From the NCBI GenBank assembly GCA_021776055.1, contig JAJFGP010000053.1:1-42053 (forward strand): 42,053 nt of DNA, in the 5' to 3' direction. Source of the DNA: Kiloniellaceae bacterium. Its GTDB lineage: Bacteria; Pseudomonadota; Alphaproteobacteria; Kiloniellales; J153. Each line of letters starts with the position of its first letter. The first letter of the stretch is position 1. The notes below the pieces were generated by a model. It was given only the letters and a program-made list of their open reading frames with translations, had not been told where the DNA came from and made no database searches. A program made the position numbers and the translations under genes. Shown piece by piece: positions 1-42,053 of this stretch.

Positions 1-1362
1 GAACGGCTTGGCGAGGTTCTGGGCAAGCTGACCCGGCGCGGCGCCTTGAGCGAGGCGGATGTGGATGCCGCCCTGCGCGAGGTGCGCGTGGCCTTGCTCG
101 AGGCCGATGTGGCCTTGGCCGTGGTCAAGGATTTCGTCGAGGCGGTGCGGGTTGAAGCGGTGGGCGAAACGGTCCTGCGCTCGGTCACCCCGGGCCAGAT
201 GGTCATCAAGATCGTCCACGACCACCTGGTCGCCATGCTCGGCGCCGAGGCAACGCCCCTCGATCTCGAAGCGACGCCGCCGGTCGCGGTCATGCTGGTC
301 GGCCTACAGGGCTCGGGCAAGACCACCAGTTGCGCCAAGATCGGCCTGCGTCTGTCGACCCGGCAGAAGAAAAAAGTGCTCATGGCCTCCCTGGACGTGC
401 GCCGGCCGGCGGCCCAGGAACAGCTGCGCGTTCTCGGCGAGCAGGCGGCTGTGCGCACCCTGGATATCGTCCCCGGCGAGCCGCCCCGTGCCATTGCCAA
501 GCGGGCCATGCAGACCGGCGCCCTGGAAGGCTTCGATGTGGTGCTGCTCGATACCGCCGGGCGCTTGGCCATCGACGATGAACTGATGGCCGAGGCGGCG
601 GCCGTGCGCGACGCGGTCAAGCCGCACGAGACCCTGCTGGTGGCCGATGCCATGACCGGCCAGGACGCGGTGGCGGTGGCTAGCGGTTTCCACGAGAAGG
701 TCGGCTTAACCGGCATTGTCCTGACCCGCGTCGATGGCGATGCGCGCGGCGGTGCGGCGCTGTCCATGCGCGCGGTTACCGGCTGTCCCATCAAGTTGCT
801 CGGTGTTGGCGAGAAGCTGGAAGCGGTGGAAGATTTCCATCCCGACCGTATCGCTTCGCGCATCTTGGGCATGGGCGACGTGGTCTCTCTGGTCGAAAAG
901 GCCGCCGAGACCATCGAGCAGGAAGACGCGGAGAAGCTTGCCCGCAAGATGAGCAAGGGCAAGTTCGATCTGGACGATCTGGGGCAACAGTTGCGCCAAG
1001 TGCAGAAGATGGGCGGCCTCTCCGGCATGCTCAACCTGCTGCCGGGCATGTCCAAGGCGCAGCAGGATCAGCTAAAGAACGCCAAGGTGGACGACCGCAT
1101 GGTCAAGCGGCAGCTGGCCATGCTCTCGTCCATGACGCCCCTGGAGCGGCGCCGGCCGGAGCTGATCAAGGCCAGCCGCAAACAACGTATCGCCGGCGGC
1201 TCGGGTAGCACCGTGCAGGAGCTGAACAAGCTCCTGAAACAGCACCAGGAGGCCGGCCGCATGATGAAACGCATGACCAAGATGGGTAAAAAAGGCCTGC
1301 GCCGCGGCGGCCTGGCCGGCATGCTGCCGCCCGGCGGCGGCGGCTTTGGTGGCATGCGATGA
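1..1362 (+). CDS. ffh: Signal recognition particle protein Ffh (5' truncated)
   Basis: Ffh is the GTPase subunit of the bacterial SRP. It binds signal sequences of nascent membrane proteins together with 4.5S RNA and docks on FtsY. The frame is open from base 1, so the true start lies a few codons upstream, outside the window. Counting from base 1, the N-domain helices are at about residues 1-90. The P-loop GLQGSGKTT is at 101-109, followed by DVRRPAA, DTAGR and a TRVDGDARGG motif (usually TKLDGDARGG) in the G domain. The methionine-rich M domain is at about 310-453, with GGLSGMLNLLPGM and the SRP-RNA-binding segment SRKQRIAGGSG. The end is Gly/Met-rich, as in the family. It is followed 63 bp later by rpsP, the usual ffh-rpsP-rimM-trmD-rplS order. 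Identification is certain. Confidence 0.97.
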   Translation, partial: ERLGEVLGKLTRRGALSEADVDAALREVRVALLEADVALAVVKDFVEAVRVEAVGETVLRSVTPGQMVIKIVHDHLVAMLGAEATPLDLEATPPVAVMLVGLQGSGKTTSCAKIGLRLSTRQKKKVLMASLDVRRPAAQEQLRVLGEQAAVRTLDIVPGEPPRAIAKRAMQTGALEGFDVVLLDTAGRLAIDDELMAEAAAVRDAVKPHETLLVADAMTGQDAVAVASGFHEKVGLTGIVLTRVDGDARGGAALSMRAVTGCPIKLLGVGEKLEAVEDFHPDRIASRILGMGDVVSLVEKAAETIEQEDAEKLARKMSKGKFDLDDLGQQLRQVQKMGGLSGMLNLLPGMSKAQQDQLKNAKVDDRMVKRQLAMLSSMTPLERRRPELIKASRKQRIAGGSGSTVQELNKLLKQHQEAGRMMKRMTKMGKKGLRRGGLAGMLPPGGGGFGGMR

Positions 1363-1425
1363 GCGCCCATAGAGAATTCGAATACGCACAGAATTTTCCC
1401 AACACCGAGAACGAGGTTTGACCCT

Positions 1426-1911
1426 ATGCCCCTAAAGATTCGACTTGCCCGTGGCGGCGCCAAGAAGCGCCCCTTTTACCGTGTCGTCGTCGCCGATTCG
1501 CGCAGCCCGCGCGATGGCCGCTTCATTGAGAAGATAGGCACCCATAACCCGATGGTCGCCAAGGATCATCCGGACCGTCTGCACCTGGATTTGGAGCGGG
1601 CGAAGCATTGGTTGTCCGTCGGCGCCCAGCCCAGCGACCGGGTCGCCCGCTTTCTCGGCCAGGCCGGCGTGATCCCCATGCCGGCGCAGCGCGTGCAGAC
1701 CAAGAAGAGCCAGCCGCGGCCGAAGACCGTGGAGCGCATGGAGGCGGCAGCCGAGGCGGCCAAGGCCAAGGCAGCGGCGAGCGCGCCCGCCGAGGCAGCC
1801 CCTGTTGAGGCAGCCCCCGTTGAGGCAGCGCCCGTCGAGGCAACCCCGGTCGAGGCAGCCCCCGTTGAAGCAGCGCCGGAAGCTCCGGCCGAAGAGGCGC
1901 CAAAGGCCTGA
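1426..1911 (+). CDS. rpsP: 30S ribosomal protein S16 with long Pro-Val-Glu-Ala-Ala tail
   Basis: S16 is an assembly protein of the 30S subunit body. The first 80 or so residues are a canonical S16 domain: [41 protein letters not shown], and a segment ending near [13 protein letters not shown]. The protein is 161 residues, against about 80-90 in Escherichia coli and 110-130 in many alphaproteobacteria. The excess is an Ala/Lys linker (about 100-122) and then six copies of a five-residue E-A-A-P-V type repeat (residues 123-152), encoded by a 15-bp tandem repeat. The tail is acidic and proline-rich, so probably disordered and surface-exposed. The GAGG upstream of the ATG is a usable ribosome binding site. 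rimM starts 17 bp after the stop. Confidence 0.96.
1792..1881 (+). repeat. 15-bp tandem repeat, six copies, inside rpsP
   Basis: Six in-frame 15-mers of the form GAGGCAGCCCCCGTT run head to tail, with 1-4 differences each, mostly at third codon positions. They encode E-A-A-P-V units of the S16 tail. The last copy has drifted (GAA start and GAA end). The period is a multiple of three, so gain or loss of copies keeps the reading frame. Confidence 0.9.
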
Positions 1912-1928
1912 TCGGGCCGCGCTGAGCC

Positions 1929-2453
1929 ATGGCTGAGGCGGCGACGGACCGCATCTGCGTGGGGGCCATCGTCGGCGCCCACGGCGTACGCGGCTTGGTT
2001 CGCCTCAAGAGCTTTACCGAGCGGCCCGAGGATATCATCGCCTATGGGCCGCTGACCGATGCCAGTGGGAAACGATGCTTCCAGGTGAGCCTAACAGGAC
2101 GGGCGCGCGACGCGCTTTTGGCCCGCATTGCCGGGGTCGCCGACCGCGACCAGGCGGCGGCTCTGCGCGGCACGCGGCTCTATGTGCTCCGCGCCGCCCT
2201 GCCCGACCCGGCGGAGGAAGAGTTCTATCATGCCGATCTGGTCGGCCTGCGGGCCGAGGCGCCGGATGGGACGGCACTCGGCCGGGTCATCGCCGTCCAT
2301 ACCTTCGGCGGCAACGATGTGTTGGAGATTGCCCCGGCGGCGGGCGAGTCCCTGATGGTCCCCTTTACCTGCCAATCGGTGCCGGCCGTGGACCTGGCGG
2401 TTGGCCGGGTAGTGGTCGATTTGCCACCGGAATCGGAGGCCGACCCCGGTTAA
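1929..2453 (+). CDS. rimM: 16S rRNA processing protein RimM
   Basis: RimM is a 30S maturation factor that binds S19 and helps form the 16S 3' (head) domain. The N-terminal beta-barrel is seen as [21 protein letters not shown] (residues 10-30) with PEDI and YGPL after it. The C-terminal PRC-barrel begins near [11 protein letters not shown] and contains [17 protein letters not shown] and LMVPFT. At 174 residues the length is normal. The ATG at 1929 has no strong Shine-Dalgarno, which suggests translational coupling to rpsP 17 bp upstream. trmD follows after 19 bp. The rpsP-rimM-trmD-rplS order supports the call. Confidence 0.96.
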
Positions 2454-2472
2454 ACGCGGCAGGAGCGCGGCC

Positions 2473-3192
2473 GTGAGCGCCAAGGAGCCCTGGACGGCCC
2501 GGGTCCTGACCGTCTTTCCCGAGATGTTTCCGGGTTCGCTGGGCCTCAGTCTGGCCGGCAAGGCCCTGGAAAGGGGGCTTTGGGCCCTGGATGTCCTGGA
2601 CATTCGCGATTTTGCGCGCGATAAACACCGCTCCGTGGACGACACGCCTTTTGGCGGTGGCGCCGGCATGGTCTTGCGCCCGGATGTGGTGGATGCAGCC
2701 CTGGCTGCGGCGGTGGCCAGCGACGGCGAAGCGCCGGTTATCTATCTTTCGCCACGCGGGCGCCTGCTGGACCAGGCCCTTGTGCGGGAGTTGGCGGCGG
2801 GACCGGGCGCGGTGCTGTTGTGCGGCCGCTACGAGGGTGTCGATCAGCGGGTGCTGAAGGCACGCGAGGTGGCCGAGGTGAGCATCGGCGACTACGTTCT
2901 TTCCGGTGGCGAACCGGCGGCGCAGGTGCTCATCGATGCGGTGGTGCGCCTGCTGCCGGGGGTCATGGGCAACGAGGCCAGCCCCGGCGAGGAATCGTTC
3001 GAACGGGGGCTTCTCGAGCACCCGCACTATACGCGCCCGGCCGATTGGCAAGGGCGCGCGGTCCCGGAGCCCCTGCTCTCCGGGCACCACGAGAACATCC
3101 GCCGGTGGCGGCTTGAGCAGGCGAAAGAGATCACCCGGCAGCGCCGCCCGGATTTATGGGCGCGCTACCGACGGGAACAAGACGACGGTTAA
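2473..3192 (+). CDS. trmD: tRNA (guanine-N1-)-methyltransferase TrmD
   Basis: TrmD methylates N1 of G37 in tRNAs that read CNN codons, preventing +1 frameshifts. It is a SPOUT-class trefoil-knot enzyme and acts as a dimer. Diagnostic segments are [10 protein letters not shown] near the N-terminus, [12 protein letters not shown] (about residues 56-67), the knot motifs [12 protein letters not shown] (115-126) and [14 protein letters not shown] (137-150), and [12 protein letters not shown] plus a substrate-binding [10 protein letters not shown] in the C-terminal domain. The start is GTG at 2473. The length (239) is typical. rplS follows closely, with its first ATG 3 bp after the trmD stop. Confidence 0.97.
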
Positions 3193-3204
3193 GGAATGAA
3201 TACG

Positions 3205-3723
3205 ATGAATACGATCGAGAAGCTGGACAACGAGCAGATCATCAAGCTGACGGAGAAACGCCAACACCCCGATTTCAGCCCGGGCGATACGGTGCGTGTC
3301 AACGTCAAGGTGATCGAAGGCACGCGCGAGCGTATTCAGGCCTTCGAGGGCGTGTGCATCGCCCGCAAGAACCGCGGCCTGAACTCGTCCTTCACGGTGC
3401 GCAAGATTTCCTACAACGAAGGCGTGGAGCGTATCTTCCCGCTTTATTCGCCGCGCATCGACTCGGTCGAGTTGGTGCGTCGCGGCGATGTACGCCGGGC
3501 CAAGCTCTATTACCTGCGCGGCCGGCGCGGCAAGTCGGCGCGCATCTCGGAGAAGACCACCGGCGCCGCGGGCAAAGCGGCGGTTACCGAACGGGTCGAA
3601 GCCGCGGCCGCCAAGTCGGCGGCGAGCGCCGCGGCCGGTGGCAAAGGGTCGACAAAGCGCAAAGCCAGGCGGGCCGCCGCCGCGTCGGGCGGTGGTGCGG
3701 CCAAGGCCGCCAAAGCCGAGTAG
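3205..3723 (+). CDS. rplS: 50S ribosomal protein L19 with Ala/Lys-rich tail
   Basis: L19 sits at the 30S-50S interface. The core (about residues 1-112) carries [57 protein letters not shown] and the usual [27 protein letters not shown]. About 55 further residues rich in Ala, Lys and Gly extend the protein beyond the normal 115-130. ATGAATACG is duplicated in tandem at 3196 and 3205. The AAGGA at 3191-3195 touches the first ATG but lies 9 nt from the second, so 3205 is preferred; 3196 would add three residues. It is the last gene of the ribosomal block. Confidence 0.95.
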
Positions 3724-3777
3724 GGTTCGCTGAGGGGCGGCTCGCTTCATAAGGGGCGGCAAAAGGGACAATCCACG

Positions 3778-5187
3778 ATGGCGCAGCCGCGCACCTTGTT
3801 CGACAAGATTTGGGATAGCCATCTGGTGGACCGCCAAGATGACGGCACCTGCCTGATCTATGTCGACCGTCATCTGGTGCACGAAGTAACCAGCCCGCAG
3901 GCCTTCGAAGGCTTGCGTTTGGCCGGGCGCAAGGTGCGCCGGCCGGAGGCGACCTTGGCGGTTCCTGATCACAACGTGCCGACGACGGATCGCTCGCAAG
4001 GTATCGCGGACGAGGAAAGCCGCATTCAGGTGGAAACCCTGGCGCGCAACTGTGCGGATTTCGGCGTGCCTTATGTTGCCATGGACGATGTGCGCCAGGG
4101 CATTGTTCATATCATCGGCCCGGAACAGGGCTTCACCCTGCCCGGCACTACCATCGTCTGCGGTGATTCCCATACTTCGACCCATGGCGCCTTCGGGGCG
4201 CTGGCGTTCGGCATCGGCACCTCCGAGGTGGAGCACGTGCTCGCTACGCAGACGCTCATTCAAAAGCCGGCTAAGAACATGCGCATCACCGTGTCGGGTA
4301 CGCGTCCACCGGGTGTGACCGCCAAGGATTTGATCTTGGCGATCATCGGCCGCCTCGGCACCGCCGGTGGCACCGGCCATGTGATCGAATTTTCCGGCCC
4401 GGCGATTGCAGATCTGTCCATGGAAGGGCGCATGACGGTCTGCAACATGACCATCGAAGCGGGCGCCCGCGCCGGCCTGATCGCCCCGGATGAAACCACC
4501 TTCGCCTATTTGCAGGGGCGGCCCATGGCGCCCAAGGCCGGGCGCTGGGAAGCGGCGGTGGCACACTGGCGCACCCTGCCCTCGGATCCGGGTGCGACGT
4601 ACGACACGGAAGTGCGCCTAGCCGCCGGCGATATCGAGCCACAGGTTACTTGGGGCACCAGCCCGGAAGATGTGGTGCCGGTCAGCGGTCACATACCCGA
4701 TCCGGCAGCGGTCGCGGATGTGGCCAAGCGCGCGGCCATGGAACAATCGCTCGCCTACATGGACCTGAAGCCCGGTACGGCCATGCGCGATGTACGCATC
4801 GACAAGGTTTTTATCGGCTCGTGCACCAACGGCCGCATCGAGGATCTGCGCGAGGTCGCGGCCTTGGTGGGCGGACGCAAAGTCGCTGATAGCGTACATG
4901 CCATGATTGTCCCCGGCTCCGGCCTGGTGAAAAACCAGGCGGAGGAAGAGGGGCTGGATAAGGTTTTTCGCGCCGCCGGTTTCGACTGGCGCGAGCCGGG
5001 CTGTTCTATGTGCCTGGCCATGAACGCCGATCGCCTTGAGCCGGGGGAGCGTTGCGCCTCCACCTCGAACCGCAACTTTGAGGGACGCCAGGGACGCGGC
5101 GGGCGCACCCACCTGGTCAGTCCCGGCATGGCGGCGGCGGCGGCGATTGCCGGGCATATCGCCGACGTGCGGGAGTTATCACAATGA
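3778..5187 (+). CDS. leuC: 3-isopropylmalate dehydratase large subunit LeuC
   Basis: LeuC, with LeuD, isomerises 2-isopropylmalate to 3-isopropylmalate in leucine synthesis, using a [4Fe-4S] cluster as Lewis acid. The sequence begins with the family's [13 protein letters not shown]. Cluster ligands are visible as Cys349 ([13 protein letters not shown]) and Cys409/Cys412 (GCSMCLAMN), essentially where they lie in E. coli LeuC. Other landmarks are [29 protein letters not shown] and [19 protein letters not shown]. The length of 469 is normal. The stop codon overlaps the ATG of the next gene (ATGA), so the GFA-like gene is probably translated from the same message. Confidence 0.97.
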
Positions 5188-5633
5188 CGGCGGAGCCCGT
5201 CACCGGCGGTTGCCTGTGCGGGGCCGTACGCTACGAGGCGGACGGGCCACCAAACCACGCGAGTTTATGCCACTGCCGGATGTGCCAGCGGCACTTCGGC
5301 AACGCTGTCGGCGGGTATGCTAGCTTTCCGCGTGCGCGCCTGCGGTTTACCAAAGGCGCGGCGAAAAATTACCGCTCCTCCGACTTCGCTCAGCGCGGCT
5401 TTTGCGCCGCCTGTGGGGCGCCGCTGACCTACGAATACAGCGGTGCGCCGGAGCGGATCAGCGTGACCCTCGGCAGTCTGGACCAGCCGGAACGTTTTCC
5501 GCCCAGCGTGCATTGGGGTATCGAAAATCAGGTCCCGTGGCTACATATCGACGATGATCTGCCGCGTCACCGCACCGAAGACGACCCGGAGTTTCAAGAA
5601 TTCGCGCAAACCGCTGGCGCGGGTTGCGGTTGA
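5184..5633 (+). CDS. GFA-family (CENP-V/Gfa-like) zinc-binding protein inside the leu operon
   Basis: This 149-residue protein has the GFA fold: [12 protein letters not shown] (residues 8-19), a [11 protein letters not shown] cluster (about 31-41), [11 protein letters not shown] (about 74-84), and the closing [19 protein letters not shown] block. The paired CxC and CxxC cysteines bind structural and catalytic zinc in the family. The founding member condenses formaldehyde with glutathione, but most paralogues have no proven substrate. The start ATG overlaps the leuC stop by 4 nt, and leuD follows 21 bp after the stop, so it belongs to the leuC-leuD message. What it does for leucine synthesis is unknown. 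It may simply be a passenger, or it may handle a reactive thiol or aldehyde. Confidence 0.88.
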
Positions 5634-5654
5634 GATTGGCGAGGACCTGAGGCG

Positions 5655-6266
5655 ATGGAGAAATTTACAAAGCTGAGCGGCGTGGCCGCGCCGCTGCCCT
5701 TGGTCAACGTCGACACAGACAAGATCATTCCCAAGCAGTTCCTCAAGACCATCAAACGCACCGGTCTGGCCAAGGGTCTGTTCTACGAGATGCGCTTTGA
5801 CGAATCAGGGAAGCCGAAACCGAATTTCGTTCTCGACCAACCGGCTTATAAGAACGCCGAGATTTTAGTGGCGGGCGAGAATTTTGGCTGCGGTTCGTCG
5901 CGCGAGCATGCGCCGTGGGCCCTGTTGGATGCGGGCATTCGTTGCATCGTCGCCCCCAGCTTTGCCGATATTTTCTACAACAACTGCTTCAAGAACGGCA
6001 TCCTGCCTATCGTCCTGCCCAAGGAACAGGTCGATCTGTTGATGGACGATGCGCAGCGCGGCGCCAACGCCGTCGTAACCGTTGACTTGGAAAAGCAGGA
6101 GATCAGCGGCCCCGACGGCGACACCCTTCGCTTCGAGATCGATGCCTTCCGCAAGCACTGTTTGCTCAACGGCCTGGACGATATCGGCCTGACGCAGCAG
6201 AAGGCGGAAAAGATCGAAGCGTACGAGGCCCGGCGACAAAGCGCCGAGCCGTGGTTATCCGCCTGA
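5655..6266 (+). CDS. leuD: 3-isopropylmalate dehydratase small subunit LeuD
   Basis: This is the swivelling-domain subunit that completes the isopropylmalate isomerase active site with LeuC. It has the expected [32 protein letters not shown]-terminus (residues 1-31), the substrate-specificity region [34 protein letters not shown] (about 76-109), and GILPI. The length of 203 is typical. It sits 21 bp after the GFA-like gene and 38 bp before leuB, so leuC-gfa-leuD-leuB looks like one operon. Confidence 0.96.
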
Positions 6267-6304
6267 TTCGTTTGCAACTTTAGAAAAAAGGGACGGCGCG
6301 CGCC

Positions 6305-7417
6305 ATGCCTGCCAATAAAAAACTTTTGATTCTCCCCGGCGATGGCATCGGGCCCGAGGTTATGGCCGAGGTGCGCCGGGTCGTCGATTGGTTCGATAAG
6401 CGCCAGGCGATCCGTTTCGACGTGGACGAGGATTTGGTCGGCGGCTGTGCCATCGATGCGCACGGTGTGCCCTTGGCCGATGCCACCATGGATAAGGCGA
6501 TGAACGCCGATGCGGTCCTGCTTGGCGCTGTCGGTGGTCCCAAGTGGGACGACCTGCCCTTCGAGAACAAGCCGGAGCGCGGCTTGCTGCGCTTGCGCAA
6601 GGACATGGCGCTCTATGCGAATTTGCGCCCGGCTATCTGCTTCGATGCCCTGGTCGGCGCCTCGTCGCTCAAGCCCGAGGTGGTTTCCGGCCTCGACATT
6701 ATGATCGTGCGCGAGCTGACCGGCGGCGTCTACTTCGGCACGCCGCGCGGCATCGAGGATTTGCCCAACGGCACGCGCCGCGGCGTCAACACCCAGGTCT
6801 ACACCACACCGGAGATTCACCGGGCGGCACGCGTGGGCTTCGAGCTGGCGCGCAAGCGTGGCAACAAGGTTTGCTCGGTGGAAAAGGCCAATGTGATGGA
6901 GACCGGCGTCCTCTGGCGGCAGGAGGTGCAGAAGCTGCACGATGCCGAGTATGCGGATGTGGAGCTCTCCCACATGTATGCCGACAACTGTGCCATGCAG
7001 TTGGTGCGCAACCCGAAGCAGTTCGATGTGATCGTCACCGATAACCTGTTCGGCGATATGCTCTCCGACGAGGCGGCCATGCTCACCGGGTCGCTGGGCA
7101 TGCTGCCGTCAGCCTCCCTCGGCGATGCGGACGCCACCGGCCGGCGTAAGGCGCTTTATGAGCCGGTGCACGGGTCGGCCCCGGATATCACCGGCAAAGG
7201 GGTGGCCAACCCGCTCGCCTGCGTGCTCAGTTTCGCCATGATGCTGCGCTATTCCTTCGATCTGGGCGACGATGCGTCGCTGATCGAGCGGTCGGTCGAG
7301 GCTATCCTCGCCTCGGGCAAGCGCACGGCGGATATCGCCGTGCCCGGCGAAAAAACGATTTCCACCGCCGAGATGGGCCAGGCCATCGTCGCTGAGTTGG
7401 AAAAGCTGGCCGACTAG
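6305..7417 (+). CDS. leuB: 3-isopropylmalate dehydrogenase LeuB
   Basis: LeuB oxidatively decarboxylates 3-isopropylmalate to 2-oxoisocaproate with NAD+. The sequence shows [11 protein letters not shown] (residues 8-18), [12 protein letters not shown], the substrate-binding [33 protein letters not shown], and the metal and dinucleotide loops [27 protein letters not shown] and [19 protein letters not shown]. The 370-residue length is normal. GGGACGG precedes the ATG. It is the last gene of the leu cluster; a weak hairpin lies about 85 bp downstream. Confidence 0.97.
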
Positions 7418-7500
7418 ATCACAAGCAGCAGACCGAACACCGCAATCCGCCGCCGCCTGTAAGGACGGTGTAAGGCGGGCGTGGTCTTCTCCCGCGATCC

Positions 7501-7527
7501 GGGGCGTGCCGTCTGGGCCGCCCCTTT
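7501..7527 (+). terminator. Weak candidate terminator after leuB
   Basis: GGGGCG (7501-7506) pairs with CGCCCC (7519-7524) across a 12-nt loop and is followed by only three T. The stem is short and the U-tract poor, so this is weak. Its position argues against an ATG at 7531 as the start of the next gene. Confidence 0.3.
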
Positions 7528-7560
7528 GCCATGATCGCCAACAAACGGGAGCGGCAACTT

Positions 7561-8025
7561 ATGGTCGCCATCGAACACGTACACCCTATGCTTGTGCACT
7601 TTCCGATCGTTTTGTTCATTCTTGTGCTTGCCCTCGACGCCGTGGTCGTCATGCGCGGTGGCAACCTGGCGGCGCGCCAAGGTTTGCCGCCGGTGGCCCT
7701 TGCGGTTCTTGTCATCGGCACTGTGCTGGCCGCGGCGGCGGCCGCGTTTGGGGATGTTGCCCTGGACCGCGCCGTCGATCTGGGCTTTCCGGAAGCGCCC
7801 CTGGAGGTTCATGAGGCGTTGGGCATTAGCACCTTGGCGCTATTTGGCGGTCTTGCGGTGGTGCGCCTCCTGGCCGGCTGGCACGGTGTGCCGTTGACCG
7901 GCCTTCGCGCCTGGGGGGTCGCTTTTGTTGGCCTGATGGGCGTCGGTTTACTGCTGACGACGGCCTATTACGGCGGCTATCTGGTCTATGATCTTGGCGT
8001 AAACGTGATCCCGGTCAGGCCTTGA
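7561..8025 (+). CDS. DUF2231-type four-helix membrane protein
   Basis: This is a predicted inner-membrane protein of 154 residues. The N-terminus reads EHVHPMLVHFPIVLFILVLALD (residues 4-25), the HPxxVHFPI signature of the DUF2231 family. Four hydrophobic helices can be counted at about 10-28, 42-65, 84-103 and 117-141. The family has no firm biochemical role, though many members are found beside heme or redox genes. ATG 7561 has GGGAG about 10 nt upstream. An in-frame ATG at 7531 would add MIANKRERQL but lacks a ribosome binding site and abuts a hairpin. No partner gene is evident here. Confidence 0.75.
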   Translation: MVAIEHVHPMLVHFPIVLFILVLALDAVVVMRGGNLAARQGLPPVALAVLVIGTVLAAAAAAFGDVALDRAVDLGFPEAPLEVHEALGISTLALFGGLAVVRLLAGWHGVPLTGLRAWGVAFVGLMGVGLLLTTAYYGGYLVYDLGVNVIPVRP

Positions 8026-8088
8026 CCGGCATGTAGGCGATTGACCGGCGAAAACGACGCACCTATCCTTGGCGGATCTTCAACAGCG

Positions 8089-8102
8089 AAAGGAGGTGAT
8101 CC
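8089..8102 (+). promoter_or_regulatory. Full-length Shine-Dalgarno sequence
   Basis: AAGGAGGTGATCC at 8090-8102 is a 13-nt perfect complement to the conserved 16S rRNA 3' tail (GGATCACCTCCTT). GGAGG ends 7 nt before the GTG at 8104. The other genes here use 4-6 nt Shine-Dalgarno matches. This site settles GTG 8104 as the start, over the in-frame TTG at 8041. Confidence 0.9.
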
Positions 8103-8103
8103 G

Positions 8104-8283
8104 GTGTCTAAAACATTAGCACTGATTGCGGTGGCATTGGGTTTGGTTGCCGCGTCGGCCGGATCGGCCCTAGCGGGCGGCGGCTGCGCGGGATCGCAGA
8201 GCGTCAGCCTGGAGACGCAGACGGCCTCGACCGGCGATACGGCAACGCCCTATACGCCCGTTCCGGAGAGCACCTCGAACTAA
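8104..8283 (+). CDS. Small secreted or periplasmic protein of unknown function (59 aa)
   Basis: The predicted product begins MSKTLALIAVALGLVAASAG and has a clear Sec-type signal peptide: a short basic start, a hydrophobic core at 4-20 and an S-A-L-A cleavage site around residue 22. The mature peptide would be only about 37 residues, with GGGCAGS at its start, a single cysteine, and a Ser/Thr/Gln/Pro-rich remainder ending TPYTPVPESTSN. The cysteine follows SALAGGG and does not form a proper lipobox. I do not recognise the family. The gene stands alone, between the DUF2231 gene and asd. It has the strongest ribosome binding site in the window and its own intrinsic terminator, as expected for a short, abundantly translated monocistronic message. 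Confidence 0.75.
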   Translation: MSKTLALIAVALGLVAASAGSALAGGGCAGSQSVSLETQTASTGDTATPYTPVPESTSN

Positions 8284-8290
8284 ATCTCCG

Positions 8291-8350
8291 GCACGACCGT
8301 AACCGTGCGAAAAGGCCGTCCCAAGGGATCATCCCGGGGGGCGGCCTTTT
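8291..8350 (+). terminator. Rho-independent terminator after the small secreted protein gene
   Basis: AAAAGGCCGTCCC (8310-8322) pairs with GGGGCGGCCTTTT (8338-8350), one G-T pair, closing an A-rich to U-rich stem that ends in TTTT. A smaller hairpin, GCACG (8291-8295) with CGTGC (8304-8308), lies just upstream. This is the best intrinsic terminator in the window. Confidence 0.88.
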
Positions 8351-8462
8351 CATTTGTGCTCAATCTTCTCATGTATAGAGGCGATCCTTGCCAAGTGGGC
8401 CAAAGAGCCTTAACTCATTGTGGCGTAGGCTACACTTTAGCGTAGGAATGGAAGCGGCGGCG

Positions 8463-9479
8463 ATGGGCTATCAGATGGCAGTGGTGGGCGCGACGGGCGC
8501 CGTGGGCCGGGAGATCCTCACGACCCTAGCGGAGCGCGGTTTTCCCGCCGACGACATGGTGGCGCTGGCCTCCGAGCGCTCGGTCGGCAGCACCGTCTCT
8601 TTTGGCGAAGATCAGGTCCTCAAAGTACACGATCTCGCCCGCTTCGACTTCAAGGGCCGCGAGATCGTGCTCTCCTCGCCTGGTGCCAAGATTTCGGCGG
8701 AATTCAGCCCGCGTGCTGCCAAGGCAGGCGCCGTGGTCATCGACAATACCTCGCACTTCCGCATGGACCCGGACGTACCCCTGGTGGTGCCCGAGGTAAA
8801 CCCAGAGGCCATCGCCGGCTATACCAAGCGGCACATCATCGCCAATCCCAACTGCTCGACCATCCAGTTGATGGTGGCCCTCAAGCCCTTGCACGATCTA
8901 GCGCGCATCAAGCGCGTGGTGGTGGCCACCTATCAATCCGCGTCCGGTGCCGGCAAGGCGGGCATGGACGAGTTGTTCGAGCAGACCCGCAGCATTTATG
9001 TCAACGAGCGCAAGGCGCCGGAGACGTTCACCAAGCAAATCGCCTTCAACGTGATTCCCCACGTGGATGCCTTCATGGACGACGGCTTCACCAAGGAAGA
9101 ATGGAAGATGGCGGCCGAGACCAAGAAAATCCTCGACCCGGCCATCAAGCTGACGGCGACATGTGTGCGCGTGCCGGTCTTCATCGGCCATGCCGAGGCG
9201 GTCAATATCGAATTCGAGAAGCCGATTAGCGTGGAAGAGGCGCGCACCGCCCTGCGCGCGCAGCCGGGTATCAGCGTGGTCGATCACCGCGCCGACGAAG
9301 GTTATGTGACCCCCGCCGAATGCGCCGGCGAGGATGCGGTCTACGTGAGCCGTATCCGCACCGATCCAACGGTTGAGAACGGCCTGTCCCTGTGGGTGGT
9401 TTCGGATAACCTGCGCAAGGGCGCGGCCTTGAACGCGGTGCAGATCGCCGAGCGCCTGGTGAAAGATCACCTGACCTAA
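8463..9479 (+). CDS. asd: Aspartate-semialdehyde dehydrogenase
   Basis: Asd reduces 4-aspartyl phosphate to aspartate semialdehyde (NADPH), the branch point for lysine/diaminopimelate, threonine and methionine. The start chosen gives MGYQMAVVGATGAVGREIL, with the Rossmann motif GATGAVG at residues 8-14. The catalytic cysteine is Cys131 in NPNCSTIQL. SGAGKAGMDEL and the C-terminal ENGLSLWVVSDNLRKGAALNAVQIAE are family hallmarks. From ATG 8463 the protein is 338 residues, the normal size. GGAAG lies 8 nt upstream. In-frame starts at 8388 and 8448 would add N-terminal residues not seen in the family. The gene stands alone after a terminator, with ycaQ-like 12 bp downstream. Confidence 0.95.
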   Translation: MGYQMAVVGATGAVGREILTTLAERGFPADDMVALASERSVGSTVSFGEDQVLKVHDLARFDFKGREIVLSSPGAKISAEFSPRAAKAGAVVIDNTSHFRMDPDVPLVVPEVNPEAIAGYTKRHIIANPNCSTIQLMVALKPLHDLARIKRVVVATYQSASGAGKAGMDELFEQTRSIYVNERKAPETFTKQIAFNVIPHVDAFMDDGFTKEEWKMAAETKKILDPAIKLTATCVRVPVFIGHAEAVNIEFEKPISVEEARTALRAQPGISVVDHRADEGYVTPAECAGEDAVYVSRIRTDPTVENGLSLWVVSDNLRKGAALNAVQIAERLVKDHLT

Positions 9480-9491
9480 TTAGGGAACGCC

Positions 9492-10700
9492 ATGGCCGAC
9501 CTCATCCGCAATGAGGACGCACGGCGTCTGTTTCTCCATCTTCAAGGTTTATCACGGCCGTCCCGGGAACGCCTGGGGCGCGACGGCCTGCGCGATCTGA
9601 TCGAACAAATCGGCTTCGTGCAGATCGATAGCATCAATACGGTCGAGCGGGCGCATCACCAGATCCTCTTTTCGCGCAACCAGACCTACCGCCAAAGTCA
9701 CCTGCGGGCATTGCATGAACGCGACCGGGCTCTGTTCGAGAACTGGACCCACGACGCGGCCATGATCCCGTGCGTCTTCTATCCCTACTGGCGGCACCGT
9801 TTTGCCCACGAGCGGGACCGCTTGCGCGCGCGCTGGCGGAAATGGCGGCGGGATGGGTTCGAAGACCTCATCGATACGATCCGTACGAAGATCGATCGTG
9901 ACGGCCCGACCATGTCGCGCGATCTGACCTCCACCGGCGAAGCGCGCGCCGGGGACGGCTGGTGGGATTGGCACCCGGCGAAGACAGCATTGGAATACCT
10001 ATGGCGCACCGGCGAGATCGCTGTCGTGCGCCGCGACGGTTTCCAAAAGGTTTACGACTTGAGCGAACGCGCGATCCCCGAGGCCTACAGAACTATCGAG
10101 GTGTCGCGCTCCGAGCACGTCGATTGGGCGTGCCGGAGCGCGCTGGACCGGCTCGGCTTTGCCACGTCCGGCGAACTGGCGGCGTTCTGGGATGCCATTT
10201 CTCCCAAGGAGGCGGCGCACTGGTGTAAAGCGCGGCTGGGATCCGATCTTGTCGAGGTGGCGGTTGAGTCCGCGGATGAGGGCAAACCGAGAGTCTGTTT
10301 CGCCCGCCTCGATTTTCGCACGCGTCTCGCCGCCGCCGCCGATCCGCCGAGCCGTCTGCGTGTACTCAGCCCCTTCGATCCGATCCTGCGCGACCGGGCT
10401 CGTACCGAGCGGTTGTTCGGCTATCGTTACCGCATCGAAGTGTTCGTGCCCGCCGCCAAGCGCGAATACGGCTATTACGTATTCCCGTTGCTGGAAGGGG
10501 CCAAGTTCGTCGGGCGGATCGATATGAAGCACGAGCGGCAGGACGGAGCGCTGCGGGTCAAGGGAGTGTGGCTGGAGCCAAGGGTGCGCTTTTCCGCGGC
10601 GCGGGAACGCAGACTGGACGCCGAGCTGGAGCGGATTCGAAAATTTACCGGTGCGGACCGGGTGGTCTTCGACGACGGTTACGACAAAACAGGTCGTTAA
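9492..10700 (+). CDS. YcaQ/AlkX-like winged-helix DNA glycosylase
   Basis: This 402-residue protein belongs to the HTH_42 (AlkZ-like) superfamily of winged-helix proteins that remove alkylated bases and unhook interstrand cross-links. The N-terminal ARRLFLHLQGL and IGFVQIDSINTVERAHHQILFSR are typical. The catalytic triplet is Q44-I45-D46, the Q-x-D form of the YcaQ/AlkX branch, not the Q-x-Q of the antibiotic-resistance AlkZ branch. Further segments are ENWTHDAAMIPCVFYPYWRHR, RVLSPFDPILRDRARTERLFGYRYRIEVFVPAAKREYGYYVFPLLEG and the closing FTGADRVVF. It follows asd by 12 bp. Its stop overlaps that of pdxY on the other strand (TTAA). Catalysis is inferred from the motif only. Confidence 0.85.
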   Translation: MADLIRNEDARRLFLHLQGLSRPSRERLGRDGLRDLIEQIGFVQIDSINTVERAHHQILFSRNQTYRQSHLRALHERDRALFENWTHDAAMIPCVFYPYWRHRFAHERDRLRARWRKWRRDGFEDLIDTIRTKIDRDGPTMSRDLTSTGEARAGDGWWDWHPAKTALEYLWRTGEIAVVRRDGFQKVYDLSERAIPEAYRTIEVSRSEHVDWACRSALDRLGFATSGELAAFWDAISPKEAAHWCKARLGSDLVEVAVESADEGKPRVCFARLDFRTRLAAAADPPSRLRVLSPFDPILRDRARTERLFGYRYRIEVFVPAAKREYGYYVFPLLEGAKFVGRIDMKHERQDGALRVKGVWLEPRVRFSAARERRLDAELERIRKFTGADRVVFDDGYDKTGR

Positions 10701-11551
10701 ACTTGTTCTACCGGGAACCGGCGGCTGGGGCGCACCATCTCTTCTTGCGCTGAAATTAGCTGTAACTCGCGTGTGCCGGCGGTCTGTGTGGCGGTGACGA
10801 TGGCGAAAATCGCCGCGGCAGCCTCGGTCAAGGCCGCCGGGGCGTCCCGCATTTTCAGGTAATGCGCCAGGAACAGCGCCGCCAAGGCATCGCCAGACCC
10901 ATTTGCTGGCGGGTCGAGCGGTAGAAACGGAGTGCGCACCTGCCAGGCGTTGTCCACGGTCACCGCCAGTATGTCGATGGCCTCCGCCGGTGTTTCGTCG
11001 TGGCGCAGACTGGTTACGACAACGACCGACGGGCCCAAGCCGATGAGCCGCCGGGCCGCTGTTACCGCCTCCGTTCGGCTGGCAACGCGGCACTCGGCCA
11101 GGTGCTCCAACTCGAACAGGTTGGGGGTCAGCACATCGGCCAACGGCACCGCGTGGGCGCGCAAGAAGGCGGGGATATCATCGCGCACATAAAGGCCGGT
11201 GCCCGTATCCCCCATTACCGGATCGCACAGGTAAAGAGCGGAGGGATTGGCGGCGCGCACCCGGCGCACGGTATCGGTGACCACCTGGCCTAGGTTCGCC
11301 GCGCCGAGATAGCCGGAGAGTACCGCATCGCAGGCCCCCAGGACGCCACGGGCGGCCAGGCCATCGACGACCTCGCGGATATGCTCGGCGGAGAAAACCT
11401 GGCCTTGCCAGTCCCCATAGCCCGGGTGGTTGGAGAACTGCACCGTGTGCACCGGCCAGACCTCGAAGCCGAGCCGTTGCAGCGGAAAGACCGCGGCGGC
11501 GTTGCCCACATGGCCAAAGGCCACATGCGATTGGATGGACAGGATGTTCAT
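10697..11551 (-). CDS. pdxY: Pyridoxal kinase PdxY
   Basis: PdxY phosphorylates pyridoxal (vitamin B6 salvage) with ATP in the cytoplasm; it is a ribokinase-fold enzyme. The N-terminus MNILSIQSHVAFGHVGNAAAVFPLQRLGFEVWPVHTVQFSNHPGYG is typical, with substrate-binding residues in SIQSHVAFGHVGN and the FSNHPGYG loop. CDPVMGDTGTGLYV and TPNLFELEHL follow. The anion hole and catalytic Asp are in NGSGDALAALFLA near the C-terminus. The length of 284 matches the family. It is a single-gene unit on the minus strand, divergent from the mcl-like gene (86 bp) and convergent with the glycosylase (4-bp overlap). Confidence 0.94.
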   Translation of the reverse strand: MNILSIQSHVAFGHVGNAAAVFPLQRLGFEVWPVHTVQFSNHPGYGDWQGQVFSAEHIREVVDGLAARGVLGACDAVLSGYLGAANLGQVVTDTVRRVRAANPSALYLCDPVMGDTGTGLYVRDDIPAFLRAHAVPLADVLTPNLFELEHLAECRVASRTEAVTAARRLIGLGPSVVVVTSLRHDETPAEAIDILAVTVDNAWQVRTPFLPLDPPANGSGDALAALFLAHYLKMRDAPAALTEAAAAIFAIVTATQTAGTRELQLISAQEEMVRPSRRFPVEQV

Positions 11552-11562
11552 GGCGCGTCACC

Positions 11563-11590
11563 TTGCCACGGCCAGCCCAGCGGGTATAGT
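11563..11590 (+). promoter_or_regulatory. Candidate sigma-70 promoter of the mcl-like/mch operon
   Basis: TTGCCA (11563-11568) and TATAGT (11585-11590) are 16 bp apart, about 50 bp before ATG 11638. The -10 matches consensus 5/6 and the -35 4/6. GGGAGAGGGGG before the start is a strong ribosome binding site. Confidence 0.5.
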
Positions 11591-11637
11591 CGCTGCCGGT
11601 TTCCGGCGACGTTCGAGCAAAGGGAGAGGGGGATTCG

Positions 11638-12516
11638 ATGACCGCAACCGCCCGCCCGCGGCGCAGTGTTTTGTATATGCCCGGCTCCAATGCTCGGGCC
11701 CTGGAAAAGGGCCGCGGTCTGGCGGCGGATGTCCTGATCCTCGATCTAGAGGATGCGGTGGCCCCCGATGCCAAAGTTCTGGCCCGCACCCAGATTGTCG
11801 AGGCGGTCAAGGCCGGCGGCTATGGCCGGCGCGAGATCGTCGTGCGCGTCAATCCCCTCGAGTCGCCCTGGGGCCACGACGACCTGGCGGCGGTTGCCGC
11901 TTGCGGTGCCGATGCCATTCTTCTGCCCAAGGTCGAGAGCGCGGCCATGGTCCACGATCTGGAGATGCAGATGGTCGGCGCCGGCGCGCCCCCGAGCATG
12001 GGCATCATGTGCATGATGGAGACCCCGCTCGGCATGCTCCACGCGGAAGGCGTGGCCGGGGCCAGCAAACGCATTTCCTGCCTGGTCATGGGTACCTCGG
12101 ACCTGGTCAAGGAGCTGCAAGCTAGCCACACCGATGCGCGCCTGCCGGTGCTCACCTCGCTCGGTCTGTGCATACTCGCCGCGCGCGCCTTTGGGCTTGC
12201 CATCGTCGACGGGGTGCACCTGGATCTCGCCGACGACGAAGGGTTCGCCGAGGCCTGTGCCCAGGGCTTGGAACTGGGCTTCGACGGTAAGACCTTGATC
12301 CATCCAAAAACCATCGCCAAGGCGAACGAGGTGTTCGCCCCGTCGGACGAGGAGGTTGCCTTCTCTCACCGCATCATCGCGGCTCACGCGGAAGCGGCGG
12401 CACAAGGCCAGGGCGTGGTCGTTGTCGATGGCAAGCTCATCGAGAATCTGCACGTGGAGAACGCCAAGCGTCTGGTCGCCCTTGCCGAGGCCATCGGCGC
12501 CCTGCAGAGCGCTTGA
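11638..12516 (+). CDS. HpcH/HpaI (CitE-like) CoA ester lyase, probable (3S)-malyl-CoA thioesterase
   Basis: This is a 292-residue TIM-barrel enzyme of the citrate lyase beta-subunit family. Motifs are RSVLYMPGSNARALEKG (residues 9-25), DVLILDLEDAVAPDAK (metal and CoA region), VRVNPLESPWG, ILLPKVES, a catalytic METPLGM, VMGTSDLVKEL and the CoA-binding FDGKTLIHPKTIAKANEVF. VDGKLIENLHVENAKR near the end recalls Rhodobacter Mcl2, the malyl-CoA thioesterase, more than the longer Mcl1 lyase. This comparison is from memory, not an alignment. With the mesaconyl-CoA hydratase 10 bp downstream it points to the glyoxylate-releasing steps of the ethylmalonyl-CoA pathway. Lyase activity on methylmalyl-CoA cannot be excluded. 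Confidence 0.85.
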   Translation: MTATARPRRSVLYMPGSNARALEKGRGLAADVLILDLEDAVAPDAKVLARTQIVEAVKAGGYGRREIVVRVNPLESPWGHDDLAAVAACGADAILLPKVESAAMVHDLEMQMVGAGAPPSMGIMCMMETPLGMLHAEGVAGASKRISCLVMGTSDLVKELQASHTDARLPVLTSLGLCILAARAFGLAIVDGVHLDLADDEGFAEACAQGLELGFDGKTLIHPKTIAKANEVFAPSDEEVAFSHRIIAAHAEAAAQGQGVVVVDGKLIENLHVENAKRLVALAEAIGALQSA

Positions 12517-12526
12517 TGCGGGGGCC

Positions 12527-13603
12527 ATGATGAGCGCATCCGCACCCTCGGACAAAACCGAACACGGCCGCTTTTTCGAGGATTTTGGCCTCGGCGAGAC
12601 TCTGATCCACGCGACACCGCGCACGGTGACCGCTGGTGACCAGGCGCTTTACATCGCCTTGACCGGCTCGCGCTTTGCCCTGCACAGCGCCGATACATTT
12701 GCGCAAAGCTTGGGATTGCCGCACGCACCGGTCGACGATGTGTTGGTTTTTCACCTGGTCTTCGGCAAGACGGTGCCGGATGTCTCACTCAATGCCGTGG
12801 CGAATTTGGGTTACGCCGCTTGCGTTTTCGGTGTGCCGGTCTATGCCGGCGATACCTTGAGCGCCGTCAGCAAGGTCATCGGCCTGAAGGAAAACTCGAA
12901 CCGCAAGACCGGCGTGGTCACCGTGCAAACCACGGGCGTCAATCAACGTGGTGAGACGGTGCTCGATTACATCCGTTGGGTGATGGTCAACAAGCGTGAC
13001 CCGGCAACGCCCAGCCCGTCCCCGGAAACGCCGGATCTACCTGAATCCGTCGCGGCGGCGGACCTAGTGATTCCCGCTGGTCTCGACTTATCGGCCTATG
13101 ACTGCACTCTGGCCGGCTCGCCGCATCTTTGGGACGACTATGCGGTGGGCGAGCGCATCGACCACGTGGACGGCATGACCATCGAGGAGGCGGAGCACCA
13201 AATGGCCACCCGCCTTTACCAGAACACGGCCAAGGTGCATTTCAACCAGCAGGCCGCCGCGGCCGGCCGCTTCGGGCGGCGTATCGTCTACGGCGGACAT
13301 GTGATTTCGCTCGCCCGGTCGCTCAGCTTCAACGGTCTGGGTAACGGTTTCCGCATCGCCGCCATCAACGGCGGCCGCCACGTTGCCCCCTGCTTTGCCG
13401 GCGATACGGTCTATGCCTGGTCCGAGGTGCGCGACAAGATGGCCCTGCCCGGCCGCACCGACGTGGGCGCCCTGCGTCTGCGCACACTGGCGGCAAAAGA
13501 ACGACCGGCAAGCGGCTTCCCCGCCGCCGGCGATGACGGAGCCAAGGCAGACCCGGCGCTGATCCTCGATCTCGACTACACAGTCCTGATGCCGCGCCAC
13601 TAG
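12527..13603 (+). CDS. mch: Mesaconyl-CoA hydratase (MaoC-like, double hot-dog)
   Basis: Mesaconyl-CoA hydratase adds water to mesaconyl-C1-CoA to give beta-methylmalyl-CoA in the ethylmalonyl-CoA pathway. The N-terminal hot-dog has GRFFEDFGLGETLIHATPRTVT, an LGLPHAPVDDVLVFHLVFGKTVPDVSLNAVANLGYA block and GLKENSNRKTGVVTVQTTGVNQRGETVLDYIRWVMV. The second hot-dog (from about residue 200) has LWDDYAVGERIDH, AKVHFN and GRRIVYGGHVISLARSL with the hydratase histidine. At 358 residues it agrees with Rhodobacter Mch. Start: ATGATG at 12527/12530 follows GGGGG and lies 10 bp after the mcl-like stop. A frame extension upstream to 12356 overlaps that gene and is not credible. The two form an operon. Confidence 0.9.
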   Translation: MMSASAPSDKTEHGRFFEDFGLGETLIHATPRTVTAGDQALYIALTGSRFALHSADTFAQSLGLPHAPVDDVLVFHLVFGKTVPDVSLNAVANLGYAACVFGVPVYAGDTLSAVSKVIGLKENSNRKTGVVTVQTTGVNQRGETVLDYIRWVMVNKRDPATPSPSPETPDLPESVAAADLVIPAGLDLSAYDCTLAGSPHLWDDYAVGERIDHVDGMTIEEAEHQMATRLYQNTAKVHFNQQAAAAGRFGRRIVYGGHVISLARSLSFNGLGNGFRIAAINGGRHVAPCFAGDTVYAWSEVRDKMALPGRTDVGALRLRTLAAKERPASGFPAAGDDGAKADPALILDLDYTVLMPRH

Positions 13604-13632
13604 ACCTAATCCAATTTAACTCCATCCCCGTC

Positions 13633-13697
13633 ATCCCGGACGTTAGGCGAGCCCGAGAACCGTAGGTTTTCGGTGCGTGAGCCTTACGATCCGGGAT
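13633..13697. repeat. REP-like palindromic element
   Basis: ATCCCGGACGTTAGGC (13633-13648) pairs with GCCTTACGATCCGGGAT (13681-13697) with one bulge and one mismatch. Inside it CCGAGAACC (13653-13661) pairs with GGTTTTCGG (13665-13673) over GTA. The flanking GTCATCCCGGA and ATCCGGGATCCA words are typical of dispersed extragenic palindromes in alphaproteobacteria, as I recall them. Only one copy is in this window. Confidence 0.6.
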
Positions 13698-13942
13698 CCA
13701 TCTGTCCGCCGCCGCGACCGGTTCGACATGGATACCGGATAGCTCGTGTCGCCAACCAAATCCCATGGATTTGGGACGACTCGGCTTCCGGCAGGACAGA
13801 TTAAATGTCGGTTCAGTTTAGTCCTCTTTGCCGTTGCTGCCGCTGCCATAGCCGTTATGGCTGATTCTCGATATTGCCGCCAAGGCACCTACAATCACCG
13901 AGGTCAGCAGGTTCTCAAGCGCCTAGAGGTTTTAGAAGATCG

Positions 13943-13994
13943 TTGACTAAGTCAATCATTTTTTTGATGTTGTCAAATGAAGTCTTGATTTCAA
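13943..13994. promoter_or_regulatory. Three phased TTGA/TCAA inverted repeats (candidate MarR operators)
   Basis: TTGAC-TAA-GTCAA (13943-13955), TTGA-N5-TCAA (13964-13976) and TTGA-TT-TCAA (13985-13994). The left arms begin at 13943, 13964 and 13985, exactly 21 bp apart, about two helical turns, so all would face one side of the DNA. The last lies 15 bp before ATG 14010. The first resembles known MarR-family palindromes, and the gene downstream is itself MarR-like, suggesting autoregulation. Confidence 0.6.
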
Positions 13995-14009
13995 CGGGCG
14001 GGTGACGCC

Positions 14010-14939
14010 ATGGCCACCACAGAATTCGACCAACGGGTCTCCGATGTGCGCGCCTTTAACCGGTTCTATACCAGGCAAATGGGCTTGTTGCGGGATGGCC
14101 TGCTGAAGAGTTCGTTCTCTCTTACCGAGGCGCGAGTACTCTATGAGCTGGCGCATCGTAACTCACCGATCGCTACCGAAATTGCCACGGACCTCGGGCT
14201 CGATGCCGGTTATCTCAGCCGCATCCTGCGGCGTTTTTCGCAGTGTGGTCTGGTCAAGAAATCGCGCTCGCACACGGACGGCCGGCAAAGCCATCTCTCG
14301 CTCACCAAGAAGGGGCACCAGGCCTTTGGCGCTCTAAATCGCGCCTCGCGTGGCGAGGTGGGGGCGATCGTCGCTGCCCTGGATCCGGGCGAGCAGAGCC
14401 GGATGACCGCTGCTATGGAGACGATTCAGCGCCTGTTGGCGCCCGGCCCGGTAACGTCGGAACCGTTTGTGCTGCGTCCGCACCGAATTGGCGATATGGG
14501 CTGGGTCGTGCATCGTCAGGCCGTTCTGTATGCCCAGGAATACGATTGGGATGCGCGCTTCGAGGGGCTCGTTGCCGGCGTCGCTGCGCAGTTCATCGAG
14601 ACGTTCGATGCGCGGTACGAATGCTGCTGGATCGCGGAACGGCACGGCGAAATTGTCGGTTCGGTCTTCGTCGTTCGGATTTCGAAGACGGAGGCGCGGC
14701 TGCGCATGCTTTACGTCGAACCCGCCGCTCGAGGATTGGGAGTCGGCCGGCGGCTTGTCGAGGAGGCCATCCGTTTTGCTCGGGACCGGCGCTATCGCAC
14801 GCTGAGACTTTGGACCAACGACAATTTGGTCACGGCCCGCCACATCTACGAAGCTGCCGGGTTTCATCTGGTCGAAGAAGAACCGCATCATAGTTTCGGG
14901 CACGATCTGGTCGGCCAAACCTGGGATCTGAACTTGTGA
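14010..14939 (+). CDS. MarR-type regulator fused to GNAT N-acetyltransferase
   Basis: The N-terminal half (about residues 1-145) is a MarR winged helix: FNRFYTRQMGLL, SLTEARVLYELAH, IATEIATDLGLDAGYLSRILRRF as recognition helix, and a wing with SHTDGRQSHLSLTKKG. The C-terminal half (about 150-309) is a GNAT domain beginning FVLRPHRIGDMGWVVHRQAVLYAQEY, with the acetyl-CoA pyrophosphate loop RGLGVGRRLVEEA and the closing ARHIYEAAGFHLVEEE. Such MarR-GNAT fusions are a recognised architecture, but the acetylated substrate is unknown. The gene overlaps the EamA transporter gene by 4 nt (GTGA), implying co-expression. Three phased palindromes lie just upstream. A natural reading is a detoxifying acetyltransferase and efflux pump under self-control. 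Confidence 0.88.
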   Translation: MATTEFDQRVSDVRAFNRFYTRQMGLLRDGLLKSSFSLTEARVLYELAHRNSPIATEIATDLGLDAGYLSRILRRFSQCGLVKKSRSHTDGRQSHLSLTKKGHQAFGALNRASRGEVGAIVAALDPGEQSRMTAAMETIQRLLAPGPVTSEPFVLRPHRIGDMGWVVHRQAVLYAQEYDWDARFEGLVAGVAAQFIETFDARYECCWIAERHGEIVGSVFVVRISKTEARLRMLYVEPAARGLGVGRRLVEEAIRFARDRRYRTLRLWTNDNLVTARHIYEAAGFHLVEEEPHHSFGHDLVGQTWDLNL

Positions 14940-15841
14940 TCGCCGCACGCCCCATCTGGGCGATGGCCGCGGCGGCGGCAACGGGCATTCAGGTGGGCGC
15001 GACGATCGTCGCCACGCGCTTTGTCATCGACCAAACCGATCCGGTATCGCTGGCCCTCTTGCGGTATGCCATCGGCTTCTGTTGCTTGTTGCCGCTGGCG
15101 ATGACGGCGGGGCGGTGGCGCATCGAGCGTCGGGATCTTCTGCCGGTAGCGCTTCTCGGTATTACCCAGTTTGGCATATTGATAATCTTGCTGAATTACG
15201 GCGTGCAATTCATCCCCTCCGCTCAGGTGGCGATGATATTTGCCACCTTTCCTCTTCTGACAATGTTGATCGCGGCGGGCCTTGGGCGCGAATCCCTGAC
15301 CGTGCGAAAGGCCGCGGGCGTGCTTCTAACGATCCTCGGTGTCGGGGTCGCCTTGGGCGGCGATCTGAATGGCACCGCGGGGTCTGCCGGTGGCTGGATC
15401 GGTCCTGCCGCGGTGTTCGCCGCAGCACTTTGCGGGGCTGTCTGCAGCGTTTTCTACCGGCCGTACTTGCGCAAGTATCCGGCACTTCCCGTGAGCGCCT
15501 TTGCCATGTTTGCGTCCGTGCTGTTCCTCGGTGCGCTGGCCGCCGGCGAGGGGTTCTTTGTGCACTGGCCACGCTTTACCGGGGATGGCTGGGCGGCGGT
15601 TATCTTCATCGGTATAAGCAGCGGTGTCGCCTTTTTCCTATGGCTTTGGGCGCTCGCCAACATTTCCCCGACCCGCGTGACCGTGTTTCTGTCTCTCGGA
15701 CCGATCACGGCTGCGGTCTTGGGCGCCATGTTTCTCGGTGAGGAGCCCTCGGTGCTGATCGTGGTGGGCCTGGTCTGCGTCGTGCTTGGCCTGTGGTTGG
15801 CGCTGCGTTCAACGGATGAGAAATTCGCCTCATCTGGATAG
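14936..15841 (+). CDS. EamA/DMT-family transporter
   Basis: This 301-residue polytopic protein has about ten hydrophobic helices arranged as two EamA repeats (about 1-135 and 150-295), the signature of the drug/metabolite transporter superfamily. The first repeat includes ATIVATRFVIDQTDPVSLALLRYAIGF, where the conserved R-x2-I/F in helix 2 is visible. The second has VAFFLWLWALANISPTRVTVFLSLGPITAAVLGAMFLGEEPSVL, the classic PV/GE-like end motif. The GTG start overlaps the MarR-GNAT stop. The substrate is unknown; context suggests export of a toxic small molecule or its acetylated form. Confidence 0.88.
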   Translation: MIAARPIWAMAAAAATGIQVGATIVATRFVIDQTDPVSLALLRYAIGFCCLLPLAMTAGRWRIERRDLLPVALLGITQFGILIILLNYGVQFIPSAQVAMIFATFPLLTMLIAAGLGRESLTVRKAAGVLLTILGVGVALGGDLNGTAGSAGGWIGPAAVFAAALCGAVCSVFYRPYLRKYPALPVSAFAMFASVLFLGALAAGEGFFVHWPRFTGDGWAAVIFIGISSGVAFFLWLWALANISPTRVTVFLSLGPITAAVLGAMFLGEEPSVLIVVGLVCVVLGLWLALRSTDEKFASSG

Positions 15842-16167
15842 AACCGGGCCTGGATAAAACTGAGGCGCCGGGAGCAGGGGGAGGATGCCCGCTGCGGCGT
15901 GCCCTGGAGAAGCACATCCCGACGCCTCAGGAAGCCGATACCGGCTCCGCGGACGCAAATGCGGCGTAGGGTTTGTCTCAACGTCCCCGAAGGGCGCGAG
16001 CCGAACCTGGCGATTCAGCCCGATCCCATCGGGAGCGGCAATTCCGGGGCGGAATTGCAACCCCACTTCGGCGAACTCCGGCGTCTGGTCCCGTTGCTGC
16101 CATTCGACCGTTTATACCTTGCCGGCGGGCTCGCAGGTCCGCCTGTCCGGCGTATCGGGATAACGGT

Positions 16168-16202
16168 AATCCGCAGCGGGAATCCGCAGGGGGAATCCGT
16201 TG
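16168..16202. repeat. 13-bp tandem repeat, about 2.7 copies
   Basis: AATCCGCAGCGGG (16168-16180) is followed by AATCCGCAGGGGG (16181-16193) and the partial AATCCGTTG (16194-16202). It lies in the gene-free gap. No function is evident. Confidence 0.7.
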
Positions 16203-16626
16203 TACCCAAGAATCGGGACCTCCCAATGGCTCCTGTCTGGAACCCGAAGGCCGATACACCGCGGGCCCGGAGCAGGACCCTAAGCTCAGCATCGGCCACG
16301 CCTCATGCGCAGGCGAGAAGCGCGGCCACAGTCGAAAGGCGGGGGCATGCAAACCTGCCGGAGCCTTTCGAAACCGGCGGCAAAGCTCTGGGGACAGGAC
16401 TTGGCCGCCGCCACCAACTGCAAGACCCTGGCCGGGCCTTACACCTTCCGGTCGCCTGCTTTCGTACAGTCCTGCCCTTGGCCAAGGCCGGAATGGACGG
16501 CACAGCCACAGGCGGCCCGGTACATTCACGTACGCGATAACTGTGGCGCGCTGGATTTCGGCGAACAAGTGGAAACAAAGTATTCCAACGAGATTTCTGT
16601 GCATCGATTGCGCGTAATTTCACAAT

Positions 16627-16689
16627 GACTCCACAGATTTCCCACAGATTTATCCACATGACTTGGCAACTAGTTGTGACGTCTCGTCA
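16627..16689. promoter_or_regulatory. CCACA repeats with a perfect DnaA box, and two palindromes
   Basis: CCACA occurs at 16631, 16642 and 16654. The first two are within CCACAGATT direct repeats 11 bp apart; the third is in TTATCCACA (16650-16658), a consensus DnaA box. CAACTAGTTG (16667-16676) is a perfect palindrome, and TGACG-TCT-CGTCA (16677-16689) follows at once. They lie about 170-220 bp before the sdhC start and are probable protein-binding sites. The factor is unknown. Confidence 0.5.
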
Positions 16690-16744
16690 TTTCTACCGGT
16701 GCCGGGAGGTTGAACTGGCGCTGTCGGCTCTTCCGTGGGTGACG

Positions 16745-16773
16745 TTGACTAAGCAAGCAACGGGGTCTACATC
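16745..16773 (+). promoter_or_regulatory. Candidate sdhCDAB promoter
   Basis: TTGACT (16745-16750, 5/6 consensus) and TACATC (16768-16773, 3/6) are 17 bp apart, leaving a leader of roughly 75 nt before ATG 16855. The -35 is within CGTTGACTAAG, an 11-mer also present in the first operator of the MarR-GNAT gene. Confidence 0.4.
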
Positions 16774-16854
16774 AAGCACGTGGCGGTGATCGTACGGGCC
16801 GGGTTCCGGGTCGTTCCGCTGACAGCTCTCGTTATCTCCGGGAAGACACAACCG

Positions 16855-17274
16855 ATGAGCAGCCAAGACCACCCCCAAGGTCGTTCTCAAAGTCGACCAT
16901 TATCGCCGCACTTGCAGATTTATCGGCCGCAATACACCTCGGTGATCTCGATCTTCCATCGGATCACCGGCGTTGGCCTCTGGGCGGGGACGTTGCTTCT
17001 CGTCTATTGGTTGGTGGCCACGGCAACCGGCGCTGAAGCTTACGAAACGGCGCGCGATCTCATCGGTTCGTTCTTTGGACGGTTGTTTCTGTTCGGCTGG
17101 ACGTTGGCGCTGTTCTATCATCTGTGTAACGGCATCCGGCACTTGTTTTGGGATATCGGCGTCGGCTTGGAGTTGCGCGAGGCCTTCCGGTCCGGCATGG
17201 CGGTTCTCGCCGCGACCGTCATTCTAACAATGGTGACTTGGATCGCCGGCTATAGCGTGATGGGGGGCGGCTGA
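16855..17274 (+). CDS. sdhC: Succinate dehydrogenase cytochrome b556 subunit SdhC
   Basis: SdhC is a membrane anchor of complex II and contributes to heme b and quinone binding. It begins [33 protein letters not shown] and [12 protein letters not shown] are family signatures. Three transmembrane helices follow at about 35-57, 75-97 and 113-135 of 139 residues. The heme-ligand histidine is in [18 protein letters not shown] 16855 has GGGAAG 9 nt upstream; an in-frame extension to 16780 adds 25 residues without family support. sdhD begins directly after the stop, so the sdhCDAB operon is tightly packed. Confidence 0.94.
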
Positions 17275-17655
17275 ATGGACCGGCGTACGGCGCTTGGCCG
17301 CGTTCGCGGCCTCGGATCGGCAAAGGATGGCCTGCACCATTGGTGGGCCGAGCGCCTCAGTGCCTTGGCCCTGGTTCCCTTGACCGTGTGGTTCGTCGCC
17401 TCGGTCGTCTCCATGGCCGGGGCCGACTACTATGCCATGCGCGATTGGCTCAGCAATCCGGTGGTCGCCGGCCTGCTGATTCTGGTGGTCGTCATGACCT
17501 TCTATCACGGGGCGCTCGCCGCCCAAGTGGTGATCGAGGACTACATCCACAACGAGCCGGTGAAGTGGTTCGCCTTGCTGGCGACCAAGGCCGCCTCGGT
17601 GCTGCTTGGATTGACCGGCGTGCTGGCGGTCCTCGTCGTTCTGTTCAAGGGCTAG
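17275..17655 (+). CDS. sdhD: Succinate dehydrogenase membrane anchor SdhD
   Basis: This is the second hydrophobic anchor of complex II, 126 residues with three helices at about 32-52, 61-82 and 99-122. The short basic N-terminus [40 protein letters not shown] is typical of alphaproteobacterial SdhD, with the quinone-site region near [10 protein letters not shown]. The conserved [22 protein letters not shown] carries the heme-side histidine. The ATG follows the sdhC TGA with no gap. sdhA begins 5 bp after its stop. Confidence 0.93.
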
Positions 17656-17660
17656 AGGTC

Positions 17661-19463
17661 ATGGGCAAGTCCTACGAGATCGTCGACCATACCCACGACG
17701 TTGTGGTCGTCGGCGCCGGCGGGGCGGGCTTGCGTGCCACTCTCGGCCTGGCCGAGGCGGGTCTGAAGACCGCCTGCATTACCAAGGTCTTTCCCACCCG
17801 CAGCCACACGGTCGCGGCGCAGGGCGGCATCTCCGCGGCCCTGGGCAATATGGGCGAAGACGACTGGCGTTGGCATGCCTACGATACGGTGAAGGGGTCG
17901 GACTGGCTCGGCGATCAGGACGCCATCGAGTACATGACTCGGGAAGCCGCTGACGCGGTTGTCGAGTTGGAACACTACGGTGTGCCCTTCTCGCGGACCG
18001 AAGCGGGCAAGATCTACCAGCGGCCCTTCGGCGGCATGACCACGCGCTTTGGCGAGGGCATTGCCCAGCGCACCTGTGCCGCCGCCGACCGGACCGGTCA
18101 TGCCATGCTGCACACCCTCTATCAGCAAAGCCTCAAGAACCAGGCGGAGTTCTTTATCGAGTACTTCGCCATCGATCTGATGATGGAAGACGGTGCCTGT
18201 CGCGGCGTGGTCGCCTGGAACCTGGACGACGGTACCATCCACCGTTTCCGGGCGAAGATGGTGATCATGGCAAGCGGCGGCTATGGCCGCGCCTACTTCT
18301 CTTGCACGGGGGCGCATACATGTACGGGTGACGGTGGCGGCATGGCTTTACGCGCCGGGTTGCCGTTGCAGGACATGGAATTCGTGCAGTTCCATCCCAC
18401 CGGCATCTATGGTGCCGGCTGCCTCATTACCGAGGGGGTGCGCGGCGAAGGCGGCTATCTGACGAATGCCGAGGGCGAGCGCTTCATGGAGCGCTATGCA
18501 CCGAGCGCCAAGGATCTGGCCAGCCGTGATGTGGTCAGCCGCTCCATGACCGTCGAAGTGCGCGAAGGCCGCGGCGTGGGCGCGGAGAAGGATCACATTC
18601 ATCTGCACATCGAGCATCTCGATCCGGCGATTATTCACGAGCGCCTGCCCGGCATCGCCGAATCGGCGCGCATTTTCGCCGGCATGGACGTGACCAAGGA
18701 GCCGATTCCGGTTCTCCCCACCTGCCACTACAACATGGGCGGCATCCCGGCGCGCTATACGGGTGAGGTGCTGAGCAAGGCGAGTGGGGCTGCTGGCGGC
18801 GAGTCCAGCGATTCAGTGGTTCCCGGCCTGATGGCGGTTGGTGAGGCGGCGTGTGTGTCGGTGCACGGGGCCAACCGGCTCGGCTCGAATTCGTTGCTCG
18901 ATCTTGTGGTCTTCGGGCGCGCCGCTGCCAAGCGATGCGCCGAGCTGATCAAGCCGGGTGAGGGGCACAGCCCATTGCCGGCGGACGCGGACGAGATGGC
19001 CTTAAATCGGCTGGACCGCTTCCGCCATGCCAAGGGCAGTACGCCGACCGCGCGCCTGCGCACCGAGATGCAGCGGGCGATGCAGGACCATGCCGCGGTC
19101 TTCCGTACCGGCGAGGTTCTGGAGCAAGGGTTGAAAGCGCTCGGTCAGACCTGGCGCCAGCGCGGGGACTTAGGCATCAAGGACCGCTCGCTCATTTGGA
19201 ACTCGGACCTGGTGGAAACCCTCGAACTCGACAACCTGTTGTTTCAGGCGGTGGTCACCATGGCCTCGGCCGTGAATCGGCGGGAAAGCCGGGGCGCCCA
19301 TGCGCGTGAAGATTTCCCCGATCGCGACGATAAGCGCTGGCTCAAGCACACTCTCGCCTGGTGCGACGAGGCGGGCGATGTGCGTATCGACTACCGCCCG
19401 GTGGAACTGCAACCGCAGACCAACCAAATCCAATCTTTCCCACCCAAGGCACGGGTCTACTAG
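17661..19463 (+). CDS. sdhA: Succinate dehydrogenase flavoprotein subunit SdhA
   Basis: SdhA carries covalent FAD and oxidises succinate to fumarate on the cytoplasmic face. From ATG 17661 the product is 600 residues, beginning [26 protein letters not shown]. The FAD-linked histidine lies in [11 protein letters not shown], followed by [58 protein letters not shown] and the active-site [15 protein letters not shown] are present. The C-terminus has the [16 protein letters not shown] helix and [17 protein letters not shown] lies just before the start. The frame stays open upstream to 17340 inside sdhD, but that part is out of frame with sdhD and without homology. Confidence 0.97.
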
Positions 19464-19468
19464 TATCC

Positions 19469-20248
19469 ATGGTTGAATTCGCCCTACCGGCCAACTCGAA
19501 GATCAGCAAGGGTCAGCACCATCCCGCGCCCGATGGGGCGGCGCGGACGCGCACCTTCAAGGTGTATCGCTGGAACCCGGACGACGAGGCCAATCCGCGC
19601 GTGGATACCTACGATGTCGACCTGGCGACCTGCGGGCCGATGGTTCTCGATGCCCTGATCAAGATCAAGAACGAGATCGATTCGACTCTGACCTTCCGCC
19701 GCTCCTGCCGCGAGGGTGTGTGCGGCTCTTGCGCCATGAATATCGACGGCACCAACACGCTTGCCTGCACCAAGTTCATCGACGAGATCAAGGGCGAGGT
19801 GAAGGTCTATCCCCTGCCGCACCTGCCCGTGGTCAAGGATCTGGTACCCGATCTCAACCAGGCTTACGCGCAATATACCGACATCGAGCCGTGGCTGAAG
19901 ACGGTCTCTCCGGCGCCCGAGCGCGAGCGGCCGCAGAGCCCGGAGGAGCGGGCGAAACTGGATGGTCTGTGGGAATGCATCCTGTGCTTTTGCTGTTCTA
20001 CCAGTTGCCCAAGCTATTGGTGGAATGGCGATCGTTTTCTCGGCCCCGCCGTCTTGCTGCAGGCTTATCGCTGGATCGCCGACTCGCGCGATGAGGCGGC
20101 GGGCGAACGCCTCGATGCCCTGGAAGACCCCTTCCGCCTCTACCGCTGCCATACGATCATGAACTGCACCAACACCTGCCCGAAAAGCCTCAATCCAGCC
20201 AAAGCCATCGCTGAGATCAAGAAGCTGATGATCAAACGCCGCGGCTAA
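19469..20248 (+). CDS. sdhB: Succinate dehydrogenase iron-sulfur subunit SdhB
   Basis: SdhB relays electrons from FAD to quinone through three clusters. From ATG 19469 the product has 259 residues. The [2Fe-2S] ligands are in [21 protein letters not shown] (about 78-98). The [4Fe-4S]/[3Fe-4S] ligands are in [17 protein letters not shown] and [17 protein letters not shown]. The fifth position of CILCFCC is Phe, where Ala is commoner. The N-terminus [15 protein letters not shown] and [18 protein letters not shown] are alphaproteobacterial-like. The gene begins 5 bp after the sdhA stop and ends the operon; the PaiB-like gene follows after 16 bp. Confidence 0.97.
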
Positions 20249-20264
20249 GCCCGAGCGCCGTCCC

Positions 20265-20912
20265 GTGTACATCCCCAAACCCTTCGTTCTGACCGACCAG
20301 GAAGAGATTCAGGCGGTCCTGCGTGATTATGCCTTTGCGGTTCTGGTGACCGCCGTCGACGGGGCGGCGCCGGTGGCCAGCCATCTCCCCATCGCCCATG
20401 CGCCGGATGAGGGGCCGAATGGCGTGCTGATCACCCACATGGCGCGGGCCAACCCGCAATGGCATGACCTGGTTCGCTTGCAAGAAGCGGGCGGCGAGGC
20501 GCTGGTGATCTTCCAGGGACCGCACGCCTATGTGTCGCCGCGCTGGTACGTCCACGGTCCGGCGGTGCCTACCTGGAATTACGTGGCCGTGCACGCTTAT
20601 GGCATACCGCGTCTGATCGAGGATGCGGTGCGGGTGCACCGCCTGCTGGCCGATCTGGCGGATACCTACGAGGCCGGCGCGGCCGAGCCCTGGCGGCTGA
20701 ATACGTTGGAGGAGTCTTACACGGCGCCCAAGATTCGCGGCATCGTCGCCTTCGAGATTCCCATCGCCCGGCTGGAGGCGAAGGCCAAGCTGAACCAAAA
20801 CAGGCACCCGGAGGACCAACAGGGAGTCATCGCCGCCTTGCACGACGGCAAAGACCCGCTGGGCCGCGAGGTGGCGAAGATGATGAAACGCCGCGAACCC
20901 AACCCGGACTAG
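20265..20912 (+). CDS. PaiB-like FMN-binding negative transcriptional regulator
   Basis: This 215-residue protein is of the PaiB/FMN-bind_2 family (split-barrel flavin fold), named after a Bacillus repressor of sporulation and protease genes; most homologues are untested. Family segments are MYIPKPFVLTDQEEI, FAVLVTAVDGAAPVASHLP, QGPHAYVSPRWY, VPTWNYVAVHAYG, and the C-terminal MLRGI-like PKIRGIVAFEIPIARLEAKAKLNQNR. PaiB-type proteins lack a clear HTH, so the regulator label is only a family name; it may be an FMN-linked enzyme. The start is GTG at 20265, 16 bp after sdhB, so read-through from the sdh operon is possible. Confidence 0.85.
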   Translation: MYIPKPFVLTDQEEIQAVLRDYAFAVLVTAVDGAAPVASHLPIAHAPDEGPNGVLITHMARANPQWHDLVRLQEAGGEALVIFQGPHAYVSPRWYVHGPAVPTWNYVAVHAYGIPRLIEDAVRVHRLLADLADTYEAGAAEPWRLNTLEESYTAPKIRGIVAFEIPIARLEAKAKLNQNRHPEDQQGVIAALHDGKDPLGREVAKMMKRREPNPD

Positions 20913-20916
20913 ACCG

Positions 20917-21966
20917 GTGGCGCGTACGCTTTCCGTCCGCTCCATGACCTGGCTGGGTTTTACCGGCCTCCTTATCGGTATCGGTGCGGTTACTTGGTTC
21001 AATCCGCCACCGTCACCGGGGGCGACGGCATCGCCGCCCGCCTTCGACGCGCAGGGGCATCGTGGGGCCCGCGGCCTTTATCCCGAGAACACCTTGCCTG
21101 GGTTTGCGGCGGCGCTGGCTATCGGGGTGACGACCTTGGAGATGGATGTCGGCCTCACGCGCGATGGCGTGCTGGTGGTCCACCACGACCGGCGCCTCGA
21201 TCCGCACCGCACGCGCGGATCGGACGGGGCCTGGATCGAGGAGCCGGCCCCGGCGATCTTCGCGTTGGATCATGCGGACCTTGCCACCTTTGACGTCGGC
21301 CGGGCCCGCCCGGATAGCCGGGTCGCCAAGCGTTTTCCCCAGCAGGCCGGCCTGGACGGTGTGACCATTCCCACCTTGGCCGAGGTTGTCGCGCTGGCCG
21401 AGGCGGCATCCGCTGGCACCATCCGCTACAATATCGAGACGAAGACGGCCCCCGACGCCCCGATGGAAACCGTAACGCCGGACGCCCTGGCCGAGGCCTT
21501 GGTATCCGCGATCCAAGCAACCGGTATTACCGAGCGGGCGACGATCCAGTCCTTCGACTGGCGCTCTTTGCGCCGCGCGCAAGCGATCGCTCCGGCCCTA
21601 CGCACGGTTTACCTGACGGCCGAGCAGTCCTGGCTAAACAACCTGGAGCGCGGCCAGCCCGGGGTCTCGCCGTGGACCGCCGGCATCGATCCGGACGACT
21701 ACGAGGCTTCGGTGCCGCGCACAATCGAGGCCGCCGGCGGTGCCGTCTGGTCGCCCTATTTCCGTGATCTGCGCGAAGCGGACCTGGCGGAGGCCAAACG
21801 CCTGGGTCTGCGCGTGGTGGTCTGGACCGTGAACGAGCCGGCGGATATGCGCTCTCTCATCGATCTCGGCGTTGATGGGATTATCACCGACTACCCAGAC
21901 CGCCTACGCGCCGTAATGGCCGAGCGCGATGTGCCCCTGCCGCCGGTCTTTCCTGCTGCTCAATAG
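20917..21966 (+). CDS. Membrane-anchored glycerophosphodiester phosphodiesterase
   Basis: The enzyme hydrolyses glycerophosphodiesters to glycerol-3-phosphate and an alcohol. A hydrophobic helix at about residues 10-28 acts as signal anchor or signal peptide, so the enzyme is probably periplasmic. The catalytic TIM-barrel begins AQGHRGARGLYPENTLPGF with His48 and Arg49, then TTLEMDVGLTRDG (Glu75, Asp77) and the second catalytic His90 in HHDRRLD. IPTLAEVVALAEA, YNIETKT, IQSFDW and VVWTVNEPADMRSLIDLGVDGIITDYPD close the barrel. The GTG start lies 4 bp after the PaiB-like stop; ATG 20944 is a possible shorter start. Its stop is 2 bp from that of DUF6494 on the other strand. Confidence 0.9.
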   Translation: MARTLSVRSMTWLGFTGLLIGIGAVTWFNPPPSPGATASPPAFDAQGHRGARGLYPENTLPGFAAALAIGVTTLEMDVGLTRDGVLVVHHDRRLDPHRTRGSDGAWIEEPAPAIFALDHADLATFDVGRARPDSRVAKRFPQQAGLDGVTIPTLAEVVALAEAASAGTIRYNIETKTAPDAPMETVTPDALAEALVSAIQATGITERATIQSFDWRSLRRAQAIAPALRTVYLTAEQSWLNNLERGQPGVSPWTAGIDPDDYEASVPRTIEAAGGAVWSPYFRDLREADLAEAKRLGLRVVVWTVNEPADMRSLIDLGVDGIITDYPDRLRAVMAERDVPLPPVFPAAQ

Positions 21967-21968
21967 GG

Positions 21969-22175
21969 TTATTCGAGCGCGATCTCGCCGTCGATATCGG
22001 TTTTCAGACCGACCCCGTCGAGGGTCAGCGTTACCTTGGCGCGCAAGGTCTCGGTCCCCTTTAGCTTGCCGCTATCCAGGGCCTCGCGCACCGCTTGGTC
22101 GATCTCCCGCTGCGAGGTGACGCCGACTTTCTTGAGGAACTTGCGTACCTCCATGTTGAAGATGTCTTCGTTCAT
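21969..22175 (-). CDS. DUF6494 family small protein (68 aa)
   Basis: The product starts MNEDIFNMEVRKFLKKVGVTS and continues with an amphipathic REIDQAVREALDSGKLKG helix and a beta-rich end, LRAKVTLTLDGVGLKTDIDGEIALE in part. This matches what I recall of DUF6494, a small alphaproteobacterial family of unknown function. GGAGG lies 6 nt before the ATG at 22175, which makes it the true start; an upstream in-frame extension to 22229 has no such site. It is divergent from the MepK-like gene. Confidence 0.8.
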   Translation of the reverse strand: MNEDIFNMEVRKFLKKVGVTSQREIDQAVREALDSGKLKGTETLRAKVTLTLDGVGLKTDIDGEIALE

Positions 22176-22298
22176 GCTGGCCTCCGGTATCGCTACGCGG
22201 CGTCTCGCCGCAGATTGCCTTGCGGGCAAGATAGCGGCTCGCGGCGCCCAGCGCCAAGGGGGGGCGCCAAGGGGGGCGCGTCAAGCAGATTGGTGAAT

Positions 22299-22328
22299 TT
22301 GCCGATCGCCCCGAATTCGGTCTAAGAT
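22299..22328 (+). promoter_or_regulatory. Candidate promoter of the MepK-like gene
   Basis: TTGCCG (22299-22304) and TAAGAT (22323-22328) are 18 bp apart, in the divergent region before ATG 22387. Each hexamer matches consensus only 4/6. GGAGG at about 10 nt before the ATG is a good ribosome binding site. Confidence 0.35.
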
Positions 22329-22386
22329 CAAAAAAACAACCGAACCGGCGATAAGACCGGAACGGAAAAACAGGGCGGAGGTCAGG

Positions 22387-22926
22387 ATGACGAACGCGGC
22401 GACTCGCCGGCGGTTCTTGGCATTTTCATTGGCTGCGGCGAGCGCTGTGGTGGCGCGGCCGTCGATCGTGCTGGCCCATGCGAAGGAGCGCTCGATCGCG
22501 CTCTACAACGCGCATACGGGCGAATCGGTCAAGACCGTGTATTGGGCGAACGGCGACTACGTGGACGACGGCTTGGTGGAGATTAGCCGTCTGCTGCGCG
22601 ACTATCGGACCGAGGATGTCATTCCCTTCGACCCGCGCTTGATCGATATGCTGTATCGCCTGTGCCGCAAGGTCGGCACCCGCCGGCCCTATTTCGTGAT
22701 GTCCGGCTACCGCTCGCCCATAACCAACGAAATCCTGCGCAAAAACGACAACCGTGTGGCCAAGAACAGCTATCACATGCGCGGCATGGCGGTGGATGCA
22801 TACCTGCCCAAGGTGCCATTGAAGACGCTGCAGCGTGCCGCCCTATCGTTGCGTGCCGGCGGTGTCGGGTATTACCCGAAGACCGGGTTCCTACACCTGG
22901 ATTCCGGCCGCGTCCGATCCTGGTAG
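22387..22926 (+). CDS. MepK/YcbK-like murein endopeptidase (DUF882)
   Basis: The family cleaves mDAP-mDAP cross-links or related peptide bonds of peptidoglycan in the periplasm. The 179-residue product has an N-terminal Tat-like signal (TRRRFLAFSLAAASA, one Arg short of a strict twin-arginine consensus before F). The mature part has GESVKTVYWANGDYVDDGLVEISRLLRDYRT and FVMSGYRSPITNEILR. The M15-type zinc ligands are His130 (SYHMRGMAVD), Asp137 and His170 (GFLHLDSG). The length and spacing match E. coli MepK. It is read alone, with an oxidoreductase gene 33 bp downstream. Confidence 0.9.
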   Translation: MTNAATRRRFLAFSLAAASAVVARPSIVLAHAKERSIALYNAHTGESVKTVYWANGDYVDDGLVEISRLLRDYRTEDVIPFDPRLIDMLYRLCRKVGTRRPYFVMSGYRSPITNEILRKNDNRVAKNSYHMRGMAVDAYLPKVPLKTLQRAALSLRAGGVGYYPKTGFLHLDSGRVRSW

Positions 22927-22959
22927 GCCGGCGGGTGGTGCCGGCCCGGGGCTGATTTC

Positions 22960-24321
22960 ATGAATCTGCATCGTCTATTGTGCCAGCGCGCCGAAATCGG
23001 GCGCCCGATTCGCGTCGGCCTAATCGGTGCCGGCAAGTTCGGCGCCATGTTCCTGGCCCAGGCGCGGTTGACCCCTGGCCTACATGTTCTCGGTGTGGCG
23101 GATTTAGAGCCGGCGCGTGCCAAGGCGGCGCTGGCGACAACCGGATGGCCGGCGGCACAGACATCGGCATCGTCGTTTGCGCGGGCGTTGGAAAGTGGTG
23201 AAACCCATGTCAGTGACGACGCTCAAGCGCTGATCGCCGCTGCCGGCCTGGACGTGGTGGTCGAAGCGACCGGCCATCCGGCTGCGGGTATTCGGCACGC
23301 CCGTTTGTGCCGCACCCATGGCCGGCATCTGATCATGGTCAACGTCGAGGCGGATGCCCTGGCCGGGCCGCTGCTTGCGCGCGAGGCGGCGGCGGCCGGG
23401 CTTGTTTATTCGTTGGCCTATGGCGATCAGCCGGCGCTCATCTGTGAATTGGTGGATTGGGCGCGCGCTTGCGGCCTGCCCGTCATCGCTGCCGGCAAGG
23501 GCACCAAGTATCTTCCCACCTACCATGCCTCAACGCCGGAGACCGTGTGGGAGTTCTACGGCCTAACACCGGAGCAGGCCGCGGCGGCCGGCATGAATCC
23601 GAAGATGTTCAACTCGTTCTTGGATGGCACTAAATCGGGGATCGAAATGGCGGCGGTGGCCAATGCCACGGACCTTACGCCGGCCCCGGATGGTTTGGCA
23701 TTCCCGCCGTGCGGTTCGGACGACCTTGCCACACGCCTGCGCCCGCGGGCCGATGGCGGCATCTTGCACCACGCGGGCCAGGTTGAGGTCGTTTCCAGCC
23801 TCAATCGCGATGGCAGCGTGGTGGCGCGTGACCTGCGTTGGGGTGTGTATGTGGTTTTCGCCGCGCCGAGCGACTATACCGCCCACTGCTTTGCTGAATA
23901 TGGTCTGGTCACCAGTGCCGACGGCCAGGTGAGTGCCCTTTATCGGCCTTGTCATCTCATTGGCCTGGAACTGGGTATCTCGGTTGCCAGTGTCGCCCTG
24001 CGCGGCGAGGCAACCGGGGCGCCAACAGGTTTTCGTGGCGACGTAGTGGCCACCGCCAAGCGAAACCTGGCGGCGGGCGAAGTCTTGGATGGCGAGGGCG
24101 GCACCACGGTCTGGGGAGTGCTAATGCCGGCCGCCGACAGCCTTTCGATCGGCGCTCTCCCCATCGGTTTAGCTCAAGGGGTTACCTTGAGTCGCCCGGT
24201 GGCTGCCGGAGGGCCGGTGCACTGGTCGGATGTGACCACCGATGCCGCGGACGAAGCGGTCCAGGTGCGCCGTGCCATGGAAGAGCTCTTTGCAGCAGAC
24301 GGGCGCGATGCCGCCGAATAG
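22960..24321 (+). CDS. NAD(P)-dependent oxidoreductase with C-terminal SAF domain
   Basis: This 453-residue protein begins with a Rossmann motif (RVGLIGAGKFGAMFLAQA, about 18-35) and a homoserine-dehydrogenase-like fold: DVVVEATGHPAAGIRHA, HLIMVNVEADALAGPLL, VYSLAYGDQPALICELVDWARACGLPVIAAGKGTKYLP. The C-terminal part (about 360-430) is a SAF-like domain with VATAKRNLAAGEVLDGEGGTTVWG. This two-domain family is found in sugar-acid and sugar-alcohol catabolic clusters, where it acts on branched or short-chain sugar derivatives, but the substrate here cannot be read from sequence. An SDR follows after 67 bp on the same strand and may act in the same route. Confidence 0.82.
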   Translation: MNLHRLLCQRAEIGRPIRVGLIGAGKFGAMFLAQARLTPGLHVLGVADLEPARAKAALATTGWPAAQTSASSFARALESGETHVSDDAQALIAAAGLDVVVEATGHPAAGIRHARLCRTHGRHLIMVNVEADALAGPLLAREAAAAGLVYSLAYGDQPALICELVDWARACGLPVIAAGKGTKYLPTYHASTPETVWEFYGLTPEQAAAAGMNPKMFNSFLDGTKSGIEMAAVANATDLTPAPDGLAFPPCGSDDLATRLRPRADGGILHHAGQVEVVSSLNRDGSVVARDLRWGVYVVFAAPSDYTAHCFAEYGLVTSADGQVSALYRPCHLIGLELGISVASVALRGEATGAPTGFRGDVVATAKRNLAAGEVLDGEGGTTVWGVLMPAADSLSIGALPIGLAQGVTLSRPVAAGGPVHWSDVTTDAADEAVQVRRAMEELFAADGRDAAE

Positions 24322-24388
24322 ATGCCGCATTGCCAGGTTCGCGCGCGGTCCGTAATCTTCCCATCTCAAATTTCCTCGTGGGGAATCG

Positions 24389-25141
24389 ATGAACGAAGCC
24401 GGAGTTTTGCTGGTCACCGGCGGCGGCCGGGGGATTGGTGCCGCTACCGCGCGCCTGGCGGCGCAGCGGGGCTATGCGGTCTGCGCCAACTATCTGAGCA
24501 ATAGCCGCGCTGCCGATGCGCTCGTCGGCGATATCACGGCGGCCGGTGGTCGCGCCATCGCCGTGCAGGGGGATGTTTGCGACGAGGCCGATGTGGAGCG
24601 GATGTTCGAGCGAACCCAGGCCGAGCTGGGTCCGGTGACGGCACTGGTCAACAACGCCGGCTTGACCGGCTTGATCTCGCGCCTGGATGAAGCCGAGACC
24701 GAGACCTTGCGCCATACAATCGATGTCAACGTGATGGGCACGCTGCTGTGCTCCCGCGCGGCCGTGCGCCGCATGTCCACCCGGCATGGCGGCTCCGGCG
24801 GGGCCATCGTCAACGTCTCGTCCGGTGCGGCCAGCCTGGGTAGTCCGGGCGAATACGTCTGGTATGCCGCCGCCAAGGGCGCGGTCGATAGCTTCACCAT
24901 CGGTCTTGGCCGCGAGTTGGCCGGCGAGGGCATTCGGGTCAATGCGGTCGCACCCGGCATGACGGCGACCGAGATTCACGCGGCCAGCGGCGATGCCGGG
25001 CGGCTGGAGCGGATCGGTAAGGCGGTGCCTCTGGGCCGTCCGGCTAGTGCCGAGGAGGTGGCCGAGCCCATCCTCTGGTTGCTCTCCGATGCGGCCAGCT
25101 ATATCACGGGCACCATCCTGCGGGTGGCCGGCGGACGGTAG
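24389..25141 (+). CDS. Short-chain dehydrogenase/reductase (FabG/glucose dehydrogenase-like)
   Basis: This is a classical SDR of 250 residues: cofactor motif TGGGRGIGAATARLA (about 10-24), NNAG (about 88-91), catalytic Ser in VSSGAAS and YxxxK as YAAAK, then GIRVNAVAPGMTATEIH and the C-terminal LSDAASYITGTILRVAGGR. The segment ANYLSNSRAAD after beta2 lacks an acidic residue at the end of the strand, which leans towards NADP(H). GGGG precedes the ATG. The substrate is unknown; the neighbour is the SAF-domain oxidoreductase. zapE starts 64 bp downstream. Confidence 0.88.
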   Translation: MNEAGVLLVTGGGRGIGAATARLAAQRGYAVCANYLSNSRAADALVGDITAAGGRAIAVQGDVCDEADVERMFERTQAELGPVTALVNNAGLTGLISRLDEAETETLRHTIDVNVMGTLLCSRAAVRRMSTRHGGSGGAIVNVSSGAASLGSPGEYVWYAAAKGAVDSFTIGLGRELAGEGIRVNAVAPGMTATEIHAASGDAGRLERIGKAVPLGRPASAEEVAEPILWLLSDAASYITGTILRVAGGR

Positions 25142-25205
25142 GAAAACAGCATATCGGTCGCATTGTCAGCACTTTCGTAACCTGCCCCGAGATACACCAA
25201 GCCCC

Positions 25206-26354
25206 ATGACAGACGGACCAATGTCCGCCTTTCGCGCCAAGCGGCGGGCGGGAAGACTCGAACCTAGCCCGGCACAGGACGAGGCCGCGCACAAGCTGCA
25301 AGCCCTGCACGAGGCGCTGGCTGGCTACGACCCGCCGGCGCGGCGCAACGGCTTGGCGAGTATGCTCGGGCGCCGTGCCGAGGTGCCCTGCGGTCTCTAC
25401 ATCCATGGGCCGGTCGGCACGGGCAAGTCCATGCTCATGGATATTTTCTTTGAAACCGCGCCGGTTGCGGCCAAGCGGCGGGTGCATTTCCATGCCTTCA
25501 TGCAGGAGGTGCACGAACGTCTGCACGCCTGGCGCCAGGAAAGCCGTGGAAAGCAAGCCGATCCGCTGCCCCGCCTGGCCGATGCGATGGCGGCGGAAGC
25601 CTGGCTCCTATGCTTCGATGAATTTCATGTGGTCAACATCGCCGATGCCATGATCCTCGGTCGCCTGTTCACCACCCTGTTCGAGCGCGGCGTGGTGGTG
25701 GTTGCCACCTCGAATACGGCCCCCGACCGGCTCTATGAGGATGGTTTGCAGCGGGACAACTTTCTCCCCTTCATCGATCTGCTGTGCGAACGCCTGGAGG
25801 TTGTCGAACTGGGCGGCCTCGACTATCGGCGCCAAGGCGACGATGCTCTGGCGGTCTATCACACACCGCTCGGGCCCGCCGCCACCAAGGCGCTCGGTGA
25901 AGCTTTTGACCGGCTGACCGATGGCGCCAAGGGTGAATCGGTTGCGCTGACCGTGAAGGGCCGGAAGTTGAAACTGCCGCTGGCGGCGGATGGAGTTGTT
26001 CGCGCCGGCTTTGCGGATGTGTGCGGCCGGGCCTTGGGTGCGGCCGATTATCTGGCCATCGCGCGCCGATTTCATACGCTGATCCTCAACGATGTTCCGC
26101 TGATGACACCGGACCTTCGCAACGAAGCGCGCCGCTTCATGACGTTGATCGATGCGCTCTACGAGCATCGAGTGAATCTCGTCATATCGGCGGATGCGGC
26201 GCCGGATGCGCTCTATCCCGAGGGTCATGGCGCGGAAGAATTTCAACGCACGGCTTCACGCCTTATCGAAATGCAATCGCGTGCCTACATACAAGAGCCG
26301 CACAGCCGCCGCGCTCTACGCCGCGGCCTTGCCCGTGCTCCGAAATCGGAGTAG
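25206..26354 (+). CDS. zapE: Cell division protein ZapE (AFG1-like ATPase)
   Basis: ZapE/AFG1 is a P-loop ATPase linked to Z-ring remodelling in E. coli and to mitochondrial protein quality control in eukaryotes. From ATG 25206 the product is 382 residues. Walker A is HGPVGTGKSM (67-76), Walker B LLCFDEFHV (134-142), followed by the family's NIADAMILGRLFTTLFERGVVVVATSN and an arginine-containing DLRNEARRFMTLIDALYEHRVNLVIS near the C-terminus. An in-frame extension back to 24993 overlaps the SDR and is not credible. It is followed 57 bp later by mdh, a pairing common in alphaproteobacteria. Confidence 0.93.
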   Translation: MTDGPMSAFRAKRRAGRLEPSPAQDEAAHKLQALHEALAGYDPPARRNGLASMLGRRAEVPCGLYIHGPVGTGKSMLMDIFFETAPVAAKRRVHFHAFMQEVHERLHAWRQESRGKQADPLPRLADAMAAEAWLLCFDEFHVVNIADAMILGRLFTTLFERGVVVVATSNTAPDRLYEDGLQRDNFLPFIDLLCERLEVVELGGLDYRRQGDDALAVYHTPLGPAATKALGEAFDRLTDGAKGESVALTVKGRKLKLPLAADGVVRAGFADVCGRALGAADYLAIARRFHTLILNDVPLMTPDLRNEARRFMTLIDALYEHRVNLVISADAAPDALYPEGHGAEEFQRTASRLIEMQSRAYIQEPHSRRALRRGLARAPKSE

Positions 26355-26393
26355 GTAAATTCCGCTTCCACAAAGCGTTTCGCCATTCGCTAA

Positions 26394-27428
<1,035 letters not shown>

Positions 27429-27447
27429 CCTCGATCGCGGTCGGCTC

Positions 27448-27511
27448 TCATGTACAGGCACATGATCGACTGTAGGTTGCGCCACCGTCACCGGCTGCTA
27501 GAGTGCCGGTG
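27448..27511. promoter_or_regulatory. Two inverted repeats between mdh and sucC
   Basis: TCATGT (27448-27453) pairs with ACATGA (27460-27465) over 6 nt. CACCGGC (27489-27495) pairs with GCCGGTG (27505-27511) over 9 nt. The first could be an operator. The second is a possible RNA hairpin, but the T-run (27529-27533) is too far off for a classical terminator. Confidence 0.35.
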
Positions 27512-27556
27512 GCCGCTGCGCCGCCGATTTTTCATCACAACAGCAAACGATCTTCC

Positions 27557-28753
27557 ATGAACATTCATGAATACCAGGCCAAAAGCCTGCTGACGAAATT
27601 TGGCGTTGCCGTGCCGCGCGGCACCGTGGCCTTCACGGCGGCGGAGGCGGAAAAGGCAGCCCGCGATCTGGGCGGCAAGATCTGGGTCGTGAAATCCCAG
27701 ATTCACGCCGGTGGCCGCGGCGCCGGAAAATTCCAGGATGATCCCAACGGCGCCGGCGGTGTGCGCCTGAGTAAATCGGTTGAGGAAGTGACGCAGAACG
27801 CTGGCCAGATGCTGGGCCACGTGCTGATCACCAAGCAGACCGGCCCGGCGGGCAAGCTGGTCCAGCGCCTCTATATCGAAGAAGGCTGCGACATCAAGCG
27901 CGAGCTTTACCTCGGCATGCTGGTGGACCGTGCCACCAGCCGGATTACCATCATGGCCTCGACCGAGGGCGGTATGGAGATCGAGGAGGTAGCGGCGAAG
28001 ACGCCGGAGAAAATCCTCAAGCTGGCCATCGATCCGGCCACCGGCATCATGCCTTTCCATGGACGCAAGATCGCGTTCGGCCTTGGTCTCGAGGGCAAGC
28101 AGGTGGGTGCCGCGGTCAAGTTCATCGCCGCCATGTACCGCGCCTTTACCGAACTGGATGCCAGCATCGTCGAGATCAATCCGCTGGTCATTACCGGCGC
28201 CGGCGAGGTGATCGCCCTCGACGCCAAGATGAATTTCGATGACAACGCCCTCTATCGCCACCCGGACGTCGCCGAGATGCGCGACGAGTCCGAGGAGGAC
28301 CCGATGGAGATGGAGGCGGCGAAACACGAGCTTAACTACATCAAGCTGGATGGCTCGATCGGCTGCATGGTCAACGGCGCCGGTCTGGCCATGGCGACCA
28401 TGGACATCATCAAGCTGCACGGCAGTGCGCCGGCCAACTTTCTCGACGTGGGCGGCGGCGCTACCAAGGAACGGGTGACCTCCGCCTTCAAGATCATCCT
28501 CTCCGATCCCAACGTGAAGGGCATTCTGGTCAACATTTTCGGCGGCATCATGCGCTGCGATGTGATCGCCGAAGGCGTCGTCGCGGCGGCGCGCGAGGTC
28601 TCGTTGCGGGTGCCGTTGGTGGTGCGTTTGGAAGGGACGAACGTGGAATTGGGCAAGAAGATCATGGCGGAGTCGGGCTTGCCCATCATCTCCGCCGATG
28701 ACTTGGGCGATGCCGCCGCGAAGGTGGTGCGCGCGGTGAAGGAGGCGGCATAG
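27557..28753 (+). CDS. sucC: Succinyl-CoA synthetase beta subunit SucC
   Basis: SucC is the ATP-grasp subunit that, with SucD, converts succinyl-CoA to succinate with substrate-level phosphorylation. The product has 398 residues from ATG 27557, starting [78 protein letters not shown] and [23 protein letters not shown] are diagnostic, as is [17 protein letters not shown]. An upstream in-frame extension to 27503 is unsupported. sucD follows its TAG with no gap. Confidence 0.97.
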
Positions 28754-29629
28754 ATGGCGGTTCTCGTCGGCAAAGAGACCAAGGTCATCTGTCAGGGCTT
28801 CACCGGCTCGCAGGGCACCTTCCATTCCGAGCAAGCGGTCGCCTATGGCACGCGCATGGTCGGCGGTGTAACGCCCGGCAAGGGCGGCGGTACGCATTTG
28901 GACCTACCGGTCTTCGATACGGTCGATGAGGCGGTGCGGGTGACCGGCGCGCAGGCCTCGGTCATCTATGTCCCGCCGCCGTTTGCCGGCGATGCCATCG
29001 TTGAGGCGATCGATGCGGGTATCGCCCTGGTGGTGTGCATCACCGAGGGGATCCCGGTCCTCGACATGCTCAAGGTCAAGCGGGCGCTGGAGGGGTCGTC
29101 GACCCGGCTGATCGGGCCCAATTGCCCCGGTATCATCACGCCAGGCGAGTGCAAAATCGGCATCATGCCCGGCCATATTCACAAACGCGGCCGTATCGGC
29201 ATTGTTTCCCGCTCCGGAACGCTTACGTACGAGGCTGTGGCGCAGACCACGGCGGCTGGCCTGGGTCAGACCACCTGCATCGGCATTGGCGGCGATCCCA
29301 TCAACGGCACCAATTTCGTCGATTGCCTGGATATATTTCTCGCCGATCCGGAGACCGAAGGCATCATCATGATCGGCGAGATCGGCGGTTCCGCCGAGGA
29401 GGAGGCAGCGGCCTTCTACACGGCATCGAAGACAAAAAAGCCCATGGCGGGCTTTATTGCCGGCGTGACGGCTCCGCCGGGCCGGCGCATGGGTCATGCG
29501 GGCGCCATCATCGCCGGTGGCAAAGGTGGTGCCGGCGACAAGATAGAAGCGCTGAATTCCGCCGGAATCCGGGTCGCCGATTCGCCGGCGGCGCTGGGGA
29601 CGACCATGATGGCGGCCATGGGCGCCTGA
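28754..29629 (+). CDS. sucD: Succinyl-CoA synthetase alpha subunit SucD
   Basis: SucD carries the phosphohistidine intermediate and the CoA-binding Rossmann domain. [28 protein letters not shown] gives the CoA site. [63 protein letters not shown] and [14 protein letters not shown] are diagnostic. The phosphorylated histidine is His248 in [10 protein letters not shown]. The length of 291 is normal. It begins directly after the sucC stop, so the two are surely co-translated. sucA is 118 bp downstream. Confidence 0.97.
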
Positions 29630-29658
29630 GCGTGCAACGGGATGGCGGTGTGATTTAC

Positions 29659-29676
29659 GCAAATCTAGGGATTTGC
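29659..29676. promoter_or_regulatory. Inverted repeat upstream of sucA
   Basis: GCAAATC (29659-29665) and GATTTGC (29670-29676) form a perfect 7-bp inverted repeat around TAGG, in the 118-bp sucD-sucA gap. It may be an operator or a short RNA hairpin. Confidence 0.35.
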
Positions 29677-29747
29677 AGGTCAGGATCGGGTCCTTAGCGC
29701 AATTGGCGGTCCCGCCGGGCCGACCCCAAGCCGGATCATAGCGAGAT

Positions 29748-32708
29748 ATGGCGAATAGCACTCCAGAGCAAAATTCCGTCCTTTTCGGCCCTAACGCGAA
29801 GTTCATTGCCGATCTTTACGCCCGCTTTGCTGAGGATCCGGGCTCGGTGGACGCTTCCTGGCAAGGTTTCTTTCGCGAGCTGAACGATGATGCCCGCGCC
29901 GTTATCGAGGAGTTGCGCGGCGCCAGTTGGACGCCGAAGACGCTTGCCGATGTAAACGGCCATGGTGAGGGCTGGTCGGCCGAGGAAGCGCCGACCACGG
30001 GCGCGGTCGCGGCCGGTGTTGCCGGTGGCCTCGATATCACGGCCGACGATGTTCGCGCTGCGACAATCGATTCGATCCGGGCCCTGATGCTTATCCGTGC
30101 CTACCGCGTGCGCGGTCATCTGGAGGCCGATCTCGACCCCTTGGGCCTGAAGCCGATCGAGCCGCACCCCGAGCTCGATCCGACCAGTTACGGCTTCACC
30201 GAAGCGGATTTCGACCGCCCCATCTTCATCAATCACGTGCTTGGCCTGGAAGTCGCCACTTTGCGCGAAATCCTGGCCGCGGTGCGGGCCACGTACTGTG
30301 GCCGCATCGGTGTCGAGTTCATGCATATCCAGGACCCGGAACAAAAAGCCTGGGTCCAGGAACGCATCGAGTCGATTCACAATCAGACGAGCTTCACCGA
30401 AGCCGGTAAGCGCGCCATCCTCGAAAGCCTGACGTCCGCCGAGGTTTTCGAGCGGTTTCTCGATAAGAAGTATACGGGCACCAAGCGCTTCGGCCTCGAC
30501 GGCGGCGAATCCATGATCCCGGCGCTGGAGCAGATTCTCAAGCGCGGCGGCCAGCTTGGTCTAAAAGAGGTGGTCATCGGCATGCCGCACCGGGGCCGGC
30601 TGAACGTGCTCGCCAATTTCATGGGCAAGCCGTTCTCGGCCATCTTCTCGGAATTTCAGGGCGGCGCGGCCAATCCCGAGGACGTTGGTGGCTCGGGCGA
30701 TGTGAAGTACCATCTGGGCACCTCGTCGGACCGCGAGTTCGACGGCAATACGGTGCACCTCTCGCTTACCGCCAACCCATCGCATCTGGAGGCGGTTGAT
30801 CCGGTGGTGGTCGGCAAGGTGCGCGCCAAGCAGGTGCAGCGCCAGGACACCGATCGGACTCAGGTCATGGGTCTGCTCATGCACGGCGATGCGGCCTTTG
30901 CCGGCCAGGGATTGGTGGCCGAAACCCTCGATCTATCCGAGCTCAAGGGTTATCGCATCGGCGGCACCATCCACTTCATCGTCAACAACCAGATCGGCTT
31001 TACCACCAACCCGATCAACTCCCGCTCCGGGCCCTATTGCTCGGAGGTGGCGAAGATGGTTCAGGCGCCGATCCTGCACGTCAATGGCGACGACCCGGAA
31101 TCGGTGGTGCACGTGGCGCGTATCGCCGCCGAGTTTCGGCAGACGTTCAAGAAAGACATCGTCATCGATATGTTTTGCTACCGGCGCCATGGCCACAACG
31201 AGGGCGACGAGCCGGCCTTTACCCAGCCGCTGATGTACAAGCGGATCAAGACGCACCCCTCGACCCGCGAAATTTATGCCAAACGTCTGGTTGCCGAAGG
31301 AGTGCTCAGCCAAGAGCAAGCCGATGGCGTGGCGGCCGATTGGCACGCGCGTCTGGAAGACGAATTTGCGGCGGCGAACGCCTACAAGCCAAACAAGGCC
31401 GACTGGTTGGAAGGTGTTTGGTCGGGCTTCGACACGGCGCGTGGCTTCGATGCCCGGCGCGGCAAAACCGAGGTGCCGATTAAGACGCTGAAAGAGGTCG
31501 GCGCGGCGCTGGTCCGCTATCCGGATGGTTTCAACGTCAACCGCAAGATCCTCCGTTTGCTCGATGCCAAGAAAAAGATGTTTGAAACCGGTGTCGGCTT
31601 CGACTGGGCCCTTGGCGAGGCGCTGGCGTTCGCCACCTTATTGATCGAAGGACACCCGGTCCGACTTTCCGGCCAGGATTCCATGCGCGGTACCTTTTCC
31701 CACCGGCATGCGGCGTTCGTCGACCAGGAGACGGAGGCGCGCTATTTTCCGGCTAACCACGTCCGGGCCGAGCAAAAACACATCGAGGTCATCGAAAGCC
31801 CCTTGAGCGAGGTGGCGGTGCTCGGCTTCGAATACGGCTATTCCCTGGCCGAGCCGCAAGCCTTGGTCATCTGGGAGGCGCAGTTCGGCGATTTCGCCAA
31901 CGGTGCGCAGATCATCATCGATCAGTTCATAGCCTCGGGCGAATCCAAGTGGCTGCGCATGTCGGGTTTGGTCATGCTGTTGCCGCACGGTTACGAAGGC
32001 CAGGGGCCGGAACATTCCTCGGCCCGCCTCGAGCGGTTCCTGCAGCTATGCGGCGAGGACAACATACAGGTGGTCAATTGCACCACCCCGGCGAATTTCT
32101 TCCACGTGCTGCGCCGGCAACTGCACCGCAAGTTCCGCAAGCCGCTGATCGTCATGACTCCCAAGTCCCTGTTGCGGCACAAGCGGGCGGTTTCCAACTT
32201 GGTCGACTTCGGCCCCGGATCAACCTTTCACCGGGTCATGCATTGCGACGAGGTGCCGAGCGATCCAAAGGACGCCAAGCAGGTGGTGCTATGTTCCGGC
32301 AGGGTCTACTACGATCTTCTGGAAGAGCGCGAGAAGCGCGGCGTTACCGATGTGCATTTCCTGCGCCTCGAGCAGATCTATCCATTTCCGGCAGATGCCC
32401 TCATCAGCGAGTTGGAGCCGTATCGTCATTGCCACATCGTCTGGTGCCAGGAAGAGCCGCGCAATATGGGTGCCTGGAGCTTCGTGGCCGACTTCATGGA
32501 AGACATCGGTGCCGCGGTGGGAGCCATGCATCCGCGGCCGCGTTATGCCGGCCGGCCGTCGGCCGCCTCGCCGGCCACCGGCTCGGCCAAGCGGCACCAA
32601 GCGGAGCAGGCGCGACTGATTGACGATGCGCTGACCATCGGCAAGCCGCACCTAAGCCGCATTGCCACACGCAAGGCCGAGGAAACCGCGGCGAAGGCAC
32701 GTAAATAG
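29748..32708 (+). CDS. sucA: 2-oxoglutarate dehydrogenase E1 component SucA
   Basis: E1o is the thiamine-diphosphate enzyme that decarboxylates 2-oxoglutarate and succinylates the lipoyl arm of E2. At 986 residues it is normal in size. The N-terminal E2-binding segment has FIADLYARFAEDPGSVDASWQGFF. Then come LMLIRAYRVRGHLEADLDPLG, GMPHRGRLNVLANFMGKP, the ThDP/Mg region NNQIGFTTNP and FCYRRHGHNEGDEPAFTQPLMY, the pyrimidine-fold segment SGQDSMRGTFSHRHA, and near the end EEPRNMGAWSFV with RPRYAGRPSAASPATGS. sucB begins 16 bp after the stop. Confidence 0.97.
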   Translation: MANSTPEQNSVLFGPNAKFIADLYARFAEDPGSVDASWQGFFRELNDDARAVIEELRGASWTPKTLADVNGHGEGWSAEEAPTTGAVAAGVAGGLDITADDVRAATIDSIRALMLIRAYRVRGHLEADLDPLGLKPIEPHPELDPTSYGFTEADFDRPIFINHVLGLEVATLREILAAVRATYCGRIGVEFMHIQDPEQKAWVQERIESIHNQTSFTEAGKRAILESLTSAEVFERFLDKKYTGTKRFGLDGGESMIPALEQILKRGGQLGLKEVVIGMPHRGRLNVLANFMGKPFSAIFSEFQGGAANPEDVGGSGDVKYHLGTSSDREFDGNTVHLSLTANPSHLEAVDPVVVGKVRAKQVQRQDTDRTQVMGLLMHGDAAFAGQGLVAETLDLSELKGYRIGGTIHFIVNNQIGFTTNPINSRSGPYCSEVAKMVQAPILHVNGDDPESVVHVARIAAEFRQTFKKDIVIDMFCYRRHGHNEGDEPAFTQPLMYKRIKTHPSTREIYAKRLVAEGVLSQEQADGVAADWHARLEDEFAAANAYKPNKADWLEGVWSGFDTARGFDARRGKTEVPIKTLKEVGAALVRYPDGFNVNRKILRLLDAKKKMFETGVGFDWALGEALAFATLLIEGHPVRLSGQDSMRGTFSHRHAAFVDQETEARYFPANHVRAEQKHIEVIESPLSEVAVLGFEYGYSLAEPQALVIWEAQFGDFANGAQIIIDQFIASGESKWLRMSGLVMLLPHGYEGQGPEHSSARLERFLQLCGEDNIQVVNCTTPANFFHVLRRQLHRKFRKPLIVMTPKSLLRHKRAVSNLVDFGPGSTFHRVMHCDEVPSDPKDAKQVVLCSGRVYYDLLEEREKRGVTDVHFLRLEQIYPFPADALISELEPYRHCHIVWCQEEPRNMGAWSFVADFMEDIGAAVGAMHPRPRYAGRPSAASPATGSAKRHQAEQARLIDDALTIGKPHLSRIATRKAEETAAKARK

Positions 32709-32724
32709 GACGGGATAAGCGAGA

Positions 32725-33981
32725 ATGACGACGGATATCGTAGTACCCACCTTGGGCGAATCGGTCACCGAAGCAACGGTGGCGCAATGGCTAAAGCAGC
32801 CGGGCGAAGCCGTACAGGTGGACGATCCGCTCGTCGAGCTGGAAACCGACAAGGTCACTCTCGAGGTCAATGCGTCCACCGCGGGCGTTCTCAACGAGGT
32901 GCTGGCGGGTGAAGGCGATAGTGTCGAGGTGGGGGCCATCCTGGGGCGCATCGGCGAGGGCGCGGCCACTGCGCAACCGGCCGCTGCCAAGGCTCCGGCT
33001 CCTACCAAAGCGGCGCCCGCTCCCGCTCCCGCTAGTGCGGCGCCCACAAAAGTAGCGGAGGCCGCTGATGGCGGTGCGGCCGGGTCGCTGTCACCGGCGG
33101 TGCGCAAGCTGATCGACGACAATGCCCTGGATGCGCGCCAGATTTCTGGCAGCGGCAAAGACGGGCGGATTACCAAAGAAGACGTGCTGGCCAGCATTTC
33201 CGGGGCGAACGGAAAAGGTGCGCCCGCGGCCAAGGCTCCAGCAGCACCGCCGGCCGCGCCACAGCCGGCGACCGCGGCGGGGCCGCGCGAGGAACGCGTG
33301 CGTATGACACGGCTGCGCAAACGCATCGCCGAGCGTTTGAAGGAGGCGCAGAACACCGCAGCCATGCTCACCACCTTTAACGAGGCGGATATGGGCGCGG
33401 TCATGGAATTGCGCAAACGCTACCGTGATAGCTTCGAGCGCCGGCATGGCGTGCGCCTCGGCTTCATGGCCTTCTTCACCAAGGCGGCGGTGGCGGCGCT
33501 GAAGGAAATCCCGGCGGTAAACGCCGAGGTCGACGGCGATGAACTGGTCTACAAGAATCATTACGACATCGGCATCGCCGTCGGCACGCCGCAGGGCCTG
33601 GTGGTTCCCGTGGTCCGCGATGCGGATCGGTTGGGTTTCGCCGAGATCGAAAAGACCATCGGGGCGCTGGGCCGTAAGGCCCGCGACGGCAAGCTTTCCA
33701 TCGACGAGATGAGCGGCGGCACCTTCACCATCACCAACGGTGGCGTCTACGGCTCGCTCAACTCGACGCCGATCCTCAATCCGCCGCAGTCGGGCATCCT
33801 CGGCCTGCACAAGATCCAAGAGCGGCCGGTCGCCGTCGATGGCGAGGTCCGCATTCGGCCGATGATGTATCTGGCGCTTTCCTATGATCATCGGGTCATC
33901 GATGGACGCGAGGCGGTTACCTTCCTGGTTCGCGTGAAGGAATTTATCGAGGATCCGGAGCGCCTGTTGCTCGACGTGTAA
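32725..33981 (+). CDS. sucB: 2-oxoglutarate dehydrogenase E2 component (dihydrolipoyl succinyltransferase) SucB
   Basis: E2o forms the core of the complex and transfers succinyl to CoA. The lipoyl domain (1-76) has the lipoylated Lys43 in [10 protein letters not shown]. An Ala/Pro linker (about 78-112) leads to the peripheral-subunit-binding domain [33 protein letters not shown] (part of 113-150), then a second Ala/Pro linker. The catalytic domain starts [20 protein letters not shown] and ends with the His389/Asp393 motif [13 protein letters not shown] and [12 protein letters not shown]. The total of 418 is typical. Instead of lpdA, the next gene 12 bp downstream is a Na+/H+ antiporter; lpdA comes 2.8 kb later. 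Confidence 0.97.
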
Positions 33982-33993
33982 CGGCACCTCATC

Positions 33994-35262
33994 ATGACCC
34001 CGATCGACGTTGCCGCCATTCTCGTCGTCCTTGCGGCGGTGTTCGGCTATGTGAACTATCGGGTCATCGGCCTGCCGCATGCCATGGGGCTGACGATCAT
34101 GGGGGCGGTTGCCTCGATTGCCGTCGTTGTCGTCGATGCGATGGCGCCGAATCTCGGTCTCGGCCATGCGGTGCGGGCCTTCTTCGTCGGCATCGACTTC
34201 CGCACGGCCTTGATGGACGGCATGCTGGCGTTCCTGCTTTTTGCCGGCGCGCTGCACGTGGATCTGTCGCTTATCCTCCGGCGCAAATGGACGATCCTGT
34301 CCCTGGCGACCGTCGGCGTATTGATCTCCACCGTCCTTATCGGAGTCGGGTTCAAGGGTTTGAGCCTGCTCCTGGGTCTCGAGGTGCCGCTGATTTGGTG
34401 CCTGGTGTTTGGCGCCTTGATCAGCCCGACGGATCCGGTGGCCGTGCTCGGTATTCTGAAATCCGCCAAGGTCCCGGCGTCGCTGGAGGCAAAGGTCGCC
34501 GGTGAAAGCCTGTTCAATGACGGGGTGGGGGTCGTGGTCTTTTCGATCTTGCTCGCCGCGGCCGCGGGTGCCGGCGACTTTTCGATCGTGCACGCCGTCG
34601 AGCTGTTCCTGCTGGAAGCGGTGGGTGGTGCTGTATTCGGTCTGGTTCTCGGTTGGGTCGGCTTCAGGGCTATGAAAGGCATCGATGAGCACAACCTGGA
34701 AGTCCTCATCACCCTAGCCATGGTCATGGGTGGCTATGCTCTGGCACAGGCCATACACGTCAGCGGACCGGTCGCCATGGCGGTTGCCGGTTTGTTGATC
34801 GGCAACCACGGGGTGTCCCTGGCCATGAGCGAGCGGACGCGCGAGCACGTGCTGCAGTTCTGGTCGCTTGTCGACGAAATACTAAACTCCGTCCTGTTCC
34901 TGTTGATCGGGCTCGAGGTGATCGCCATTGCCGTGCAGGGGGCCTATCTGGTCGCCGGTATCGCGTCGATTGTCCTGGTTCTCGTCGCGCGGGCCATTGC
35001 CGTTGGCCTGCCTATGGCGGCGTTGAGCCGGCTATCGCCGTTTACCCGCGGCGCTTACCCGGTGATGGTCTGGGGTGGATTGCGCGGCGGTATCTCCATC
35101 GCGCTGGCCCTGGCTCTGCCGGAGGGACCCATGAAAGATTTGATCCTCACGGCCACCTATGTCGTCGTCGTGTTCTCGGTTGTTGTCCAAGGTGCAACGG
35201 TCGGCAAGGTGGCCCGGCGCGTTCTTTCCGGGGCGGTCGACGCCGATAACCGGGAAATTTAA
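33994..35262 (+). CDS. CPA1-family Na+/H+ antiporter (NhaP-like)
   Basis: This 422-residue integral membrane protein has about 12 hydrophobic helices and ends soon after the last, lacking the long cytoplasmic C-terminus of many NhaP proteins. Diagnostic segments are LIWCLVFGALISPTDPVAVLGILKSAKVPASLEAKVAGESLFNDGVGVVVF (split over helices 5-6; ion-binding TDP and the essential ND of FND) and VMVWGGLRGGISIALALALPEG. It would exchange cytoplasmic Na+ or K+ for H+. It begins 12 bp after sucB, so it could be read from the suc operon. Its stop faces that of the methyltransferase gene 1 bp away on the other strand. Confidence 0.92.
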   Translation: MTPIDVAAILVVLAAVFGYVNYRVIGLPHAMGLTIMGAVASIAVVVVDAMAPNLGLGHAVRAFFVGIDFRTALMDGMLAFLLFAGALHVDLSLILRRKWTILSLATVGVLISTVLIGVGFKGLSLLLGLEVPLIWCLVFGALISPTDPVAVLGILKSAKVPASLEAKVAGESLFNDGVGVVVFSILLAAAAGAGDFSIVHAVELFLLEAVGGAVFGLVLGWVGFRAMKGIDEHNLEVLITLAMVMGGYALAQAIHVSGPVAMAVAGLLIGNHGVSLAMSERTREHVLQFWSLVDEILNSVLFLLIGLEVIAIAVQGAYLVAGIASIVLVLVARAIAVGLPMAALSRLSPFTRGAYPVMVWGGLRGGISIALALALPEGPMKDLILTATYVVVVFSVVVQGATVGKVARRVLSGAVDADNREI

Positions 35263-35263
35263 G

Positions 35264-35887
35264 TTAAGCGGCGCGAATGCTGGCGGGTGCTGGATTGCGG
35301 TGAAAGCGCCAGACGGTTGCCGGCGGCAGGTTGTAGAGAATCCAATCGGAACGCCGGCCGGCGATCCCCAGGCTTGATCGAGTCTGGCGCGAAACCGGTG
35401 ATGCCGGGCCATATGTGAACTGCAAGAACTCGCCCCTCGGCGGCAGCACCGAAAACGCGCCGGCGACAATGCGCTGACAGTCGCGATCATCCATGGAGAG
35501 AAGCGGTAGGCCGGAAACCACCGTCTTGACGGGCCCGATTCCCGTTTTCTCGAGCAGGTTCTTGAGGTCGCGGGCATCGCCTTGCAGGACCTGGATGTGC
35601 GGAAAGCGCGTGGCCAGAACGGCACACAATTTTGCCTCGTGCTCGACCACCACCAGGTCTTGAGGAGCAGTGCCGGCGGCCAAAATGGCTTCCGTGATGC
35701 TGCCGGTACCGCCGCCCAACTCGACCACGACACCCGGCGCATGGACATCGATGCGGGCGGCCATGGACGTTGCCAGGGCCCTGCCGCTGGGAACCAGGGC
35801 GCCCACGCGGCCAGGGCGGCGCAGCCAGAGCAGAAAGAAGCCTAGCTCGGCTCTCTTGGCTCGATCTCGGGCGGGGGAAAATCGCAT
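35264..35887 (-). CDS. PmtA-like phospholipid N-methyltransferase family protein
   Basis: This is a Rossmann-fold SAM methyltransferase of 207 residues. Motif I is VVVELGGGTGSITEAIL (about 53-69); the acidic end of beta2 is VVVEHEAKL; QGDARDL is motif II-like, and VVSGLPLLSM is the PmtA/KsgA-like motif IV. The start, FFLLWLRRPGRVGALVPSGRALATSMA, and the end, YNLPPATVWRFHR, match proteins annotated as PmtA, which make phosphatidylcholine by methylating phosphatidylethanolamine. KsgA-like rRNA methylases share the fold, so the substrate remains an inference. A candidate promoter and an attenuator-like hairpin pair lie upstream. Confidence 0.8.
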   Translation of the reverse strand: MRFSPARDRAKRAELGFFLLWLRRPGRVGALVPSGRALATSMAARIDVHAPGVVVELGGGTGSITEAILAAGTAPQDLVVVEHEAKLCAVLATRFPHIQVLQGDARDLKNLLEKTGIGPVKTVVSGLPLLSMDDRDCQRIVAGAFSVLPPRGEFLQFTYGPASPVSRQTRSSLGIAGRRSDWILYNLPPATVWRFHRNPAPASIRAA

Positions 35888-35913
35888 GAATCCTGCTGGC
35901 TCGTGTGCAGTTT

Positions 35914-35964
35914 AAAAAAGGGCCGGGCCGTGGCGAAATGCAACGGGCCCGACGGGGCCGGGCC
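35914..35964 (-). terminator. Attenuator-like alternative hairpins before the methyltransferase gene
   Basis: Read on the minus strand: segment A GGCCCGGC (35964-35957), segment M GTCGGGCC (35953-35946) and segment B GGCCCGGC (35929-35922), then CC and T6 (35919-35914). M can pair with A over a CCC loop, or with B over 16 nt to form a terminator, with identical 8-bp stems. ATG lies 26 nt after the T-run. It could instead be the terminator of the PAS gene upstream. Confidence 0.55.
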
Positions 35965-35971
35965 GTAAGCT

Positions 35972-36001
35972 ATTATCTGGGATTTAGGTGTCCCTATACA
36001 A
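35972..36001 (-). promoter_or_regulatory. Candidate promoter of the methyltransferase gene
   Basis: On the minus strand TTGTAT (36001-35996) and GATAAT (35977-35972, 5/6 consensus) are 18 bp apart. Transcription would start just before the A/M/B hairpin segments. The -35 is weak (3/6). Confidence 0.35.
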
Positions 36002-36053
36002 GGGGTTGACATAGGTCCGGAAAAGCCCCGCCTAGCCGGATTCAGAACGTAAT

Positions 36054-36578
36054 TTAGGTCAGAAAAACGCGGTGTTTTTCCGAGAACGGCAGGTCCGTTG
36101 GGACAATCTTCCCAAGGGTGTCTTTGCTTGTGGTGACGATGGTTTGTCCACCGAGTATCATATCAACCACCTGCCCATCGGCGGAAAGTGGCAGAACGAG
36201 GCGGCGCACCTGCCGACCGAAGTGTTCCTTGGAGAGGAACGCGCTTTCCGAGTATAGCGGCCGGCCGTTCGACACGACATCGTTGACTAGGCTGGTAATG
36301 TACTCCAAGTACTTGCCGCCGGGCAGCACCTCCGCGAATGTCTTGCCGGTAATGTCGTGGCCGAACGTACCCACGATCTCGGTACCCGCCAGCCGGTACC
36401 GGTATGTGCCGGTCTCCATGACATCGACAAGTAGGATTATGGGCAACAAGGCAGGAATCTCGGTCGGATCGATATCGGCGCGTGCCGGCATGGTCCGCTC
36501 CCCCCGCTTGCTCTCCCAATAACGATACAGGGCCAGGAGCCGCTTATCCTCGATGATCTGCGCGGGGTCTTTTTGCAT
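36054..36578 (-). CDS. Stand-alone PAS-domain protein (PAS_5-like)
   Basis: This 174-residue protein has no effector domain. IIEDKRLLALYRYWESKRGERTMPARADIDPTEIPALLPIILLVDV (part of residues 8-53) and the following RYRLAGTEIVGTFGHDITGKTFAEVL match the PAS_5 type I associate with alphaproteobacterial proteins. The fold continues to MILGGQTIV and a short polar end. The role is probably sensory or as a partner protein; the ligand is unknown. ATG 36578 is used; an in-frame extension to 36728 is low-complexity and unlike the family. It is divergent from lpdA with 179 bp between the starts, so they may share control. Confidence 0.82.
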   Translation of the reverse strand: MQKDPAQIIEDKRLLALYRYWESKRGERTMPARADIDPTEIPALLPIILLVDVMETGTYRYRLAGTEIVGTFGHDITGKTFAEVLPGGKYLEYITSLVNDVVSNGRPLYSESAFLSKEHFGRQVRRLVLPLSADGQVVDMILGGQTIVTTSKDTLGKIVPTDLPFSEKHRVFLT

Positions 36579-36695
36579 GACCGCCGGTGCTCTGTTTCTA
36601 ACCGAACCTGATTGTTGATAGCACAGACCACCGTGTGCAGGCACCACATCATGTGGCGCAAGCCGGGCATCTCGGTTACCGGCCGGTGAGGTGCT

Positions 36696-36737
36696 GCCGC
36701 CCTTGCCCCGTCGTTCGCCTTCGGGCAAGGTCGCGGC
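36696..36737 (+). promoter_or_regulatory. Strong leader hairpin upstream of lpdA
   Basis: GCCGC (36696-36700) plus CCTTGCCC (36701-36708) pair with GGGCAAGG (36723-36730) and GCGGC (36733-36737), with a TC bulge and a 14-nt loop. That is 13 bp of stem ending 20 nt before the lpdA ATG and 7-8 nt before its purine-rich ribosome binding site. There is no T-run, so it is not a terminator. Confidence 0.5.
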
Positions 36738-36757
36738 ATCTTGCAGCGGGGGATGCG

Positions 36758-38167
36758 ATGAGCGACCAACCCTACGATGTTATCGTTATTGGCGGTGGCC
36801 CGGGCGGCTATGTCTGTGCCATCCGTGCGGCCCAGCTTGGCCTCAAGACCGCCTGCATAGAAAAGCGCGGAGCGCTGGGCGGCACGTGTTTGAATGTGGG
36901 TTGTATCCCCTCAAAAGCGCTGTTGCACGCCTCCGAGCTTTACGCCGAGGCGCACGGCGGCATGGAAAGCCTGGGCATCAAGCTGGGCAAGGTCGGGCTC
37001 GATCTGGCGGCCATGCTTGGTCACAAGGACAAAGTGGTCTCCGATCTGACCAAGGGCATCGAGTTTCTCCTGCGCAAGAACAAGATCGATTACATCAAGG
37101 GCACGGCCACGTTGTCCGGCGACGGCGCGGTCGCGGTCGAGGACGGCAAGAATAAGAGCGCGCTAAAGGCGAAGGCCATCGTCATCGCCACCGGGTCGGA
37201 TCATGTGGATTTGCCGGGTATAAAAATCGACGAAAAGCGGATCGTCAGTTCGACCGGTGCGCTGTCGCTAGCAAAGGTACCCGAACATCTGGTGGTGGTC
37301 GGCGGCGGCTACATCGGATTGGAGCTTGGTTCGGTTTGGATGCGCCTGGGCGCCAAGATTACCGTGGTTGAATTTCTCGACCGCATTGTGCCGGGCATGG
37401 ACGGCGAGATCGGTAAGGCTTTTCAACGGGTGCTGAAAAAACAGGGGATGACTTTCCGCCTGGGCACCAAGGTCACAGGGGCGAAGGCGAGCAAATCCGG
37501 TATCGCGCTCAGCATTGAACCGGCGAAAGAGGGTGGCAAAGCGGAAACTCTGGAGGCCGATGCGGTCCTGGTGGCCATCGGCCGGCGGCCCTATACCACC
37601 GGGCTTGGCCTGGAAAAAGCCGGTGTCGCGGTCGATAAGGGCGGCCGCATAACGGTCGATCATCGCTTTCAGACGAATATTCCGGGCGTCTATGCCATTG
37701 GCGACGTGATCGCGGGTCCCATGCTGGCGCACAAAGCGGAAGAAGAAGGCGTTGCCCTAGCCGAAATTCTGGCCGGTCAGTCGGGCCATGTGAACTACGA
37801 GACCGTGCCGGGCATCGTCTATACCTGGCCCGAGGTCGCGGCCGTGGGCAAGACCGAGGAACAACTCAAAGAGGCTGGTGTCGCCTATAAGGTCGGCAAG
37901 TTTCCGTTTTCCGCGAACAGCCGGGCGCGTGTCGCCGCGCAATCGGAAGGGATGGTCAAAATTTTGGCGGATGCGGCCAGCGACCGCATTCTTGGCGCCC
38001 ATATCATCGGGCCGGATGCGGGCACCCTGATTCACGAGGTGGTGGTTGCCATGGAATTCGGCGGCTCCGCCGAGGACTTGGCGCGCTCGTTCCACGGCCA
38101 TCCGACCCTCAACGAGGCCGTGAAGGAAGCTGCCTTGGCGGTGGACGGTCGGGCGATCCATAGCTAG
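36758..38167 (+). CDS. lpdA: Dihydrolipoyl dehydrogenase (E3)
   Basis: E3 reoxidises dihydrolipoamide for the 2-oxoglutarate (and possibly other) dehydrogenase complexes, passing electrons to NAD+. From ATG 36758 there are 469 residues: FAD motif [23 protein letters not shown] (6-28), the redox disulfide Cys44/Cys49 in [17 protein letters not shown], the NAD motif [17 protein letters not shown], the second FAD motif [22 protein letters not shown], and the interface catalytic His in [16 protein letters not shown]. An upstream extension to 36635 has no family support. It is separated from sucAB by three unrelated genes. Confidence 0.96.
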
Positions 38168-38182
38168 CCGCCGCGCCCTCTG

Positions 38183-39424
38183 ATGGCAGTGGGCGGCGGA
38201 AGGGTTCGACTATCCGGTAGCCGTCTCGCGGTTGTAGTCTGCATCGCCGAAGGATTGTCGGTCCTCGGCTTTAGTACCGTTCCGGCACTTCTCCCTACGT
38301 TTCTGGAAGACTGGAATCTGTCGGGCACCGAGGCTGGCTGGATGACCGGTGTCTATTTTGCCGGTTACATGGCGGTGGTGCCGGTGCTGGTCAGCCTGAC
38401 CGACCGGGTCGACCCGCGGCGAATCTATTTCTTTGGTGCTGTCGTCAGTATCGCCTCCTCTCTCGGATTTGCTCTGTTCGTTGAGGGTTTCTGGGGTGCT
38501 CTGGCGTTTCGAGCCCTGGGCGGCGTTGGCTTGGCGGGTACCTATATGCCCGGTCTCAAGGCGTTGACCGACCATGTGCCGGAACGCATGCGCTCACGCG
38601 CCGTGGCCTTCTACACGGCGAGCCTTTCCATCGGTTTCGCGCTGTCATTCCTGCTCAGCGGCGAAATTGCGGCGGCGTTGGATTGGCGTTGGGCGTTCGC
38701 CCTGGTGGCGATCGGTCCCGCTATTGCGCTGCTGGTCTTCCAAGTGCTGGTGCCGCCGAGCGAGCCGCATCACCTGAGTGCGGCGCCGGGCGCGTTGCTC
38801 GATTTTCGGCCGGTCCTGCGCAACCGCGCGGCGATGGGTTATGTGCTAGCTTACGGCGCGCACAATTGGGAACTTTTCGCCGCTCGCTCCTGGATCGTGA
38901 CCTTTCTGGTTTTCTCGCAAGGTTTGCAGGCACCGGGCACCTGGGGCATCGCCTGGAGTGCCACGGCCCTGGCGGCGCTGATCAACGTAGTCGCCTTGCC
39001 GGCCAGCGTTCTGGGCAACGAGGCGGCGGTGAAGTTCGGCCGCCGCCGTGTGCTCACCATTGTCATGGGCGCCTCGGCCCTGGTCGCCGCGGTCTCCGGC
39101 TTTTCCGCGCCCTTGCCGTTCGTTCTGGTGGTTGCGGTGGCGCTGCTTTATTCGCTGACGATAAGCGCCGATTCGGCCTCGCTCACCGCTGGGGCGGTGG
39201 AGGCGGCAACACCGGGCCAACGCGGTGCTACCATGGCGGTGCATTCCTTCATCGGCTTCGGCGGTGGCTTCGTTGGGCCGTTGGTTTTTGGCATGATGCT
39301 GGATATGGCCGGTGGCCGCGACAGCCAATTGGCCTGGGGCGTGGCTTTTGCCGGGTTGGGTTTGGTGATCGCGCTGGGGCCTGTATTTCTGGCCGTCTTC
39401 CACCGCCCGCCGAAAAAAAACTAG
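38183..39424 (+). CDS. Major facilitator superfamily transporter
   Basis: This is a 413-residue, 12-helix MFS protein. The N-terminal half shows GWMTGVYFAGYMAVVPVLVSLTDRVDPRRIYFFGAVVSIASS, a variant of motif A (DRVDPRR) between helices 2 and 3, and RALGGVGLAGTYMPGLKALTDHVPERMRSRAVAFYTASLSIG, resembling motifs B and C. The second half repeats the pattern with GRRRVLTIVMGASALVA. The substrate cannot be inferred. The gene starts 15 bp after lpdA on the same strand, and its stop overlaps the xerC stop (CTAG). The start at 38183 is the first ATG; a GTG at 38189 is an alternative. Confidence 0.88.
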   Translation: MAVGGGRVRLSGSRLAVVVCIAEGLSVLGFSTVPALLPTFLEDWNLSGTEAGWMTGVYFAGYMAVVPVLVSLTDRVDPRRIYFFGAVVSIASSLGFALFVEGFWGALAFRALGGVGLAGTYMPGLKALTDHVPERMRSRAVAFYTASLSIGFALSFLLSGEIAAALDWRWAFALVAIGPAIALLVFQVLVPPSEPHHLSAAPGALLDFRPVLRNRAAMGYVLAYGAHNWELFAARSWIVTFLVFSQGLQAPGTWGIAWSATALAALINVVALPASVLGNEAAVKFGRRRVLTIVMGASALVAAVSGFSAPLPFVLVVAVALLYSLTISADSASLTAGAVEAATPGQRGATMAVHSFIGFGGGFVGPLVFGMMLDMAGGRDSQLAWGVAFAGLGLVIALGPVFLAVFHRPPKKN

Positions 39425-40389
39425 GCTCGGCGCCTGGCTTTGGCGCGCGGGTGGGCTTTTTCATAGACCGACAGCAGGCCGGCCACATCCACATCCGTAT
39501 AACGCTGCGTCGTGCTGAGCGAGGCATGGCCGAGTAACTCCTGAATGGCCCGCAGATCGCCGCCGCCGGCCAACAGATGGGTGGCGAAGCTGTGGCGCAA
39601 GGCATGCGGTGTCGCCGTTTCAGGGAGACCGAGCAGACCGCGCAGCTCGGCCATGCGCTCCTGCACCCGCCGGGCATTCAGTGGCCGGCCGCGGGCGCCG
39701 CGAAACAGGGGCGCATCGAGGGCCAGCACCCATGGGCAATGCGCCAGGTAATCGTCGATGGCTTCGATGACGGCGGGCAAGAGCGGCACCAGGCGCTGCT
39801 TACGGCCCTTGCCGGTGACCCGCAGCATGTCCTGGCCGGCGGCCGGCGCCTGCCGGCGGGTCAACGCCAAAGCCTCGCCGATGCGTAGGCCGCAGCCGTA
39901 GAGCAAGGTCAAGATCGCGGTATCGCGCTTGCCGAGCCAATCCTGATTGGCCAGTTCGGCCACCGTGTCCACCACATCGATGGCGGCCTCGGCGGTGATT
40001 GCCTTGGGCACGGAATGGGGCACGCGCGGGGTGCGCAGGCTTGTGAGTGCCGGATTGTCGACATGGCCCTCGCGCGCCAGCCAGCGGAAGAAACCGCGCA
40101 CTACCGACAGGCCGCGCGCCACCGAGGTGCGGGCCAAACCGTGCCCGTGGCGTGCCGCCAGCCAGGCACGGAAATCCGCCGGCCGTAACGTTCTCAGGTT
40201 CGCCAACGAGGGGGCGCCGCCCAAATGGCCGGCGAGGAAATCCAGAAACTGAAATAGATCGCGCTCATAGGCAGCGAGCGTATGGAGCGAGGCGCGCCGT
40301 TCATCGCGCAGCCAAACCCGCCAGTTGTCGATGGCGGCCTGCAGGTCGGCGGCGGCGGGGATCGATCTTAGGTCGGTAGGTTTAGCCAT
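39421..40389 (-). CDS. xerC: Tyrosine recombinase XerC
   Basis: XerC, with XerD, resolves chromosome dimers at dif. From ATG 40389 the product has 322 residues. The SAM-like core-binding domain is at about 18-115 (SLHTLAAYERDLFQFLDFLAGH, ARGLSVVRGFFRWLAREG). The catalytic domain has all expected residues: Arg169 (GCGLRIGEAL), Lys194 (TGKGRKQR), His262 and Arg265 (PHALRHSFATHLL), His288 (LLGHASLSTTQ) and the nucleophile Tyr297 (RYTDVD). A frame extension to 40629 runs through the DUF484 gene and is discarded. It overlaps the upstream DUF484 gene by 22 bp, as in other proteobacteria. It is a chromosomal housekeeping enzyme, not a phage integrase. Confidence 0.95.
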   Translation of the reverse strand: MAKPTDLRSIPAAADLQAAIDNWRVWLRDERRASLHTLAAYERDLFQFLDFLAGHLGGAPSLANLRTLRPADFRAWLAARHGHGLARTSVARGLSVVRGFFRWLAREGHVDNPALTSLRTPRVPHSVPKAITAEAAIDVVDTVAELANQDWLGKRDTAILTLLYGCGLRIGEALALTRRQAPAAGQDMLRVTGKGRKQRLVPLLPAVIEAIDDYLAHCPWVLALDAPLFRGARGRPLNARRVQERMAELRGLLGLPETATPHALRHSFATHLLAGGGDLRAIQELLGHASLSTTQRYTDVDVAGLLSVYEKAHPRAKARRRA

Positions 40390-41120
40390 CCGCGGATACC
40401 GCTTTCCACCACGCGAGCCAGGAAAGAGAGCAACTCGGTCCCCTGACCTTCTTGGAAATGCTCGGCATTGCGCGAGCCGAGGGCGAGCAGCGCCACCGGC
40501 GTTGCCTCGCTGATCGACAAGCGGATCAGCGCTTCCGAGCGCACCAGGCCGGCGGCGGCGCCGAAGACGGCCTCGTCGCCGGCAATATCGGCGTGCAAGG
40601 CGATGACTTGCCGCGGTCCGAGCAAGCAATCGACCATGTTCGGTTCCAACCGGCAGACGCCGGCGGTGTGCGTTCGCGATCCGTTATCGTTGGTCTGCTC
40701 GACACCGATGGTGATGATGTCCAAATCCAGAGTGACGGCCACATCGGTGGTCAAGGTCTCAATGTAATGTTCGAAGCTGCGCGCTGCCAGCAAGGCAAGG
40801 ATTGCTTTGTGCACGCGGGCTTGGGCGCTCAGGTTGCCGCGTCCCGTGGCGACCAGCGCATCGCGCGCTGCGGCCATCTCCGAGAGCTCGTCACGCAGCC
40901 GCTCGACCATGAACTGCTGCAAATCGAGAACGCCGTCGCCGCGGTCGCGCGCCGGCGGCGTCAGGACATCCAGAAGTTCCGGATGGCGGGCGAGAAAATC
41001 GGGATGACTGCGCAGAAAGTCGGCCACACCGTTGGCGGCGAGTGTCTCGCTTTCCGTGGCCTCCACCGGCGCCTTACCGGCGCCGCCGTTAGGCGCGGCG
41101 TCTCGCTGGTTTCGCGTCAT
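40368..41120 (-). CDS. DUF484 (GAF-like) protein
   Basis: This 250-residue protein precedes xerC, the usual place for DUF484. The start has [25 protein letters not shown], the clearest family signature, then a probable coiled coil [46 protein letters not shown] (about 65-110), and a GAF-like domain with [18 protein letters not shown] and [45 protein letters not shown]. The function is unknown. The ends overlap fsa (32 bp) and xerC (22 bp), so fsa-DUF484-xerC is one operon. Confidence 0.9.
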
Positions 41121-41796
41121 CCGTGCCCTGCACTGGCTGTTTCAGGATGGTTTGACCGGTCTTGGCCCAATCGGCGAGGAACGCTTCCAGGCCCTTGTCG
41201 GTCAAGGGATGCTTGAACATGGTGCGCAACACCGCCGGCGGCAGCGTGGCGACATGGGCCCCCATCTTCGCCGCCTCGACCACGTGCTCCGGGTGGCGGA
41301 TTGAGGCGACCAGAACCTCGGTCGTGAAGCTCGGATAGGTGCTGTAGATCTCCACCAGTTCCGCGATCAACCCCAAGCCGTCGGCACCCACATCGTCCAG
41401 ACGTCCGACAAACGGCGAGATGTACCGGGCGCCCGCCTTGGCGGCGAGAATGGCCTGGGCCGCCGAAAAACATAAGGTGACGTTGACCGGCGTCCCTTCA
41501 TCGGTCAGCACCCGGCAGGCTTTTAGCCCGTCGGGGGTCAGCGGTACCTTGATGACGACGTTTTCGGCGATGCCCGCGAGATACCGTCCTTCGGCGAGCA
41601 TGGTCGGCGTATCGGTCGCTGCGACCTCGGCGCTAATCGGGCCCGGCACGATGGCGCAGATTTCGCGCAGGACCTCGACAAAGTCGCGCCCGCTTTTGGC
41701 GATCAGGGATGGATTCGTGGTAACCCCGTCCACCAGTCCGGTGGCGGCCAGATCACGGATCTCGCTGACGTCAGCGGAGTCGATAAAAAAACGCAT
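41089..41796 (-). CDS. fsa: Transaldolase/fructose-6-phosphate aldolase (FSA-like)
   Basis: This is a short-form transaldolase of 235 residues from ATG 41796. [36 protein letters not shown] is diagnostic, the Schiff-base lysine is Lys83 in VVIKVPLT, and [30 protein letters not shown] and [28 protein letters not shown] follow. The substrate (sedoheptulose-7-P transaldolase or fructose-6-P aldolase) cannot be settled from these motifs. The end has a short basic tail, KPARRRA. An upstream in-frame extension to 41910 overlaps priA's start region and is not credible. It is divergent from priA with 85 bp between. Confidence 0.92.
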
Positions 41797-41881
41797 GGTC
41801 CTTGCGGCGGCCTTTCCAAAAACCTTATGTGCCTTGGCGTGACGATAGCCTCCACCGGGCACCTCGACTAGAGTGTAGCCC

Positions 41882-42053
41882 ATGCCCGATCGCCATGCCA
41901 GCGCGGCCAAAGCAACCCAGAATACCGCCGAATCCGGCCCGAATCCGGGTGCTGGCCCGAATCTGGAATCCAGCCCGGGTCTTGACCGGGTTCCGGTGCT
42001 GATCCCCTTGCCCCTGCCGGGGGCCTACGACTACCTGGTCCCGCGGGATCGGC
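41882..42053 (+). CDS. priA: Primosomal protein N' PriA (3' truncated by the window)
   Basis: Only 57 codons are visible. After a polar, Pro/Gly/Asn-rich leader of about 35 residues the frame reads [23 protein letters not shown], matching the N-terminal 3'-DNA-binding domain of PriA (VLxPLPLxGAYDYxVP). PriA is the helicase that restarts replication at collapsed forks. An in-frame TAG at 41876-41878 just before the ATG excludes a longer protein. The leader contains in-frame 18-bp repeats and is longer than in most PriA proteins. fsa is divergent, 85 bp away. Confidence 0.85.

Follow-up and report, generated by a model that had tools for sequence, protein, structure and literature searches.

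A predicted two-site operator with conserved 21-bp spacing upstream of a MarR-GNAT fusion gene in a Kiloniellaceae bacterium

In the genome of a Kiloniellaceae bacterium, a 406-bp gap between two genes ends, just before an ATG at position 14010, in three repeats of the type TTGA...TCAA. The gap occupies positions 13604–14009 of the window, by which we mean the whole 42,053-nt contig that was analysed (JAJFGP010000053.1 of assembly GCA_021776055.1), and the gene upstream of it, whose stop codon ends at 13603, encodes MaoC / mesaconyl-CoA hydratase domains. The locus raises the question of which of these repeats belong together, and which protein they serve. The original prediction was that all three are phased at exactly 21 bp and form a MarR-type operator of the downstream gene. 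The left arms TTGA do begin at 13943, 13964 and 13985 and the start codon does follow 15 bp after the third repeat, as it stated, and the MarR domain that it read in the downstream product is confirmed by a match to PF01047 (5.1e-10, 39.5 bits, cut-off 24.6). The features of the locus are:

13943–13955, + strand: predicted operator site 1, TTGACTAAGTCAA, with perfect 5-bp arms and its dyad at 13949
13964–13976, + strand: predicted operator site 2, TTGATGTTGTCAA, with its dyad at 13970
13985–13994, + strand: third repeat, TTGATTTCAA, a shorter palindrome with a different spacer and the doubtful part of the array
14010–14939, + strand: MarR-GNAT fusion gene, 309 aa, the inferred binder of the operator
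14936–15841, + strand: EamA-family transporter gene, start codon GTG

The MarR-GNAT product has its MarR domain at residues 37–93 and its GNAT domain at residues 195–285, and each of the 15 matching sequences of solved structures covers just one of the two parts, MarR or GNAT. As the start codon of the EamA gene overlaps the stop codon of the MarR-GNAT gene by 4 bases, the two genes are probably carried on one transcript. Neither this overlap nor the promoter-like hexamers described below figured in the original prediction. Two further repeats are found within the 406-bp gap. At 13631–13700, GTCATCCCGGAC ... GATCCGGGATCC look like the arms of a dispersed intergenic repeat, and a similar element with the arms closer together is present at two other places in the genome. 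An imperfect 20-nt direct repeat (70% identity) is formed by 13727–13746 and 13764–13783, 37 bp apart.

Sites 1 and 2 share the 13-bp form TTGA-N5-TCAA with dyads 21 bp apart, site 2 being the less symmetric of the two. The third repeat has the 10-bp form TTGA-N2-TCAA with its dyad at 13989.5, and while its left arm lies 21 bp beyond that of site 2, its dyad is only 19.5 bp further on. Exact phasing at 21 bp is thus a property of sites 1 and 2, and does not extend to the third repeat. Three left arms at 21-bp steps (spacer 0–8) were found in 0 of 5000 shuffles of the gap, and a third TTGA-N(0–8)-TCAA at exactly +42 in 6 of 20,000 when the 33-nt tail was shuffled. The latter test was devised once the site was already known, and by its figure the third repeat may exceed chance in this single genome. 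The TTGATTTCAA palindrome is absent from the congener L002, whose protein is 80% identical. When position +42 is read in the 13-bp frame, the window and L002 each hold four of the six TTG/CAA letters, and no row with a pair in our first set of orthologues (described below) exceeds four. We therefore reject the third repeat as a full operator, given its different form and its lack of conservation in the first set. A three-site phased array is rejected as well, as a conserved third site of like form and phase was not found in that set and the spacers differ (2 against 5). What stands of the predicted MarR-type operator is its first two sites, for which the comparative sets and their uniqueness in the genome speak.

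Site 1 is the single occurrence of TTGACNNNGTCAA in the 3.72-Mb genome, and sites 1 and 2 together are the single occurrence of the loose two-box pattern TTG-N7-CAA-N8-TTG-N7-CAA. Conservation of the pair was followed in two sets of orthologous loci. The first set comprised 59 close orthologues (at least 44% identity) drawn from 98 relatives and from the GTDB contig collection: a batch of 30 loci contributed 12, with 9 distant homologues kept apart and 9 partial matches excluded, and a batch of 63 contributed 47, with 16 excluded as partial, mostly GNAT-only. A pair was scored when two 13-mers each held at least five of the six TTG/CAA letters and one of them held at least seven of eight once the two inner pairs were added; clusters were formed at 75% identity. 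With this criterion frozen, a second set of 54 new loci, all of them used, was taken from draws over the phylum and the class, from which 17 listed matches without a locus were left out. Seven of its rows are at least 75% identical to a first-set row, and the other 47, in 34 clusters, are less than 75% identical to every first-set row. The criterion is strict, in that loci L010 and L107, which carry a 21-bp pair by eye, are one or two letters too many off and were scored as having none.

In the first set, a pair at exactly 21 bp was present in 28 of 59 rows, with three pairs at 20 bp, three at other distances, a single site in 10 rows and none in 15. Counted by cluster, the 21-bp spacing was found in 13 of 27, every other offset being held by at most two clusters, whereas shuffled sequences (n = 300) gave a mean of 0.017 at 21 bp and a maximum of 1 at any offset. 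When each cluster was anchored on its best site, the second site lay at +21 in 10 of 23 anchored clusters, at −21 in three and at +20 in three; shuffles of the downstream part gave a mean of 0.108 at +21 by the same method, and no offset above 3. The second set repeated this picture: 23 of 54 rows carried the pair at 21 bp, eight carried it at other distances, 17 had one site and six none. Among its new clusters, 12 of 34 had the 21-bp spacing, followed by 22 bp with three clusters, against a shuffled mean of 0.017 at 21 bp (maximum 1 at 21 bp, 2 at any offset). Two like sites at a fixed, helix-phased spacing thus recur in both sets with a few pairs at 20 or 22 bp, and a palindromic site in the promoter region of the gene itself is conserved before its orthologues, with the exception of the 15 and 6 rows in which none was recognisable. 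The congener L002 keeps both sites, the second as TTGATGATGTCAA, at 67 bp from the start codon as in the window. Orthologues preceded by the sites are spread over the alpha-, beta- and gammaproteobacteria and include one from a Chloroflexota MAG (L041). We regard the 21-bp distance as a conserved feature of these predicted operators, though many orthologues show one site or none. The proposed check, that related genomes keep the 21-bp phase, comes out in favor of the prediction as regards two sites, for which 21 bp is the dominant distance in both sets. The outcome that would have spoken against it, orthologues with one site and no fixed spacing, describes the one-site rows (10 of 59 and 17 of 54) and not the family as a whole.

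None of the 9 distant homologues (L013, L015–L019 and L021–L023; 24–30% identity) has a 21-bp pair. These mostly show a single TTGYATNNNRCAA-type palindrome, flanked by sequences like ATAG...CTAT, and the best palindrome starts 53–62 bases before the match in 8 of the 9. Among the 11 loci L103–L113, the exact arrangement TTGCCAAAGTCAA-N8-TTGACAATGGCAA occurs in four and is one letter off in five more; in this layout the whole 34-bp operator is near-palindromic, with unlike half-sites. The idea of a fixed relation of one site to the other, mirror or direct, was rejected for the family as a whole, the 51 rows being 27 mirror-like, 15 direct and 9 equal.

Several explanations other than a two-site operator can be offered for this arrangement. 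It could be that the palindromes arose by chance, as an AT-rich stretch favors TTGA and TCAA words. However, dinucleotide shuffling of the 406-bp gap (n = 5000) gave TTGACNNNGTCAA in two shuffles and the 21-bp TTGA-N5-TCAA pair in none, and for the last 75 nt, again with 5000 shuffles, the counts were one and none; this, together with the recurrence of the pair before orthologues, by which chance is contradicted, leaves the explanation with a negligible probability. A more serious possibility, which we still regard as unlikely, is that only site 1 is an operator and that the 21 bp are a by-product of promoter geometry, since a −35 element TTGAC and a −10 element (TT)GATAAT with a 17-bp spacer would place TTG words 21 bp apart. 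The first six bases of site 1 (13943–13948) do form a −35-like hexamer, TTGACT, and GATGTT at 13966–13971 within site 2 lies at the −10 position 17 bp after it, as a weak match of three of six letters to TATAAT. These hexamers were judged by consensus only, and a strict scan gave a promoter-like pair further upstream, at 13868–13895, and none at the operator. In 22 rows near the protein of the window, the left arm of site 1 reads as a −35 and, after a 17-bp spacer, that of site 2 contributes to a −10, in overlaps such as TTGATAAT and TTGATGAT. At least 8 of 12 letters match in this register in 19 of the 22, with a mean of 8.23 against a grand mean of 3.36, a match that is partly built in as the sites begin with TTG and TTGA. 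In Mesorhizobium, furthermore, site 2 usually retains its left arm TTGAT but has a poor right arm. Such a double role of the left arms may account for site 2 being the less symmetric copy. A −10 element has no need of right arms, yet those of site 2 are conserved in many rows, including the window (TTGATGTTGTCAA) and its congener (TTGATGATGTCAA). In addition, a beta/gammaproteobacterial clade of 13 rows (support 100/99, the bootstrap being incompletely settled) has its best register elsewhere: the −35 lies nine bases before site 1, and the −10 falls within the linker that separates the two sites; with an 18-bp spacer, this register matches at least 8 of 12 letters in 10 of 13 rows. The 21-bp pair is nevertheless present by our criterion in 12 of the 13, all 12 being mirror-like. 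As the register is shifted and the pair is kept, promoter geometry alone fails to explain the 21 bp; between clades, the spacing of the predicted sites is constant and their place on the putative promoter varies.

It could also be that both sites serve a regulator other than the MarR-GNAT protein, given that palindromes like these are bound by several families of regulators. The sites are, however, unique in the genome, and they recur before orthologues of one gene while the neighboring genes differ, which makes this explanation highly improbable. In 113 loci, reaching 1.5 to 3 kb past the gene and in some cases cut by contig ends, a pair was accompanied by an EamA homologue in 18 and occurred without one in 33, EamA occurred without a pair in 29, and neither was found in 33. 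Thus, the pairs appear to follow the MarR-GNAT gene rather than its neighbor, and the recurrence of the sites before this one gene points to the MarR-GNAT protein itself as their binder. We compared the recognition-helix residues with letter 4 of the operator, and the smallest p-values were 0.010 (residue 74) and 0.015 (residue 75), which are not significant after correction for 164 tests (9 versus 15 clusters, relatedness uncontrolled), so that a link of letter 4 to residues 74–75 is suggestive only. As for other targets in the genome, the single-site pattern with up to two mismatches gave 49 forward matches, including one single-mismatch case (C49), compared to 42 for the reversed control. 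Allowing up to three mismatches in the tighter two-box pattern brought up one other place, at three mismatches. Nothing here points to a larger group of two-site targets in this genome, and scattered single sites are indistinguishable from chance. The notion that the two-box pattern is equally specific in other genomes was rejected, as its forward matches numbered 78, spread over 38 of the 98 genomes, against 15 for the control; five of the 78 precede an orthologue (G000, G001, G006, G007 and G060).

What is observed directly is that the two sites exist, that they are unique in the genome and that their spacing is conserved before orthologues, and as predicted operator sites we find them convincing. 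We consider it likely that 13943–13976 is an autoregulatory operator of the MarR-GNAT gene that is bound by two MarR-type dimers, overlaps the promoter and acts in repression. The binding protein, the position of the promoter, repression, cooperativity and an inducer are inferred from the anatomy of the locus and from the known behavior of MarR proteins, on which the mechanism leans. In this mechanism, two dimers would sit on the two 13-bp palindromes with their centers 21 bp apart, which is about two helical turns, so that both would occupy one side of the helix and would probably touch. As the left arms also read as a −35 (site 1) and as part of a −10 (site 2), both here and in the nearer relatives, bound dimers would cover the putative promoter, and both the MarR-GNAT gene and the overlapping EamA gene would be repressed. 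Release of the repressor would be brought about by a ligand, for which substrates of the acetyltransferase half or of the transporter are plausible candidates.

MarR proteins that repress their own genes from palindromic operators overlapping the promoter are well known, as exemplified by E. coli MarR at marO, S. aureus MepR and OhrR, and some have more than one site per operator. The locus described here resembles these three in its short palindromes and in the winged-helix MarR gene directly downstream, and differs from them in the GNAT fusion and in the 21-bp two-site spacing over many genera. QacR, of the TetR family, is reported to bind one operator as a cooperative pair of dimers, a likeness to the two dimers predicted here in a different protein family. 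According to the available part of a study on Rv2887, a MarR-family protein of M. tuberculosis, this protein protects a 27-bp stretch, and its chains A/B and C/D each bend a duplex stretch, one palindromic and one not (PMC5526998). As described there, its site is GC-rich with little sequence conservation, and the protein is without a fused enzyme, whereas the operator predicted here consists of two sites of similar sequence at a fixed spacing. A direct precedent for tandem MarR operators was not found in the literature searched, including the available parts of PMC8053128 and PMC5526998, nor was a study on a MarR-GNAT fusion, as judged by titles and the beginnings of abstracts. Operators of MarR autorepressors are thus already known as a kind, and the putative operator described here appears to be a new member of it.

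Of 398 genomes drawn over the phylum, 35 held a match to the MarR-GNAT protein at E up to 1e-60, as did 41 of 385 drawn over the class. In one genome (G537, contig C43, 37225–39190) two MarR-GNAT genes lie side by side on the same strand. As a tentative idea, which we hold to be possible but rather doubtful, the MarR-GNAT fusions could form a distinct class, with a constant 21-bp two-dimer operator, at least two promoter registers, the acetyltransferase as sensor and an operon that is derepressed. The substrate of the acetyltransferase, or acetylation itself, would then break the two-dimer complex, and the operon thus opened could include an exporter of the same compound. The comparison between clades suggests that the operator layout is tied to the protein rather than to the promoter. 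As MarR-GNAT fusions are widespread, the predicted two-dimer operator may provide a handle for finding their targets and ligands.
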